Source: Prochlorococcus sp. AG-347-G20 (GTDB taxonomy: Bacteria; Cyanobacteriota; Cyanobacteriia; PCC-6307; Cyanobiaceae). Taken from it: DNA of 64,000 nucleotides. Positions within the stretch are counted from its first letter, which is position 1, and each line of letters begins with the position of its first letter. A program made the position numbers and the translations under genes. Location: positions 1 to 64,000 of the forward strand of contig QCBJ01000007.1 in NCBI GenBank assembly GCA_003281645.1, in the 5' to 3' direction. Below are positions 1 to 64,000 of this stretch, piece by piece. The notes under the pieces are model-generated. The model was not told the origin of the DNA. It made no database searches and saw only the letters and a list, made by a program, of their open reading frames with translations.

Positions 1-1656
1 GAGGGCGAACCCGGAGATAGCAAAAAATATACTTACGAAGAACTTCTAAAAGAGGTATGTAAAGCAGCTAATGCATTAAAAGCAATTGGTGTAAAAAAAG
101 GAGATTTGGTTTGTATTTATATGCCGATGATTCCTGAAGCAATGTTTGCGATGTTAGCTTGTGCAAGAATTGGCGCACCTCATTCAGTTGTCTTCGGAGG
201 ATTTTCTTCGGAAGCTTTAAAAGATAGGTTAATCGATGGAAACGCCAGATTTGTTATTACTGCTGATGGTGGCTTTAGAAAAGATAAGGTGATTGAACTT
301 AAGAAAGCAGTTGATGCGGCCATTGAAAGTGGGGCTGATAAAGTTGTTAAAAAAGTAGTTGTTGTTCAACGATCCCAAAAAAATATCTCAATGGTTGATG
401 ATAGAGATTTTTGGTGGCACGAATTATTAAAAGGTCAAAAAGATCATTGTGAACCAGAAATAATGAATAGCGAAGATAGACTTTTTATTCTTTATACTTC
501 AGGCTCTACTGGAAAGCCCAAAGGTGTAGTTCACACTACAGGTGGTTACAATCTTTGGTCCCATTTGACATTTAAATGGATTTTTGACTTAAAAGATAAC
601 GATATTTACTGGTGTACAGCTGATGTTGGTTGGATTACAGGTCATAGTTACATAATTTATGGACCTTTATCTAATGGTGCTACAACCTTAATGTATGAGG
701 GAGTGCCAAGGCCCTCAAATTTGGGGGCCTTTTGGGAAATTGTTCAAAAATATAAGGTTTCTATTTTTTATACTGCACCAACTGCAATAAGAGCATTTAT
801 GAAGTCTGGGCGTCAAATACCTGATAAATATAATTTGGAGAGTCTAAGACTTTTGGGCACAGTTGGAGAACCAATCAACCCTGAAGCATGGATGTGGTAC
901 AAGGATGTTATTGGTAGAGATAAGTGCCCTATTGTTGATACTTGGTGGCAAACAGAGACTGGTGGTGTGATGATAAGTCCCTTGCCTGGAGTCGTTGCTA
1001 CAAAGCCAGGTTCAGCTACTTTTCCTCTGCCAGGAATCGAAGTTGAAATTGTCGATAAGAATGGATATAAGGTTCAGGAGAACGAAGGTGGCTATTTAAT
1101 TATTAAGAAACCTTGGCCAGGAATGATGAGAACAATTCACGGAAACTCAGAGAGATATTTGGAGAGTTATTGGGAATATATTTCCTTTAAAGGAGAAAAA
1201 AATGTCTATTTTGCTGGAGACGGAGCACGCATTGATGAAGATGGATATATATGGATTATGGGAAGAGTTGATGATGTCATAAGTGTTTCAGGACATCGGT
1301 TAGGAACAATGGAAATAGAATCTGCTTTGGTAAGTCATAAATCAGTTGCAGAGTCTGCAGTCGTTGGCAAAAAAGATGATTTAAAAGGTGAAGTTATAGT
1401 TGCTTTTGTATCTCTAGAGAAAGACGTGAACGGTTCTTCAGAATTAATAGAGGATCTAAAGAAACATGTTATTAATGAAATTGGAATTATCGCAAAGCCT
1501 GAAAAAATTATAATTTCTGACTCTCTTCCTAAAACACGTAGTGGAAAAATTATGAGGCGAATTTTAAGATCTTTGGCTGCTGGAGAACAAATTAGCGGTG
1601 ATATAAGCACTCTTGAAGACAGTTCTGTTTTGGAAAAGCTGAAAGAATTATCTTAA
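1..1656 (+). CDS. acs: Acetyl-CoA synthetase (5' end outside window)
   Basis: AMP-forming acetyl-CoA synthetase, which activates acetate to acetyl-CoA through acetyl-AMP. The frame is open from base 1, so the gene begins upstream; 551 codons are present against about 650 in the family. The adenylate-forming P-loop [11 protein letters not shown] lies at 493-525, [10 protein letters not shown] follows near 940, and the C-terminal [11 protein letters not shown] at 1528-1560 contains the lysine that is acetylated in the family. Internal ATGs such as 106 are not the true start. The stop overlaps the convergent DUF1350 gene by four bases. Confidence 0.95.
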
Positions 1657-2375
1657 TCAGACTCGTCAATTAAATTGGAAATTTTTTTTATAGTATTTCT
1701 TTTGAATTCATCATCGGCCCAGTCTCCCAAAAAATTTTCTCTTAGTCCTGCGCTTGCAATTATGGTGTGTGTCCCTTTTAACATTACTCCTTTAGAATTA
1801 TCTTCTTTTCTTGCTTTCAGACAAGAAAATAATTTATCTGTTTGATCTAATTCGTCTGAGTTAAATTTTATTAGGAAGTTATTTTTTTGATTATATGTTT
1901 TTTCAATTAATCGCAAAGTTCTTTCGGGGCTTGGGCTGAATTCACTGTTGAATTCTAATTTTTGAGAAATTTGTTTCAATAATGGAATAGATTTGTTTGC
2001 ACTGAAGTTATTAAAACTTATTGATATGAATTTTTCGCAATTTCTTCCACCATCAGGAGAAATCAGATGAAGTTTGCAGCCTAGGCTATGACCAATTCTT
2101 ATTGAAGGAATTGATGCTCCTATTCTCTTGGATAAAGATATTCGGCAATTCTTGAAATCCCTCCATGCTTTAATAGCAAGTTGTTGGTGGTCGAATTGTG
2201 GAGTGTATTTATATGCATGTACTGCATAGTTTTTATTAATTAAACTCTCTATGAATCTTCTATAAGTTAAATCTGGTTTAGAAGCTAGATAACTTCCTCC
2301 AATAAATTCCACAATTTTTTTAGGATTTGAAGGCCAATAACAATAATTATTAAATTGATATTTAGTAAAAGCCAT
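1653..2375 (-). CDS. DUF1350 family protein, alpha/beta-hydrolase-like
   Basis: A 240-residue protein of the cyanobacterial/plastid DUF1350 family, whose function is not established. The segment GHSLGCKLH near residue 95 has the form of a hydrolase nucleophile elbow (GxSxG), preceded by a hydrophobic strand. The N-terminal stretch around [18 protein letters not shown] is typical of the family. It converges on acs with a four-base overlap and is transcribed away from the exonuclease gene. No signal peptide is seen, so it is likely cytosolic. Confidence 0.75.
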
Positions 2376-2490
2376 CTTTCATAAACTAAAAATGTTTAAA
2401 AATTATTTCTAATAATGTTTCTTAATTTATATTAATTTAAGAGAAATTTTTTTGAAATGCGTCAAGATAAATAAAACTGTTTTCAGCTAA

Positions 2491-3270
2491 TTGGATCTAT
2501 CTAACAAAAAAGAATTAAATCAATTGGATATTCTTCAGGATCAAGTTATCAGTTATCCCTCTGAAGAGAGTGTTGCTAATCAAAATAAAAAAATAAAAAA
2601 AATTTTAATTCTTGATACTGAAACAACTGGTTTAGACGAAAACAAAGATGAAGTGATAGAGATAGGCTGTATTTTGTTTGATGTATCTTATAAGTGCGTG
2701 CTTTCACAAGTTTCATTTTTATTCCCAGTTAATAATAATGAAGCCGAACATGTTAATGGTATATCTGCTGAAGTAACTAATATCTCTCAACCATGGAAAG
2801 ATGGATTGAATTTCTTTCTTAAACTGGTTGATTGTTCGGATTTCATTGTTGCGCATAATGTTGAGTTTGATAAGAAATGGTTTGGGAAAGGAAGATTACC
2901 TAAACTTAATAAAAAATGGATATGCAGTTTGGAGGATATTAATTGGTCTTTTCAAAAATCACTAAAAAATAGACCCTCAGTAACTGATCTAGCTTTATCT
3001 TTTTCAATACCTGTTTGGAATTTACATAGAGCCTTATCTGATTGCTTTTATATATCTGAGGTCTTCAAAAAATGCGATAATTTAGAGGAACTTTTACTTA
3101 AAGCAACCGAACCGAGGTTTTTATACAAGGCACTGGTTAGTTATGAAGATAGGTCTTTAGCTAAAAATGCTGGATTCAGATGGAATAGTCCTGTGCAAGG
3201 AGCTTGGTCAAGAAAATTAACTATTGAGGAGGCAAAAAATCTCGATTTTAGAGTAGAAATTTTGAATTAA
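2491..3270 (+). CDS. DnaQ-like 3'-5' exonuclease (DEDDh)
   Basis: A 259-residue exonuclease of the DnaQ/RNase T superfamily. The metal-binding residues are visible: DTETTGLD (ExoI, about residue 42), AHNVEFD (ExoII) and HRALSD (ExoIII with the His of the DEDDh subtype). About 60 C-terminal residues follow the domain and contain YEDRSLAKNAGFRW, a small module also found on other bacterial exonucleases. The only upstream start is TTG directly after an in-frame stop. Its substrate could be proofreading, repair or RNA; the sequence does not decide. Confidence 0.8.
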   Translation: MDLSNKKELNQLDILQDQVISYPSEESVANQNKKIKKILILDTETTGLDENKDEVIEIGCILFDVSYKCVLSQVSFLFPVNNNEAEHVNGISAEVTNISQPWKDGLNFFLKLVDCSDFIVAHNVEFDKKWFGKGRLPKLNKKWICSLEDINWSFQKSLKNRPSVTDLALSFSIPVWNLHRALSDCFYISEVFKKCDNLEELLLKATEPRFLYKALVSYEDRSLAKNAGFRWNSPVQGAWSRKLTIEEAKNLDFRVEILN

Positions 3271-3298
3271 TATTCAAAAATTGTTTACTAGAAAATAT

Positions 3299-3721
3299 TT
3301 AGTTCATCTTACAGGGCATCCATAGATTGCCCATTTTATGCGCTCCAATACATCCGTATTTTGAGGCAGCCTTTTCGGCTTCTTGTTTAGTTTTAAATAA
3401 ATCAGAAATCGTATTTTCTTTGTTTGAATTTTGAATTTGTTTGGAATGGTTATGATGATTGTTTTGAGAATTAGGTGAATACTCCCATATTCCCATTGTT
3501 GTCACACCGGCAGAAATAATTCCCATCCCAACTACTGATAAATTGACTATTCCCATTGCTACTGCACCAAAAGAAAAAACTCCCATTGGGACTATGCCAA
3601 TACTTATTACTCCCATTGGCACTATTCCTATTGAAACTATACCAAGAGGTGCTATTCCAAAAGCAATTTTTTTTGGTTTTGTACCGCAATGCTGATTCTC
3701 TTTGTTTTTATTTATTTCCAA
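3299..3721 (-). CDS. DUF3721-domain protein with ten-residue Gly/Met repeats
   Basis: A 140-residue protein in two parts. Residues about 22-80 are a hydrophobic tandem array with period ten (for example IVPMGVISIG, IVPMGVFSFG, VVGMGIISAG), five and a half copies. This is followed by a His/Asn/Gln-rich linker and a C-terminal DUF3721-like motif ending GAHKMGNLWMPC. The array could be membrane-embedded or a beta-solenoid; there is no clear signal peptide. Function is unknown. It lies alone between the exonuclease and hisS, on the opposite strand. Confidence 0.6.
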   Translation of the reverse strand: MEINKNKENQHCGTKPKKIAFGIAPLGIVSIGIVPMGVISIGIVPMGVFSFGAVAMGIVNLSVVGMGIISAGVTTMGIWEYSPNSQNNHHNHSKQIQNSNKENTISDLFKTKQEAEKAASKYGCIGAHKMGNLWMPCKMN

Positions 3722-3819
3722 TAGTTTTTCTAAATGTTAAATTAAAATTGTCTCACAGAACAACCAATCAAAGATTAATTTCTATTTGAATTAAAAATTT
3801 TGAATTATTTTTTAGAACT

Positions 3820-5103
3820 TTGAATAACTTAAAAAATCTTAGAGGAACAGTCGACCTTTTGCCTGATCAAATAATAAAATGGCAAAACGTTGAGAAAATT
3901 TTAGTAGAGCAACTTGAAAGAGCATCTATCAAAGAAATAAGAACACCAATATTGGAAATGACCGAATTATTTATAAGAGGAATTGGTGAAGGAACAGATG
4001 TCGTCAGTAAGGAAATGTATACATTTCTTGATAGGGGGGAGAGATCTTGCACTCTTAGACCTGAAGGAACCGCATCTGTTGCAAGAGCATTAATACAAAA
4101 TGGAATATTGTCTAATCATCCTCAACAAAAACTTTGGTACATGGGGCCTATGTTTCGATACGAAAGACCTCAAGCAGGCAGACAAAGACAGTTTCATCAG
4201 TTAGGCGTTGAGTTTATAGGGCATGATTCAGTTAGAAGTGATGTTGAAATTATTTCTTTAGCTTGGGATATCTTAGGAAAATTAGGAATAAAAGATCTCA
4301 ATCTAGAAATAAATACTTTAGGTGATAAAAATGACAGGTCAAATTTTCAAAAATCCTTTTTAAAATGGCTAGAAATAAATAAAGATATTCTAGATTTAGA
4401 TTCTCAGAACAGGATTACTAAAAACCCTTTGAGGATTTTGGACTCAAAGAATATTCAAACAAAAAAAGCTCTTGAAAATGCACCAAGATTATTTAATTTT
4501 TTATCTGAAAAAAGTCATAACAGATTTTCAGACTTAAAAAAACAATTGGAGATTTTAAAAATACCTTACGTGGAAAATTTTAATTTAGTTAGAGGTTTAG
4601 ATTATTACACCCATACTGCTTTTGAAATCACTAGTGGCGCATTAGGTTCCCAAGCTACAGTTTGCGGTGGAGGAAGATACGATGATTTAATAAAACAAAT
4701 GGGAGGGTCAAATACCCCGGCAATTGGATTTGCTATTGGTCTAGAAAGATTAATTCTACTAGCAGGAAAAGATCTTGAAGTTCCAAGAAATACTGATATT
4801 TATATTATTAATCAAGGCTTAGTTGCTGAATCATTAGCTTTGGATTTATCTAGAAAATTAAGAAATTATGATTTGATAGTTGAGTTGGATTTAAGTGGAG
4901 CCTCATTTTCTAAACAATTTAAAAAGGCAAATAAACTAAAATCTAAAAGTATTATTGTAATTGGTGATGATGAGGCAGTTAAAGGTGAATTTATTATAAG
5001 GCTCTTTGATCAATCAGGTATTGGGAATCAAGAAGAGGTTATATCATTTGAGAATGATATTGAATTGGAAAAATGGATAAATAACAATTTACTTGCAAAG
5101 TGA
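3820..5103 (+). CDS. hisS: Histidyl-tRNA synthetase
   Basis: Class II aminoacyl-tRNA synthetase charging tRNA-His, full length at 427 residues. Motif 2 (FRYERPQAGRQRQFHQLG, near residue 110), the histidine A motif LVRGLDYYTHTAFE (near 258) and motif 3 (AIGFAIGLERL, near 305) are clear, and the C-terminal anticodon-binding domain is present. Translation starts at TTG, the first start after the upstream stops. The stop TGA shares its A with the ATG of the next gene, which suggests translational coupling. Confidence 0.96.
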   Translation: MNNLKNLRGTVDLLPDQIIKWQNVEKILVEQLERASIKEIRTPILEMTELFIRGIGEGTDVVSKEMYTFLDRGERSCTLRPEGTASVARALIQNGILSNHPQQKLWYMGPMFRYERPQAGRQRQFHQLGVEFIGHDSVRSDVEIISLAWDILGKLGIKDLNLEINTLGDKNDRSNFQKSFLKWLEINKDILDLDSQNRITKNPLRILDSKNIQTKKALENAPRLFNFLSEKSHNRFSDLKKQLEILKIPYVENFNLVRGLDYYTHTAFEITSGALGSQATVCGGGRYDDLIKQMGGSNTPAIGFAIGLERLILLAGKDLEVPRNTDIYIINQGLVAESLALDLSRKLRNYDLIVELDLSGASFSKQFKKANKLKSKSIIVIGDDEAVKGEFIIRLFDQSGIGNQEEVISFENDIELEKWINNNLLAK

Positions 5104-5393
5104 TGCTCTTACAGTTTGTGATAATTTTTCTTTTTATATTTATTTTCTTTTATTTAAGGAATTTTCTTCGATTAAATAGAAAACAAAAAGTTTTGAAGGC
5201 TAAAAAATTAATAACTTTTAATAAAAAGAATCTTAATAACTGGATGAATTTAACTAAAAAAGAAAGATATAACTTATCTAAACAAGATTCTGTTAACTAT
5301 ATGGATAGAAGAAAACTTTTATTAGACGAAATTAGAACTGAATATAAGAAAATATCTAGAAAAAATTCTGAGCGGAATATTAAGAAAAAATAA
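5103..5393 (+). CDS. Small one-helix membrane protein
   Basis: About 96 residues: a single N-terminal transmembrane helix (roughly residues 3-19, rich in Phe/Ile) followed by a strongly basic cytosolic tail with KKERYNLSKQ. The ATG at 5103 overlaps the hisS stop; a GTG at 5100 is the alternative. The gap to the next gene is two bases, so it probably belongs to a hisS operon. It resembles short picocyanobacterial hypothetical proteins; I do not recognise a function. Confidence 0.6.
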   Translation: MLLQFVIIFLFIFIFFYLRNFLRLNRKQKVLKAKKLITFNKKNLNNWMNLTKKERYNLSKQDSVNYMDRRKLLLDEIRTEYKKISRKNSERNIKKK

Positions 5394-5395
5394 TT

Positions 5396-5692
5396 ATGGA
5401 AAATTACTGGACTTCGAATAAAACCATAAATGGATTGAGACATTTTGTTTTAGTAAATGAGACTAAAGAAAATGGAAATATTAGTTTTTTAATGGTTTCT
5501 GTCCTTGATTCTCAAATTAACTTAACAACTACATACGAAGAATTAATAAATAGTGGAAATTGGCACAAGGGTTGGATCAATCTTTCAAAGCATCAATCTA
5601 TAACAGAAGAATACGTTAACTTTAAGTCCATCAATAAAGAGGGTATTGATGAGATATTCATTAATGAAGATTCTCTATTTAATATTTCTTAA
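5396..5692 (+). CDS. Trp-rich small protein, TIGR02450/DUF2389-like
   Basis: A 98-residue protein with the spaced pattern of the TIGR02450 Trp-rich family: W-T-S near the start, G-x-RHFV, VLDS, EEL and W-x-x-GW near residues 53-58. Function of the family is unknown; it occurs in cyanobacteria and some proteobacteria. It follows the small membrane protein by two bases and ends the presumed hisS transcript. There is no signal peptide or membrane segment. Confidence 0.65.
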   Translation: MENYWTSNKTINGLRHFVLVNETKENGNISFLMVSVLDSQINLTTTYEELINSGNWHKGWINLSKHQSITEEYVNFKSINKEGIDEIFINEDSLFNIS

Positions 5693-5829
5693 TTTGAAAT
5701 AAATCTTTCAAATCTCTCTCTAATTGTAAATACTAGGTTTTTTGTTACTTAATAATTATTTAAAAGTTTTACCCCTTTCAAAAAAATAAAATTAACGTTA
5801 TCAAGGATTAATAATATTTACTTAATTCA

Positions 5830-6069
5830 ATGTTAGGGGATAGGGATATGTGGAGCTCGTCTGAGTTGACCGCGGAAAAACTAGGAATAACTGAAATTAA
5901 ACTTTCTTTTTTACGTGAAAATGGAATACTTAAGCCAGGGATTCATTGGAAAAGCTCTCCACTCGGTCAGAAAAAACCTTGGAAACCTAGAGCCCTTTAC
6001 AATATAAAAATGTGCAGACAAATAATTAATAAATTTTATTCTGAAGAAAACTTTAATATCGCAGCCTAA
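5830..6069 (+). CDS. Small putative DNA-binding protein
   Basis: A 79-residue protein. SSELTAEKLGITEIKLSFLRENGILKPGIHW looks like a MerR- or excisionase-type helix-turn-helix (residues about 9-38), followed by Trp-rich residues and ALYNIKMCRQII. I do not recognise a named family. It stands alone upstream of the pcbA region. A role in transcription is inferred from the HTH-like pattern only. Confidence 0.5.
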   Translation: MLGDRDMWSSSELTAEKLGITEIKLSFLRENGILKPGIHWKSSPLGQKKPWKPRALYNIKMCRQIINKFYSEENFNIAA

Positions 6070-6117
6070 AGACTAAATATATTTTTTTGATTAATTTGAA
6101 AAAAATATTTAAAATTT

Positions 6118-6294
6118 TTATTCAATTAGATTCTCATCCTTACACTCAATTAGAGTGTTTTGCAAAGTTGGATATAAGTTAATCATATTAATATATTGTT
6201 TTGATTTTCTGTATGATTTTGCAGCCTTTTTGTAATGAACTTCCGATTTCATTTCTAGTGAAAATTTTCTAGAAGACTTTTGAGAAGTAGTCAT
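6118..6294 (-). CDS. Possible 58-residue basic protein
   Basis: An open frame from ATG at 6294 to TAA at 6118, running away from pcbA. The product is rich in Ser, Lys and Tyr (starts MTTSQKSSRKFS, ends CKDENLIE) with a mid-region HYKKAAKSYRKSKQY. It resembles no family I know. Its favour is an unbroken frame in a very AT-rich spacer with a basic, coding-like composition; the length is within what can arise by chance. Confidence 0.35.
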   Translation of the reverse strand: MTTSQKSSRKFSLEMKSEVHYKKAAKSYRKSKQYINMINLYPTLQNTLIECKDENLIE

Positions 6295-6623
6295 AATATT
6301 AGATGTCTTATTCCATATTTAATAATTGTTTAAGAATGAGGCAATAAACAGGATGGTTTAATGAAACAAAACATCGTTAAATGTCAGCAAAATGAAATTT
6401 TTTAAACTTATTTGAATTGAAAATACTGGTTTATTTTATGAAACTTATATCTCTGAGAAAAGTTTTTCTTCATTAAATCTACCTTCTATGCTCTTGGATT
6501 TCTTTATGAAGATTTTTTGTTTAGTGATAGCTAGGATTACTAACCTTTACAATTTTGTTATGAATTCAACTGTTTGGTGAAATATAAAGTATTCTCAAAA
6601 CGTTTAAGCTAATCAATTCCTAA
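6295..6623 (+). promoter_or_regulatory. pcbA upstream region
   Basis: About 330 bases without a gene, ending at the pcbA start. A -10-like TATAAA at 6583-6588 would give a short leader, but there is no convincing -35 at the usual distance, which is common in Prochlorococcus. No hairpin strong enough to call a riboswitch was seen. Confidence 0.35.
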
Positions 6624-7682
6624 ATGCAAACCTATGGTAATCCAGATACCACCTATGGATGGTGGGCTGGTAATTCAGGTGTAGCAAATCGCTCAGGAAA
6701 ATTCATTGCTGCTCATGTAGCTCATGCAGGATTAATCGTTTTCTGGGCCGGTGCTTTCACCCTTTTCGAACTTTCACGATTTGACCCAAGTGTTCCAATG
6801 GGACACCAACCTCTTATCGCACTTCCTCATTTGGCGACCCTAGGAATTGGGTTTGATGCTGATGGAGTAATGATGGGAGATACAAAGCCTGTCCTCGCGA
6901 TAGCAATTGTTCACTTAGTTTCCTCTATGGTCTTAGCAGCTGGAGGACTTTTACATTCTCTTCTTCTTCCCGGAAATTTAGAAGATTCTGAAGTCGCAAG
7001 AGCAAGAAAATTCAATATCGAATGGGATAATCCTGATAAATTGACATTTATTCTTGGTCACCATTTAATTATTCTTGGATTTGCAGTTATTCTTCTAGTT
7101 GAATGGGCTCGAGTTCACGGGGTTTATGACCCAGCAATTGGAGCAGTAAGGCAAGTTGAGTATGATTTAAATCTAGCCGAGATTTGGAATCACCAGACAG
7201 ATTTCCTTCTTATTGATGATTTAGAGGATGTGATGGGAGGCCATGCTTTCTTAGCATTTGTTTTAATAACAGGTGGCTCCTGGCATATTGCAACCAAGCA
7301 AGTTGGTGAATATACCAAATTCAAAGGTAAGGGTCTTTTATCTGCAGAAGCTGTACTTTCATGGTCCTTGGCAGGTATAGGTTGGATGGCAATTATTGCT
7401 GCTTTCTGGAGTGCATCTAATACAACTGTTTATCCAGTTGAGTTTTTTGGTGAACCACTTGAATTAAAGTTTAGTATTTCTCCTTATTGGGTTGATACTG
7501 TTGACCTCCCTGATGGTACTTATACCTCAAGAGCTTGGTTAGCTAATGTTCACTACTACTTTGGATTTTTCTTTATTCAAGGTCACCTATGGCACGCTTT
7601 AAGAGCTTTAGGCTTTGACTTTAAGAGAGTTACAAATGCTATTAGTAATATTGATAGCGCAACAGTTACACTTAAGGATTAA
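6624..7682 (+). CDS. pcbA: Divinyl chlorophyll a/b-binding antenna protein Pcb
   Basis: A 352-residue, six-helix thylakoid protein of the CP43/IsiA/Pcb family, the main light-harvesting antenna of Prochlorococcus. The start [17 protein letters not shown] is diagnostic. Chlorophyll-ligand histidines are seen in the helices ([57 protein letters not shown]). The length lacks the large lumenal loop of CP43. It is monocistronic, followed by a strong terminator at 7707, and its base use is less AT-biased than its neighbours, as expected of a highly expressed gene. Confidence 0.95.
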
Positions 7683-7706
7683 TTCCTAAATTTCTTTTTT
7701 AATATC

Positions 7707-7736
7707 AAAAGGCTCCTCTAACCGGAGCCTTTTTTA
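7707..7736 (+). terminator. Rho-independent terminator of pcbA
   Basis: Inverted repeat GGCTCC/GGAGCC (7711-7716 and 7724-7729) with flanking A and T runs that extend the stem, followed by T6. It lies 25 bases after the pcbA stop. Confidence 0.88.
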
Positions 7737-7775
7737 TTTGAAAAATTTTGTTTATTAATTTAGATTTATTAGTAT

Positions 7776-9164
7776 ATGTTTCTGAAGTCATTGAATATTA
7801 TTTCTCTACAGGATAAAAATATTTTTTCAAATTCTATATATATAAGTTTTTTGGGATTTTTAATTATAATTTTTTTCTTGATTTTTGGGAGGAGATTAAA
7901 ACTGGCTGTTCAGCTCGAGAGATTTGGACTGCCAATAGCAGTAATATCAGGAATTTTAGGCATATCTATAGGTCCATTTGGAGCGATACACTTCTTGCCC
8001 AAAGAAACAATTAATGTTTGGAGTAATTTTCCTACTCCTCTTTTATCATTAGTCTTCGCAACTTTAATGATGGGCAGACCTATCCCAAATATAAGTGGTT
8101 TAGTTAAACCTATTTTTAATCAATTTTTACTTGCTCTTTCCCTAGGTTTCGGACAATTTTTTGTTGGTGGTTTAGTTGTTAAATATTTTTTGCCCCCAAC
8201 TATGGATACTAATCCTCTAATGGGATGTTTGATCGAGGTTGGTTTTGAGGGGGGGCATGGAGCGGCATCAATCATCGGAGAGAGTTTTAATAGATTAGGT
8301 TTCCCAAATGGTTTAGATCTCGGTCTGGCTATGGCAACAATGGGTCTTTTATCATCTTCATTATTGGGCAGCATTTTTATTTTCCTTGGAAGGACTTTTG
8401 GTATTTCAGATACGGAGGAAATTTCCGAAAAAAAAGATAATCAAAAAGAAAATACAAAGATTGGAATTTTTGCGGATTTAAGAATTTTGATAATAAATCT
8501 TGGATTCTCTGGTTTGGCAATTTCTTTTGGTGTTTTATTACTTAAATTTTTAAAATATATCTCAAATCCTTTTGGTGACTTTTCTAGAGAAATTATTTTT
8601 TCGCTTCCAGTATTCCCCTTTATTCTAATAGGTTCGCTCTTTATTAGATATATTTTAGAGAAAACCAAAAATACAGAATTTATTTCAAATATTTTGCAAA
8701 GAGAGATTGGGATTTTATCTACTGATCTATTGATTTTTTCGGCTATGGCAAGCTTAGATATTTCTATTGTTTTTGAAAATTGGAAAATAATCTTAGTTTT
8801 TACTATTTTTGGGTTACTTTGGAATTTAATTTGTATTGCTTATTTTGCATACTTTATATTTGATGATTACTGGTTTGAAAAAAGTTTGATAGAGTTTGGA
8901 AACTCTACAGGTGTAGTTGCTTCAGGATTACTTCTCTTAAGGCTTGCAGATCCCAAAAATATTTCTAGAACTCTCCCAATTTTTACATCAAAACAGCTAT
9001 TCGCACAATTAGTTCTATCAGGGGGATTTTTCACAGTTTTGGCCCCTTTGATGATTGCAAAAATTGGAATAGATTATTGGACAGAAATTTGTGCTGTAAT
9101 TACATTTGTAATTCTTCTTATTGCATATATTTTTAATAAAGGAGAATTGAAAAAATCTCTTTAA
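7776..9164 (+). CDS. gltS: Sodium/glutamate symporter (GltS family)
   Basis: A 462-residue inner-membrane transporter with about ten to twelve hydrophobic segments. The signature GFEGGHGAA (near residue 160) in a re-entrant loop and FGNSTGVVASGLLLLR (near 370) in the second half are the two pseudo-symmetric motifs of GltS carriers. The family takes up glutamate with sodium. A charged cytosolic loop (about 213-230) divides the halves. It follows the pcbA terminator, so it needs its own promoter. Confidence 0.85.
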   Translation: MFLKSLNIISLQDKNIFSNSIYISFLGFLIIIFFLIFGRRLKLAVQLERFGLPIAVISGILGISIGPFGAIHFLPKETINVWSNFPTPLLSLVFATLMMGRPIPNISGLVKPIFNQFLLALSLGFGQFFVGGLVVKYFLPPTMDTNPLMGCLIEVGFEGGHGAASIIGESFNRLGFPNGLDLGLAMATMGLLSSSLLGSIFIFLGRTFGISDTEEISEKKDNQKENTKIGIFADLRILIINLGFSGLAISFGVLLLKFLKYISNPFGDFSREIIFSLPVFPFILIGSLFIRYILEKTKNTEFISNILQREIGILSTDLLIFSAMASLDISIVFENWKIILVFTIFGLLWNLICIAYFAYFIFDDYWFEKSLIEFGNSTGVVASGLLLLRLADPKNISRTLPIFTSKQLFAQLVLSGGFFTVLAPLMIAKIGIDYWTEICAVITFVILLIAYIFNKGELKKSL

Positions 9165-9205
9165 TAACTCTAGAATATTCTTATAATAATTTTTTTATTT
9201 TTTAA

Positions 9206-9463
9206 ATGTCATTTGCTTCCTACGATATTCCGCCTCAAGAAAATAAAGGGAAGTGGTTTAGGAGTCATTTACTTGGGAGGGAAATCGAACTCGGTGAATT
9301 ATATAGTCTTGGTTCAAATGATTTGGATTTGCTTATGGCTGAGACTGCTGAAATAAGAAGCGACCTGGATTTTAAAGAAAAGAATATTGGTAAATTTAGA
9401 ACTGCAGGATATTTTTTGGAGTTAGCACGGATAATTGAGAAAAGGAAGTTATTAGAAAGCTAA
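9206..9463 (+). CDS. Conserved hypothetical protein
   Basis: An 85-residue soluble protein beginning MSFASYDIPPQENKGKWF and containing LGREIELGELYSLGSNDLDLLMAE, with an acidic helical C-terminus. I recognise it only as a type of small cyanobacterial hypothetical protein. It is 41 bases after gltS, same strand, and overlaps the convergent GST gene by four bases. Confidence 0.6.
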   Translation: MSFASYDIPPQENKGKWFRSHLLGREIELGELYSLGSNDLDLLMAETAEIRSDLDFKEKNIGKFRTAGYFLELARIIEKRKLLES

Positions 9464-10119
9464 TTTGAAGGAAAATAATTCTTTCTAGAATTTGGTTCCC
9501 ATAATTCGTACTTATTCATTAAGGATTTAAATTTTCCATTATTTTCAAAAGAATCCAGCCAGTTTTTTATTGAGGGTTCGAAATAATCTGTCCTTTTTTG
9601 ACTTTCACAAGCGATTCTAAATTGTCTTATAAAAGGCCAAATAGACCAATCAGCGATTGTGGGGCTATCTCCAAAAAAGTATTTGTTTTCTGCCAGTAGT
9701 TCGTTACACCTCTTGATGAATTTAATCGCATTTGTGAAATGAAATTCTTCATTAATATCGTTATATCTTGTCGAATATTTAAATCGATCTAAGTGATATT
9801 TGAATTCGTTATCGTTTTCATTAATTATTTCAAAAATGTCTTTCTTTTTATTATCAGGTAAATAAATTAATTTAATGTTTCCCCTTTTTGATTCTGAGAG
9901 TGCCCATAGGATTATTTCAAGACTTTCTTCAATAACTTCACTATCTTTTTTAATAAGTATTGGAACGGTTTTTGTCTTTGATTTATTAAGAAAATCAAGA
10001 GGTTTATTTTTTAAATCAATTTCTCTTATCTCTACTTTAATTTCACAAATTAATAGAGCCCATCGAGCACGAATTGCATATGGACATCTTCGAAATGAAT
10101 ATAAAATATCGTTTGTCAT
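9460..10119 (-). CDS. Glutathione S-transferase family protein
   Basis: A 219-residue protein with an N-terminal thioredoxin fold (RRCPYAIRARWALL, residues 10-23; TVPILI with the cis-Pro; EESLEIILW) and a C-terminal helical domain with TIADWSIWPFIRQFR. The CPYA motif resembles glutaredoxin-like or omega-type GSTs, so thiol transfer or dehydroascorbate reduction is possible. It overlaps its convergent neighbour by four bases. Confidence 0.8.
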   Translation of the reverse strand: MTNDILYSFRRCPYAIRARWALLICEIKVEIREIDLKNKPLDFLNKSKTKTVPILIKKDSEVIEESLEIILWALSESKRGNIKLIYLPDNKKKDIFEIINENDNEFKYHLDRFKYSTRYNDINEEFHFTNAIKFIKRCNELLAENKYFFGDSPTIADWSIWPFIRQFRIACESQKRTDYFEPSIKNWLDSFENNGKFKSLMNKYELWEPNSRKNYFPSN

Positions 10120-10193
10120 TTTGTAAAAACTTTTAATTTCTCTGATTCTTTTAGTATTATCTAAATAGGAATAGTATCAATTTTACAACGCAA

Positions 10194-10736
10194 ATGTCGG
10201 GATATGTTTACCTTATTAGAGTGGGAGACCTATATAGAATTGGGAAAACGGATAATCTTGAAAAGAAAATTAAGAAATTAAAACCAGATGAATTATTAAC
10301 ATCAATTATGACAAAGGAACCAGAAACTCTTGAAGCAAGATTACTAAGAAAATATAAGTCCGAAAGAATTCCTGAAACAGGTTATTTAAAGCTCTCTAAA
10401 AGACAAATTAGAGAATGCAAAAAACAATTTGAATTAAAGGGAAGCTTACCTCACACTTTAGATGCTGAAGTTTCCATTACTCTATTTGCATCTTTTTTAT
10501 TGTTTTCATTAAGTTCCTTTATTTTTAATTATTTAAATTTTGGATTTATAAAAGCTACATCATATTCTTTTGGAATGGCCTCTCTTCCAATGGCTGTATT
10601 ATTTATTACAGGTAGTTTTGGGGGATACTTTTCTGAAGATTTATCTCTTTTTTCATTGTTAACTAATCGAATAAAAGGTTTATTTATTGCAATTGCAATG
10701 CTCTCAATGGCTTACTTAATTTTCAAATTAGGTTAA
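10194..10736 (+). CDS. GIY-YIG-type (T5orf172-like) domain fused to membrane segments
   Basis: A 180-residue protein. Residues 3-85 look like a GIY-YIG nuclease-superfamily domain: GYVYLIRVGDLYRIGKTDN, then the central LEARLLRKYK with the conserved Glu, and a terminal ETGYLKLSKRQIREC. Residues about 95-178 contain three hydrophobic helices. This family includes DNA-cleaving and non-catalytic members; an integral-membrane fusion is odd. It converges on the SDR gene with a four-base overlap. Confidence 0.6.
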   Translation: MSGYVYLIRVGDLYRIGKTDNLEKKIKKLKPDELLTSIMTKEPETLEARLLRKYKSERIPETGYLKLSKRQIRECKKQFELKGSLPHTLDAEVSITLFASFLLFSLSSFIFNYLNFGFIKATSYSFGMASLPMAVLFITGSFGGYFSEDLSLFSLLTNRIKGLFIAIAMLSMAYLIFKLG

Positions 10737-11440
10737 ATTTCATAATTACAATTTAAGGCTATTTCAAATGGTACTGATTGGGTAGGCAACTTCAGAATAG
10801 TTGAGCATATTTCAGCAATATCTTCAGGCTGTGTCATGCTTGATTTGTCTAGGGAAGAGATGTTTTGGGCCATTTCTGTATTAACCCAACTTGGGCAAAT
10901 TGCTGAAATCCTTATATTTTTATCCCAACCTTTATTTCTCATTGTTTGGCATAATCCCATCAAAGCAAACTTTGAAGAAGAATAAGCTGCTAAATCTCCT
11001 TTAGATCTTTTCCCACTCATTGAAACTAAAACAATAATTCTTCCTCTCCCTGAGGTACATAAATGATCCCAAGAAAGCCTACATAAATTCCAAATTGCCA
11101 AAAAGTTGATATTTAGTGTATTTAAAATATCTTCTTCATCTCCATCTTTGAATAAAAAAGGAACTTTAGATAATACTCCAGAACAATTTATTATTGAATC
11201 AAATCCTCCAAATTCATTTAAGGTATTTTTTATCCAATTTTCGGCAGTAATTTTTTTCAATGCATCATATTGGTTGACTAAAATTCTTCCTTCTGGCCAT
11301 TTATGTGGATCAATAATACTTCCTTTTAATGCTTCTAAATCTCTTATTCCGACACTAATTCTATTTCCTTCTTTTAATTCTTTATGTGCAATATTTAGTC
11401 CAATACCTCTATTGGCTCCACTTATTAGTATGGTTCTCAT
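10733..11440 (-). CDS. Short-chain dehydrogenase/reductase
   Basis: A classical SDR of 235 residues. The nucleotide-binding GANRGIG (7-13), NCSG, the catalytic Ser in VSMSG and YSSSK (Y-x-x-x-K) are present; CPSWVNTEM follows. The substrate cannot be told from sequence. It lies seven bases downstream of the lycopene cyclase gene on the same strand and is probably co-transcribed with it, but this does not prove a carotenoid role. Confidence 0.85.
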   Translation of the reverse strand: MRTILISGANRGIGLNIAHKELKEGNRISVGIRDLEALKGSIIDPHKWPEGRILVNQYDALKKITAENWIKNTLNEFGGFDSIINCSGVLSKVPFLFKDGDEEDILNTLNINFLAIWNLCRLSWDHLCTSGRGRIIVLVSMSGKRSKGDLAAYSSSKFALMGLCQTMRNKGWDKNIRISAICPSWVNTEMAQNISSLDKSSMTQPEDIAEICSTILKLPTQSVPFEIALNCNYEI

Positions 11441-11447
11441 TTTTAAA

Positions 11448-12731
11448 CTATATATTTGGAAATATTATCCTAAGTAACATTTTAAATTCTCTACCATGCA
11501 TAATCATAAGACCTTTCTTTACACTCCATGGAGCCTTTATAAACATTATCCACATCGCATATACAATCTCTCTTAGGGAGAGGGTATCAGTTAGAAAACC
11601 ATACCATTGATTTTTAGGTAGTTGGAAAAAACTGCCAAAAAATTCTCTCAATAGTTTTTCATCAAACCTCATGAGTTTTTCTAATCCAAATTGGTAAAGT
11701 GATTTCTTTCTAATTAATTCTTTTGACCATAAAGTTTCCCAACCTTTTCTAGCAATATGGTAGGTACTAAGATTTTTGTTTTTAATTGCTTCTGAAACTG
11801 CTTTTGCGACAAGTGGAGCTCTTCTTAAAACATTTCCTATTAAATATCCGGATGCAGGATGTACCATTGAAGCAGCACCACCATATCCGAGTATTTGTTG
11901 TTTGAAATCTGGTATTGGCATATTCATTGGTAAAAACAAACCCAGCTCTTCGTGTTGCATGCTTGTGATTGATATATCTCTATAAGAGAGCCTTTTCTCT
12001 AGTCTCTCTTTTAAATTTTCCATTGTTAGAGGATTTACCAAACCAAGAGATGTCTCTTCAAGAAAATATTTCCCATTTCCCATATCCATGGCATAAAGAA
12101 AAGTGGGCGGTTCTTTTCTTTGCTCTTCATTAAGATGGTCATTTCTATAGTCCATTAATACAAACTGCCCTTTTTTCAGTGGAGGTTTACTAAAATTACC
12201 CACTATCCCATAACAAGTTTGTACTGCTAAAGGACCACATGATTTTAATTTAAGAAAAACAGGATCATATCCTGTCGCATCTACTACTAATCTTGCAGAA
12301 TAAGTCTTGCCATCTTTTGTGGTTACTGTACTTTTATATTTTTCATAATTTATTTTGCTTGCAAAGCCTTGATGCCATTTAATAAAAGACTTGTTACATT
12401 CATTAAACCAAAAATTGTGGAGTTTCTTCTTATCAAATAGTCCATAATCTAGTGAATGTTCCGTGGCTTTATTCTCGTCGTCCTGTTCTTCTAAAGCGCC
12501 ATGACCAAAAAAACTTACAGTATTCTTCCATCTATATTCAAGTAAATCCTGAAGCCCGAGTTGATCAACTTCTTTCCCCCAAATGCCATATGTGTTTGGC
12601 CAAGGTTCATCTGGTCCATTCGGAGAAAGCACTTCAACATCTAATTTTTCCTTCCCTAAAGCTGAGGCAATTGCCATACCTGCAGGCCCTGCACCCAAAA
12701 CAAGAACATCTGGCATGTTTCCTTTTGACAT
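11448..12731 (-). CDS. crtL2: Lycopene cyclase, probably the epsilon type
   Basis: A 427-residue flavoprotein of the plant/cyanobacterial CrtL family, acting on lycopene at the membrane. The dinucleotide-binding VLVLGAGPAGMAIASAL (9-25), PWPNTYGIWGKEVDQLGL, VDATGYDP and GYGGAASMVHPASGYLIGNVLRRAP are family hallmarks. Prochlorococcus has a beta cyclase and a second cyclase forming epsilon rings. I assign the second type from the remembered neighbourhood near pcb; the beta/epsilon choice is inference. It heads an apparent operon with the SDR. Confidence 0.8.
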   Translation of the reverse strand: MSKGNMPDVLVLGAGPAGMAIASALGKEKLDVEVLSPNGPDEPWPNTYGIWGKEVDQLGLQDLLEYRWKNTVSFFGHGALEEQDDENKATEHSLDYGLFDKKKLHNFWFNECNKSFIKWHQGFASKINYEKYKSTVTTKDGKTYSARLVVDATGYDPVFLKLKSCGPLAVQTCYGIVGNFSKPPLKKGQFVLMDYRNDHLNEEQRKEPPTFLYAMDMGNGKYFLEETSLGLVNPLTMENLKERLEKRLSYRDISITSMQHEELGLFLPMNMPIPDFKQQILGYGGAASMVHPASGYLIGNVLRRAPLVAKAVSEAIKNKNLSTYHIARKGWETLWSKELIRKKSLYQFGLEKLMRFDEKLLREFFGSFFQLPKNQWYGFLTDTLSLREIVYAMWIMFIKAPWSVKKGLMIMHGREFKMLLRIIFPNI

Positions 12732-12955
12732 TAAATATAAATCTTATGATTAAGGAAATTTACGGAACAAATTATTACTTCTTCGTTTAGGAATATATAT
12801 TTCATCCAATACTTGTAATGAGAGTAGATTAATAATAATCAAATTACTCAATTACTAGTGACTAGGTTTTCAGTGTTTTAACAATAATTTATAAGATTAC
12901 AAAATAAAAAAACTTTGTTTATTTTTTTTATTATTAAAAAAATATAGCAAGTTAA

Positions 12956-13957
12956 ATGATTAAAAATAAAAATATTTTAATAACTGGAGGTAATTCGGGC
13001 ATAGGGCTTTTTGCTATCATTAATTTACTAAAGACGAAAAATAATTTATACGTTGTAATAAAATCTGAATTAAGAAAGAATGAATTTCTCAAAACAATTG
13101 AGAAATATTTTGATAAAAATTACCTCAGTAAATATTTAAATATTATTGAAAATTGTGATCTTTCTGATCTAGAAAATATTAAAAAAATTAAAGATTACTT
13201 TATTATTCAAAAGATATTTTTAGATGTCGTTGTTTTAAATGCAGGATTACAATATACGGGCTCTTTTTACCCTAAAGTATCAAAACAATGCATAGAACTA
13301 ACTTTTGCGGTAAATCATCTTGCACATTTTTACTTGGTGAATATCCTAAAAGATTTTGTTAGAGATAAAGAAGAATCTAGAATCATTATTACATCATCAG
13401 ATGTTCACGACCCCAAAAGTTCAGGTGGCAATGTAGGAAAGAAAGCGGGACTTAATAAACTAGTTGATTTTAGAAAAAAAGTAACTGGGCAATTTTTAAA
13501 TTTTAATGCTGATGAAGCTTATAAAAATAGTAAGTTATGTAATATTTTGTTTGCTAAGGAACTTGAAAAAAAATTAAAAATTTCCTCCAGTAAAATTTCT
13601 GTAATTACTTGGGCTCCTGGTCTAGTAATACCAAATGATGATTGCGGTTTTTTTAGATATAGTAAACGTTTTAATCTCTTTGGATATTTAATTTTTTCTA
13701 AAGCTGCAAAAAATATTTTAGGAATTTCTGAAAGTATTGAAAATGCTGGTAAAATACTTTCTGAAATTGTTTTTGATTCAAATTTAAATAATATTGGTTA
13801 CGTTCATTTAAGTAATAAACTTATATCTTTTAAAAAACATAAATTAGTTGAAAGTAAGGTTAGTGATGAGGCAAATAACTCTGAGTTGGCTTCAAAACTC
13901 TGGATTTTAAGTGAAGAGATTTGTAGATCATTTGGCTTTGTTACTTTCAATATTTAA
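12956..13957 (+). CDS. POR-like short-chain reductase
   Basis: A 333-residue SDR related to light-dependent protochlorophyllide oxidoreductase. It has NILITGGNSGIG (5-16), NAGLQ, ITSSDVHDP and AYKNSKLCNILFA, the last matching the POR form of the Y-x-x-x-K motif. It diverges from canonical POR in the middle and is Lys/Asn/Ile-rich, so it may act on another substrate. The 3' end overlaps the convergent mscS gene by 30 bases. Confidence 0.7.
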   Translation: MIKNKNILITGGNSGIGLFAIINLLKTKNNLYVVIKSELRKNEFLKTIEKYFDKNYLSKYLNIIENCDLSDLENIKKIKDYFIIQKIFLDVVVLNAGLQYTGSFYPKVSKQCIELTFAVNHLAHFYLVNILKDFVRDKEESRIIITSSDVHDPKSSGGNVGKKAGLNKLVDFRKKVTGQFLNFNADEAYKNSKLCNILFAKELEKKLKISSSKISVITWAPGLVIPNDDCGFFRYSKRFNLFGYLIFSKAAKNILGISESIENAGKILSEIVFDSNLNNIGYVHLSNKLISFKKHKLVESKVSDEANNSELASKLWILSEEICRSFGFVTFNI

Positions 13958-14965
13958 GGTTTGTGTTGGGAATGCAAACTCTATATTATTAACCGCAAAT
14001 TCCTCAATAATTCTTAAATTTATAGATTGTTGAGCTTCCATTGCAGCGAGATAATTATTCGTTGGGATGTAATAAACAAGTTCGAAATTAAGACTGAAGT
14101 CTCCGAAATCTGTGAAATGACATCTATCAAAAGACGCATCTTTTGTCTCTTCAACTATTTTTTTAATTATTATTGGAATCAATTTCATAAGTTTTGGAGA
14201 GGTTTCATAAACGACTCCTAATTTATGCACCAACCTCCTTTTTTCCATTTGTGCGTAATTTGAAATTATTCCATTTGTTAGGGCGCTGTTGCTCATTACT
14301 ATTACTTCTCCATTAATACTTCTTATCCTTGAGGATCGTACTCCGACCCTCTCAACCATTCCGAGGACCCCATCAGATTTTATAAACTCACCTTTTTGAA
14401 AAGGTTTATCAAGCAAAATTGTTATATATTCAAAAAACTCCTGAACTGGATCTTTCAAAGCTAATCCTGCTCCAATTCCTCCTGCACTTAGTAAAGCCCA
14501 TATAGCAGTCATTTGAACACCTATATTTTGTAAGAAAAATATTGAACCAATAGTCCATGTTAATGCTTTTATCAATGGAGTTAGTGAAGATACCATTGAA
14601 CTAATTGAGGAATCATTAATTTTCGAGGTCGATTCTGTTAAAGATCTTATTAAAACCTTGTTGAGAGCTTTTATGATGATTATTAATATAAATAATTTCA
14701 GAATATTCAATAAGACAGAGATGAAAGTTATTTCATCAGCAAATAAATAGTCAATTGAAAAATAAAATGAAAGGAGTAAACCTATAGGTTTTATAATTCC
14801 AGAGATTACCTCAAAAATAAAATCATCGAAATTTGTTTTTGTTCTTTTGGAAATCTTTTTAAAAAATATTTTTGAAAGTTTAGAAATTATTATCGACAAT
14901 AAAGTTCCAATAAAAAAAATAGATATTGCCAGAAGGAAGTTTTCAGTAACTAATTTCATATTCAA
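13928..14965 (-). CDS. MscS-family mechanosensitive channel
   Basis: A 345-residue inner-membrane protein. Hydrophobic segments lie at about 8-28, 56-75, 82-105 and 135-155; the pore-like helix WALLSAGGIGAGLALKDPVQEF and the beta domain with GEFIKSDGVLGMVERVGVRSSRIRSINGEVIVMSNSALTNGIISNY are typical MscS. It likely releases solutes on hypo-osmotic shock. Its last codons overlap the POR-like gene on the other strand. Confidence 0.88.
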   Translation of the reverse strand: MNMKLVTENFLLAISIFFIGTLLSIIISKLSKIFFKKISKRTKTNFDDFIFEVISGIIKPIGLLLSFYFSIDYLFADEITFISVLLNILKLFILIIIIKALNKVLIRSLTESTSKINDSSISSMVSSLTPLIKALTWTIGSIFFLQNIGVQMTAIWALLSAGGIGAGLALKDPVQEFFEYITILLDKPFQKGEFIKSDGVLGMVERVGVRSSRIRSINGEVIVMSNSALTNGIISNYAQMEKRRLVHKLGVVYETSPKLMKLIPIIIKKIVEETKDASFDRCHFTDFGDFSLNFELVYYIPTNNYLAAMEAQQSINLRIIEEFAVNNIEFAFPTQTLNIESNKAK

Positions 14966-15037
14966 ATAAACCCTAAAAATTTATCTCTAATAAAATTTTA
15001 AATTATCTCTCAACAACAAACCAGTATTTATTTTTCT

Positions 15038-15607
15038 TTAACTCATTATTATATTTCTAATTTCTTTAAATTCTTTTCTATCCGCAGTTTTGCATAATTC
15101 AAAAATTATTGATTCAGTTGTTGTTAAGATCGCCCCACTCTTAGTCATTCTTTGTAATGCTATTTCATGATCTACACTATTTCGACTCCCCATGGCATCT
15201 GATATGAGAATAACTTCAAATCCTGTTTGTAAACAATCTAAGACTGTTTGTTGAATACAAATATGTGTTTCGATCCCACAAACTATCAAATTACTAATTT
15301 TCTTATCTTTAAGTTCTTTTAAAAATTCTTCTAATTTAGCTAGACTAAAATCCATTTTTTCAAATTTTCTAAATCCATTTTTGGGCAATAATTCAGGTAT
15401 CGTTGCACCCAATTTGAATGGGTTCTGTTCAGATAAAAAAATGTTTTCTTCTAAAATTTGGTAGGCATCTATAAGCTTTTTGATGTTTTTGGTTATTGAA
15501 TCCTTTTTAAATATTGCTCTTATAATTTTTTCCTGAACATCTATGATTAGTAAAGCATTCACTTTTGGGGATAGTTTGTCAGAAGATTTTTCATACCCAT
15601 TCATCAT
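15038..15607 (-). CDS. Isochorismatase-family hydrolase
   Basis: A 189-residue cysteine hydrolase. The catalytic Asp (LLIIDVQEK, near 22), Lys region and nucleophile Cys in GIETHICIQQTVLDCL (near 117) are visible, as is SDAMGSR. The family includes nicotinamidases and isochorismatases; the sequence resembles the ycaC/isochorismatase-like group of unknown substrate. Two ATG codons stand at the start. It is divergent from the fur-like gene. Confidence 0.82.
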   Translation of the reverse strand: MMNGYEKSSDKLSPKVNALLIIDVQEKIIRAIFKKDSITKNIKKLIDAYQILEENIFLSEQNPFKLGATIPELLPKNGFRKFEKMDFSLAKLEEFLKELKDKKISNLIVCGIETHICIQQTVLDCLQTGFEVILISDAMGSRNSVDHEIALQRMTKSGAILTTTESIIFELCKTADRKEFKEIRNIIMS

Positions 15608-15721
15608 TTGTAATTAAAGATATATTCAACATAGTATTTTGAACAACTTTAGTAAACATTTTAAATCAAAAAGTTGTTTTACTCTCATCTAGAGTTATTA
15701 TTGAGAATAGCCGTGGTTTAA

Positions 15722-16177
15722 TTGTTGTCATTATCCTCTCAATACAATGTCATCACATCTCCTCTTGGAGACGGTTTACATAAAGATGGGAAGAGATTAA
15801 CTCCTCAAAGGCTTAAGGTTCTTAATTTATTCGAAAATATTGGTTCTGGAAAGCATCTTAGTGCTGAAGAGGTACATGAAAAGTTAGTTAAATCAAGCTC
15901 CAAAGTTTCACTTGCAACAATTTATAGAACTCTAAGACTTTTAGTACAAATGGGTCTGCTTCATGAATTAGAACTCAGTGAGGGCGGACACAGATATGAG
16001 TTGCTTAGTAATGACACTCCTGATCATCATCATTTAATTTGTATTAGGTGTGGTAGAACAGAAGAATTCGAAAATGAAGAAGTTTTAGAAGCTGGCAAAG
16101 TTGCAGCAAAAATTAATGGGTTTAAACTAATTGAATCCTCTTTAAACGTAAGAGCAATATGTCCTAATTGCATTTAG
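15722..16177 (+). CDS. Fur-family metal-responsive regulator
   Basis: A 151-residue transcription factor. The winged helix contains RLTPQRLKVLNLF and VSLATIYRTLRLLVQMGLL (DNA-recognition helix); the dimerisation domain has DHHHLICIRCG and a final CPNC, giving two Cys pairs for structural zinc. The family includes Fur, Zur and PerR; which metal or peroxide is sensed is not decidable here. Translation likely starts at one of two tandem TTGs (15722, 15725). Confidence 0.88.
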   Translation: MLSLSSQYNVITSPLGDGLHKDGKRLTPQRLKVLNLFENIGSGKHLSAEEVHEKLVKSSSKVSLATIYRTLRLLVQMGLLHELELSEGGHRYELLSNDTPDHHHLICIRCGRTEEFENEEVLEAGKVAAKINGFKLIESSLNVRAICPNCI

Positions 16178-16183
16178 CAGATT

Positions 16184-17116
16184 TTAACTTAAAGTCCCTC
16201 CGCAACTAGATCCTGCACCTGCAGTACAAGCAAAACAATGTTCTTTTACAGCTACCCTGTAGTCAAAAGTAAATGACTCATCAAATAGATCAAAAAGTGT
16301 CTTTGGTCCTTTATTATCTCGGAAATTTATCTGTTGATTAAAGTCACAATCATAAATTTCTCCAAGCCAATTTACACTAATAGTCTTTTTGCACATAAGA
16401 CTTTCTAAATTATTTTCATTGAAATTTTCTTTTAGTAATTTGTAATAAATATTTAGTTTCCCTTCTCTTCTTAGAGATTCTTCATATCTATTTATTGGCA
16501 TATTAGTTATTGTGTATAAGTTATTAAAAACGATATTATATTTTTCGAATAGTATTTTTTTATAATCTTGCTCCAATATTTTCTGAGAGGGTGGAAGAAT
16601 TGGGCTTACAGGATTGTAAACAAGATTTAATTGCAATCCATTTTCTTCCCCTCCATAGCCTAGATCATTAAGAATTTTTATAGCATTAATACTTTTTTCA
16701 AAAACCCCAAGACCCCTTTGAAAATCAACATTATTTTTTTCGTAACATGGTAGCGAAGCAGTAACTATTACTTTATTCTTTGCAAGAAATTGAGGAAGAT
16801 CTTCATAACCTTCTTCAAAGAAAATTGTTAAATTGCATCTATCAATAATATCAACTTGTTTCGTGCTCAAACTAGTTATTAGGTTTTTAAACTCTGGGTG
16901 AAGTTCTGGCGCGCCACCTGTTATATCTAGAGTCTTGATTTTGTACTTATCAATTATTTTTGGAATAAGAGATATTATTTCATTGGACATCTTTTCAGTC
17001 CTTATGGGACTTGAATTAACATGACAATGCTTACAAGCCTGATTGCATTTATAACCTATATTAATTTGCAATGTTTCTATAGGTTCTTTATATATTGAGG
17101 GGAATTTTTCTTTCAT
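16184..17116 (-). CDS. arsS: ArsS-like radical SAM enzyme (Cys form)
   Basis: A 310-residue radical SAM protein. The cluster motif CNQACKHCHVNSSP (near 29-42), GGAPELHP and a C-terminal CFACTAGAGSSCGG resemble the arsenosugar-biosynthesis protein ArsS. Several ArsS proteins use selenocysteine near the C-terminus; here the codon is TGC, so it is an ordinary Cys form. No methyltransferase ArsM neighbour is seen. It ends seven bases from the convergent fur-like gene. Confidence 0.75.
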   Translation of the reverse strand: MKEKFPSIYKEPIETLQINIGYKCNQACKHCHVNSSPIRTEKMSNEIISLIPKIIDKYKIKTLDITGGAPELHPEFKNLITSLSTKQVDIIDRCNLTIFFEEGYEDLPQFLAKNKVIVTASLPCYEKNNVDFQRGLGVFEKSINAIKILNDLGYGGEENGLQLNLVYNPVSPILPPSQKILEQDYKKILFEKYNIVFNNLYTITNMPINRYEESLRREGKLNIYYKLLKENFNENNLESLMCKKTISVNWLGEIYDCDFNQQINFRDNKGPKTLFDLFDESFTFDYRVAVKEHCFACTAGAGSSCGGTLS

Positions 17117-17156
17117 AAATCTAATATTTATAGATTGTCATTCGAAAATTCAAAAG

Positions 17157-18377
17157 TCAACTATTTTTTTTAAAGTTTGATCTCTTATTAGCAAGTTCAA
17201 TAAACCAACTTATATATTCTTTGGGACCATTTTGAAAAACTAAGTCAAATTTTAAGTTGTCATAAAGATCACTGATCCCTGTAAAACCAGTTTTTTTTGT
17301 AGAAGGTCTTTCAACTTCACCAGAACTACTATCTACAAAAATTATTTTATTATTAATACCAAATTCATTACCTAATATTTGTATAAATTCTAAAAAAGAT
17401 CTGTCACTTCCTCCCCTTAAATAACTCTTTTCACCATTATTTTTTTTTGATGTAATTGTGTCACCAACTCCCACAATCAAAGGCATATCTTCTGTTTGAA
17501 TAGTTCTTTTGCATAAATCAATTTTTCCCGTAATAGAATTTGGAGAATTTCTAAAATTAAAATTACTTCCAAAAGGAGCTTTACCTGTTTTATCCGCAAT
17601 GAATTTATTTAAAAGGAATAAAACTCCAGAATCTTTAACTGCTCCTTTAATAAGTAATTGTATGTCTGTTGATCCAATATCATCTTTAGAAGAAAGTTTA
17701 ATTGTTTCTTTACTATTTTTATTTCCTAAATTTGGTGAAATATGCAGGAAAAATGAGTTTTTAAGGCCTTCGGATTCAGCTTTTAAGATGATTTCATTCA
17801 TCATTTTTTCAAAACTAATTTGAATAAGCTTTCTTTTATCAGAATCATTGTTAACTAAATCAAATAGACTATTGAAATTAATCGTTGGCGAGAAGCGTGT
17901 TTTGCATATTGATTTTACTGCGTGAAAATTTATATCTTCCTGGCTAAGTTCAGGAAAAATATTCTTTACTATAAAATTAAACTTTGGTCTTATTAGACTA
18001 GGTACTTTAGATAAAAAATTTAGTTCTTTTTCTGAGACTCCTTCAAAACTTATTTCACCATTGTTGTCTTGATACTCTACTCCACAGGCTGCTAAACCTC
18101 TTAAATATAGCTCTTTATTTTTAGGCTCAGTGGTACTTCTTAAACTCCTTTCTATTATTCTGTTAACCCCTCTTGGACCTTCATGTTCACCGCATGTTAA
18201 TACAAAGAATTCCTCTGCAAATTCTTTTACTGCATAAATATATTTTGATTCCAACTCTCTAGTCATTGGGTCTTTAACTAAAGGGATACAAACTCCGTCA
18301 ATGTCTTGAATAAACAAGATATTTTTAGAAGAAATTAATTGTTTTTGTACCTTTAAATTACTTTCCATATATTCCAT
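17157..18377 (-). CDS. stpA: Glucosylglycerol-3-phosphatase-like protein (StpA family)
   Basis: A 406-residue HAD-type phosphatase. LFIQDIDGVCIPLVKDPMTR (near 21-40) contains the nucleophile Asp motif DxDG; FVLTCGEHEGPRGVN and GVGDTITSKK (acidic motif) follow. Family members in other cyanobacteria dephosphorylate glucosylglycerol phosphate to the osmolyte glucosylglycerol. No synthase is in the window, so the substrate may be related rather than identical. It is divergent from a GpsA-like gene. Confidence 0.72.
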   Translation of the reverse strand: MEYMESNLKVQKQLISSKNILFIQDIDGVCIPLVKDPMTRELESKYIYAVKEFAEEFFVLTCGEHEGPRGVNRIIERSLRSTTEPKNKELYLRGLAACGVEYQDNNGEISFEGVSEKELNFLSKVPSLIRPKFNFIVKNIFPELSQEDINFHAVKSICKTRFSPTINFNSLFDLVNNDSDKRKLIQISFEKMMNEIILKAESEGLKNSFFLHISPNLGNKNSKETIKLSSKDDIGSTDIQLLIKGAVKDSGVLFLLNKFIADKTGKAPFGSNFNFRNSPNSITGKIDLCKRTIQTEDMPLIVGVGDTITSKKNNGEKSYLRGGSDRSFLEFIQILGNEFGINNKIIFVDSSSGEVERPSTKKTGFTGISDLYDNLKFDLVFQNGPKEYISWFIELANKRSNFKKNS

Positions 18378-18538
18378 GTTTATAATTATTTCTCTTTTTA
18401 TTTAATTTCTTTCAAGAAATTATAAATTAAAAAATCCAATATTTACAATAAATAATTTGCTATGGTCAAAAATTGCTTTAATGTAGAAAAATGTTGTAAA
18501 GGGTAAGAAATTAAAAAAATTATCAAGAATTTCCAAAA

Positions 18539-20047
18539 ATGAAGAATAATTTCATAGAAAACATAAATGATGAAAAATATTTTTATTCATTGATTGAAGA
18601 TATAGAGAACAGCAAAGTTGGATTCTACAGTGTTGGTTTATATCCTGCATCATTGGCATACAACTGTGCTATGCATGGAAATTCAAATAATATTCTCTTA
18701 GCTCCTAGGGAAGATAGAGATTTGTTAGGTGCTTTCTCAAATGATGTTCTTTCTGATATGGATAATGAGATTATTGCAAAGATTAAGAGAATGGGACATT
18801 ATTCTTCAGAGGAGAAAAGAAAGTCTTTTGATCTAAAAGATCTTCTCTTGGAATGTGAAATAGTTATTCTTGCTTCAAACAGTAATCACATAAAAGATGA
18901 TGTTAAACATGCTTTAGAACTTAGAAAAACTTTAAAAAGAGAAAATGTGGTTCTTGGCTGTCTCGTCGGTTCTTTTTGCGTTGACAATAAAAGTAAAACC
19001 CCTTTTATTCTCTGTAATAAATATCCAAATTTAGCTTTTTTTACAGGATTTCATCGTCACGGAGCTTTACGAAATCCTAATGATAGTTTTACTGCAAATT
19101 TCTGCCATCCTGATGCCCTAACTGCTTTAATAGGAGCTCGCATTTTGAATCAATTGTCCCCGAAAATTCAAGTTTCTCCTGGAGTTCATAATATTGAATG
19201 TCAATATATAAAATCAATAAAAAATATCTCATCCATATTTGCAGGTTTTGTAAATAACTTTCATTCCGATAAGCCAGGAATGCTACCTAGCATTAATACG
19301 ATTTTGTTAACCCAATGTTTAGATCAGGCCGCATCAGTATCATTGCAAGTAAGAAAAGAAAATAAATTAGAAAATAAATATCTTTCATTAAAAGAACTTG
19401 GTTATGGTGAAGAAATAATTAGTGCAAAGGAAATAATTAATGATAAATTTTGTGAAAAAGGAGATTATACTTTTTCTCAATTAAATGCTGTTAAGGCTGA
19501 TGTCTTAGGGAGTATGACTCTACCAACTGATGGAAAACCAACAAGGAATTTTCAAGCAGGACAGGTTTTATCAGATATGCTTTTGCAACTCAAAAGATGT
19601 CCAAAAGATGTCTCAGAATTTGTAAATTGGTGTGATAAATACTCTCTCAGTCAAGGAGGTTTAGAAGGTCTAAAATCTTTAAAATTTTGGCCAGACATTT
19701 ATAAAGAATTCAAAATCAAAAATAATAATTGTTCAATGATTAATCTTATTTATTTATGCTTTAATGCTAATTCAGAAGAAAAAAAAGAAATTTATAAGGT
19801 TTTAATTAGTTCAGAAGAGATCACTAATTTTTGCCAAGAATCAGTGAAATCTGAATTATCTCTAGAACTAAATGAAAAATTAAAAGGAGATTATCTTTTT
19901 AATGATATTGAAAACCTTTATAAGAAATTATTTATTAATAAAGAGAAAAATGATATTAAAAAAAATAAATATAGTAATCAAATTTCTAAAAAATATCCAA
20001 GCTATATCAATGTATTGAAAATTATCAATAATTATTTTAATAATTGA
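18539..20047 (+). CDS. Predicted NAD(P)-dependent dehydrogenase, GpsA-like
   Basis: A 502-residue protein without a name I am sure of. Residues 25-170 look like a Rossmann domain (KVGFYSVGLYPASLAYNCAM; LECEIVILASNSNHI). Next comes FFTGFHRHGALRNP, and a helical domain with NIECQYIKSIKNISSIFAGFVNNFH, placed like the catalytic-helix region of glycerol-3-phosphate dehydrogenase. A final 130 residues are Lys/Asn-rich. Divergence from the stpA-like gene hints at osmolyte metabolism; this is inference. Confidence 0.45.
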   Translation: MKNNFIENINDEKYFYSLIEDIENSKVGFYSVGLYPASLAYNCAMHGNSNNILLAPREDRDLLGAFSNDVLSDMDNEIIAKIKRMGHYSSEEKRKSFDLKDLLLECEIVILASNSNHIKDDVKHALELRKTLKRENVVLGCLVGSFCVDNKSKTPFILCNKYPNLAFFTGFHRHGALRNPNDSFTANFCHPDALTALIGARILNQLSPKIQVSPGVHNIECQYIKSIKNISSIFAGFVNNFHSDKPGMLPSINTILLTQCLDQAASVSLQVRKENKLENKYLSLKELGYGEEIISAKEIINDKFCEKGDYTFSQLNAVKADVLGSMTLPTDGKPTRNFQAGQVLSDMLLQLKRCPKDVSEFVNWCDKYSLSQGGLEGLKSLKFWPDIYKEFKIKNNNCSMINLIYLCFNANSEEKKEIYKVLISSEEITNFCQESVKSELSLELNEKLKGDYLFNDIENLYKKLFINKEKNDIKKNKYSNQISKKYPSYINVLKIINNYFNN

Positions 20048-20139
20048 TTATTTATTTAATTTACTTAAAAGCTAAGTTCTTCATTTATTTACTAATCTTG
20101 ATTGCGGGGTTAGAATTATTATGGTTTTAAAAGGTTTTT

Positions 20140-20799
20140 TTGAAAAAGGAATTATCACATCGTTCTCATGAACTGAAAGCTCTTGGTTGGAATCAAGAAG
20201 ATTTAACAAGATACGAAGATTTATGGGACTACAGTCAAAGGTGGGGATTAATAAATTTAGAAAGAGAAGACAGGCAGTTTTTAAAGAAAGCAGAAAAGTT
20301 ACTTCCAAAGATCCAAAATAAAAAGATATCAGTTAAAAAAAGTATTGAAGAAAAGTCATATTATTTATGGTTAAATTTTTACCTCGATGAAATTAATATT
20401 TTTAGTAATTCTAATCTTCCAAAAAATAAACATGGTGTTTGGACACTCTTAATTGAAGAGGAAATTAAACTTCTTAAGGAATTACAACCAGTTATGGGCC
20501 TTCCAGATACTTTAAAAGCCAAAAATCTATTTGAGAATAGAAAGGAGCTAATAAATAAAGCTTTTAGCGAATTTGATGCTAAAAAAAACGATAAGGTTTT
20601 CAATTTTGATGATACTCTAAAGAACTCTGAAAAAGATGTTGGTAAGAATTGGAAATCAATTACTGAAAAAGACCCTGAAGCTAATAAAACCTTTCCAATA
20701 ATAGATTCTGCAAATATTGACAAACTCAGATCTGCGATAAAAAATGATTTGACTTTATATATGAAAGATAATTACCCTTCATTAAAAAAGGATTTATAA
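20140..20799 (+). CDS. Conserved hypothetical protein
   Basis: A 219-residue, charged, probably helical cytosolic protein. It starts at TTG (KKELSHRSHELKALGWNQEDLTRYEDLWDY); the ATG at 20121 is in another frame. It has no signal peptide, membrane segment or motif I recognise. It precedes metY by 72 bases on the same strand. Confidence 0.55.
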   Translation: MKKELSHRSHELKALGWNQEDLTRYEDLWDYSQRWGLINLEREDRQFLKKAEKLLPKIQNKKISVKKSIEEKSYYLWLNFYLDEINIFSNSNLPKNKHGVWTLLIEEEIKLLKELQPVMGLPDTLKAKNLFENRKELINKAFSEFDAKKNDKVFNFDDTLKNSEKDVGKNWKSITEKDPEANKTFPIIDSANIDKLRSAIKNDLTLYMKDNYPSLKKDL

Positions 20800-20865
20800 A
20801 TATTTATCTTTTTTTTGTTTTTTTTTGGGACTTTTTTAAGTTAAATAGATAATAGGATTATTTAA

Positions 20866-22200
<1,335 letters not shown>

Positions 22201-22213
22201 GAAAGAAGATTTA

Positions 22214-23104
22214 TTGGCTTTAATAATTCCTAGTAACTATCACAAGATTAGTGATGTTGAGAAAAATCATATATCTTGGATCGAACCAGAATTGGCAAAA
22301 AGACAGGATATACGTCCTCTTAGGATTGGTATTTTAAATATCATGCCTCTTGGCAAGCAGTATGAATTTAACTTACTACATCCACTTGGTTTATCTCCTC
22401 TTCAAATTGAGCCAGTTTGGATAAAGCTTAAAACTCACTCTTATAAAACATGGGATCTAAATCATCTAAATAACCTATACATTACTTGGGAAGAAGCAAA
22501 TAATCCAGAACCGTTAGATGGAATCATTATTACTGGAGCACCTATTGAGCACCTACCCTTTGAGGAGGTTAAGTATTGGGATGAATTTGTGAAAATTGTA
22601 AATGAAGCCAGAAATTCTTGTGCGAGTACTCTTGGATTATGTTGGGCTGGCTTTGCGCTTGCTTATTTGGCAGGGGTCGATAAGAAAGTTTTTGATAGGA
22701 AATTATTTGGGGTATTCCCTTTAAAAAGTCTTGTTCCTGGACATCCTTTGATGGGTACACAAGATGATGAATTTTTTTGTCCTCAAAGTAGATTTGCGGG
22801 ATTACCAGATTTAGAAATGGAGAAGGCCCAAAAAGAAGGGAAATTGAATTTATTGGCTTATGGAGAAAGTGTTGGATATACAATATTTGAATCTAATGAT
22901 CAAAAACAACTTATGCATTTAGGTCATCCTGAATATACGGTGCATCGAATTATTAGTGAAATTGAAAGAGACAAAGAAAAGGGAGATGTCCCTCCTCCTG
23001 AAAATTTTGATATAAATAGTTCAAAAACTGCTTGGAGATCTCATAGGAATTTGCTTTTTCAGCAATGGCTTTGGTTTTGTTATCAACAAGTTAGTCTAAA
23101 TTAA
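22214..23104 (+). CDS. metA: Homoserine O-acyltransferase
   Basis: A 296-residue MetA-family enzyme (MetX-unrelated) that acylates homoserine at the first step of methionine synthesis. Seen are LRIGILNIMPLGKQYEFNLL, GIIITGAPIEHLPFEEV, the nucleophile Cys in TLGLCWAGFALAY (near 140) and the His in LGHPEY. With metY next door, acetyl rather than succinyl transfer is likely. The start is TTG. It is close behind metY. Confidence 0.92.
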   Translation: MALIIPSNYHKISDVEKNHISWIEPELAKRQDIRPLRIGILNIMPLGKQYEFNLLHPLGLSPLQIEPVWIKLKTHSYKTWDLNHLNNLYITWEEANNPEPLDGIIITGAPIEHLPFEEVKYWDEFVKIVNEARNSCASTLGLCWAGFALAYLAGVDKKVFDRKLFGVFPLKSLVPGHPLMGTQDDEFFCPQSRFAGLPDLEMEKAQKEGKLNLLAYGESVGYTIFESNDQKQLMHLGHPEYTVHRIISEIERDKEKGDVPPPENFDINSSKTAWRSHRNLLFQQWLWFCYQQVSLN

Positions 23105-23111
23105 CTCTTTA

Positions 23112-24677
23112 TTAATGAGCACTTTCAATACCACCTAGTCTCTCAAATAAGTTAAGACTTTCTTTATTTAATCCTACAATTTCAACTTTAGAACCACCAT
23201 TCTGTAATTTTCTAATAATTTGCTCAAGAGCAACAACACCACTTTGATCCCAAATATGGGCTAAAGACATATCTATTAATATATTTTCTGGATGTTCATG
23301 AATATCAAATCCTTGTAAAAAATAAATTTTACTTACAAAAAATAATTGTCCTTTTACTTTGTAGGTAGTCAACTTATTTTCTTTCACTTTTGAGACAGTT
23401 ATAACTTTTGCAACTTTTCTACTGAAAAGAATTGCAGCTAATGCAACTCCAGCAATTACTCCAAGTGCAAGATTATGAGGTTTTGTAAGCATAGTAACTG
23501 CAAAAGTCATAAGCATGACTGCAGTATCGCTTTTAGGTATCTTTCTAATATTTTTTAATCCATTTATATCTGCCGTACTTATTGCGATTGTTATCATGAT
23601 TGCTACTAAAGCAGCCATTGGGATTGCTCCAATCCAAGACTTCAAGAGGATGATCATAATTAGGAGAGATATACCTGATGAGAGGGTTGATAATCTAGAT
23701 TTGCCACCATTTTCAGTATTCATTACAGATTGCCCAACTAAGGCACATCCTGCCATTCCACCAAATAAAGATGCCACAATATTTGCGATTCCCTGTCCTC
23801 TTGCCTCTTTATTTTTATTAGAACTTGTATCAGTTACATCGTCTAAAATATCTTGAGTTAAGAAGGTTTCCATTAAACCCACAAGAGATATTGCAAGTGA
23901 GGTCGGTAAAATTATCCCTAATGTTTCAAAATTAAAAGGTACTTTTCCATTTTCTATTGATCCAAAAGGTAGAGAAATACTTGGTAATCCATCAGGTAAT
24001 TTACCCAAATCACTAACTGTTGGAATATCTAGATTAAAGAATATGCTTATAAGAGTAATTACTACTATTGCGATAAGTTGTGATGGGACTACTTTCGTGA
24101 TTTTTGGAAGCCCATAGATAATTATTAATCCTAGAATTACAAGGATCCAAACTACAGGAATCTGTGAATGAACTGGATATTGACTTAAAGTTTGTTCAAC
24201 TAATCCTTTTGATTCATTAATTCCTATTCCCAACTGAGGTAGTTGTGCTTGAAATATTAGAAGTGCCAGTGCATTTACAAATCCACTTAATACTCCTGTT
24301 GGAACGAATCGCATTTGGTAGGCAAGTCTTAAATATCCCCAAAGAATTTGGAAAATTCCAGTTAATATTCCTGCTGCAATAAGATATGGGACTCCTAACC
24401 CGGGAGCTTGTGATTCTCCATAAGCAACAAGTCCAGTCATCAAAAGAGCTGTTGAACCTGTAGCTGAAGTGATCATCCCCCTTCTTCCTCCAACAATCGC
24501 AATTGTTATAGATAAACAAAATGCGCCAAAAAGGCCAACCTTAGGATCTACACCAGCTATACCTGAAAAAGCAATTGCTTCTGGGATCATTGCAAAAGCA
24601 ACAACTAATCCAGAGAGAATATTTGACTTTGGATCATTTAACCAATTTTTTGATAAATATCTTGAGAAATTTGACAT
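23112..24677 (-). CDS. SulP-family anion transporter with STAS domain
   Basis: A 521-residue membrane protein with ten or more hydrophobic segments (about 20-400), beginning with NILSGLVVAFAMIPEAIAFSGIAGVDP, the SulP signature. A C-terminal STAS domain (about 430-520) contains ILIDMSLAHIWDQSGVVAL. Cyanobacterial SulP proteins take up bicarbonate with sodium (BicA type) or sulfate. The neighbouring methionine genes are on the other strand, so sulfate transport is only a suggestion. Confidence 0.85.
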   Translation of the reverse strand: MSNFSRYLSKNWLNDPKSNILSGLVVAFAMIPEAIAFSGIAGVDPKVGLFGAFCLSITIAIVGGRRGMITSATGSTALLMTGLVAYGESQAPGLGVPYLIAAGILTGIFQILWGYLRLAYQMRFVPTGVLSGFVNALALLIFQAQLPQLGIGINESKGLVEQTLSQYPVHSQIPVVWILVILGLIIIYGLPKITKVVPSQLIAIVVITLISIFFNLDIPTVSDLGKLPDGLPSISLPFGSIENGKVPFNFETLGIILPTSLAISLVGLMETFLTQDILDDVTDTSSNKNKEARGQGIANIVASLFGGMAGCALVGQSVMNTENGGKSRLSTLSSGISLLIMIILLKSWIGAIPMAALVAIMITIAISTADINGLKNIRKIPKSDTAVMLMTFAVTMLTKPHNLALGVIAGVALAAILFSRKVAKVITVSKVKENKLTTYKVKGQLFFVSKIYFLQGFDIHEHPENILIDMSLAHIWDQSGVVALEQIIRKLQNGGSKVEIVGLNKESLNLFERLGGIESAH

Positions 24678-24707
24678 TGTAATTTTCTTTATAATTAAGA
24701 AGTTACT

Positions 24708-25988
24708 TCATAAAGGAGGTAAAATACCTTGTGGATCAAAAATATTCTTTAAAGTTTTTAATTCATTCATTCTATTTCCAAAAGCTAAGGTAAGTTCTTC
24801 CTCATGAGAATTCAAATGATTATGCAATTGGGCCAAGTGAATATTTGGATAAAACCTTTTTAATTTAATCCATGATTTGTAAATCCAGTCCAAAGCGACT
24901 TCTTTCTCTTGAAGATCATTTTTTTTCCATGATGCATATATCCATGGTTTCCAAGTACTTTTTCTATGAACAAAAAAACTTGAGCCATGATTTAACTTTT
25001 TAGTTTTGCAACCTAGTTGTTGAGAAGCAACATAACAGGAATCATTAGGTTTATTTCCCATTATTTCATTTAAACATTTTATAAAAATTGGGATATCATT
25101 TTTTAAATCTTCTCCAAGAAGACTAATTACCTCAGAATGGTTATTTGCATTCAGCTCATATAAATTCAATTCCTTAGGGAAGAAATTTATTTTGTTAAAA
25201 TCCTCATAGAGTGTTTTTTCTAGAGCGGGAAATTTGTCTAAAGGCATTAAGTATCTTTCTGTTCTTTTATCCTCTAAATTATTTTTGAGTTCAGCAAATA
25301 CATATATATAAATTTTTTGGGCATAAATCCATTGAACACTAATATTTTCTGGAAATTCCTCTGATAGTTGTATTATTTCTGAGAGTTCATTTAGATTTAC
25401 AAATCCTTCTACTACCTTAATTGGATTAGATTGGATAGTTTTAAGTTCTATTTCGGTAATGATTGAGAAGAAGGGTGCTGCACCTTTAATTGCTTCCCAA
25501 ATCAATTGTTTTTCTGGATCTATTTGATTTTTTTTTAAAGAGATAAATTTACCATTACCCAAGAACCCTTTAATCGATTCAATATTATCAATGGCTAATC
25601 CGTAGGCCCTACTAAGTGGGCTTACCCCACCAGTAAGTATATAGCCTGCCCCAGGAAGTTTAGAAAGTCCGATTGGAAAACTTCGATTATATTTTTGTAA
25701 ATGATTTACTAGATCCCCCATTATTACTCCACCTCCAATTGTGACTAGATTGCTTTCTTTATCAAAGTGAATTTTGTTGTAATTTTTTCTTAAATCAAGA
25801 GTTGTAAAACCATTTTTTGCACAGCTAGATGTTGTACCTCCACTACATACGCAAAGGTGCTCGAATTTTTCCTTAGAATAATTTTCCTTATTAAATAGGG
25901 AATCATCCACGTCATAAATTAATTTCTTAAACTTTGCGTCCTTTGAATTAATATTTGGAATTTCAAGCAAATTATTATTTTTTTTCAC
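24708..25988 (-). CDS. FAD-linked oxidoreductase (BBE/VAO type)
   Basis: A 426-residue flavoprotein. The FAD-binding region has VCSGGTTSSCAKNGF, LVTIGGGVIMGDLVNHLQKYNRSFPIGLSKLPGAGYILTGGVSPLSR and AIDNIESIKGFL; the C-terminus ends with KNIFDPQGILPPL, as in berberine-bridge-like oxidases. The substrate is unknown. It follows the divergent cbiX gene and lies upstream of the SulP gene by 30 bases on the same strand, so co-transcription is possible. Confidence 0.75.
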   Translation of the reverse strand: MKKNNNLLEIPNINSKDAKFKKLIYDVDDSLFNKENYSKEKFEHLCVCSGGTTSSCAKNGFTTLDLRKNYNKIHFDKESNLVTIGGGVIMGDLVNHLQKYNRSFPIGLSKLPGAGYILTGGVSPLSRAYGLAIDNIESIKGFLGNGKFISLKKNQIDPEKQLIWEAIKGAAPFFSIITEIELKTIQSNPIKVVEGFVNLNELSEIIQLSEEFPENISVQWIYAQKIYIYVFAELKNNLEDKRTERYLMPLDKFPALEKTLYEDFNKINFFPKELNLYELNANNHSEVISLLGEDLKNDIPIFIKCLNEIMGNKPNDSCYVASQQLGCKTKKLNHGSSFFVHRKSTWKPWIYASWKKNDLQEKEVALDWIYKSWIKLKRFYPNIHLAQLHNHLNSHEEELTLAFGNRMNELKTLKNIFDPQGILPPL

Positions 25989-26035
25989 TACATAATATTG
26001 TTCTTTACTATTATGGTATAAGTAATAATTTGATA

Positions 26036-27160
26036 TTGGATAATTTAGATTCGAAGTTAAATAATCAAATTGCGATTCTTATATGTGGACACGGTAGTAG
26101 AAATAAACTAGCCATTACTGAATTTCAAGAATTAAGTAAACTCATCCAAAAAAGATATCCAAATATTCTAGTTGAATATGGCTTCTTGGAATTTGCTAAA
26201 CCTTCAATTGTTGATGCGCTAGACAAGTTAAAAGATAATTCTATAAAAAAAGTAATTGCAATACCTGCAATGCTTTTCGCTGCTGGCCATGTGAAAAATG
26301 ATATACCAAGCTTGCTAATGAATTATTCAAGTAAAACTGGTATTGAAATAATTTATGGAAGAGAATTAGGTATTAATAATTTAATGATTAGTGCAGCTTG
26401 TGAAAGGGTGAAAGATGTATTTAAACAAAATAATACTCTCAAACCTGAAGAATCATTATTAGTTGTTGTTGGTAGAGGCTCTTCTGACCCAGATGCTAAT
26501 TCTAATGTTTCAAAAATTACGAGAATGATCGTAGAGGGTATTGGTTTAGGGTGGGGGGAAACGGTTTTTTCCGGAGTAACCTTCCCCCTTGTTGAACCGG
26601 GCTTGAAAAATGTTGTGAGACTTGGTTATAAAAATATAATTATTTTCCCTTATTTCCTTTTTTCAGGTGTGCTTGTCACAAGAATAAAAAGGCAAAGTGA
26701 TTTAGTTGCGTTTAATAATCCAGATATTTCATTTTTACATGCAAAATATCTGTCTTCACAGTCTTATGTTGTGGACACTTTTGTAGAAAGGATTGGAGAG
26801 ATTCTTAATAACGAGGGTAAGAATTTTATGAATTGTTCTACTTGTAAATATAGATCAAATTTATTTGGCTTTGAAAAAGAAGTTGGAATGGTACAAGAAA
26901 GTCATCATGACCACGTAGAGGGTTTGGGTATAAGCTGTGATTTATGCGACCCTGAATGTAATGGTGCTTGTGAAATACAAAATCAAATCCCAACTCATAA
27001 TCAAGAAAAACCAAACCTAGGAGAAGAAGATTACCTAAAACATGTACATGTCGAGGCTCATCAACATGAAAATAATCACCAACATCATCACCATAGTATT
27101 TATCCAAATTCAAAACACCCTTTGGGACCTGTCACGCTTCGCTTGCCTAATGAAGATTAA
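26036..27160 (+). CDS. cbiX: Sirohydrochlorin chelatase-like CbiX with His/Cys-rich tail
   Basis: About 374 residues, acting in cobalamin or siroheme synthesis by inserting metal into sirohydrochlorin. Two CbiX repeats are present: ILICGHGSRNK with the catalytic His, and LLVVVGRGSSDPDANSN. The C-terminal 110 residues carry CSTCKYRS, CDLCDPECNGACE and a run of His (HQHENNHQHHHHS), suitable for metal storage or an iron-sulfur cluster as in long CbiX forms. I chose the TTG at 26036 (26030 is possible); the open frame to 25955 would overlap the divergent neighbour. Confidence 0.82.
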   Translation: MDNLDSKLNNQIAILICGHGSRNKLAITEFQELSKLIQKRYPNILVEYGFLEFAKPSIVDALDKLKDNSIKKVIAIPAMLFAAGHVKNDIPSLLMNYSSKTGIEIIYGRELGINNLMISAACERVKDVFKQNNTLKPEESLLVVVGRGSSDPDANSNVSKITRMIVEGIGLGWGETVFSGVTFPLVEPGLKNVVRLGYKNIIIFPYFLFSGVLVTRIKRQSDLVAFNNPDISFLHAKYLSSQSYVVDTFVERIGEILNNEGKNFMNCSTCKYRSNLFGFEKEVGMVQESHHDHVEGLGISCDLCDPECNGACEIQNQIPTHNQEKPNLGEEDYLKHVHVEAHQHENNHQHHHHSIYPNSKHPLGPVTLRLPNED

Positions 27161-27541
27161 ATCTTAAGAAAATCCGTTAAAATAACTGAATCATCTGTCT
27201 CTTTCTCGACTAAGTCTTAATAGACTCAGTGTATATAAGCATTACTAATATAAAATCTTAAAAATATTTTGAGCTAGATTTTCCACAATTTGCGGATTGT
27301 TTTCCACGTCCAAATCCACATTGGTTTAGAGATTCCAGCAGTTTTTAAAAAAAACAGGACTTCAACATTATTGTTGACTTTTCTTTAAGATCTAATCAAT
27401 TTCCCTATCTAAAAAGTAAGTTTTTAAAAAACTAATTTATAACATGAGTCTCATTTGATAATTTGAAAAGTTTACATGCAGATTTTTTTTGATGTTTTTA
27501 GAAAAAAATATCATTATATTCATGTAAGAAAATACAGATTC
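27161..27541. promoter_or_regulatory. Spacer with three DnaA-box-like motifs
   Basis: About 380 bases without a convincing gene before the DUF2811 start. Within 42 bases lie TTTTCCACA (27279-27287), TTTTCCACG (27300-27308) and AAATCCACA (27312-27320), all on the plus strand and resembling DnaA boxes. No oriC marker genes such as dnaN are near. The rest is AT-rich and featureless. Confidence 0.4.
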
Positions 27542-27799
27542 ATGGATCAAATCAGCCAATCAAATTTAACTGATAAGAAATTTGTCGAATGCTCATCAAA
27601 TAAAGTTTCTTTAGAAACAGAGCTTTCAGAAACTCTCTATAACACTATGAAAGATTTCGTATTAAGCAACCCAACTTGGGATCAGTATAAGCTTATAAAT
27701 TCAGCATTAGCTACTTTTCTCGTTCAAAACGGATGTACAGATAATTCTGTCTCAGAAATTTATTTAAATCAATTATTTACACCTTCTAAGTCTTTTTAA
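27542..27799 (+). CDS. DUF2811 family protein
   Basis: An 85-residue cyanobacterial protein of unknown function. VSLETELSETLYNTMKDFVLSNPTWDQYKLINSALATFLVQNGC is the family core. The ATG at 27542 is preferred because the frame upstream to 27476 encodes residues unlike the family. The last 14 bases overlap the convergent GMC gene. Confidence 0.72.
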   Translation: MDQISQSNLTDKKFVECSSNKVSLETELSETLYNTMKDFVLSNPTWDQYKLINSALATFLVQNGCTDNSVSEIYLNQLFTPSKSF

Positions 27800-29423
27800 T
27801 ATTTAAACAGGCTCTTCTACTCAAAGCCATCATTGTAAGTGTGGGACTTTGCCAAGATGATGTGGGCCAGCATGCTCCATCTAGTACAAGCACGTTCTTG
27901 CATCTCCATAATCTATTAAATTTATCAACTACGCTATTTTCTTCATTTATCCCCATTGGTGCTCCCCCTACTTCATGAATGTAATATCCAGGAGGAGGAG
28001 GACTATCTGAAAGTGCGATCAAATTTTTTGTAAAAAAACTCCCTAATGGGATATTCATTAGTTCATCAATATTTTTTATTTCTCCATTTGCAGCTTTTAT
28101 TGATTTTCGTATTGTGTTTTCCATATGTTTTGCCATATTTAACTCATTCTCGCTCCATTCGAATTCAATGAAGGGAATTGGGATACCCCATTCATCTGTT
28201 TTTTTTGAAAGAGAAACTGAGTTTTTCTCTCTAGGGAGGACTTCGCCATGGGCGATAAGAAAACCAATGGATTTGTTTTGGTCTTTTTGCAAAAATTTGG
28301 GTATTCCTAATCTATCAATTGCCCCCCAGATTCCATAACCTCTATGAAAATTTATGTCGTCAATTTCTGGTAAATTTGAACCAAAAGGAATAAAGAAGCT
28401 GCCTGCTCCAGAAAGATTGGGAGGATTATCCAATGGTTTATCTGAGTTATTTTTTGGGACTGAAAAAAATCTACAGATAGATATGTGATCCATGAGGTAT
28501 TTGCCTAATTTCCCGGAATTATCTTTAAACCCAGAGGAATTCGATTTGTATTCTGAGTTCAGTAGTATTCTCAGTGTTGAAATTGTTGATGCGCAAAGAA
28601 GAATTAAATCACAATCTAATACTTCTTTGTGTCCATTTTCTAGGTTTACAATCGTTAGTTTTGAGGCAAGCTCTGTTATCTTGTTAATCTCAAAAGACTC
28701 CACTAGGTAATTAGAGATTATTTGTACATTTCCAGTATCTAAAGCTTTTTTTAAAGAGCTTCCTACGCTGGAGGACTTGGGCCATTTTTTTTCTTTTACC
28801 GACGAATTTCGATCAAATCCTCTTGATTGGATAAATGGATAGTTTAATTTTGATTTAACTTTACTGCCAAAATCATTTTCGTTTTCTGTAAGAGGAATTT
28901 CACCAATATATTTACCGTTCGGGACTTCCTTGATATCATCTTTTCGTCCATAAATTCCACAAAAATTTTCAATAAAATCATAGTGAGGGGATAGTTCTTC
29001 GTATGAAATAGGCCAGTTTGGTCCGAATCCGTCTTTTTTAGCTGGATGAAAATCTTCTGAGGAAAGTCTTAATGTGATACCTCCCCACGTTAATGATCTT
29101 CCACCATATTGTTTCCCTTGAGTCCAAAGGAAGGGCTTTTTTTTGGGGAAGTCATAAGGGTGTTTCAATTCATTTGAATATAAATCAGGATTATTTTTCC
29201 AATAACCAGGATGTTGGCATTGATTGGCATGTTTTTTTGTTAAAACTCCTGATAACCTTTGAAATGTACTGCGTGGCTCATAATTACTAGCCTCAAGCCT
29301 TTTGATTTTTGGTCCGGCTTCTATTACTAAAACTTTAACCCCCTTTTCTGCCAATGTAAGTGCTGCTATCCCTCCTGTAGCTCCAGAACCAACAACAATT
29401 GCATCATAAGGACTTATATCCAA
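27786..29423 (-). CDS. GMC-family oxidoreductase
   Basis: A 545-residue flavoprotein of the glucose-methanol-choline family. The FAD-binding DAIVVGSGATGGIAALTLAEKGVKVLVIEAG (7-37) is intact, GGRSLTWGG and LILCASTISTLRIL follow, and the C-terminus has HEVGGAPMG and VLDGACWPTSSWQSPTLTMMALSRRA, the GMC signature end. Substrate unknown; it could oxidise a sugar or alcohol. No signal peptide is apparent. It converges on DUF2811. Confidence 0.85.
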   Translation of the reverse strand: MDISPYDAIVVGSGATGGIAALTLAEKGVKVLVIEAGPKIKRLEASNYEPRSTFQRLSGVLTKKHANQCQHPGYWKNNPDLYSNELKHPYDFPKKKPFLWTQGKQYGGRSLTWGGITLRLSSEDFHPAKKDGFGPNWPISYEELSPHYDFIENFCGIYGRKDDIKEVPNGKYIGEIPLTENENDFGSKVKSKLNYPFIQSRGFDRNSSVKEKKWPKSSSVGSSLKKALDTGNVQIISNYLVESFEINKITELASKLTIVNLENGHKEVLDCDLILLCASTISTLRILLNSEYKSNSSGFKDNSGKLGKYLMDHISICRFFSVPKNNSDKPLDNPPNLSGAGSFFIPFGSNLPEIDDINFHRGYGIWGAIDRLGIPKFLQKDQNKSIGFLIAHGEVLPREKNSVSLSKKTDEWGIPIPFIEFEWSENELNMAKHMENTIRKSIKAANGEIKNIDELMNIPLGSFFTKNLIALSDSPPPPGYYIHEVGGAPMGINEENSVVDKFNRLWRCKNVLVLDGACWPTSSWQSPTLTMMALSRRACLNIKKT

Positions 29424-29528
29424 AACCTAGTTAGTGATTTTTATTCCAATAAATATAGCATTCAGTAAATAATAAATTTTTAGATTTCGGCTTAAGAAGT
29501 TAGAATTTATTGAAATTCTATTCAAAAA

Positions 29529-30002
29529 ATGAGATTTATAATTTTAACTATTTTAATAATTGTTTTAACCTTCCCTTCTAGAAGCTTCGCTGCATTGGAT
29601 TATGGTAAACAATCCTTGGTAGGAATAGATTTTTCTGGATCTGATTTGAAAGGTGCAACTTTCTATTTGACAGATTTACAAGATGCAAATTTATCAGATT
29701 GTGAACTCCAAAATGCGACTCTTTATGGAGCAAAATTGAAAGATACTAATTTAAGTAACTCAAATTTAAGAGAAGTAACTTTAGACTCAGCTGTTTTAGA
29801 TGGAACAGATTTATCAAATACTAACTTGGAGGATTCTTTCGCTTATAGTACACAGTTTGAAAATGTAAAAATCCAAGGCGCAGACTTCACCAATGTTTTT
29901 TTGCCGAAAGATATTGTTAGGCAATTTTGTGAAAGTGCCTCTGGTACAAATCCATTCACAAATAGAGATACTAGAGAAACTTTAGAATGCGATTACATTT
30001 AA
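29529..30002 (+). CDS. Exported pentapeptide-repeat protein
   Basis: 157 residues. A signal peptide (about 1-22, ILTILIIVLTFPSRSFA) precedes an A(D/N)LxX pentapeptide array at about 33-118 (LVGIDFSGSDLKGATFYLTD and onward), expected to form a right-handed quadrilateral beta-helix. Two Cys in the C-terminal region may form a disulfide. Likely lumenal or periplasmic; function unknown. A similar but longer protein is encoded at 37602. Confidence 0.8.
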   Translation: MRFIILTILIIVLTFPSRSFAALDYGKQSLVGIDFSGSDLKGATFYLTDLQDANLSDCELQNATLYGAKLKDTNLSNSNLREVTLDSAVLDGTDLSNTNLEDSFAYSTQFENVKIQGADFTNVFLPKDIVRQFCESASGTNPFTNRDTRETLECDYI

Positions 30003-30004
30003 AT

Positions 30005-30397
30005 TTATGCACATAAAAGTTTTTTCTTAATTTTTCTTTGTTTATAAAGTGATCTCCCAACAGGCCAACCTAAAGTAGATAAATGTCTCATTAAAGAACT
30101 TGAGTAATTAAAATAAAGATTGTCTGAATATTTGATACCAAGTTCTTTTAGAGTAGTTATTAATAAAAATAGATCTTTCTTGTTGCCTTTTTTCATATCT
30201 AATAAAATTAATCCATTATTTGAAAATTTTTTTTCTAGAACCTTATCATTTTCAGCATAACCAACTTTAAGTGAATTAAATTCATCAGAATAAAGAGTAT
30301 AAATAATTCCATCTTTAAATTTATCTCTAGAATTATCTATATTAAAACTTGATGATATTAATGTTTTGTATCCTTTTATAATTTTTCTGTTATTCAT
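30005..30397 (-). CDS. Small GIY-YIG/T5orf172-like protein
   Basis: A 130-residue basic protein. IIYTLYSDEFNSLKVGYAEN (near 31-50) has the two-strand pattern of GIY-YIG-superfamily domains, and LSTLGWPVGRSLYKQRKIKKK forms a basic tail. Catalytic residues are poorly kept, so it may only bind nucleic acid. It starts four bases inside the end of the upstream RHH gene, so the two are translationally coupled. Confidence 0.5.
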   Translation of the reverse strand: MNNRKIIKGYKTLISSSFNIDNSRDKFKDGIIYTLYSDEFNSLKVGYAENDKVLEKKFSNNGLILLDMKKGNKKDLFLLITTLKELGIKYSDNLYFNYSSSLMRHLSTLGWPVGRSLYKQRKIKKKLLCA

Positions 30398-30897
30398 GAT
30401 TTTTTGATCTCATTCTGAGCTATTTCGTATTTCTCCAATAGATTGTTTACTTCTGCTAGTGCAATCCTTTTTTGACAGGCCGAGTCATATCTATTTATTG
30501 CTACTGAGGGTATTGAACCTTTGCTTTTCATTTCTCTTATACCAGTTTCTAAACACTGAAAAGCAACACTCGATAGATCCCGACCCTCTGCTGCTGCCCA
30601 AACTTTCAAAAGATAAGTAAGATTTGATGGCACTGAGATTTGTACTTTGTTTGAGTTTGAAGTATTTAATGCAATATCATCGAGACTAATTTCTTTCGAG
30701 GAAATAGTTTCTTTAACCTTTTTCTTCAAAAATTTTACTTGGCTTATAGCGTCCTCTTTATTCTTGATTTTTTGCTCTATTTCAAATAACTCTTCTTCAG
30801 AATTAATTAAAGCTTCTAATGCCCATTTGGCGTCATCTTTCGCAATGGCAGTTCTATTAAGCCATTCATCTCTTATTTTTGACCAATTACTAGGCAT
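30394..30897 (-). CDS. Putative ribbon-helix-helix/coiled-coil DNA-binding protein
   Basis: 167 residues. The N-terminal 75 residues are a predicted coiled coil (EEELFEIEQKIKNKEDAI). Then KVQISVPSNLTYLLKVWAAAEGRDLSSVAFQCLETGIREM (about 83-122) fits a CopG-like ribbon-helix-helix domain. It overlaps the following GIY-YIG-like gene by four bases. The pairing recalls small regulator/effector operons, but no toxin motif is seen. Confidence 0.55.
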   Translation of the reverse strand: MPSNWSKIRDEWLNRTAIAKDDAKWALEALINSEEELFEIEQKIKNKEDAISQVKFLKKKVKETISSKEISLDDIALNTSNSNKVQISVPSNLTYLLKVWAAAEGRDLSSVAFQCLETGIREMKSKGSIPSVAINRYDSACQKRIALAEVNNLLEKYEIAQNEIKKS

Positions 30898-31165
30898 AAG
30901 TTTTATGCGATAATTCTATAATAATTAAATCTAAATAGATTGTCTACTAAATCTAAATAGAATTAACATAGATTATATAAAGTTTAAAATGAGATTTTAA
31001 GGATTCTTCTTCTTGGAAATAAAGTTATTTAGCAATTAAAACTTTAGAATCTATCGAACATGAATTTATAGGTATTTATTCCCGCTAATTACAAACGATT
31101 TATTAGATAATCCAATCTTTTTTAGTTTTAGTTATTTGTTTATTAAGATAAAAACTTCATAGCTT

Positions 31166-31555
31166 TTAATCTCTTTCAATAAGTTCAATTTTATATCCAT
31201 CAGGATCCTCAACAAAAGCCAAGACAGTACTACTATTTCTCATTGTTTTAGGTTTGGTTGTTACTTTACAACCATTATTTTCTAATCCTTGGCAAATCAG
31301 ATGAATATCTTTTACTCCAATAGCTATATGACCATATTTATCCCCAAGCTCATAATCTTCTGACTTTTTGTCCCAGTTATAAGTTAATTCAATTACAGCA
31401 TTTTCTTTCTCTGAACCATAACCAACAAATGCCAAAGTGAATTTTCCATGTGGGTAATCTTTTTTTCTTAATAGTTTCATCCCTAATCTATTGACGTAGA
31501 AATCAAGAGATTTATCTAAATCTCCAACTCTCAGCATTGTATGTAGGATACGCAT
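31166..31555 (-). CDS. gloA: Lactoylglutathione lyase (glyoxalase I)
   Basis: A 129-residue VOC-fold enzyme detoxifying methylglyoxal as its glutathione hemithioacetal. The metal ligands are in [20 protein letters not shown] (His5), [11 protein letters not shown] (Glu), KYGHIAIGV (His) and YKIELIERD (Glu). Length and all four ligands match bacterial GloA. It is monocistronic. Confidence 0.93.
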
Positions 31556-31663
31556 TTTGAATTATGAACCTTAATTAATTATCTAATATTTAATAACCAT
31601 CTGCCAAAAATGAGATTTTCGAAGCTAACTCTTTAATTAAGTTCAGAAAAATTAGGTTAAGAT

Positions 31664-32122
31664 ATGGATATTAAATTTCAACAAATATTGAATCAGATAT
31701 TCCAGAGACTCTCATCAGTATTTTTGTATACTTTACCGTTAAGGGCATCAATACCTTTTGGATATTTTTTGTTCTATAAATATTCTTTTTTAAAAATACT
31801 ACTATTACTAACTTTTCCAATAGCAATAATTGAAAAATCTTTGCCTTTTGGTAGTTTTTTATTATTCATAATTTTGTTTGCTGGATTAGCAAGAAATCCA
31901 AAAGTTCCTTATTTCGTTAGATATAACGCATGCCAAGCATTACTTATTGATATTGCTTTAATAATAATTTCATATCTCTTTAGAATATTTCCCATAGTTG
32001 AATTAGGCTCAATTATTTTTATATTTACATTGTGTATTTTTATTTATTCAATTTCTAAATGTATTTATGGTGTTGAACCTGAAATCCCCTTAATTAGTAA
32101 ATCTGTAAGAATGCAAATTTAA
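31664..32122 (+). CDS. Tic20-family membrane protein
   Basis: A 152-residue protein with four hydrophobic segments. FAGLARNPKVPYFVRYNACQALLIDIAL and KCIYGVEPEIPLISKSVRMQI are the family pattern, related to the plastid import component Tic20/Ycf60. Its bacterial role is not established. Likely inner or thylakoid membrane. Confidence 0.8.
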   Translation: MDIKFQQILNQIFQRLSSVFLYTLPLRASIPFGYFLFYKYSFLKILLLLTFPIAIIEKSLPFGSFLLFIILFAGLARNPKVPYFVRYNACQALLIDIALIIISYLFRIFPIVELGSIIFIFTLCIFIYSISKCIYGVEPEIPLISKSVRMQI

Positions 32123-32149
32123 AAAGATTTATAGATTTACTGACTTTCT

Positions 32150-32473
32150 TCAACACTCATTCAGAATAGATTCCCATCTCTGTTGACTTGCCTTTATTGC
32201 TTGCATTGGCGGATTAGCCCCCTCTATTTTAAAGGCTTTAATTAATGATTTATTAGCTAATAGACCTAATCTTGCGGCCTCTCTTTGTCTAGAGCATACT
32301 TTTTTTCTTGATCCCTCTTTCAAACTATTTTCGATTTCTTTAAGAATCTGGCTAGCTTCATTCGATTTAGAATAAAAATCATTCATGTAAACATCAAGTG
32401 CAGTTTCAGCAAAGATTTCAACTGGAGAGATTATTGTGACTAAGCAGACTATAAAACTTACAAATATTTTCAT
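32150..32473 (-). CDS. Exported hypothetical protein
   Basis: 107 residues with a signal peptide (about 1-22, ending EIFAE). The mature part is helical with three Cys-containing positions (VCSRQREAARLGLLANKS; final NEC). No named family is recognised. It lies eight bases after the upstream membrane-protein gene, probably one operon. Confidence 0.6.
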   Translation of the reverse strand: MKIFVSFIVCLVTIISPVEIFAETALDVYMNDFYSKSNEASQILKEIENSLKEGSRKKVCSRQREAARLGLLANKSLIKAFKIEGANPPMQAIKASQQRWESILNEC

Positions 32474-32480
32474 AAGAATC

Positions 32481-33065
32481 TTAAGTAAATTTTTTGTCCG
32501 ATCTCTTTAATACTAAATAAAAGGTAATAACGCTAATTGTTCCAGATGGGCCTATCAAAACATGCCAAAATTGATCGCCACTAATTGCGAGCCTTGTACC
32601 AAAGAAAGTCGTAAAAATAATACCAAATATTGGGTAAAGAATAAAAAGCCAATCTTTAAAAACTCTTTGCCAATTTATAATTAGGAGGATACTTATTATC
32701 ACTTGAAAAAGAAGAGCAATAGTTTTATCAAATAAAAAATATGAGATTATTGAACATAAAGAAATGCAAAAATTAGTTTTTTGAATAAATTTATTTTTTA
32801 TAGCTGATATTGATAAACATGTTAGACCTAAAGATAGGAAAGAATAAAATAACCAATTAAATAAAGAGGAATGATCTACATAAATCCAAGATGTTTGGGT
32901 ATGATCTATCATTTCAGAAATCGATGCCAATCCTAAAAAAATAAAACCGAAAGGTATCAATTCTTTGTTGCGAATGTGTTTGAATTTTTTGATCGATCTA
33001 ATTCCCAATAATATTGGGATTATTGCCGCCTGAAAATGGGCTAATAATAAAATTGAAAAAAACAA
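32481..33065 (-). CDS. Multi-pass membrane protein
   Basis: 194 residues, about six hydrophobic helices covering nearly the whole length (for example MFFSILLLAHFQAAIIPILLG). His and Asp occur in ASISEMIDHTQTSWIYVDHSS between helices, and FWHVLIGPSG near the end. I do not recognise the family. It is upstream of the exported 107-residue protein on the same strand. Confidence 0.6.
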   Translation of the reverse strand: MFFSILLLAHFQAAIIPILLGIRSIKKFKHIRNKELIPFGFIFLGLASISEMIDHTQTSWIYVDHSSLFNWLFYSFLSLGLTCLSISAIKNKFIQKTNFCISLCSIISYFLFDKTIALLFQVIISILLIINWQRVFKDWLFILYPIFGIIFTTFFGTRLAISGDQFWHVLIGPSGTISVITFYLVLKRSDKKFT

Positions 33066-33120
33066 AATAAATTCTCAAACTCAATTCATCTGAAATTTAA
33101 AAACAAAAATCATATTCAGA

Positions 33121-33321
33121 TCATCTTAGTAGAGATAGATACCATTGCCCAATTACTATGATTAATAATGTAAGAACAAAAGGGAAAGCAGGATATCTTG
33201 TCTGAAAATTAGCTGGTGGCCAAGGAGACCAAGATATTAATCTTCCTTGAGGATCATTTAAAATAACTTTTTTTTTCGATTTTTTGGATATTAAATTATC
33301 TGTGGCGAAACCTTTACTCAT
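33121..33321 (-). CDS. Small single-helix protein
   Basis: 66 residues: a basic N-terminus (KKSKKKVILNDPQGR), a Trp/Pro-rich SWSPWPPANFQTRYPAFPF and a C-terminal hydrophobic helix ending WYLSLLR. Found as a lone gene before the accessory region. Function unknown. Confidence 0.5.
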   Translation of the reverse strand: MSKGFATDNLISKKSKKKVILNDPQGRLISWSPWPPANFQTRYPAFPFVLTLLIIVIGQWYLSLLR

Positions 33322-33513
33322 AGTACAAATAAAATAATTCTAACAAAGACCTACCAAAAGGGAGTTTAAATTATTCGGTTGAAATTTAGTTCCTTAATTA
33401 AATGTATAAAATTTTAGATTATTAATATAACTAGGAATATATTAATGAAATCACTGTTCTTGATAAAATTCTTTTGTGGCTTTCTATTACGATAACTTCT
33501 TAGTCGTTTATTA

Positions 33514-35259
33514 ATGAAAAACTTTATTATTTCATTGATATTTTTAGGTTTTGTCCCCTCAACTTATGCTTTAACTTGGAAGAGATATATTTTTGAGAAA
33601 ACTGATTTAGGTCAGAAATATGTGGTTAAGGATCATGAATTATCAGTTATCTATGAAGAAAATATAAGAATTTCAGAAATAGCTCAGAATATAACAGTAA
33701 AAATCTTCAGTCCTTCTGGTCGAGGTTCTGGGGTAATCGTTGGACATGACGATGCAACTGATGAATATTTAGTTCTCACTTCATGGCACGTAATCCAAGA
33801 CTTTAAAAATGGTGATGAAATTGATATTCAAACTATTGATCAAAAAATGCATTCCCTCAAAGATAATTCTATAAAAAAAATTGAGAATGTAGATTTAGCT
33901 CTAATAATTTTTCAAAGTAATCAGAATTATAAAATATCGAAGATTGGAAATATTAATGATGTAAAAATGGGTGATGAGATTTTTGTTTTTGGTTATCCTT
34001 TGCCTAATAAAACAGTAAATAAAAGATTAGGGAGGCTTCAACCAGGTCAAGTTACTGCCATTTCAAATATTTCGATTGAAGACGGATATCAGCTTCTATA
34101 TACAAATAAAACATTGCCTGGAATGAGTGGAGGACCTGTTTTGTCTCCTGATGGTAAGTTAATTGCTATCCACGGCAGATCAGAAGTTGATGAGAGATTT
34201 AATTATGAAGATAAGTTGATTTCTACAGGCACAAATATGGCTGTACCAATAAGTTATTATGAAAATTTTTTGAATAATAAAAAAATATTAAAAACTACAA
34301 CTGATTTGGAAAGAGCTGATAACTATTTAATCAAAGCATACCAACTAAGAGACTACAGCGAGAAATCTATTGAGATGCTTAAATTTGCGAAAAAATCGAT
34401 AGATTTAAAACCCACCGCTCTTGGTTATGCCTTGCTTGGCAGAGCAAAAGCAAATTTGAGCGATTATAAATCTGCTAAGGATGAATTTAATAAAGCATTA
34501 GAATTGGACCCTAATAATCAGATTGCTATAGCTAGCAAAGTGAAAACAAATATATTTAGTTTCAAAAATATGATTGAAGCCAAAGAAAATCTCAAGTTTC
34601 ATGATAAATTAGTTGATTTAAATCCTAATGATTCTGATCTTTTAATAAATAGATCTTCAATAAGGCAGCTTTCTGGGAATATAGATGGAGCTTTAAATGA
34701 CTTAAGTAGAAGTGAACAATTAATAAAGAAAGGTAGAATGTATTGTAAAGAGCTAAAAAAACAACTTAAAGAAAAAAATGTAGAGATAAGATTTTCTGGG
34801 TATACTTTTGGCACTCCAGAATTAAATGCAGAAAAAAAAGCAATAAAAATTAAACTCGACAAAAATAATTGTTACGGTCCTAAACTTAGTAATAGAAAAT
34901 TAATAACAATTTATTCACGTATTGGTAATACAGAATTCCTAAGAGGCAATACACCTAAAGCATGTAATTTTTGGGAAAAAGTATCATCAATGCAATCTCC
35001 TCCATTACTTAGACTACCAGAAACTGAAGGTTATAGATTTGCCTTATCCCTAAAAAATATTTCAGAGATAATTGATAAAAAGGTTTACAGCATATATGGC
35101 TGGGAAACATATAATAAGGAGGTTTCAAATGATGAAAAAGAATTTATAAGAAAAATAGATAAAGATATGCCTTTATATTTCCAAAGATCTGTTGAATTAT
35201 ATGAATCTGATATGAAAGGAATAACTACAAATAAAATGATTTATAAATATTGTTTATGA
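33514..35259 (+). CDS. Exported trypsin-like serine protease with TPR repeats (copy 1)
   Basis: 581 residues. After a signal peptide (about 1-19) comes a trypsin/HtrA-like domain with a complete triad: His92 (LTSWHV), Asp127 (NVDLAL) and Ser205 (PGMSGGPV). From about 265 to 400 TPR-type helices follow (KPTALGYALLGRAKANLSDYKSAKDEFNKALELDPNN), then a Cys-containing C-terminus. No PDZ domain is seen. Substrate unknown; the TPR part probably holds partners outside the cytoplasm. A paralogue with the same LQPGQ, TLPGMSGG and IHGRSE blocks is encoded at 43595 on the other strand. Confidence 0.82.
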   Translation: MKNFIISLIFLGFVPSTYALTWKRYIFEKTDLGQKYVVKDHELSVIYEENIRISEIAQNITVKIFSPSGRGSGVIVGHDDATDEYLVLTSWHVIQDFKNGDEIDIQTIDQKMHSLKDNSIKKIENVDLALIIFQSNQNYKISKIGNINDVKMGDEIFVFGYPLPNKTVNKRLGRLQPGQVTAISNISIEDGYQLLYTNKTLPGMSGGPVLSPDGKLIAIHGRSEVDERFNYEDKLISTGTNMAVPISYYENFLNNKKILKTTTDLERADNYLIKAYQLRDYSEKSIEMLKFAKKSIDLKPTALGYALLGRAKANLSDYKSAKDEFNKALELDPNNQIAIASKVKTNIFSFKNMIEAKENLKFHDKLVDLNPNDSDLLINRSSIRQLSGNIDGALNDLSRSEQLIKKGRMYCKELKKQLKEKNVEIRFSGYTFGTPELNAEKKAIKIKLDKNNCYGPKLSNRKLITIYSRIGNTEFLRGNTPKACNFWEKVSSMQSPPLLRLPETEGYRFALSLKNISEIIDKKVYSIYGWETYNKEVSNDEKEFIRKIDKDMPLYFQRSVELYESDMKGITTNKMIYKYCL

Positions 35260-35829
35260 TTTTTTTAAGCTTATTAGAGTAATTTTAAATATTTTAAAAC
35301 TCAAAAATTATTTAATCTGATTATCAATAAATTTTATTAGAAGGAACTTATGATAGGCTCATGCATGTTTTTAAAAACCATAAATTAAAGTTTTTATATT
35401 TAAGAAATTAATGATTCGATTTCAAGTACCAACAAGAATAAAAATAATTGTCAATCCTATTTCTACTTGGGTGAGTTTTGCCGGCATTAATATTATGAAA
35501 AATATCTGACACTCTAGACTAATTTTTATAAATGATAGGATTGAAATTCTTCGAAACTGTAACCAATTACTATGAAATCATTGGCTGGCTTTTGCCTTTT
35601 CAATTGATTTTGACCTAAAATCTATCTCATTTACAAAACTAATAGTAATTTAAAATAATATATTCAAATTTTTATTTTGATCTAAAAAGACTTTATACTC
35701 TCAATTTCATTAATTTAAATTTTTTGAACCTTGCATTATTAGGTCTGGATTTATTAAAAAATAATTTTATCAGAAACTATTTTTAATGTCAGAACAATAA
35801 GTAAGTGTATATATTTTTTAAATAAAAAA
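35260..35829. other. Spacer within island
   Basis: 570 very AT-rich bases. The only short frame of note is 35411-35509 on the plus strand (32 residues, MIRFQVPTRIKIIVN), too short to trust. No repeat, tRNA or clear hairpin was seen. It may be a decayed gene region. Confidence 0.4.
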
Positions 35830-37206
35830 ATGTCACAGTCCAAAAGAAAACAATTACTAAATTGGATCAAATCTCATCCAGATTTGGATCACATTCGAAA
35901 ATTAGCAAATCAAACAAAAGTCCAATACAATAAAAATGAAAAAGACCCTACGCAAAGAATAAGAGTTTATAACAGGGCTAAATATAAAACTAGAAAATCG
36001 ATATTTAGTAACCTTTCTGAAATTTTCTGGGTACCGGGGAGAAATTTAAGAGGTAAAGCTTACTCAGATCCAAATCTCGATCAACAACTTAATCAAACAG
36101 CCTCAATAATGAGTCTTTCGACAATTTGGGATTTTATTTGTACATCGCCAGTAATTTATTATTTTGCAAAGGGTTCAGGACTATTTGTTTTACCTTTATC
36201 TGCTGCTTATGCATTACTACTTTTAATAATGTCAAACAAAGCAGGAGAATTTGCAATGAATAGAAATAAGGATAGTAATAGAACTGCTTCTTTCCTTTTG
36301 TTAGTATTTTTCACTTTATCATTTATTAAAACTCTTATGTCTGGAGTTGGGATTGATTTAGTAAGTAGATCAGGTGAAATTAAAAATTTAGCTGCTAAAG
36401 AATACTTAGATAATAAATCTCTGGTAACTACCAAATCTAAAAAAGCTTATGGTGCCTTATTTGAAAGTGTAAGCAATAAATGTGATGAACTTAGTTTAAA
36501 ACAGTCCAAACTAGATCTTAATAAAGGTGCGCAAAGAAGAATTTTCAATAACTGGGAAGAACAAATGTATAAAAAACCTTCAGAAATGCCTGTAGGAAGT
36601 CCAAAATTATTAATAGATGAACATCGCACAAAATTTGGTTTTTGTATTCAAAAAGACTTAATTAATTCGTTTATTGGTAAAAATGATTTTGCTTTTGATA
36701 ATGCCTTAAAGGCAAAGAATGAAGTTAAAGATAGCCTTACTCCAATTTCTTATTTATACTCTTTTAATAGAAATCAATATTATAATTTATTTAAAGGAAA
36801 TCCATTATTGGGTTCAGAATCCAACTTGAGGAAATACGAAGATACCTTTGATAGGACTAATATAAATTTCCGTATTGATTGCCCAGAATCAGAAATTAAT
36901 TGTCTTGGAAAAATTAGATGGTCAGATCCAGGTATGGCTATTAATCAAGCCTCTAAACAATTTTATAGCAAAATAGCTGCTAAAGAATTTCAAAGTTTAG
37001 GATTTTCATTTGTTGGATTTGTCATCTCAATTCTATTAAGTATTACTGCGGTAGTTCTTCTTTATTCATCATCAATAAATATGAAAGTAAGAGCCTCGAG
37101 ATCAAGTTATATTCTTGCTTTAAGGAATAAAATATTTACTGAATTAGATGATGATGAAGGAGATGAAAATGAAAAAGATAATAATAAAAAGGAAGGGGGT
37201 GAATAA
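35830..37206 (+). CDS. Large membrane protein of unknown function
   Basis: 458 residues. A basic cytosolic N-terminus (1-95) leads into hydrophobic segments at about 100-140 (two helices), 154-172 and 392-415. The 220-residue part between the last two contains Cys residues (NKCDEL, FGFCIQKD, FRIDCPESEINCLG) and is probably extracytoplasmic. The C-terminus is acidic (DDDEGDENEKD). No family recognised. It could anchor or sense on the membrane beside the exported proteases. Confidence 0.6.
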   Translation: MSQSKRKQLLNWIKSHPDLDHIRKLANQTKVQYNKNEKDPTQRIRVYNRAKYKTRKSIFSNLSEIFWVPGRNLRGKAYSDPNLDQQLNQTASIMSLSTIWDFICTSPVIYYFAKGSGLFVLPLSAAYALLLLIMSNKAGEFAMNRNKDSNRTASFLLLVFFTLSFIKTLMSGVGIDLVSRSGEIKNLAAKEYLDNKSLVTTKSKKAYGALFESVSNKCDELSLKQSKLDLNKGAQRRIFNNWEEQMYKKPSEMPVGSPKLLIDEHRTKFGFCIQKDLINSFIGKNDFAFDNALKAKNEVKDSLTPISYLYSFNRNQYYNLFKGNPLLGSESNLRKYEDTFDRTNINFRIDCPESEINCLGKIRWSDPGMAINQASKQFYSKIAAKEFQSLGFSFVGFVISILLSITAVVLLYSSSINMKVRASRSSYILALRNKIFTELDDDEGDENEKDNNKKEGGE

Positions 37207-37359
37207 ATATATGAATTAAATTTAAAAAGATAATCAAAATATTTCTCCTTAATTTAAGGGGAGTTATATAAGAACCAAAAACATTAAAAACAAAATAATG
37301 ATTAATTCTTATAAATTATGCTTCTTCCAATTTACTATTTTTTTAAAGGACTAAAACCT

Positions 37360-37572
37360 ATGGACATCGATTCAAAAATAAACACCAAAATTGTTTGGTT
37401 ATTAAGAAACTGCGATTTAAAAGATCGAAAAGAGGTGAATAAAATCTGGGAAGATGACCTCATTAGACTTTATTTACAGGAGGTTATTCATACAGGTAAC
37501 ACCTATTATGAACCTCATCAACAAGAGCTTTATAAGGCTTTTCAACATGCAGAAGGAAATTTCGAACCTTAA
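37360..37572 (+). CDS. Small acidic hypothetical protein
   Basis: About 70 residues from the ATG at 37360, which is preceded by AAAGGA at RBS distance; the frame is open to 37318 but the extra residues look non-native. Contains KIVWLLRNCDLKDRKEVNKIWEDDLIRLYLQEV and YYEPHQQELYKAFQ. Cytosolic, probably helical; unknown. Confidence 0.55.
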   Translation: MDIDSKINTKIVWLLRNCDLKDRKEVNKIWEDDLIRLYLQEVIHTGNTYYEPHQQELYKAFQHAEGNFEP

Positions 37573-37601
37573 ATAATTTTTAAATTACTTGAAACATTTT
37601 T

Positions 37602-38435
37602 ATGTATAAAAAAAAACTAATTATAAAACTCTTGGGGATATTTTTTTTTATATCCCCTGAATTTACTTTTGCATCAGAAAAAGAAATTGATCAATTGAGT
37701 AATAAGAGAGAATGTAATTCTTGCAATTTAGAAAGATTAAATCTATCTGGGAAAGACCTTTCATTCAGCTCTCTAGATAATTCAAATTTAAGCAAAGCAA
37801 ATATTTCAAAAGCAAATTTGAATGAAACTAGTTTAAAAAGCTCTAATCTAGAAAATGCTAATCTTGAATCGGTAAATTTGTCTGGAGCAGATATATCAAA
37901 TTCAAAATTTTATAAAGCAAATTTATATGGTTCTGATTTATCTTTTGTAAATGCCACCGATTCAAATTTTGATTCGGCAAAAGTCAATAATTCAAAATTA
38001 GATGAATCAAATTTTTATAAGTCAAATTTAAATAAGGTTGATCTATCAAATTCAAATTTGATATTGTCTAATTTATCAAAAACCAATATAAGAAAAGCAA
38101 ATTTAAGAAAAACGAATTTAGAAGAGTCAAATTTGTCTTATGCTGATTTGTCTTATACTGATTTGTCCCATTCAAATTTAATAGGAGCAGATTTATCTCA
38201 TAGTAAGATTTATAAAAGTAATTTAATCAATGCTAATTTATCTTATACTGACCTTATCGATGCTGATTTAACATATTCTGATCTAAAGGGCACTAATTTA
38301 GAATATGCAAATTTATCGGGAGCAAATTTAACTGGAAGTAATCTTGAAAAGAGTTCTTTGACAGGGACAAATTTAAATAAGGTAATTTTATGCAAAACAA
38401 TTATGCCATGGGGGAAAGATAATTCAGGGTGTTAG
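37602..38435 (+). CDS. Exported pentapeptide-repeat protein, long form
   Basis: 277 residues. A signal peptide (about 1-25) is followed by a CNSCNLERLNLSGKDL entry and some forty A(N/D)LxX-type pentapeptides through residue 260, ending in a Cys-containing cap (ILCKTIMPWGKDNSGC). Predicted beta-helix of about ten coils, outside the cytoplasm. It starts 29 bases after the small protein and is likely co-transcribed. A shorter relative is at 29529. Confidence 0.82.
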   Translation: MYKKKLIIKLLGIFFFISPEFTFASEKEIDQLSNKRECNSCNLERLNLSGKDLSFSSLDNSNLSKANISKANLNETSLKSSNLENANLESVNLSGADISNSKFYKANLYGSDLSFVNATDSNFDSAKVNNSKLDESNFYKSNLNKVDLSNSNLILSNLSKTNIRKANLRKTNLEESNLSYADLSYTDLSHSNLIGADLSHSKIYKSNLINANLSYTDLIDADLTYSDLKGTNLEYANLSGANLTGSNLEKSSLTGTNLNKVILCKTIMPWGKDNSGC

Positions 38436-38497
38436 ATTTCTAATATTAAGCTTAAATTTTCAAAAATATAAATCCAAAATTTTTTAACAATTAAAAA

Positions 38498-39634
38498 TTA
38501 CTTATTTCCAAAAACATCATTAACATTTATAAAAATACGTTCGAAAGTCTCATTAAGAAAATCTGGTTTAGGTAATTTTGTGTCAGTCGCATTTGCAAGG
38601 GCAATGATTGGATTGATATTATTTTTAAAAGAGCCAATAATAAATTTACAAGGATTATTTAATTTATCATCTGTTAAACAAACTACAGATTTATTATTGC
38701 TTCTCCCAGTTGTTAAAAAAGCGTAAGAAATATTATTATTTATCATCTTAATTTCTGAGCAATTTAAATAATACAATTTAATATTCTTATCATTTTTTAG
38801 AGTTTCAAACATTTTTATAGTTACATTTGAAAAATCATTATTAAGGCATTTTTCATTTAAATTTGAGCTTAAAATGGGGCTTATCTTTAAGTCATTATTT
38901 TTTTCATTATTTAATGTAGGAGATAAATTATTTTCAATTTTATTTTCCTTAATAGCTAATCTTGTATTTACAAAATTTTTGCCTAGAAAAATTCCTATAA
39001 TAATTAAAAAAAGTAAAGATAATGAAGTAGTATATTTTTTATTTAGAGAAATAAAACTTGAATTCTTATTTAATCCAATTCTTGGTAAATAATTTTTATT
39101 AAAGAATTTTACATAACTGAATAAAATATCAACGCCTCCTTCAAATTCAGAAATTGGAATACTAATAGCACTACCTCTTGAAAAATTATTCCTTATATAT
39201 TTGATAAAATTTGAACCAGTCAGAATCCCAGGGAAATAAACAATATTGTTCTCATCATCGACTTGAGCAACTAATATAACTTGAGGAGCAGTATGCGCAC
39301 TTTCCCAAATATCTAAAGGGATGATTACCTCTTCTGCTCCAAGACCACATAAAGCAATCTGAATATATAAGTCATTTATAGTTAAAGACTTTTTATATTT
39401 GTTTTGTTTTTTTATTTTTATTTTTTTTTTAATATCCCTATCCCTAATAACTTGTTTTAGAGCCTCAATTGATAATTCCCAATGACTTAAAGATAAACTT
39501 AAATCTAATAAAACTGATTCTTCAGGATATGTAATGTATTCTTTATTTGGAATTTGATTATTTGAATTGTCTAATTCATAATCAAAACTATTATCATCTT
39601 TTATCGATTGATTAGTATTATTTTTTTTATTCAT
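38498..39634 (-). CDS. DUF1822-like protein with one transmembrane helix
   Basis: 378 residues. The N-terminal half has the pattern LCGLGAEEVIIPLDIWESAHTAPQVILVAQVDDENNIVYFPGILTG, which I recognise as resembling the cyanobacterial DUF1822 family. A transmembrane helix at about 204-222 (LSLLFLIIIGIFLG) separates it from a Cys-containing outer domain. It overlaps the upstream 545-residue gene by four bases. The topology could suit an anti-sigma or membrane sensor; that is inference. Confidence 0.5.
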   Translation of the reverse strand: MNKKNNTNQSIKDDNSFDYELDNSNNQIPNKEYITYPEESVLLDLSLSLSHWELSIEALKQVIRDRDIKKKIKIKKQNKYKKSLTINDLYIQIALCGLGAEEVIIPLDIWESAHTAPQVILVAQVDDENNIVYFPGILTGSNFIKYIRNNFSRGSAISIPISEFEGGVDILFSYVKFFNKNYLPRIGLNKNSSFISLNKKYTTSLSLLFLIIIGIFLGKNFVNTRLAIKENKIENNLSPTLNNEKNNDLKISPILSSNLNEKCLNNDFSNVTIKMFETLKNDKNIKLYYLNCSEIKMINNNISYAFLTTGRSNNKSVVCLTDDKLNNPCKFIIGSFKNNINPIIALANATDTKLPKPDFLNETFERIFINVNDVFGNK

Positions 39635-41268
39635 AAATATCCTTTAGAAGTAAGTAATTCATTTACATGCATTGCGATAAGAAGCTTTGGACCCTTTTTG
39701 GGATTTACATACCTCATAATACTATTAAAAACTAAATTATATCTATCAGAATCATCGAAAATAGTTTGGCTAGGCTCTTTAGTTGATTTAAATGAATTTG
39801 ATAAAATAAGAGCCAATTCACTATCAAATAGTTTAGACATTTTATAAATTTTATTAAAAGTATCAACAAAATTTGTTGAATTATTTCTATTTAGATAAGT
39901 AATTTTTTGAAAATTATCTATTATTTCATTTGAAGTACAAAAAGCGATATTTTGACATTGATAGGTTTTTGATAATGTTGATTTTGAAATTTTTGTTGTT
40001 AATGAAATAGTATCAAATTCCCTTTTTTTTGATAATTCAATCCAGGCTTTTAAGATCTCTGGACTATTAGTAAACTGTTTTTCAGTTTGTTCGAAAACTT
40101 TTTTTGTATTTGAAAAAGAGACTTTTTCAATAAATGTTTTAATAAATTCATCAATATCATTAAGTTTATTTTTATTTTTTTCTTTTGATACTGCTTTTAA
40201 ATAATTACTCATAGAAGCAAAATCATCCTGTGATTTATTCTCGTTAGCCACTGATGTTGAATTTCTTTTATTAAATTTATCTAATGATTCGAATTTTATT
40301 TTTTCACCGGATTCAATTCTTATACATAAAGCCATTTTCTCAAGAATTTTCTGAATAAATTCTGCACTAAAATCAGTATATTCAGAATATTGATCTGGAA
40401 TTAATTTCAATAAAAAATCTTTATCTGGCCTCCAACCTGTATCTCTTCTATTAATTCTTCTATAAATTTCTTTTGCTTTAGGATAATAAAATTGATAATT
40501 TTTAAAAATTGATTCTATAGTTTTTTCAATTTTAAATTTTTCAAAATTTACATCTTTTTGAAAATTAAAAAATATATCTTTACTCCCATATTTATACCAA
40601 GATCTCATCATTTTTGTTATTGAGGTATCGTAAATTAGTGCCCAATCCGTAATCACCCTTTGTCCGTGGGGTCTAAGAATGGAAGCTATCTCTGGGTCTC
40701 TATTAATTAAAAATCTTGTCCAATATGATATTGAAGAATCATTCTTTGATTCATAAGAATGAATTACATGCAGGCTGAAAGGATGTATCCTGGCTTTTTT
40801 GATAGAAAATATTTTATAAAGTTCTTCAATAAGCATATAATCAAATTCTCTTTTTTCTTTCCCTTTCTTTTTTTTTAATGATAAATATCTATTCCCAGGG
40901 TCTTCCATGAAGATCGACAAGAGATCCATGAAAGTAACATTTGTATTATTCTCGTACCATATAGATTTTATATTCGCCAATATTGCATGACTTACCCTAC
41001 ATCTTAGTAAAAGTAATGAATCTATATTTTTCTTATTATTTAAACAATAATTTTTTATTTTCATATCAAAAACTTCTGTATTTTTTGTTTGGAATAAAAT
41101 ATTTTTAATATCAAAATCTTTTGCAAAAAATTGTTCTATTATTTCATATTTAAATGTTGAATTTTCACCATAGTTTAAGTTGGTTTTACCAATTTCAAAT
41201 TCATCTAATTTTATTCTCACAAGAGTTTTATATAACTTATCCAATTTAAAGGAAATATTCTTTACCAT
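39631..41268 (-). CDS. Sigma-factor-like protein paired with DUF1822 gene
   Basis: 545 residues, Lys/Asn/Ile-rich, cytosolic. Around residues 175-220, SYWTRFLINRDPEIASILRPHGQRVITDWALIYDTS recalls the divergent sigma-like proteins that accompany DUF1822 genes in other cyanobacteria. Classical sigma regions 2 and 4 are not obvious by eye. It overlaps the DUF1822-like gene by four bases and is translationally coupled to it. The call is tentative. Confidence 0.35.
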   Translation of the reverse strand: MVKNISFKLDKLYKTLVRIKLDEFEIGKTNLNYGENSTFKYEIIEQFFAKDFDIKNILFQTKNTEVFDMKIKNYCLNNKKNIDSLLLLRCRVSHAILANIKSIWYENNTNVTFMDLLSIFMEDPGNRYLSLKKKKGKEKREFDYMLIEELYKIFSIKKARIHPFSLHVIHSYESKNDSSISYWTRFLINRDPEIASILRPHGQRVITDWALIYDTSITKMMRSWYKYGSKDIFFNFQKDVNFEKFKIEKTIESIFKNYQFYYPKAKEIYRRINRRDTGWRPDKDFLLKLIPDQYSEYTDFSAEFIQKILEKMALCIRIESGEKIKFESLDKFNKRNSTSVANENKSQDDFASMSNYLKAVSKEKNKNKLNDIDEFIKTFIEKVSFSNTKKVFEQTEKQFTNSPEILKAWIELSKKREFDTISLTTKISKSTLSKTYQCQNIAFCTSNEIIDNFQKITYLNRNNSTNFVDTFNKIYKMSKLFDSELALILSNSFKSTKEPSQTIFDDSDRYNLVFNSIMRYVNPKKGPKLLIAMHVNELLTSKGYL

Positions 41269-41370
41269 AATAGCAAAAAAATAGTTTTAAAAAATCTAAA
41301 ATTCAAATTCAAATAAGAAATAAAATTTTTTATCAGAACAATTTAAATAAAGATAACTTTTTATTTATAA

Positions 41371-41739
41371 ATGAATTTTAAAAAAGAAATTCCATCTTAT
41401 CCAAAAATAAATAAAGAAAAAATTATTAAAGAATATAATAGTCTTAGATTTCTTAAATTTATTTTATTAACGATATTTAATTTGAATTTCATATTAAATA
41501 CAAATCTAAGAGCAAATGAAAATTTTAAGGTAGAAATCGATGCGATTATCATTTTGATGGAAGATTTCAAAAAGCGTAACTTAAATAATCAAAATTTAAA
41601 AATTAGTTATTATTTAGAAAAAAAACTTGATAACTGTAATGTAATTATTAAAGTAAAAAAAACAGGAGATGGGAAAATAAGAGTAGATAAAAAAATTAAA
41701 ACATTTTATGTTGATTCATGTTCAAAGGTAATAAAGTAG
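41371..41739 (+). CDS. Small membrane-anchored or exported protein
   Basis: 122 residues. Thirty mostly polar residues precede a hydrophobic helix at about 28-45 (FLKFILLTIFNLNFILN), then a mature part with DNCNVIIKVKKTGDGKIRVDKKIKTFYVDSCSKVIK, where two Cys could pair. DGKIR and the strand pattern suggest a small beta domain, of a kind seen as TonB-like C-terminal strands, but this is weak. Divergent from the sigma-like gene. Confidence 0.45.
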   Translation: MNFKKEIPSYPKINKEKIIKEYNSLRFLKFILLTIFNLNFILNTNLRANENFKVEIDAIIILMEDFKKRNLNNQNLKISYYLEKKLDNCNVIIKVKKTGDGKIRVDKKIKTFYVDSCSKVIK

Positions 41740-41796
41740 TTAAAAATGAATCAATAATTATATCCTGAACAATATACAAATAGATAATTAATACAA

Positions 41797-42192
41797 ATGA
41801 AAAAAAAAAAGAAAAGTAAAAATAAGTCAAACTATAGAAAAATACCCAAGAAGATATCTGATTCAGAACTTAAAAAAATCATCTCAGAGAATAAGCAAAG
41901 AGATATAAAGAATATTGATGATTTAGATCCAATTAAAACCATAAAGAATTATGAAAAAGAAATTCATAGTTTCATAGAAATTAATTTAAAAGAAAAAGAT
42001 TTCCCTTGGATTTTTTTTAAGAAAACTATTTTGTTTCTTATATCAGAATTAATTAAACCACATGATCATTTGATTGAAAATATAAATGCTTTTGATTCTG
42101 AAAAATTAGAAACCTACATTAAAGATAAATCTACTTTAGTTATTGCCTTAAATTTAATAAAAAATGTTTATGTCGGGAAATATGATATTTAA
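41797..42192 (+). CDS. Lysine-rich hypothetical protein
   Basis: 131 residues. A strongly basic start (MKKKKKSKNKSNYRKIPKK) leads into an acidic helical body (ISDSELKKIISENK; DLDPIKTIKNYEKEIHSFIE). Cytosolic; no family recognised. The composition is extreme even for this genome, in keeping with an island gene. Confidence 0.45.
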   Translation: MKKKKKSKNKSNYRKIPKKISDSELKKIISENKQRDIKNIDDLDPIKTIKNYEKEIHSFIEINLKEKDFPWIFFKKTILFLISELIKPHDHLIENINAFDSEKLETYIKDKSTLVIALNLIKNVYVGKYDI

Positions 42193-42256
42193 GATAAAAA
42201 ATCTTTGGAAACTATATTAAAACTGAGAACAATAAATAAATAGTTATTTTTTAATT

Positions 42257-42586
42257 ATGAAATTATCTATTTTAACAATTTTATTTATTTTTGCATTACC
42301 GATTAATGCTCACGATTATTATTCTAGTTATAGAGAAAATAACAAATGTTATGGGAAATTTTATAAAGAGAAACTTATACCTGGTTCAATCGCCAATCCT
42401 GGTCGTATCAGAAAATGGACAGAGACCAACAGAATTTCATGTGCTCACCACAAAATTATAACTTCGAAAGTGGAATTTGAAAGCAATGATTATAGAAAAA
42501 CAATAAAAGATAAATTTAATAATCTTAATTCTTGGATTAATAGTAGATTAGCAGATTGGAAATCTCACGAATCTAAAAATTATTAG
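42257..42586 (+). CDS. Small exported protein
   Basis: 109 residues with a signal peptide (about 1-18, LTILFIFALPINAHD). The mature part contains two Cys and a basic, aromatic stretch (CYGKFYKEKLIPGSIANPGRIRKWTETNRISCAHHK). Unknown function; lies in a run of three small plus-strand genes inside the island. Confidence 0.5.
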   Translation: MKLSILTILFIFALPINAHDYYSSYRENNKCYGKFYKEKLIPGSIANPGRIRKWTETNRISCAHHKIITSKVEFESNDYRKTIKDKFNNLNSWINSRLADWKSHESKNY

Positions 42587-42746
42587 AATAATGTTATGAG
42601 TAAATTTAAAATATAAAAAATCTTTAAAAAATCTTTTTTAAAATATACTTCTTTAATTTTGACTTTTTTAATATTTCTTTAAGAGATTTCATTTAATTAT
42701 TTTTGTATCTACTTTTTTTAATTTCTTTTAAATATTTTTTATATTT

Positions 42747-43403
42747 CTAAAATAATTTATTTTTGTTCAATAGATTTTGAAGGTTTTCTATATATTTTTC
42801 TTCAGCAAAAATTCTATGAATTTCAATTAATTCTCGATCAAAATTATTTTCAAAAGATTTTTTTAAAGCAATATCAAAATTTTTAACTGCTTCACCATAA
42901 TTACCTAATTCTATTTCATAAATTCCTTTTTGATAGAAAATAAATGAGCTACTATTATCTAAATTTATAGCACTATCAAAATCATCTAAGGCTCTAGAAA
43001 ATAGTTTCATTTTTATTTTTAAGAAAGCTCTTTCTATAAAAAAATCTTTATTTGACTTAAGTTTTATAGCATTATCAATATCCTCAAGTGCTTCATCAAA
43101 AAAAGATAATTCTTTTTTTGCTTTTCCTCTATAATAATAGGCTAAACAATGATTATTTTCTATTTTAATTGTTTTATCTAAATCTAAAATACTTTCAATA
43201 TAATTTTTAAGGCTCAAGTTGATTTTTCCCCTTAAAAAGTATGCCTCAACTAATAATTCATTTGAAGGAAATGTCTCTATAGATAAAGCTCTATTAACAT
43301 AAAATAAAGCTTGATTAAGATCATCTTCTTTATTAAATTGTTCATCCGTATAGAATTTATTAGCTTTACTTAATAAGTAATTAATAAAAATTAAATTGCA
43401 CAT
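42747..43403 (-). CDS. TPR-repeat protein
   Basis: 218 residues, nearly all TPR helices: repeats of the form CLAYYYRGKAKKELSFFDEALEDIDNAIKL at about 85-118, with neighbours before and after (five to six in all). No signal peptide is seen, so cytosolic. It probably binds partners; it lies next to the second protease/TPR gene on the same strand. Confidence 0.75.
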   Translation of the reverse strand: MCNLIFINYLLSKANKFYTDEQFNKEDDLNQALFYVNRALSIETFPSNELLVEAYFLRGKINLSLKNYIESILDLDKTIKIENNHCLAYYYRGKAKKELSFFDEALEDIDNAIKLKSNKDFFIERAFLKIKMKLFSRALDDFDSAINLDNSSSFIFYQKGIYEIELGNYGEAVKNFDIALKKSFENNFDRELIEIHRIFAEEKYIENLQNLLNKNKLF

Positions 43404-43594
43404 TTTGGTTTAATAAAATTAAAAAAAATAATTAAGTAAAAAAAATGTTTCTTTGATACTTATTTTTATATAGTTCTCATTTGAATTTGTATTTCTAAAA
43501 ACTTAATAATTTCACAATTAACCAGTTTATGAAATGTCACTACTTAAGATTAAAAAACTTTATCCCTTTTCTTTTCTTACAGCTTATCAATACC

Positions 43595-45070
43595 TTAATA
43601 GTACTCTAAACAATACTTATATAAATATTTTTCTAAATTCATATTAGAGAAGGTTTGACTCATCTCTTTGGCTCTTTCAAGATTGTAGTTTTTATTATTG
43701 AAGAAAAATTTATCAGGTTTTGCTAAGAAACCATGTTCTTCCCACATTTCGGCACCCCAAAAATAATTTTCATATCGATCTTTCCAGTACATGCAACTTT
43801 TTTTTGTTTTATTAAGTACAAACAATGTATTCCCCGCTCTCTCTAATAAATGCTGATGAGTATTTTTCAAATTGGAGCATTCTTTGTTACGTCTTTCAAT
43901 TGTATTTAAATTAGTAATATTTGCTCCTTGATTACAATAATTATTTTTGAGTTTTGGATAAATTTTAAGACCATTTTCTAAATCTTTTAAAGAACCATTT
44001 ATATCTCCATCATCAAGCTTCCTTAATGCGCTTTCATAAAAATATTTATTATTTTTTGGGTAATCACTAGTTAATTTTTCGTATATTTTAATTGCATCCT
44101 TATTTGGCAACCTTTCTGCTAGATATTTATTAGCTAATTCAATATTAGGATTTAACTCTATTGCTTTTTGATAATTTTTTAATGCAGAATTAGAGTCATT
44201 AAGAATTTCTTGTGCTCTACCCATCAGTGCAAATCCCAATGCGTTGGGCTTTATTTCAACTGATTTTTTAGCAAGAAATAACATGTTTAATGCATTATCT
44301 CTTGTATCGAGAAGATTGAAAGCTTCAATTAAAAAATCATCTGCTTGAGAAGTTTTATTTTCTTTGCTTATTATTTCTTTCGAAATATAATTTTTAAAAT
44401 AACTTATCGGGATTCCCATATTAGTACCAGTGGAGACAAGCTTATTCCCGTAAGAATTAATTTCGTCTATTTCAGATCTTCCATGAATTCCAATCAATTT
44501 CCCATTTACATTTAATATTGAACCTCCACTCATTCCTGGGAGTGTTTTATTTGTATAGAGGAGCTGATATCCATCTTTGTTATAGGAATTTGAATTGGCA
44601 GTAATTTGTCCAGGCTGAAGTCGAGCAAAACTTTTTTCGATAGATTTATTTGGTAAGGGAAAACCAAAAACATAGATTTTATCTCCCATTTTTGAATTCC
44701 CAACTTTTCCTATTTCCGCTAATTCATAATTATTGGAACTTTCAAAATTAAATATGCCAAGATCTGTATTTTTAATTTTATAAATGGAACCTTTTGAGTA
44801 AGAGTGGATAAAATTATCATTAGTTTTTAAATTTAATTCATCTCCCTGCCCTATATCTTTTAGTACATGCCATGCTGTTAAAACTAAGTATTTGTTCAAA
44901 TCTCTTTGAACTATTACTCCAGAAGCATCACTATATGGGCTGAAGATTTTAACATTAATATTTTTTGCAATCGTTGAAATGTCTTTTTTTATCTTAGTTT
45001 GTGCAGCTTCAAATCTTTCAATTATTGAGAATGAAAATAATATTCCAAGTAAATATAAATATTTAAGCAA
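43595..45070 (-). CDS. Exported trypsin-like serine protease with TPR repeats (copy 2)
   Basis: 491 residues, paralogous to the protein at 33514. A signal peptide (about 1-22) is followed by the protease domain with His68 (LTAWHV), Asp103 (NTDLGI) and Ser181 (PGMSGGS), then FARLQPGQITANS and IHGRSEID shared with copy 1. TPR units occupy about 270-360 (KPNALGFALMGRAQEILNDSNSALKNYQKAIELNPN). The C-terminus has Cys residues and a final KYCLEYY. Opposite orientation to copy 1. Confidence 0.8.
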   Translation of the reverse strand: MLKYLYLLGILFSFSIIERFEAAQTKIKKDISTIAKNINVKIFSPYSDASGVIVQRDLNKYLVLTAWHVLKDIGQGDELNLKTNDNFIHSYSKGSIYKIKNTDLGIFNFESSNNYELAEIGKVGNSKMGDKIYVFGFPLPNKSIEKSFARLQPGQITANSNSYNKDGYQLLYTNKTLPGMSGGSILNVNGKLIGIHGRSEIDEINSYGNKLVSTGTNMGIPISYFKNYISKEIISKENKTSQADDFLIEAFNLLDTRDNALNMLFLAKKSVEIKPNALGFALMGRAQEILNDSNSALKNYQKAIELNPNIELANKYLAERLPNKDAIKIYEKLTSDYPKNNKYFYESALRKLDDGDINGSLKDLENGLKIYPKLKNNYCNQGANITNLNTIERRNKECSNLKNTHQHLLERAGNTLFVLNKTKKSCMYWKDRYENYFWGAEMWEEHGFLAKPDKFFFNNKNYNLERAKEMSQTFSNMNLEKYLYKYCLEYY

Positions 45071-45371
45071 TTCACGAATAGATTATCCTAATAATTTATA
45101 ACAAATAAAAAATTTCGTAAAGCTAATTTTGACGGTATTTTGACGAGATAGTTGCAGGAAGATCTTTAATTTATGTAAAAGAGGATTTTATCAATTCAAT
45201 TTAAGATCAAATTTAAACCAAATTACTCTTTTATAGTTATGCCGAATCTGTGCCACTTTTCCTCATCTGATTACATGAAATAACGCGAAATCTGGTGAAA
45301 AATGATCGAAAATAATGTGCAATAAAAAAACTCCCTAAGGAGCAATTTTTATAAAAGTCATTTGTAGACAA
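45071..45371. other. Spacer between island and tRNA-Ser
   Basis: 300 bases without a gene. A frame crossing the tRNA here (45237-45452, minus) is a tRNA shadow. It holds the tRNA terminator (separate entry) and otherwise nothing I can name. Confidence 0.5.
45324..45346 (-). terminator. Terminator of tRNA-Ser
   Basis: On the minus strand a short stem (CTCC/GGAG, 45331-45342) is followed by seven T residues, 25 bases after the tRNA 3' end. Confidence 0.6.
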
Positions 45372-45458
45372 CGGAGGGGGTGGGATTCGAACCCACGGTG
45401 CCCTTGCAGACACGCTAGTTTTCAAGACTAGAGCCTTAAACCACTCGACCACCCCTCC
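45372..45458 (-). tRNA. tRNA-Ser (anticodon UGA)
   Basis: An 87-base class II tRNA. The acceptor stem GGAGGGG/CCCCTCC pairs fully, with discriminator G; the anticodon loop sits in CTAGTCTTGAAAACTAG with TGA; a long variable arm (CGTGTCTGCAAGGGCACCG) and GGTTCGAATCC T-loop follow. CCA is not encoded. A perfect TATAAT lies upstream (45491-45496, minus). Its 5' half through the anticodon arm is repeated exactly at 52065-52109, so this tRNA is the integration target of the neighbouring element and its present 5' half and promoter may be element-derived. Confidence 0.96.
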
Positions 45459-45460
45459 AG
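45416..45460. repeat. Attachment repeat, tRNA side
   Basis: A 45-base segment identical to 52065-52109. It spans the tRNA-Ser 5' half from the anticodon arm to two bases beyond the 5' end. Together the copies bound a 6.6-kb element starting with a recombinase gene. Confidence 0.9.
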
Positions 45461-45490
45461 AGGGTTATTCAGTTGTATTTGAACTTTAGA

Positions 45491-45496
45491 ATTATA
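45491..45496 (-). promoter_or_regulatory. -10 box of tRNA-Ser
   Basis: TGCTATAATTC read on the minus strand, an extended -10 with perfect TATAAT, 33 bases before the tRNA. The same 11 bases recur at 52137-52142 beside the displaced 5' half. Confidence 0.7.
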
Positions 45497-45626
45497 GCAT
45501 AAGAAGGTAGTCATAGTCTAGCAAGTCAAGTGATAGTAATAGCTTAAAAGAATTTTGAAATGAGAACATTTTTAAATTTGTTTCATAGGAGCTAAATGGC
45601 AATAACTCCTATCTAATGGTATAAAT

Positions 45627-45650
45627 AAGTCATCATTACAAGTCATCATT
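45627..45650 (+). repeat. Paired 11-base repeats, candidate recombinase arm sites (left)
   Basis: AAGTCATCATT occurs at 45627-45637 and 45640-45650 with a 13-base pitch, just before the recombinase start. A -10-like TATAAA at 45620-45625 lies beside them, so binding could also repress the recombinase gene. The same pair recurs at 51998-52021. Confidence 0.6.
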
Positions 45651-45657
45651 TTTTTAA

Positions 45658-46845
45658 GTGGCAAATTCTTCTTTTGAAACACAATTAGACGTATTAAATA
45701 AAAATCTTAAGGTAGATGGTGTTGGGAAGGTCTATATAAGTAGAAAAGCATTTTATTTGAAGGCTTATTTACCTGATAAATTTAAACCTAATTGGGACGA
45801 ACTAAAGCAAAGATGGGTAGCAACTGGATTAAAAGCTGAAAAAGCCAATATTAAACAAGTAGAAAAACTTGCAAGAAAATTACATTATGAAAGAGTCACT
45901 CAAAACTTTATTTGGGAGAACTGGTTAGCTAGTGAAGAAGAACTTAAACCAGAAAATAAAAGTTTAAAACTGTCAGATATTTATAAAAGATTTAAAGATG
46001 ATTATTTTAAAAATAAGAAAAAAACTGGAGCAACAGAAAATGGCTGGAAAGCTATTGCTCAATATCTAGCTCCAAGAAATGAGAAAAGTAAACCTGACTC
46101 AATTAAGTTAGAACACCATAAATTATTTACCGCTGATTACATTATTTCTGTTGTAGAAAAATATCCACCAGAGTCAAAAGGTAGGACAGATATGATGAAA
46201 TATTGTTTAAGGTTGGCAAAATTTGCGGATATTCCAGAGATACCAAGACTTGAAAAATACTCTGAAAAAATGGGTAAATATGAGCCTAAGAAAAGACAGA
46301 AATTAGATTTAGATTATGCAACTCAAGTTGTAGAAGAACTTAGAAGCGATAAAAGATTTGGATGGGCTATTGCCGCACTATTAACTTATGGCTGTCGTAT
46401 TAGTGAAGTCTGGTCACTATTTCCAGAGGAAGGTGGCATTGCTGAATGTGTAACTATTAATAAGTCAAAAAAGGCTTCTTTATATAGATATGCAATAGCT
46501 TTACCTCAAGAAAATATCCAAAAATTTGATCTATTTAATATTGAAAGAAACTACGAATATAAGACTCCAGAAGAATATGACGGAGAGAGAGCAAAGGCTG
46601 AAGGTTATGCTATGGCGAAGTGGTTAAGGGACTATATGAAAGATAAAAAACTAAAATTCCAGCTATATGATTTAAGGCATTTATGGGGAGTTCAATCCGC
46701 AAAAACTAATATGTCAACAGCCAATGCGGCTAGAGCTATGGGTCACTCAGTTGCCCTACATGAACAAACATATTTAGAAACTTTTGCAAAAGAAGATACC
46801 AAAGACGTTGTTAAAAGAAAGTTATTGGAGGAATTAAAAAACTAA
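45658..46845 (+). CDS. Tyrosine recombinase (integrase)
   Basis: 395 residues, starting with GTG. The N-terminal part (1-90) looks like an arm-binding domain and a SAM-like core-binding domain follows (about 100-200). The catalytic domain shows Arg247 (YGCRISE), Arg340-His341 in YDLRHLWG (Tyr in place of the usual first His), His363 (MGHSV) and the nucleophile Tyr372 (EQTYLE). It is the first gene of the element and should act on the tRNA-Ser anticodon arm. Its stop overlaps the next start by one base. Confidence 0.92.
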   Translation: MANSSFETQLDVLNKNLKVDGVGKVYISRKAFYLKAYLPDKFKPNWDELKQRWVATGLKAEKANIKQVEKLARKLHYERVTQNFIWENWLASEEELKPENKSLKLSDIYKRFKDDYFKNKKKTGATENGWKAIAQYLAPRNEKSKPDSIKLEHHKLFTADYIISVVEKYPPESKGRTDMMKYCLRLAKFADIPEIPRLEKYSEKMGKYEPKKRQKLDLDYATQVVEELRSDKRFGWAIAALLTYGCRISEVWSLFPEEGGIAECVTINKSKKASLYRYAIALPQENIQKFDLFNIERNYEYKTPEEYDGERAKAEGYAMAKWLRDYMKDKKLKFQLYDLRHLWGVQSAKTNMSTANAARAMGHSVALHEQTYLETFAKEDTKDVVKRKLLEELKN

Positions 46846-47153
46846 TGGCATACGCTGAAAAGATTGAAATTTTTGAAGGACAAAATTGGTGGCTGATAGA
46901 CAGAAAACCTTATCGTTGTTCTTCTTGCAATTCAAGAAAAATTGGAAAAGCTATTTTGGGCTATCCAACAGAAGAAGATTTTTATAACGAAGATTTATTT
47001 ATTATTGGTTGCATCCCTGACCCAACTCCAGTTCAATGCAAGTTCGGTTGTAGAGAATGTGATGCTAAGTTTTGGAAAGATACTCCAAAGATGAGAAAAC
47101 ATATAAAAGAAGTTAAGGAATATTGGGAACAACAAGAACAACAACAGCAGTAA
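46845..47153 (+). CDS. Zinc-ribbon small protein of the element
   Basis: 102 residues. CSSCNSRKIG (near 26-29) and CKFGCRECDAKFW (near 65-73) could make a Cys4 zinc ribbon; the C-terminus is a charged helix ending in a Gln run. Translationally coupled to the recombinase. It could be a recombination accessory factor or regulator; I know no family for it. Confidence 0.55.
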   Translation: MAYAEKIEIFEGQNWWLIDRKPYRCSSCNSRKIGKAILGYPTEEDFYNEDLFIIGCIPDPTPVQCKFGCRECDAKFWKDTPKMRKHIKEVKEYWEQQEQQQQ

Positions 47154-47313
47154 TAAATTAGATAACTACTAAATAGCACTATTAAGGGGACAACTCCACG
47201 ACAGCTAAGAACCCAGTAAATACAATAAGTTTGGTGTAACTCTTAGCTTTCTCAGGGCTATGGCGTAACTCAGGGGGTTTAGGTATGGAACTCCCTTTTT
47301 TCTTTTATTAATT
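47154..47313 (+). ncRNA. Possible small RNA or leader with terminator
   Basis: 160 bases without a frame, ending in a terminator-like hairpin (47273-47301). Bases 47213-47246 closely copy the inside of the following gene (47452-47486), about 30 of 35 identical on the same strand. It may be a structural RNA, an attenuator or a remnant of a partial duplication. Confidence 0.35.
47273..47301 (+). terminator. Terminator-like hairpin
   Basis: GGGGGTT at 47273-47279 pairs with AACTCCC at 47289-47295 (one G-T pair), followed by T6. It stands between the zinc-ribbon gene and the next start, only 13 bases before the latter. Confidence 0.6.
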
Positions 47314-47706
47314 ATGAGCAATTTAGATGATGTTCTTAATGGAGCATTTATTGAACAAGAACAACAAGAGACTAAATCTAAACAGATTGAGGACAGAATT
47401 AAGTCTTATGATGGAGCTTCAGCATTATTGCCATCAAGGCAATATGGGAAGCCAGTAAATCCAGAAAAGTTTGGTTTAACTCTTAGATCAATTATTGAAA
47501 GAAATGACCCACACTTAGCGGCATTTTTAGGAATCTCTACTGGTTATCACAAAAGGAAGGAAGAAGAAGAAGCGGCTCTAGAAGAAATGAAAAAATCTAT
47601 GTTGGAAAAGACTGAAGCTCTACGCCAGCGAAATATGAGTCAAAAAGAATTTAGAGAAAGAAACGTCCTTAGAGGATTAAGACCTGACGGAGGGAGGTTT
47701 TTCTAA
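47314..47706 (+). CDS. Element hypothetical protein, charged
   Basis: 130 residues, hydrophilic, with a long Glu/Lys/Arg-rich C-terminal helix (KRKEEEEAALEEMKKSMLEKTEALRQRN). Nothing recognised by family. The stop shares a base with the ATG of the next gene (TAATG). A scaffold-like or capsid-remodelling role would be pure speculation. Confidence 0.5.
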   Translation: MSNLDDVLNGAFIEQEQQETKSKQIEDRIKSYDGASALLPSRQYGKPVNPEKFGLTLRSIIERNDPHLAAFLGISTGYHKRKEEEEAALEEMKKSMLEKTEALRQRNMSQKEFRERNVLRGLRPDGGRFF

Positions 47707-47954
47707 TGGGAATCTTACACACAACAAAAGTTGGCTCAACTGAAATGGCTAAAGCTCTTGGAATATCACTAACAAGACTAAAGACACTTCAGAAGAATAA
47801 TAAATTTACTAATGGCTCTGATTACTACACTATGGCAACTGGAAAAAATGCCAGCGGCAAAAGAATAATCTGGTCTAAAGAAAGAGCCGAACAAACCTTC
47901 TTTAAAAACAAAAAAAGAAAACCAGAACCACCAAAAGTTACACGCTGGAATTAA
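47706..47954 (+). CDS. Excisionase-like HTH protein
   Basis: 82 residues. TEMAKALGISLTRLKTLQKNNKFTNGSDYYTMATGKNASGKRIIW (about 12-57) fits a MerR/AlpA-like winged helix, with a basic tail. Small proteins of this kind serve as directionality factors or repressors in integrative elements. One-base overlap with its neighbour. Confidence 0.5.
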   Translation: MGILHTTKVGSTEMAKALGISLTRLKTLQKNNKFTNGSDYYTMATGKNASGKRIIWSKERAEQTFFKNKKRKPEPPKVTRWN

Positions 47955-47956
47955 TT

Positions 47957-48319
47957 ATGGGAATTGCAAAAAATCATCCAGTTTTTAATTGGATTAAATG
48001 TCAGGGGATGTTATTTCACGACACTTTAAACAGAGTTAAAAAAGACTCTGATGAATATGCCAGGACTAAACCAAATTGGTCTGGTATTACTCCAGCTACT
48101 AAGACTTGGGCTTGGGGTCAATTAAAAGAATTAGCAAAAGACCCTTATTACGCTGGTCAAATCCAAGACAGAATAGATGAGCTAGACCTAAAGGCTTCTA
48201 ATACAAAAAGACAGTTAATGGCTAATACACAAACTTGGGAGGAAGAAATAAATAAGTGTGAAATGGAATCTGAAAAATTAAAAGAAATCATATTAAACGC
48301 AAAAAAAAACCTTGTTTGA
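47957..48319 (+). CDS. Element hypothetical protein
   Basis: 120 residues. Trp-rich centre (TKPNWSGITPATKTWAWGQLKELA) and a C-terminal helix likely to coil (DELDLKASNTKRQL onward). Unknown. Two bases after the HTH gene. Confidence 0.5.
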   Translation: MGIAKNHPVFNWIKCQGMLFHDTLNRVKKDSDEYARTKPNWSGITPATKTWAWGQLKELAKDPYYAGQIQDRIDELDLKASNTKRQLMANTQTWEEEINKCEMESEKLKEIILNAKKNLV

Positions 48320-48483
48320 TTAATGGAGATATTGTCGAGGTGGCTAACTCTATGGCATCAACTATGAAAGAATTTGCGGCTAATAACTATTGGATAAAAA
48401 TGCCAGAAATGATTGGAACTTTCGCTGTTTGTTTGTCATATACCCAAAGAGATTTAGAGCATTATTTAGATCAGGAGGACTAA
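48316..48483 (+). CDS. Possible 55-residue element protein
   Basis: An open frame from TTG 48316 (overlapping the previous stop) to TAA 48483, whose final base starts the next ATG. A GTG at 48340 and ATG at 48352 are other starts. The product contains MASTMKEFAANNYWIKMPEMIGTF and ends LEHYLDQED. Tight packing with both neighbours speaks for a real gene. Confidence 0.45.
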   Translation: MINGDIVEVANSMASTMKEFAANNYWIKMPEMIGTFAVCLSYTQRDLEHYLDQED

Positions 48484-48845
48484 TGCCAAGAACTACTAGA
48501 AAAGAAAGAGAAGATCGGAGACGATACGCACTAGAGATTGTAAGCAACGGATATGGGTGGGGGGACGCTACCAAAATCATTGAAAACACTTACAAAGTCA
48601 GCAGAAGAACCGCAATAAGGGACGTTGATATAGCCTTTGAAGGAATAGTCCAGAGCTTAGAAAAGTCCGATATTAAAGCCTTAATGGGCTGGATTACGTT
48701 AGGAGTTCAAAGGAACATTATGAAGGCTGAACAACAAAATAATCACGGTGCAGTTATTTCGGGTTATCGGTTACTTTTTGATATGCTTATCAAGCCAAAA
48801 GAGCATGATGGTAAGAGAACTTGGCGTAATTACAGAGGGGTTTAA
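48483..48845 (+). CDS. Terminase-small-subunit-like HTH protein
   Basis: 120 residues from the ATG at 48483, preceded by AGGAGG, the strongest ribosome site in the region. A basic HTH region (ALEIVSNGYGWGDATKIIENTYKVSRRTAIRDVDIAFE) is followed by VQRNIMKAEQQNNHGAVISGYRLLFDMLIKP, which recalls the C-terminal helices of phage terminase small subunits. This would let a satellite redirect helper packaging. It might instead be an ordinary HTH regulator; I judge the two about equal. Confidence 0.45.
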   Translation: MPRTTRKEREDRRRYALEIVSNGYGWGDATKIIENTYKVSRRTAIRDVDIAFEGIVQSLEKSDIKALMGWITLGVQRNIMKAEQQNNHGAVISGYRLLFDMLIKPKEHDGKRTWRNYRGV

Positions 48846-48997
48846 GCGTCTCAGAGGGTCTTGGACTGATACTGGACGAAAAACACAACTAAAACACACT
48901 TTCCAACGAAAGAATGAGACTCCAAAAGCTAGTCATACCAATAGGCTAGTCTCAAAACCGCTTAGTAGTACTGTGTACGACACAACTCTCTCTATAT

Positions 48998-49075
48998 ATG
49001 TGTAAAAGTCTTATTTATATAGACTATAACTAAGTTTTTAGTATGTAAAAGTATGTGTAAAAGGTTATGTAAAAG
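48998..49075 (+). repeat. Iteron-like array
   Basis: Four copies of TATGT(GT)AAAAG, at about 48998-49008, 49042-49051, 49052-49063 and 49066-49075, all in one direction and alternating with and without GT. Such direct repeats near a primase-helicase operon suggest a replication origin. A phage-type regulator could bind them instead. Confidence 0.6.
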
Positions 49076-49123
49076 TTACTTAAACATAAAAACACACTTT
49101 TTCCGCTGATATTCAATAAAAAT

Positions 49124-49143
49124 CGGTTTGAACCGCCTATAAT
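49124..49143 (+). promoter_or_regulatory. Palindromic operator and -10 box
   Basis: CGGTTTGAACCG (49124-49135) is a perfect 12-base palindrome two bases before TATAAT (49138-49143). Binding there would block the promoter; one of the element HTH proteins is a natural candidate. Confidence 0.55.
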
Positions 49144-49152
49144 ATGGGTGTT

Positions 49153-49335
49153 ATGGATATTTGGACTAAACGTCACATCCGAAATTATTTATCTGACCCT
49201 TCAGAAGCGAACGATAGTAAATATTCAAAGTATTACCAGAGAATTAGAAGAGCTATTAGAAAAGAAGATGAAAAAACTAAGGCTCAAAACGGAACTATTG
49301 ATTGGGGTTATATGCTTTGGAACTTAGATTGGTAA
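49153..49335 (+). CDS. Small element protein, possibly leaderless
   Basis: 60 residues from the ATG at 49153 (MDIWTKRHIRNYL), basic, no known family. An upstream in-frame ATG at 49144 abuts the -10 box and would lie before the expected transcription start, so 49153 is preferred and the mRNA may be leaderless. It stops exactly before the convergent primase gene. Confidence 0.5.
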   Translation: MDIWTKRHIRNYLSDPSEANDSKYSKYYQRIRRAIRKEDEKTKAQNGTIDWGYMLWNLDW

Positions 49336-51261
49336 TTATTTAGCTTTATATAGATAAGGTCTCCTTCCACCTGTAGTTAATGTTGTGGCATTAATCCTTT
49401 TTATTTCTCCCCTTCCATTTAACTGAGCCAATATATTCCCAGCCCAATTAGCATTATTTAGTTCGCAAGCTACACTAACTTGTTTTGGAGAAAAGGCTTC
49501 AGTTGGATTATTTAATAGGAACTGTTTTACCCTTTTAGTTTTGTTATTAATCTCATCCAGAGATATTGTTCTTGAGCCAAGAGCTTCAAAATAAAATCTA
49601 AAATCTTCACTATTTCCCGAAAACTCATAAATTTCATTTTCTTCAACTATTGTTGATCTAGCTTTAAGATTCTTCAGTAACCAACTATATTCTGAGCTAC
49701 CTTCTTCCTTCTTTCTATAGAGTGTGTAAACGTCCGAGCAACCATTAAAAATAAACTTTGACCCATATATATCATCAACACTTGGGACTCTCTGAGCTTG
49801 CCTTTTGGGGTCTCTGTTTAAGTGATGAACTAACACTATTGATACATCATATTTAGATGCAATCTTGTTCAATCTATAAATCAACAATCCAAACTCCGCT
49901 GAACAAATATCAGCAAATCCTCCAGCTATTTTTATTAATGAATCAAGAACAATAACTTTTAATTTATAGGTAACAATCCAAGTTATTAGCTCTGGAATCA
50001 TCAATGGATGAAAGTGCCATTTAATGCGGAAACAATTAGGGTCAGGAGCAAAACCCATTCTCCTAAACTTTGCTTTTGCGTTAGCAAGTGGCTCATCAAG
50101 TTGGACTATTAGAGTGTTAGCTTTTCTTGTTTGGAATTGCCCTGCAAACTTAGCTCCATTCGATACAGCTTCTAATAATTGATAACTAAATGAACTCTTG
50201 CCGCTATATCCATCCCCAACAAGCATTGTTAAACCAACAGCAAGTAGATCATCAATTACTGGAGTTAAACCAGTATCGGAAGCCATTATTGCTTCTAAAG
50301 TTTCTGGCTCTTCAGATTCTTTGAAATTGATAAGAGTATTGACTAGAGTTTCAAATTGATTGGGTTTTAACTTCAATTCATTTTTAAGAGTCTCCATTGC
50401 AAAGGCTCTTTCAATAATTGGTAACTTATCAACTTTAGATAGCCCAGCATCTAATCTTTCTTTAAGAGATCGAGCATCTTTAATAAAATTATCGGGAGTT
50501 ATATCTTGTTCTAGTTGTTTAAAAATATCTGTTTTAGTAGCTCCAGAAGCAAGCCAATCCGCAATATCTATTCCACCTGAAGCTGGAGGTGTAGCCCAGT
50601 TGTGATGATCTGGGAAGGGACGAATAATCTTACATCCTTCATAATTTCTTGTAACTTCATTGGCATATTTAATCCCAACATCATCCAAATCTGGAACTAC
50701 TACAACTTTATTCGCTGGAAATAATTTACTATCTCTTTCTGGATAAAATTTACTTCCTCCAATAGTAGAAATTGCTGGTAAATCTATTCTCCATAATGCG
50801 TCACAACATTGTTCGCCTTCTACCCAGTAAACATATTCATGCCCTTCTTCTAAAGCTCTTTGAGCTTCTTTATATCTATAAGGAACTACAACTTTTTGAA
50901 ATTCACTTGGTCTCTTTCCAGAGATCATTGACTCTTGCCTTATTGATTTAGTTCCGTCTCCATTGTCAGTTCTTATTACTTTAATTAATTCAAAATCTTC
51001 CTTATTTTTATAAATATATTCAGTTACTTTTTTTGGTTTATTTAGTTTTGCTGGAGATACAGTTTCCCTAATTAAACGCTTACCTTCTTCAGTTTGTGAG
51101 CAACTACAACCCCAAGCAAACCACCTTCCAGTTTTTTTATTTACTTTAAAGTTTTTAGCTTTGCATACTGGGCAAAAGTAACTTACGTCTCCATTAGACC
51201 CTTCCTTCCCACCATCAAGAGTGAGTTTTTGCGTATGGTTACGCATTTCAAATTTTGACAT
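49336..51261 (-). CDS. Primase-helicase (Zn ribbon, TOPRIM, RecA-like ATPase)
   Basis: 641 residues. A zinc ribbon at 30-54 (CPVC, CSCS), a TOPRIM domain with WVEGEQCCDAL near 145 and VVVPDLDDVG near 190, a RecA/RepA-like ATPase with Walker A GDGYSGKSS near 345, Walker B VIVLDSLIK near 440 and VLVHHLN, and a C-terminal winged helix. It should start and unwind the element's DNA at the origin. This type is common in phage satellites and integrative elements. It follows the HTH gene by six bases. Confidence 0.88.
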   Translation of the reverse strand: MSKFEMRNHTQKLTLDGGKEGSNGDVSYFCPVCKAKNFKVNKKTGRWFAWGCSCSQTEEGKRLIRETVSPAKLNKPKKVTEYIYKNKEDFELIKVIRTDNGDGTKSIRQESMISGKRPSEFQKVVVPYRYKEAQRALEEGHEYVYWVEGEQCCDALWRIDLPAISTIGGSKFYPERDSKLFPANKVVVVPDLDDVGIKYANEVTRNYEGCKIIRPFPDHHNWATPPASGGIDIADWLASGATKTDIFKQLEQDITPDNFIKDARSLKERLDAGLSKVDKLPIIERAFAMETLKNELKLKPNQFETLVNTLINFKESEEPETLEAIMASDTGLTPVIDDLLAVGLTMLVGDGYSGKSSFSYQLLEAVSNGAKFAGQFQTRKANTLIVQLDEPLANAKAKFRRMGFAPDPNCFRIKWHFHPLMIPELITWIVTYKLKVIVLDSLIKIAGGFADICSAEFGLLIYRLNKIASKYDVSIVLVHHLNRDPKRQAQRVPSVDDIYGSKFIFNGCSDVYTLYRKKEEGSSEYSWLLKNLKARSTIVEENEIYEFSGNSEDFRFYFEALGSRTISLDEINNKTKRVKQFLLNNPTEAFSPKQVSVACELNNANWAGNILAQLNGRGEIKRINATTLTTGGRRPYLYKAK

Positions 51262-51267
51262 TATTAA

Positions 51268-51705
51268 TTACTTTTTTATGTGGACGGGCATCTTAGTTTT
51301 TAAATCTTCTATCGCATTAATTCGGTGGTAAAAATAATCAGTTCTTTGATTTCTTTTTACTACTCTGATGGACTCTTTTCTAAAGACTCCTTCATAACGA
51401 TATTTCGCAATAGTTTTAGTTGAAACTCCTAATAACTTTGCAAGAACACTTGGCTTTAAATATAGATTTGCAATTTGATTTGCATTTTCCATATACCAAA
51501 GAAAATCAGCCCGAAGCTGGTCTATCTCTAAACCTAATCTTGATTGATTAGAAGATAAATTTGCTATATCCTTCCGCAATGCGGACGCATTGGAATCGTA
51601 CACTTTAAGACCCAAAATATATTGTTTCCCAACTCCTAAAATCCTACTTTTATACTGTTTAAATCTCTCAGGATGTAAGCACCTTTCTCTGAGAAACCAA
51701 TCCAT
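51268..51705 (-). CDS. HTH protein upstream of primase
   Basis: 145 residues. A helical N-terminus (SALRKDIANLSSNQSRLGLEIDQLRADFLWYM) precedes an excisionase/MerR-like HTH at about 92-112 (LAKLLGVSTKTIAKYRYEGVFRKES). As first gene of the primase operon it may be repressor or replication initiator. Confidence 0.6.
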   Translation of the reverse strand: MDWFLRERCLHPERFKQYKSRILGVGKQYILGLKVYDSNASALRKDIANLSSNQSRLGLEIDQLRADFLWYMENANQIANLYLKPSVLAKLLGVSTKTIAKYRYEGVFRKESIRVVKRNQRTDYFYHRINAIEDLKTKMPVHIKK

Positions 51706-51958
51706 CTTTCAGGATTAACAAGACCCTATTTAGTTCTCGCTGGAGGTGCTAGGGCTGTCTGTTTCAGTCTTTCCCTGTTGGGGTGTTCATGGTGATTTCA
51801 ACCTTCAACAACTACTCATTACCAACATAGACTCGCAAGCTAACTTGACCTTAAAAAGGGCAGAGGTCAAAAGACTATTTTCTAGGAAATTACCGAAGTA
51901 ATTGACTATATTATTATCTAAGTTTGAATAGTATTCAACCCCCAATTAGTGGAGAAAG

Positions 51959-51984
51959 TACGCTAGTTTTCGAGACTAGATCCC
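51959..51984 (-). repeat. tRNA-Ser anticodon-arm fragment
   Basis: About 22 of 26 bases match the anticodon arm of the neighbouring tRNA-Ser. The anticodon would read CGA instead of UGA. It has no acceptor or T arm and is no tRNA gene. Confidence 0.6.
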
Positions 51985-51997
51985 TAATCGTTACAAA

Positions 51998-52021
51998 AAG
52001 TCATCATTCTGAGTCAACATT
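51998..52021 (+). repeat. Paired 11-base repeats, candidate recombinase arm sites (right)
   Basis: AAGTCATCATT at 51998-52008 and GAGTCAACATT at 52011-52021, again with 13-base pitch, 43 bases inside the att repeat. They match the pair at 45627-45650. Confidence 0.6.
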
Positions 52022-52064
52022 TAAAATATATATCCAAAAACCTAGTTATAACTTAATTCTAAAA

Positions 52065-52109
52065 TAGTTTTCAAGACTAGAGCCTTAAACCACTCGACCA
52101 CCCCTCCAG
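52065..52109. repeat. Attachment repeat, distal (displaced tRNA 5' half)
   Basis: 45 bases identical to 45416-45460. It keeps a TATAAT (52137-52142, minus) at the same relative place as the functional tRNA promoter, so it may still be transcribed as a half tRNA. Confidence 0.88.
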
Positions 52110-52388
52110 GATTAAATATTTAGTTTTAACTTTTGAATTATAGCAGTATTGAGTTACAGAAAGGTTTTCTAATTTAATAGATATTTAAAAATAAAAATAT
52201 GTGGTTTGATTTTTTTTAATAGGTCTAGTTCTATTGTTTTTCAAAGCCTTGGAGGTGATTTCACTTAATTAAAATCAAATGTCAAATTATAACTTTTTGC
52301 AGCGCGAATAGTAAGCGTTGCATTTTTAATATAAGACCAAATTTGTTGGCGCAAAATTTTTATAATTATTTGATTTTTAATAGATTCT
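52110..52388. other. Spacer beyond distal repeat
   Basis: 280 bases, AT-rich. Apart from the -10-like box at 52137-52142 I see no gene, hairpin or repeat. Likely part of a decayed earlier insertion. Confidence 0.4.
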
Positions 52389-52949
52389 TCACCAGAAATC
52401 GTCATGTTTACAAGAACCAACTTTTGTCATCTTCCCTTCTCTAAACTCACCAACACAACTACCTCCTTCTGCGTAGAAGTATTTACCTTGCCCATGTCTT
52501 TTTGAGTTTTTAAATTGTCCAACATATTTAGTTCCATCTGGCCAAGAAAAAGTTCCATATCCTTCTCTATCACCATTTTTAAAATCTCCAACATAAGTAT
52601 TTCCACTAGGATAGAAATATATCCCATTGCCAGTTCTTTCCCCATTTATAAATTGTCCAACATATTTATCTCCAATATCCCAGTACATAGTTCCAAAACC
52701 ATGACCATACTTTTTCCCATTTGATTTTTCCCCAATATAGAGTGAATTTGCAAACTTAATTTCAACAGTACATTTAGTGTTTAGAGAAGAATTACATTTA
52801 GGTAAAGCCAATGTCTCAGTATATGACTCTAAACAACCTTCGTAGTCATTAACACTCATACATATTTCACTAATTTGTGGATCTATATTTGCATTAACAG
52901 CAGCAGGTAAAGAAAAAGTAGTCATTAATGCTATTAAAAATTTCTTCAT
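52389..52949 (-). CDS. Exported MORN-repeat protein
   Basis: 186 residues. A signal peptide (about 1-20, LIALMTTFSLPAAVNA) and a Cys-containing region precede four to five MORN repeats from about 80 on (KYGHGFGTMYWDIGDKYVGQF, ERTGNGIYFYPSGNTYVGDF and so on). MORN units form beta-hairpins that bind lipids or proteins. It is probably extracytoplasmic. It sits between the second and third tRNA 5'-half copies, so it may be cargo of an older element. Confidence 0.78.
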   Translation of the reverse strand: MKKFLIALMTTFSLPAAVNANIDPQISEICMSVNDYEGCLESYTETLALPKCNSSLNTKCTVEIKFANSLYIGEKSNGKKYGHGFGTMYWDIGDKYVGQFINGERTGNGIYFYPSGNTYVGDFKNGDREGYGTFSWPDGTKYVGQFKNSKRHGQGKYFYAEGGSCVGEFREGKMTKVGSCKHDDFW

Positions 52950-53386
52950 TAAATAAGGTTAAATTCGCTTGATTTTATCAAATGAGTATAAATTTATTAT
53001 ATTTTAACCGTCTCCATGTCTTATCCATGTCTAAATAGGGGTATCATATTCTTATTATCTTTATTATAGGATCTGATTTATATCAACTGATTACATATAG
53101 TTTATAAATTTACTTTTTTCCTGAAAAAATAGTTTTTAAATACTAGAGCCTTAAATCACTCGACCATCCCTCCAGCGGGTTATTCAGTTTTATTCAACTT
53201 AAAGACTACAAGATAAGAAATTAGTTAAAGTCTATTAATTCAAAGATTTAAAAATTATTTCAAGAAACTAGTTTGAAATGGGAATTTTTATTAATAATGA
53301 TGAGTTGAGTCTTTGTAAAAGTATATTATTAGTCAAATTTAATCCGCAAAATGAGTTCACAAAAATCTAGTTTGCCACGAAAGAAA
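52950..53386. other. Spacer with decayed tRNA fragment
   Basis: About 440 bases, no gene. It contains the third tRNA-Ser 5'-half copy at 53130-53175, whose flank (53174-53290) is similar to 45459-45575 beside the intact tRNA. Confidence 0.5.
53130..53175 (-). repeat. Decayed third copy of tRNA-Ser 5' half
   Basis: 46 bases aligned to the att repeat with a few substitutions and one inserted base in the anticodon region. The promoter box is lost. Marks an old integration boundary. Confidence 0.75.
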
Positions 53387-53536
53387 TCACCCAAAGTTGA
53401 CATTTTGTTGAAATAAACCAAATAAATTATTCCCAACTATGGCAGCGATTATTAAAACGAAGGCAACTATGGCGAAAAGAGCACTTACATCTTTTATGTC
53501 ATAAGGTGCTTTAAATAAGGGTTTTTGGTCTGCCAT
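53387..53536 (-). CDS. Small single-helix membrane protein
   Basis: 49 residues from ATG 53536 to TGA. MADQKPLFKAPYDIKDVSALFAIVAF and the rest form one hydrophobic helix (about 18-36) and a short tail (NNLFGLFQQNVNFG). The form resembles small thylakoid or photosystem-type subunits, but I cannot match a named one. It lies alone, before the bidirectional terminator. Confidence 0.55.
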   Translation of the reverse strand: MADQKPLFKAPYDIKDVSALFAIVAFVLIIAAIVGNNLFGLFQQNVNFG

Positions 53537-53622
53537 AGTTATCAAATATATAAATGCAATTAAAACATATTAGTTTAATACTTGTTAGAAGTATTAAGTG
53601 ATTTTTTTAGATTAAGTTTGGA

Positions 53623-53652
53623 AAAAAAAAGCCACTAAAAGTGGCTTTTTAA
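53623..53652. terminator. Bidirectional terminator
   Basis: GCCAC/GTGGC (53631-53635, 53641-53645) extended by A and T runs on both sides. It terminates the DUF4278-like gene on the minus strand, which stops 18 bases before. Confidence 0.82.
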
Positions 53653-53669
53653 TTTATTTGATAAATTAA

Positions 53670-53771
53670 TTAGCTTGTGTAAGCTTTTCCTCTATAAGTT
53701 AGTTCGTTGTGCTGCTTTTTAGCTACTTCTTTGTTCTGGACGTACTTTTGTCCTCTGTAAATTAGAGTCAT
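53670..53771 (-). CDS. DUF4278-like short peptide
   Basis: 33 residues, from ATG 53771 to TAA 53670, with GGAG at RBS distance. The two halves each carry the YRG-x-x-Y block (MTLIYRGQKY, LTYRGKAYTS) typical of DUF4278 peptides of picocyanobacteria. Unknown function. It follows the structured leader below. Confidence 0.65.
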   Translation of the reverse strand: MTLIYRGQKYVQNKEVAKKQHNELTYRGKAYTS

Positions 53772-53789
53772 TTTTTAAGCTCCGGTTTC

Positions 53790-53852
53790 GCTTAAGTCCC
53801 CGTTCCATGGCTTAAGTCGATTTGCGGCTTGCTTCACGCAAGTTGAACGTTT
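53790..53852 (-). promoter_or_regulatory. Glutamine-riboswitch-like (Downstream-peptide type) leader
   Basis: Read on the minus strand: P1 CGTTC/GAACG (53845-53849, 53801-53805), an inner P2 CTTGC/GCAAG (53838-53842, 53828-53832), and two CTTAAG blocks (53811-53816, 53791-53796) that can form a pseudoknot across P1. This P1-P2-P3 layout, upstream of a short peptide in a marine cyanobacterium, fits the glutamine-binding Downstream-peptide class. I could not run a covariance search. Confidence 0.55.
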
Positions 53853-54076
53853 TGGTAGCGGTTGCTACAATTAAATATTAACATCCAAGAAAATTATTTG
53901 TCTAGGTCTTTAATAAATAAACTTAATACTTCAATAATTTAATAGGCTCCTACTAAAGAAATTTCTGTTTTTCATTTTATAGTTTCTTGCAGGTTACATT
54001 TTGTTCGTTTTTGAGAAGTATTTTTTATTTAATGAGCTTTTAAATGTAAAATTCTTAAGATTATAAAATTTGTTTT
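53853..54076. other. Spacer upstream of riboswitch-like leader
   Basis: Contains a GTAGC/GCTAC hairpin (53855-53868) just before the leader and AT-rich promoter sequence for both directions. No gene seen. Confidence 0.35.
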
Positions 54077-54271
54077 ATGTTTTCTAGAAGCAAAAAACCT
54101 ACAGTAAAAAAATCTGCAATAGTTGAAGAGACTCCATTATTTGCTCAATTATTACCATTCGCAAATAGAATGAATGATAAGGTTCAGTTGGTAAATGCTT
54201 TGGCTTTTACTTTTATAATGGGATTCTCAATTTTTGGAATTGCTTTATGGAAACTATCAGGGCTGACCTAA
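54077..54271 (+). CDS. Small single-helix membrane protein
   Basis: 64 residues: a basic N-terminus, then FANRMNDKVQLVNALAFTFIMGFSIFGIALWKL with one helix. The segment before the helix faintly recalls the E-x-x-N-G-R of high-light-inducible proteins but lacks it. Function unknown. Overlaps the convergent 88-residue gene by four bases. Confidence 0.6.
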   Translation: MFSRSKKPTVKKSAIVEETPLFAQLLPFANRMNDKVQLVNALAFTFIMGFSIFGIALWKLSGLT

Positions 54272-54534
54272 TTATTTAATTTTTGCAAAGCGTTAATTTT
54301 TGATTCTTTGTTTTCAATTATGGTTATTAACCATCTAGAGGCTAACCCTCTGGATATTGATCTATTTTTTAGGAATCTACATATGTAAATGTGTAGATTT
54401 TTTTCGTTTTTGGAGTTAAATTTTTCCTCAAAATCTAATATATCCTCTTCTGAGGATCTTTTTCTTAGCTCATCCACTAATGCATGACTAGAGGAATCAT
54501 TAAATAAGTTTCCAATATTTAAGCTTAATGTCAT
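54268..54534 (-). CDS. Conserved hypothetical protein
   Basis: 88 residues, charged and helical (SHALVDELRKRSSEEDILDFEEKF; LASRWLITIIENKESKINAL). No membrane segment or family recognised. Downstream of nrdJ by 88 bases on the same strand. Confidence 0.55.
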   Translation of the reverse strand: MTLSLNIGNLFNDSSSHALVDELRKRSSEEDILDFEEKFNSKNEKNLHIYICRFLKNRSISRGLASRWLITIIENKESKINALQKLNN

Positions 54535-54622
54535 AAATAATTAATGTCCCTATTTAAGAAGTAGCCATAAATTAAATTTTTAAAAACTAATTTATATTTT
54601 TTATTTACAAATAATTCAAAAT

Positions 54623-56956
54623 TTAATCTTTTGGTTTAGCCAGAGGGAGTAGACACTTATCTGAATCACAACCTGCTGGTCCTGCTTCAGATAGTTCTCC
54701 AACATCATATTTATTAAGAGCATCAAAAAAATCGTTATTAACTTTCCTTTCTATTACTTTATTTTGCAATGATATATATTCCTCTTTGCTTATTGGTTCA
54801 AAGGGTAATCTCGGGAAAGTAGCGTTAGCACTAAATCTAGCTAGCAATGCTGCTGAAATATATCCCTCATTATTTTCTATCGCATTATGGATAGCCTTAG
54901 CTAAATCCTCGATTTCATTTTCTCTAAATTCTACGGTTGCGGAGGTATTATGCTCTGTGTAAAATTTCTGCACCTGCATATAAAAATCAAATTGAGCCAG
55001 TGCTGAGAAATTATTGATGTCAATTTGGTCTGCGCCGTCTATATTTGCCCAACTAACTTCTGTAGGGATTTCAACTAACCATTCTGTACATCTTGGATCA
55101 AATGGATTATCGAGCAAGCACCCATTTTCATCTTTATCAGATTGAGATGGAACAACTGAGTAACCATAATCCATGCAAGCTAATGCTATTGGATCATTTT
55201 TCCTGAAAGTTATTCTTCTTATAAATCTTTGAGCCTTTGGAGGATGCCATCCTGGAGCTGCTCCAGTAAGAAGACTTTTAGTCCCAGCTGGCTGAACTGT
55301 TGTACATCTATTTGGTCTCCTTAGATTATGCTTATCACAATATTCCCATACAGTTTCTTTTACTATTTTTCTCCAAGAATCTAAGAATTTAGCTTCCTTT
55401 TCTTTGAAGGCCTTCCCTTCTTGGCTATTAGGCCTTCCTGCTTCCCACCACTTCAACCATGGCGTCCCAAAGGCATGGACACAAAAATCAAATAATCCAG
55501 TGAAACTTACTCCTACGATAGGATCATATTCCCTACTTTTTCTGTAACGCTCAACTTCAAATTCATGATTAAGTAAGCATGCTACAGAAAGAGCTGCTGC
55601 TTTAAAAGCTTTTTTTTGCTCTTCAAAATTTCCTGGATCAATCTGATTCAAATGAACTTCAGCCAAATTGCAGTGGAAATCATTTCCCAAGATCTCCCCA
55701 CAAGGGTTGAGTCCATATCGGCTCATCCTGTGGTCTAACTCTTCTTCAGAAAATGGTCCATAACTACTATTTATCCAATTTCTCGCTTCATCCTTACCTT
55801 GTTCTGAGTAGATTTCAATAAATTCCTTTCTCAATTGATCATCTTTGAGAATATCTGCATTTGACCTTGCTATTGCTTCTGGTGCAAATTGAATAGCTCC
55901 CTCACCTGAATGGAATTGTTTTGTTACAGCATCCAAAACAGTTTGGTAAGTGGGTTTTGTATGGTAAACCCTAGTATGATTTGCCATCCTTAGGGCATCT
56001 TTTTCAGGATCTATTCTCCAATTACCATTCTCATCTTGACTCCATAAATTTTCTTTTGCCGATGCTGCTTCCTTATCATCAGAAGCAAATTGCCTCATTC
56101 CAGCACTTCTTCTAATATTCCCCGCAACTATGGTTACTGCAGCTTCATCAATTAATAAACAACACTCTACGGTACTTAATTTTCTACCAATTGCTTTTCC
56201 AAGAAGTGATGCAACTCTAGAGTAGAGATCTTTCAATTTGATAGGATTTGCCATACCACCAAAACCTTTTAATGATTCTCCAGCAGGCCTAATATCTTCC
56301 AAATTAATATAAACATCAATTTCTCTTTCAAGACTCTCATTACTTGATGCTTCAAGAAGATATTTATAGCTATCTACCCAGCCTCTTCTGCTATCTCCAA
56401 CTTTGATATGAAGATCTTTTCCATTAATTTTTAATGATGATTTTTCTTCTCTTTGATCTTTAGGAGTTATTCCAACTTCACTAACTGATTTAATATTTAT
56501 TTTGTTTAGTACCGTAGGTAAATTATTTATAAAATGAGGTTCAATTATTGCACCTGTTCCACATCCCATCATTGCTAAGTCCATCATTAAAGCAAAGGCT
56601 TCCCAATCAATTAAGTTTGTTGAAGTACAGTTGTATGCCCCAGAGAAATTTAGGTTTTTATTTATCCAAGGAGTTCCTCCAATCCATAACCATCTCCCAG
56701 AGGGTTGGGCTTTTTGGTTGCTTTGCATCTCTCTCATTAGGGTCAATTCTTCATCAGAAAGTTTTCCTAATTCTTTTAATCCCGATAAATTTCTTTCACC
56801 AACTTCACTCCAGTTCTCCCTTTTGCCAGATGTAGTTTTCCTACTGTAAGATCTGAAAAAAACAGGATAAGCAGCTGGCGCAGTCTTTGGAAAATCATCT
56901 TTTTTAAGATTATTGGAATTGCTCTCTGAAGAAGCTTTATTTGGTGCAACAGTCAC
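54623..56956 (-). CDS. nrdJ: Class II (B12-dependent) ribonucleotide reductase
   Basis: About 777 residues. Monomeric RTPR-type enzyme making deoxynucleotides with adenosylcobalamin. Seen are SGRWLWIGG, the cysteine region GAYNCTSTNLIDWEAF, NPCGEI in the active site, TVQPAGTKSLLTGAAPGWHPP and the terminal redox pair in CDSDKC. I choose the GTG at 56956 (then TVAPNKASSES); the frame is open to a GTG at 57034 but those 26 residues are hydrophobic and unlike an N-terminus. Prochlorococcus relies on this B12 enzyme. Confidence 0.92.
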   Translation of the reverse strand: MTVAPNKASSESNSNNLKKDDFPKTAPAAYPVFFRSYSRKTTSGKRENWSEVGERNLSGLKELGKLSDEELTLMREMQSNQKAQPSGRWLWIGGTPWINKNLNFSGAYNCTSTNLIDWEAFALMMDLAMMGCGTGAIIEPHFINNLPTVLNKINIKSVSEVGITPKDQREEKSSLKINGKDLHIKVGDSRRGWVDSYKYLLEASSNESLEREIDVYINLEDIRPAGESLKGFGGMANPIKLKDLYSRVASLLGKAIGRKLSTVECCLLIDEAAVTIVAGNIRRSAGMRQFASDDKEAASAKENLWSQDENGNWRIDPEKDALRMANHTRVYHTKPTYQTVLDAVTKQFHSGEGAIQFAPEAIARSNADILKDDQLRKEFIEIYSEQGKDEARNWINSSYGPFSEEELDHRMSRYGLNPCGEILGNDFHCNLAEVHLNQIDPGNFEEQKKAFKAAALSVACLLNHEFEVERYRKSREYDPIVGVSFTGLFDFCVHAFGTPWLKWWEAGRPNSQEGKAFKEKEAKFLDSWRKIVKETVWEYCDKHNLRRPNRCTTVQPAGTKSLLTGAAPGWHPPKAQRFIRRITFRKNDPIALACMDYGYSVVPSQSDKDENGCLLDNPFDPRCTEWLVEIPTEVSWANIDGADQIDINNFSALAQFDFYMQVQKFYTEHNTSATVEFRENEIEDLAKAIHNAIENNEGYISAALLARFSANATFPRLPFEPISKEEYISLQNKVIERKVNNDFFDALNKYDVGELSEAGPAGCDSDKCLLPLAKPKD

Positions 56957-57060
56957 GATAAAAAAAAAACGTATGTAAATAACCCGTACTGGAAGAATAA
57001 CTCTACCTGTGGCGTCTGCAACTATTCTTACCACTATTTAACGGTTTGTGTAGAATTATG
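56957..57060 (-). promoter_or_regulatory. nrdJ leader with hairpin
   Basis: About 100 bases. Bases 57023-57029 and 56993-56999 form a 7-bp inverted repeat with a 23-base loop containing GACGCCACAGG on the minus strand; a T10 run follows just before the GTG. A published nrdJ leader RNA class exists in marine bacteria; a match is possible but not verified. Confidence 0.35.
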
Positions 57061-57092
57061 TTTAATATGAAATCTTTGTTTCAAGAAAGGAT

Positions 57093-57788
57093 ATGGAAAG
57101 AGTCCCCGAACCTGAATTAATGGTAGAAAAAGATCAGGTCATTTCTTATGACGAAGCTGATTTTTCAGAAGGGGAAGTTAAACTAATTAATCAAATAAAT
57201 TATTATCTTTTGAGAAAAAATATTTCTTTAGGTGAAAAAGATTTAATAGTTGATTTAGGATGTGGCCCAGGAAATATTTCTGAGAAGTTAGCAATAAAAT
57301 GGCCTAATACTGAAGTATTTGGAATAGATGGTTCTAAAGAGATGATTTTGAGAGCAGAATATAATAAAAGTATTTCTACTAATCAAAAAAAATTAAAAAA
57401 TTTACGCTACATTTGTTCCGACATCAAAGACATTAAATTAAATAAGTTTTTACTTAAAAAAAAAATTAGTTTACTTGTAAGCAACAGTTTGATTCATCAT
57501 ATTACCAATCTTGAAGATTTCTTCAACACCATAAGTAGTTTGTCTAGTGATATCACTGTAAATTTTCACAAGGACTTAAAAAGGCCATTAGATGAAAAGT
57601 CTGCTTTAGAGCTTAAAGCGCAATGTTCAACTAAATATAATGAGATTTTAACTAATGATTATTTTGCATCTTTGAGAGCTTCTTATACTTTTAAAGAGTT
57701 AAAAAATTTCACTTTAGAGAATAATCTATCCTCTTTAGATGTGTTTGAAGAAGGTGATAATTATTTAATAGTCTATGGTAATGTTTAA
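57093..57788 (+). CDS. SAM-dependent methyltransferase
   Basis: 231 residues, class I fold: LIVDLGCGPGNISEKLAIKWPNTEVFGIDGSKEMI (motif I and post I, about 49-83), then YICSDIKDI and LLVSNSLIHHI. Substrate unknown. Divergent from nrdJ and 31 bases upstream of prfC, probably co-transcribed with it. Confidence 0.82.
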   Translation: MERVPEPELMVEKDQVISYDEADFSEGEVKLINQINYYLLRKNISLGEKDLIVDLGCGPGNISEKLAIKWPNTEVFGIDGSKEMILRAEYNKSISTNQKKLKNLRYICSDIKDIKLNKFLLKKKISLLVSNSLIHHITNLEDFFNTISSLSSDITVNFHKDLKRPLDEKSALELKAQCSTKYNEILTNDYFASLRASYTFKELKNFTLENNLSSLDVFEEGDNYLIVYGNV

Positions 57789-57819
57789 GAACCAAGTGAA
57801 AGGCCCTTCTATTATATAA

Positions 57820-59457
57820 ATGAGCTTAGGTACTAAAATTCCAAATAATAAAGAAATACTGGATGCGGTAAATAAAAGAAGAAATTTCGCTATTATTTCA
57901 CATCCAGATGCAGGTAAAACGACTCTTACCGAGAAGCTTCTTTTGTATGGAGGTGCCATTCAACAGGCAGGAGCAGTAAAAGCTAGGGGTAATCAGAGAA
58001 AAGCTACCTCAGACTGGATGGAACTTGAGAAACAAAGAGGTATTTCTATTACATCAACTGTATTGCAATTTCAATATGAAAGATCAGTAATCAATCTATT
58101 AGATACACCAGGGCACCAAGATTTCTCCGAAGATACTTATAGAACATTAGCTGCTGCTGATAATGCAGTTATGTTGGAAGATGCTGCTAAAGGACTAGAA
58201 CCTCAAACAAGAAAATTGTTTGAGGTTTGCAAGATGCGAAAAATACCAATTTTTACTTTCATAAATAAAATGGATAGACCAGGAAGAGAGCCATTTTCTT
58301 TACTTGATGAAATTGAATCAGAACTTGGATTAAATACTTTACCTATTAACTGGCCTATTGGGAGTGGAGAGGAATTTAGAGGGGTTATTGATAGATTTTC
58401 TAGAGAGGTGATTTTATTTGATAAAGCTGTGAGAGGGAAACAATCGAATGAGAAAAGATTAAGTCTTGAAGATAAAGAGCTTTCAAAATATGTAGAGAAA
58501 GATTTACTTGAAATCTCACTTGAAGAATTGGAGGTTCTTGATGAGGCAGGATCGAAATTTGAAAAAGAAAAAGTTTTTAATGGCTCTTTAACCCCAGTTT
58601 TCTTTGGATCTGCCATGACTAATTTTGGTGTAAGACCATTTTTAGATAGTTTTTTAAAAATGGCACAAAAACCAACTTCAAGAAATAGTAATAAAGGGGA
58701 TATTGAACCTGGAAGCGATGAATTTAGTGGATTTGTTTTTAAGCTTCAGGCAAACATGGATCCAAAGCACAGAGATAGGGTCGCTTTTATAAGAGTTTGT
58801 AGTGGCAAATTTGAAAAGGATATGTCAGTTAAACATTCCAGAACTGGGAAAACAATTAGATTATCAAGACCACAAAAAATATTTGGGCAAGATAGAGAAG
58901 TAGTTGATGATGCCTATCCTGGAGATGTTATTGGTTTAAATAATCCAGGGATGTTTTCTATTGGAGATACTCTTTATACGGGTGCTCATCTTGAATATGA
59001 GGGCATACCATCCTTTAGTCCTGAAATATTCAGCTGGTTAAGAAATCCAAATCCCTCAGCATTTAAAAACTTTAGAAAAGGTGTTAACGAACTTCGAGAA
59101 GAAGGTGCTGTTCAGATTCTTTATGACTTTGATGAGAGTAAAAGAGACCCTATACTCGCAGCCGTTGGTCAATTGCAGCTGGAGGTAGTAACTCACAGAT
59201 TAAAAAGTGAATATGGTGTAGATGCAAATCTTGAAGCAATGCCATATCAATTGGCTAGATGGATTTCTGATGGATGGCCAGCCGTTGAAAAACTAGGCAG
59301 AATATTCAACTGTAAAATAGTTAAAGATTGTTGGAATAGGCCAGTTGTTCTTTTCAAAAATGAGTGGAATCTAAATCAGTTTGTTGAAGACAATAATCAA
59401 TTAAATTTAAACAAAGTTGCGCCCGTTGTTAGTGGAGTCGAACCAATTGTTTTATAA
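57820..59457 (+). CDS. prfC: Peptide chain release factor 3
   Basis: 545 residues, translational GTPase recycling RF1/RF2. G1 SHPDAGKTT (near 28), G2/G3 [12 protein letters not shown] and [13 protein letters not shown]4 NKMD near 150; RF3-specific GAVQ-like [13 protein letters not shown]. Full length. Likely expressed with the upstream methyltransferase and downstream CPP1-like gene. Confidence 0.94.
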
Positions 59458-59495
59458 AGTCTTAATGGATTATAAAATTAGTTAATCTGTTAGTA

Positions 59496-60182
59496 TTGGT
59501 AAAAACTTTGGATTCAAACAGTAGTAAAAACAATAACGAAAGCTCACCTTATGAAATTTTAGGTGTAAAAGAAGGTGCTGCTTTTGAGGATATTCAGAAG
59601 GCTAGAGATATTAAAGTTAAAGAGGCTGGTGAAGATTTAATTTTAAAAGCGAAAATAGAATCTTCCTTTGATCAATTACTCATGGGTAGTTTGAAAGCCA
59701 GGCAGTCAGGGAATGTAAGTTATGAAGCTGTAAGTGCCTCAAAAAAAGAAAAACAAATTAATCAATTTACCAATAATAACTTCCCACTGCTTTCTAAGAT
59801 AAAAAATTTAAATAATAACTCTAACAATTCAAGTCAGTATAGTCTGCCAAAAATAACTACCCCCTCATTGGATAATCTTTCAATAAAAATATCTGTTGGG
59901 CTATTATTTTTAATTTTGTTATTTATCAGTCCAGACTCTAATAATAGACTTTTACTCTCTATCTCAACATTAATACTTACCTATACTCAAATTAAATCGG
60001 GGAAAAGATTTATAGGTTCTCTGGGTTGGAGTGTTACCTTTCTCTCAATAGGATTAATATTTGGTGGATTGCTTGAAAACAATTCTTTCATTCAGGAAGT
60101 ATCCAACAACTCTTTATCAATACAAAAAATTCAAAGTATTCCGGCCATGGTTATTTTATGGCTAGGCGTAATTTTTTTATGA
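59496..60182 (+). CDS. CPP1-like (DUF3353) J-like membrane protein
   Basis: 228 residues. A degenerate J-domain (SPYEILGVKEGAAFEDIQKARDIKVKEA) lacking HPD is followed by an Asn/Ser-rich linker and four hydrophobic helices. Plant CPP1 chaperones protochlorophyllide reductase; a related photosynthetic role is inferred. Starts with TTG. Meets hslO end to end. Confidence 0.8.
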   Translation: MVKTLDSNSSKNNNESSPYEILGVKEGAAFEDIQKARDIKVKEAGEDLILKAKIESSFDQLLMGSLKARQSGNVSYEAVSASKKEKQINQFTNNNFPLLSKIKNLNNNSNNSSQYSLPKITTPSLDNLSIKISVGLLFLILLFISPDSNNRLLLSISTLILTYTQIKSGKRFIGSLGWSVTFLSIGLIFGGLLENNSFIQEVSNNSLSIQKIQSIPAMVILWLGVIFL

Positions 60183-61085
60183 TTAATTTTCTATCATCGA
60201 TTTAATTTCTTCATAATTTATAAGATATTTATTTTTACAAAATTCACAAACCAACTCTGCTTTTCCATCTTTCTTGAGGATGTCCTCCAACTCCTTCTTA
60301 TCAAGCATTTTCATCGCATTTAAACTTCTTTGTTTGGAACATTTGCATTTAAAACTGACTGATTGGGAACGAGCTTTTTCAGAGATTGATTTATCGTCAA
60401 TATCGGGAAATATATTTCTAATTAAATCAAGAAGGTTATCTTTTGACTTAAATAGATCTTCGCTGAAAGAATTAATTTCTTTGCATCTTTCTTCAAGTAG
60501 TGAGACTAGCAGAGGGTCAGTATCTTTTTTAGGTAAAATTTGAGCTAATAAGCCACCACTACAAATAACACTTTTATTTTGAATTTTTTCTCCAATAAAT
60601 ACAGCAGAGGGAGTTTGCTCTGAATGATATAAATATGAAGCTAAGTCTTCAGCAATATTCCCATTTACTAATTCAACAGTGCTTGTAAAGGGTTCTCCAA
60701 ATCCACTATCTCTAATTACATTTAAATATCCTGTCCCTAATGCTTTTGTGAAATCAAAAGAATATTTATTATTATCTATTTTGACTAGGTCCAATTCTAA
60801 ATTAGGATTCCCTACATAACCCCTAACTTTTCCGTCTCTACCTGCATCAACTAGTAATCCCTTTAAAGGCCCGTCAGATCTAACTCTTAAAGTAACTCTC
60901 CCATGCATTATTTTCATCGAGCTTGCTAAAAGCAGCGAAGCACTAAATGCTCTGCCTAAAATACAGGTGGTTAAGTAAGAAAGACCGTGTCTTTTTTTTG
61001 CTTCTAAAGAAGATTCTGTTGTTAAGACCGCAACTAATCTTATTCCTCCATTGGCTGCAGTAGCCCGAACTATCCTATCCTGCAT
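60183..61085 (-). CDS. hslO: Redox-regulated chaperone Hsp33
   Basis: 300 residues. The N-terminal fold has [18 protein letters not shown] and [25 protein letters not shown]; the zinc redox switch is CKCSK and CEFCKNK at about 249-286. Holdase activated by oxidative stress. Starts eleven bases inside the ABC gene end, so translationally linked. Confidence 0.94.
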
Positions 61086-61722
61086 GATTTTCTTTCATAA
61101 AATTTTTGATTTTCCCTTTTTCCAAGAATAATATCCTAGAAGGAATCCCCTCAAATAAGGCAGGCTCATGAGTAACAATAATAATTGTATTTTTATTTTT
61201 TAAATCAAGAATTAAATTCCTTACATCATTTCTCATTGAATAGTCTAATCCAGCAGTTGGTTCATCAAGTAGAAGAATTGAGGGGTTTCTAATTAGTTGA
61301 ACTGCTACAGCTAACCGCCGTTGTTGTCCGCCACTTAGTTGTTCTGGTGGTTGAGTTAGATTAATTTTTTTCAAACCAACTTTATTTAAAACTATTTCTA
61401 TATTTTTTTCTCTTAAAGATTTATGGCCTATTTTTAATTCTTTGCCAATGGTTGTACCTATAAAGTATCTTTCAGGAAATTGGAATACTACTCCACAAAA
61501 CCATCTTCTTTGTCTAGAAGACAAAATTTTATTCTTCCAAGTAATTTTTCCCTTTTGCGGATTTGTTAATCCGCTTATTATTTCGAGTAGTGTTGTTTTC
61601 CCAGAACCACTACTGCCGCAAATTAAAATGATTTCATTTTCATGAACTTTTAAATTTAAATTGTCTATTATTTTTCTTTCACCAGTTTGGGGTTGATAAG
61701 ATATTTCTTTTAAATCAAGCAT
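61075..61722 (-). CDS. ABC transporter ATP-binding protein
   Basis: 215 residues. Walker [10 protein letters not shown] (near 36-44), signature LSGGQQRR (near 130), Walker [13 protein letters not shown] and the H-loop VTHEPA. Close to the ECF/CbiO-type ATPases. No permease is next to it, so the substrate is unknown. Upstream of hslO, overlapping. Confidence 0.86.
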
Positions 61723-61805
61723 TATTAATTAAGTTATAGGTATGAATTTGAATCTAGTAATAACTTACTTATAATAGCTTTAGATTTAAAAAGATATTAG
61801 TCAAT

Positions 61806-62249
61806 ATGAATATTATTTTTAGGGAAGTTGATCCTTTTAATTGTTGGATATGGATCAGGTTTTCAGAATCACCAACTCAAGACGAAAAAAATTATTTAGA
61901 TGGTGTTTTTGATAGTTGGTACGTTTTAGGAAGGTTAGGTGGATTTAATTCTGAAAATTTGCAAACTCATGAAGAGGGTTCCGATCTAAGTTGGATGTCC
62001 TACGATAATGACCAAAAAAATGCATCTCTTCCAGCCTTAATGCATAATTTAGGAATGATGGAATATCAAAATCATTGGGGAAGATGTTGGGTTGATTTTG
62101 GAACTTCAGACTCCATTTCAATAGATATATTAATTAATTCTTTGAATGAGATATCAAATAATTATGTAAAAATTGAAGAGTTAATTATTGGGGGTGAAAA
62201 TAATGATTGGTCAGTTGAAGAACATGAAGATTTAGTTTTCAAAGATTAA
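61806..62249 (+). CDS. DUF3531 family protein
   Basis: 147 residues: MNIIFREVDPFNCWIWIRF, VLGRLGGFNSENLQ and ALMHNLGMMEYQNHWGRCWVDFGTSD, the pattern of a cyanobacterial/plastid family of unknown function. Soluble. Nine bases before rsmE, same strand. Confidence 0.78.
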   Translation: MNIIFREVDPFNCWIWIRFSESPTQDEKNYLDGVFDSWYVLGRLGGFNSENLQTHEEGSDLSWMSYDNDQKNASLPALMHNLGMMEYQNHWGRCWVDFGTSDSISIDILINSLNEISNNYVKIEELIIGGENNDWSVEEHEDLVFKD

Positions 62250-62258
62250 GTGTTTTAG

Positions 62259-63032
62259 ATGGAAGACTTAACAAGATTAATTATTTCCCATGAAAGAATT
62301 GAAAATATTAAGAACAATAATTTAGAACTTTCTAAAGAAGAGGCTCATTATTTAAATAAAGTAATGAGGATAAAAAATGGTAAAAAAATATTTATAGCTA
62401 ACGGAGAGGGTTCATTATGGAAAGCTATAAAAGTGAAAAATAATTTTTTAGAAATAATTAACTCAAAAAAACCTTACTTATTTCAAGAAGAAGAAATTCA
62501 CTTTTTAGGAATAGCTGTTGTCATACCAAAAAGTGGTTTTGAGGATATTTTAAAAATGTGTACTGAAATAGGAATTGATTATATACAGCCATTATTTTCA
62601 GAAAGACAGGTAAACAAAAATTTAAATTTTTCTAGAAAACTTTTGAGATGGAATTTAATTATCAATGAAGCAGTTGAGCAAAGTGAGAGATTATGGAAAC
62701 CATCTATTTTAAATGGAATGGATATTATTGAATGGCTAAAAAGTAGAGATAATCAAGAAAGAGTTTCAATTTCTATAACTAGAGAAGAAACACTATATGA
62801 CTTAAATCAATGGTTAAGAAAAAAACAAGAATTTGCAAATAAAAAAGGAGGTATTTTTTGGAATGTAATTGGTCCTGAAGGAGGTTGGTCCGCTAAAGAA
62901 ATTGATTTTTTTAAAAAAAATAATATTACCTTTGTTAAGCTTTCCGACAATATCTTGAGAACTTCAACGGCTAGTATTAACGCATCATCAATTCTAAATC
63001 AGTGGAGAATTGATTTGAAATTAAAGAATTAG
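62259..63032 (+). CDS. rsmE: 16S rRNA m3U1498 methyltransferase
   Basis: 257 residues, SPOUT-type enzyme methylating U1498 of 16S rRNA. A PUA-like N-terminus (HYLNKVMRIKNG) and the knot with VIGPEGGWSAKEIDFF and LRTSTASINASSIL are clear. Operon with DUF3531 and the DUF92 gene (six-base gap). Confidence 0.93.
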   Translation: MEDLTRLIISHERIENIKNNNLELSKEEAHYLNKVMRIKNGKKIFIANGEGSLWKAIKVKNNFLEIINSKKPYLFQEEEIHFLGIAVVIPKSGFEDILKMCTEIGIDYIQPLFSERQVNKNLNFSRKLLRWNLIINEAVEQSERLWKPSILNGMDIIEWLKSRDNQERVSISITREETLYDLNQWLRKKQEFANKKGGIFWNVIGPEGGWSAKEIDFFKKNNITFVKLSDNILRTSTASINASSILNQWRIDLKLKN

Positions 63033-63038
63033 ATAAAT

Positions 63039-63782
63039 ATGGATTTAATTAGAAATCAATTTTTTATAGGTTTTTGCATTAATTTTATTTTGATTTATAT
63101 ATTTTGCAGGATTCCTTTGATGACGAAAAGTGGTTGGATAAGTGCAGGCATCTTAGGGACAATTTTGTGGGGATGTTTGTCTTGGCAGGGATGGATCTCA
63201 GTTGTAATTTATTTATTATTTGGATCCCTCGTTACCAAAATAGGTTTTAAATTTAAAAAAGCACAAGGAATTGCTGAAAAAAGAGGCGGGAGGAGAGGTC
63301 CTGAGAATGTATGGGGCTCAGCAGCTACAGGATTATTTCTTGCCATTATGACCAAATTTAATGCTGCCAATGTAGTGATGTTTAAAGTAGGTTTTGCTGC
63401 AAGTTTTGCTGCAAAGTTGGCGGATACTTTTGGTAGCGAAATTGGAAAAAGATTTGGTAAAGATACATACTTAATTACTTCACTTAAAAAGGTGGATAGG
63501 GGAACTGAGGGAGGAATAAGTATAGAAGGAACATTAGCTAGTGTTTTGGGATCAATATTTATGGCTTTTATAATGCTTCGTCTATCAATTATTTCTACAA
63601 AATATCATTTTATAGTTGTTGTAGTTTCTGGATTCTTGGCAACACTTTCCGAAAGTATTATTGGTGCTAAATTTCAAAACAAATATAAATTAAGTAATGA
63701 ATTGGTAAATGCTATTCAGACAAGTATTGCTTCTGTTTTTGCTATCTTTGCTCTTATTTTATATTCATATTTTTTAAATTAA
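63039..63782 (+). CDS. DUF92/TIGR00297 membrane protein
   Basis: 247 residues, about six hydrophobic segments. AEKRGGRRGPENVWGSAATG, ADTFGSEIGKRFGKDTYLIT and GTEGGISIEGTLASVLGS are family hallmarks. The plant relative is VTE6, a phytyl-phosphate kinase; a phytol-salvage role is therefore possible. Confidence 0.85.
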   Translation: MDLIRNQFFIGFCINFILIYIFCRIPLMTKSGWISAGILGTILWGCLSWQGWISVVIYLLFGSLVTKIGFKFKKAQGIAEKRGGRRGPENVWGSAATGLFLAIMTKFNAANVVMFKVGFAASFAAKLADTFGSEIGKRFGKDTYLITSLKKVDRGTEGGISIEGTLASVLGSIFMAFIMLRLSIISTKYHFIVVVVSGFLATLSESIIGAKFQNKYKLSNELVNAIQTSIASVFAIFALILYSYFLN

Positions 63783-63798
63783 TAATATTTGGAAAGAC

Positions 63799-64000
63799 CT
63801 AAGATCCCTTCCATTTTGTAAGAATCTCCCAGCTTTTAAGTCTTTGGAAAAGCCAGAAATGACCTTCGGAATTTAGATGAATTCCATCATGCGTAATCCA
63901 ATTTTTACTCCTTTTATCAGAGTACATTTCTCTAAAAGTAGGAAGAAATGGGACATTCTGATTGAGGCATACTTCCTCCATTCTCCTTTCATAAGAATTA
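63799..64000 (-). CDS. GDSL/SGNH hydrolase C-terminal part (cut by window edge)
   Basis: The frame is open to the right edge. It ends with WITHDGIHLNSEGHFWLFQRL, where DGIHLNSEGH holds the catalytic Asp and His of SGNH esterases. An internal ATG at 63981 is not the true start. Faces the DUF92 gene. Confidence 0.8.
   Translation of the reverse strand, partial: NSYERRMEEVCLNQNVPFLPTFREMYSDKRSKNWITHDGIHLNSEGHFWLFQRLKSWEILTKWKGS

Follow-up and report, generated by a model that had tools for sequence, protein, structure and literature searches.

The element described here raises the question of what protein would recognise the pairs of short direct repeats that lie near both of its ends. It was found in the window (the whole stretch of Prochlorococcus DNA that was analysed, 64,000 nucleotides), where it spans positions 45415-52080 and is inserted at a tRNA-Ser(UGA) gene (45371..45459, minus strand; identified by ARAGORN and att comparison, in a Prochlorococcus-like host). 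It is a tRNA-bordered element with a tyrosine recombinase in Prochlorococcus, which is what PMC10872708 describes as a tycheposon. The putative left core, CTAGT-TTTCAAG-ACTAG (45415..45431), has a 7-bp centre that is the anticodon loop and 5-bp arms that are the anticodon stem. At the left junction the element side holds the 5' half of tRNA-Ser together with its promoter region, and the right core with the displaced tRNA-Ser 5' half (attR) lies at 52064..52108, as given by att comparison. A candidate tRNA-gene promoter, with an extended -10 and a -35-like element, is located on the element side at 45491..45520 (minus strand; 10/12 in a consensus scan, with TG before the -10). (It should be noted that this call is weak taken alone, since the scan found one site where 1.2 were expected; the block containing it has 70-91% identity between classes A-D.)

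The element encodes a divergent tyrosine integrase of 395 aa with a GTG start (45658..46845, plus strand; PHROG 1 integrase, E=0.001), followed by small ORFs of unassigned function on the plus strand (46845-47153, 47314-47706, 47706-47954, 47957-48319, 48483-48845 and 49144-49335; block 46845..49335). On the minus strand are a primase-helicase-like protein (49336..51261; AAA_25, PHROG 239) and an HTH protein (51268..51705; HTH_17, E=0.0059) whose weak match to an excisionase (PHROG 7735, E=0.00054) makes it a candidate directionality factor. Beyond the right end lies what is probably a second, decayed element of about 1.07 kb (52102..53170), assigned by eye to class G because both its ends are similar to that class, which contains a MORN-repeat gene (52389-52949, minus strand) and, at 53130, a displaced tRNA fragment of its own.

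The repeats are located, all on the plus strand, at 45627..45637 and 45640..45650 on the left and at 51998..52008 and 52011..52021 on the right. A preliminary description had taken them for four identical 11-mers; three are exact copies of AAGTCATCATT, while the copy at 52011, GAGTCAACATT, is degenerate, with 2 mismatches. The 13-base pitch and the orientation are identical in both pairs, as had been proposed, even with the degenerate copy included. The earlier distances from the cores, 170-210 and about 45 bases, were roughly right: the left pair begins 212 bp away from where its core begins, and on the other side the pair extends from 66 bp to 42 bp ahead of the right core (52064).

A single 11-mer is only weakly informative, since the window has 8 matches with at most 1 mismatch against 3.2 expected, and 8 were reached in 3 of 100 shuffles. 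The host genome (1.457 Mb) contains 7 exact 11-mers, 4 of them outside the element, and the reversed control gives 3. The 25-base pair, allowing up to 3 mismatches, occurs in that genome at exactly 2 sites, both of them the ones first pointed out, with 0 in the controls; thus the paired motif is not common elsewhere. In a motif-free scan the left pair of the window (10/10) was equalled by 0/40 Markov shuffles and the right pair (9/10) by 0/60, and many single pairs do not exceed shuffles on their own. Across 266 genomes of the genus, AGTCATC-N6-AGTCATC has 4 matches in 3 genomes, with 0 in reversed controls. Three of these mark tRNA-Ser element ends, left or right; the fourth (in G229) lies 66 bp before a decayed core that was judged by eye and that the core scan does not pick up even with 12 mismatches allowed. 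Pairs of AGGCCAC, a second version of the repeat, give 15 matches in 12 of the 266 genomes, with 0 in reversed controls, and all 15 are at tRNA-Ser element ends.

A search for relatives of the integrase matched 220 of the 266 genomes, and 32 places were fetched among the matches listed; most genomes also have 389-aa proteins, about 24-27% identical, that stand outside this set. In another scan of the 266 genomes, 30 with several copies were repeated. A direct-repeat pair was found at 31/31 loci having a related integrase and this core. The distance from the left pair to the core is 212 bp in 19 of these, 194 bp in 10 and 205 bp in 2. This distance is class-specific and the repeat sequence differs between classes, so that related elements do carry the pair at the same place, each class with its own version of the sequence. 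Between classes A, B, L045 and C/D, identity is only 30-65% per 23-bp block over a 46-bp stretch that stops 7 bp short of the arms. In L045 the pair is still 212 bp from the core despite another ORF between the pair and int. Furthermore, both pairs are kept in elements having no integrase beside the left end (L076, L082, L102, L119, L120 and the ~1-kb class G elements); there the left distance is inexact, about 186 vs 194 bp in L119 and L120 and 210 vs 212 bp in L082. The pitch within pairs is 11-14 bp, near one helical turn.

Measured from the right core, the right pairs are about 66-67 bp or 120-124 bp away. In the motif-free scan 33 of 45 right-end representatives had their best pair at -65..-71 or -121..-127 relative to that core, these bins being 14 of the 150 bp scanned and selected after the result was seen. 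(Ends having under 116 bases upstream were left out of the set of element ends, as were identical segments, and the scan dropped ends more than 80% identical to a representative, which reduced right ends from 82 to 45 and left ends from 84 to 63.) At one of the 33, L097, the pair looks unrelated. The right end of the window also has a core-like palindrome, here called core2 (CTAGT-TTTCGAG-ACTAG, 51963..51979), 101 bp before the right core, which the preliminary description omitted. Its 7-bp centre is one base off the target, and some 35-38 bp separate it from the right arms. A second core-like palindrome occurs 101-105 bp inside 10 of the 45 right ends, and in G078 the tRNA gene is split by a 105-bp scar.

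The two ends of an element tend to match. By our reading, 21 of 34 complete elements carry one motif at both ends, with a score of at least 41 and each pair placed where it usually lies; since the elements are related to each other, such counts are not independent events. The own-end scores sum to 1210, compared with a permuted mean of 1019 (sd 29), a sum reached by 0/20,000 permutations. This comparison omitted 23 of 57 loci, with an end distance not above 400 bp (165-168-bp relics for the most part) or with incomplete windows. No shared pair was found in 11 of the 34 complete elements; six elements in the comparison score 0, one end having no passing pair, and for four of these a first rank carries no meaning. 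The ends clearly disagree in 2 of the 34, L046 (C left, G right) and L061 (E left, C right), which are read as composites.

The integrase itself is divergent. In the nine aligned members R247, K269, R340, H363 and Y372 are invariant, and we take these to be the catalytic Arg, Lys, Arg, His and Tyr of tyrosine recombinases; in the window protein the first box-II His is replaced by Tyr (YDLRH). PF00589 is matched by 6/9 members (best 8.6e-5) and NF007370, a tyrosine-type invertase, by 4/9 (best 0.0011), whereas the window integrase reaches no Pfam integrase model, PF00589 included. The Pfam arm-binding domain has no match among the members, and AlphaFold predictions for two of the integrases (window and L003) have a pLDDT of 41, a quality too low for an arm-binding fold to be recognised. 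Solved structures, searched by profile, yielded weak matches only (4a8e, E=0.012; 6emz and 6en0, 'Int protein', E=0.64), and searches of viral contigs by single protein or by integrase alignment gave no relatives.

Insight into which part of the protein may read the repeats comes from natural recombinants. The N-domain, about residues 1-88, comes in different types on the same catalytic backbone: N-domain D (92-100% identical within the type) is found on backbone 1 (L047-49) and backbone 2 (L056, 57 and 59), and N-domain C is likewise found on backbone 1 (L050-54) and backbone 2 (L058). The left arms track the N-domain rather than the catalytic part, being AAGGCCACC with D and TAGTCCACC with C, an association that could also arise by linkage alone, since the left arms are adjacent to the sequence coding for the N-domain. 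The right ends of D with backbone 1 and of C with backbone 2 were not found in the stretches searched, where several contigs end first. In classes A-D a Q/Y residue of the N-domain changes together with one base of the arm (VTIQ with AGGCC; VTIY, TVYI or VYI with AGTC); resting on few independent changes, this is only a lead. The proposal that the repeats are placed like the arm-type sites of lambda-like recombinases thus gains support from the co-variation of the ends and from the N-domain association, both read from sequence.

A -10-like hexamer ends 0-1 bp ahead of the left pair in 19 class A-D loci, and no such clear hexamer precedes the pair in classes E and F; the earlier suggestion that the left pair overlaps the presumed integrase promoter is consistent with what is seen in the former classes. 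A sigma-70 scan called no int promoter in the window. Since the left pair abuts the hexamer, it is likely that the integrase represses its own gene through this pair. A comparable arrangement is described for KplE1 of E. coli (intS/attL; PMC2951348), which is also tRNA-integrated and has its integrase gene beside attL: arm-type sites in attL overlap the promoter of int close to its -10 box, and IntS represses that promoter, although single arm-site mutations, except P'1, left repression unrelieved. KplE1 differs in that its target is the argW 3' end and in having an RDF, TorI, whereas the present element carries the tRNA-Ser 5' half and promoter region, and its putative arm sites are tandem pairs.

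These observations have been weighed against several other readings. That the repeats serve solely as repressor operators, of int on the left and of another gene on the right, would account for the hexamer in classes A-D; we regard it as very unlikely, given that pairs persist at both ends where the left end has no integrase, that core distances recur at the right end, and that the L045 pair keeps its 212 bp with an ORF between it and int. Somewhat less improbable, but still unlikely, is that the pairs are sites for an Xis-like HTH directionality factor rather than for the integrase. According to PMC7498355, the sites of such factors are direct repeats one turn apart, a layout that fits the 11-14 bp pitch, and the element encodes an HTH protein with an excisionase match; however, each end carries a pair whose distance to the core is nearly constant, and the left-arm sequence follows the integrase N-domain in the recombinants.

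The idea of functionless AT-rich repeats, due to chance or simple shared ancestry, draws on the frequency of the single 11-mer at 1 mismatch and on the many single pairs within shuffle range. It has a negligible probability: exact pairs in the 266 genomes occur at element ends (that of G229 by eye) while reversed controls are empty, no permutation was as good as the observed left-right coherence, and sequence changes between classes where spacing does not. Chance was accordingly rejected on the genome-wide uniqueness of the pair, the motif-free scan, the permutations and the pair searches. Replication iterons were set aside, since pairs persist at element ends with no adjacent replication gene.

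The explanation that we favour, with considerable confidence in it as a whole, is that the element's own tyrosine integrase would use the repeat pairs as its arm-type binding sites. The positions, the fixed spacing, the left-right co-variation and the association of left arm with N-domain are observed here, and, as sequence features, arm-type repeats occur to either side of the core within the element. From these we infer that the N-terminal domain would bind the paired repeats at both ends, and that its C-terminal part would act on the anticodon-stem/loop core of tRNA-Ser(UGA) with the 7-bp overlap TTTCAAG. The arms bound by the N-domain would then be bridged to the cores in the integration and excision complexes. 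As the left pair would lie across the start region of the presumed int promoter, the bound integrase should at the same time repress its own gene.

Many classes share one tRNA core, and consequently it is probably the arm sequence, recognised by the N-domain, that determines which integrase acts on which element. This would extend to cargo elements having no adjacent integrase gene, which could be mobilised in trans. The arms may thus be an address code among elements that share one tRNA site. A fuller version, in which swappable N-domains read this code in class-specific pairs whose positions are rigid, matching cargo is mobilised, and core2, with its altered overlap, joins the complex and occasionally recombines (as in G078), is put forward tentatively; we think it somewhat more likely to be wrong than right.

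Lambda Int is a bivalent tyrosine integrase whose attP has P and P' arm sites on either side of the core; the putative arm sites here flank the core as well, but their sequences, numbers and spacing differ. The tycheposons of Prochlorococcus, as described in PMC10872708, share with this element the tRNA borders, the tyrosine recombinase, the cargo and the organism group. The natural class C/D integrase recombinants are ready material for finding the residues that read the arms, and the spacing grammar helps to mark element ends, including those of small integrase-less elements, in fragmentary single-cell genomes. In a very abundant photosynthetic bacterium with different cargo islands, the arms would provide a concrete, testable grammar for how such islands could use a single tRNA insertion site and still keep their recombinases apart.

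The element studied here (45415-52080) is integrated in a tRNA-Ser(UGA) gene at 45371-45459 on the minus strand; a second copy of the tRNA 5' half is present at 52064-52108 and an additional, decayed copy at 53130. The integrase gene (45658-46845) lies between the tRNA gene and its 5'-half copy. The host genome is Prochlorococcus-like: the one named relative of the integrase comes from uncultured Prochlorococcus AG-422-G21 (83% over the best segment). Besides small ORFs, the rest of the interior contains a primase-helicase-like gene and a gene for an HTH protein that shows a weak match to an excisionase. As read from the sequence, the common core, CTAGT-TTTCAAG-ACTAG (45415-45431 on the left, starting at 52064 on the right), has the anticodon loop as its 7-bp centre and the anticodon stem as its arms; once the element is inserted, it supplies the tRNA 5' half and the promoter region. 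Directly behind it, at 52102-53170, there is a seeming decayed element with a MORN-repeat gene, of class G in our grouping of elements by arm sequence, and thus elements are stacked in tandem.

The preliminary description had claimed four 11-base repeats, paired near the left end (45627/45640) and near the right end (51998/52011). Three of the four are exact, but the copy at 52011 carries 2 mismatches. The single 11-mer is not unique to the element, having 7 copies in the 1.457 Mb genome; a genome-wide motif count found the paired repeat nowhere in the genome outside of the element. Across the genus (266 genomes), the pair AGTCATC-N6-AGTCATC gave 4 hits, spread over 3 genomes (reversed controls, 0): at the left end in the window, at a left (locus L041) and a right end (L069) in genome G225, and in genome G229. 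The G229 pair is located 66 bp before what by eye is an apparent decayed right core, which was not called by a scan allowing 12 mismatches. The reading of these pairs as arm-type sites is correct in substance.

Integrase relatives were found in 220 of the 266 genomes, and 32 places among the matches listed were fetched with flanks. A tRNA-Ser core adjoins the integrase in 30 of the 32 (29 with an intact tRNA, L069 with a displaced copy); L055 and L072 did not pass the tRNA-Ser core search. In all 31 core-bearing loci, the window included, a direct-repeat pair precedes the integrase, bearing out the expectation that related elements keep it. Measured from the core to the start of the pair, the distance is 212 bp in 19 of the 31 loci, 194 bp in 10, and 205 bp in 2; it is likewise 212 bp in G077, a genome found later via its arms. 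The left arm is AAGTCATC in class A, TAGGCCAC in class B, TAGTCCAC in class C (with AAGTCCAC in L045, which is grouped with class C), AAGGCCAC in class D, TTCGGAAC/TTCGGAAAC in class E, and GGGGAACAT in class F; L063 has substitutions in both repeat units. The pitch is 13 or 14 in classes A-D and 11 in classes E and F, and class E has an additional pair within the integrase reading frame. When classes A, B, L045, and C/D are compared with one another, the 46 bp ending 7 bp before the arms show 30-65% identity per 23-bp block, and despite this divergence the net gain or loss of bases is zero.

Several other arrangements were also seen. Upstream of class E int in L060-L064 and L067-L071, several GACAT-like repeats are spaced by about 10 bp immediately ahead of the left arms; they could be sites for a directionality factor or regulator. 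In L055 (reverse strand, about 1320-1520), only the 3' half of tRNA-Ser, and no 5' half, is joined to an integrase relative, and two different tandem repeat pairs lie upstream; either the tRNA is split or the assembly has produced an artefact. L066 (G185:C15) has a core at the same coordinate on both contig strands and looks like an inverted duplication or an amplification chimera.

The left arm follows the integrase N-domain. N-domain D (L047-49, L056, L057, L059; 92-100% identity) is split between two backbones that are 60-66% identical in the other two domains. N-domain C (L050-54, L058; 85-99% identity among the four compared, L050, 53, 54, and 58) is likewise paired with both backbones and is 55-56% identical to D. 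Regardless of backbone, AAGGCCACC accompanies N-domain D and TAGTCCACC accompanies N-domain C. G077, with three D repeats, is a further case of D with backbone 1, and in L046, where the arms are TAGTCCACGC, the N-domain shares 62-66% identity with both C and D. Because the left arms lie right next to the sequence encoding the N-domain, the association of left arm and N-domain may arise from physical linkage. One combination per class has a readable right end: L057 (D with backbone 2) has D arms and L054 (C with backbone 1) has C arms; right ends for D with backbone 1 and C with backbone 2 were looked for in the stretches covered, several of which lie on contigs that end first, and none was found.

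The tRNA 5'-half sequence is present in 191 of the 266 genomes, in many of them in two to four copies. A second search covered 30 genomes holding at least two copies among the matches listed. In the fetched regions, 79 distinct displaced ends were read. In a motif-free scan of 45 right-end representatives, the best repeat pair falls between -65 and -71 of the right core in 22 and between -121 and -127 in another 11, together 33 of 45 in bins picked after the result was seen. Many individual pairs are within the shuffle range; the recurring feature is their position. In 28 loci (L067, L073, L075, L078, L079, L081, L088-L091, L094, L097, L099-L101, L104, L111-L113, L115, L117, L118, L122, L123, L126, L132, L136, L137), most of which have arms resembling those of class E at about -67, a displaced tRNA core lies 165-168 bp from the preceding core, possibly an ancient element remnant retained in one clade.

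The left pairs of 34 complete elements were each scored against every right end. The own-end sum was 1210 versus a permuted mean of 1019 (sd 29), and none of 20,000 permutations reached 1210. By our reading, one motif is common to both ends in 21 of the 34, including the window; a common pair was not found in 11, and the ends are clearly discordant in 2 (L046, L061). These two may be composites of two elements, because tandem arrangements exist: in L069 a class A right end is followed by a class E integrase.

Both pairs are also kept in elements without an integrase at the left end: L076, L082, L102, L119, L120, and class G elements of about 1 kb. The left distance departs from the class value by 2-8 bp in L082, L119, and L120. 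L076, with class G arms, carries at 2736-6426 (minus strand) a periplasmic binding protein and two branched-chain-type permeases (PF13433, PF02653), a predicted nutrient-transport cargo. A set of elements about 0.8-1.25 kb long (L083, L092, L095, L098, L099, L111, L114, L125, L129) has class G arms, GGTCTC or GGTCCC, at either end; these would barely have room for an integrase gene and may be cassettes mobilised in trans.

A palindrome of the form CTAGT-N7-ACTAG, matching at 9 or 10 of its 10 stem bases and here called core2 (51963-51979 in the window), is found inside the right end of 13 of 45 representatives, 101-105 bp before the core in 10 of them; 4 more matches, the tRNA itself in the 165-168-bp relics, were left out. 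Its centre differs from TTTCAAG in 12 of the 13, the exception being L087, and most of the short class G elements do without core2, judging by eye. In L087 (genome G078) the tRNA 3' half runs into the right side of a core2-like site, and class E arms and the displaced 5' half come next. ARAGORN calls no tRNA at this junction, and the same contig holds an intact copy at another place. The arrangement fits recombination of the tRNA core with core2. Since the exact pattern is seen in 1 of 266 genomes, such a junction is rare or accidental. Our best guess is that core2 is a second integrase-binding site.

In 19 class A-D loci a hexamer of the TATAAA, TATATT, TAGAAT, TAGTAT, or TACAAT type ends 0-1 bp before the first repeat, from which int transcription should start inside the left pair; a clear hexamer of this kind was not seen before the arms of classes E and F, and a sigma-70 scan did not call the int promoter in the window. 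The integrase promoter of KplE1 overlaps attL and is repressed by IntS, and the authors suggest the same for the majority of tRNA-associated integrases (PMC2951348). The integrase here is therefore likely to repress its own gene.

Judged from sequence, the system is of a type already known, the arm-type sites of a tyrosine integrase, within which autorepression is probable. Its unusual features are that the arms clearly co-vary and keep a rigid spacing, that natural domain recombinants occur, and that a core2 site is present.
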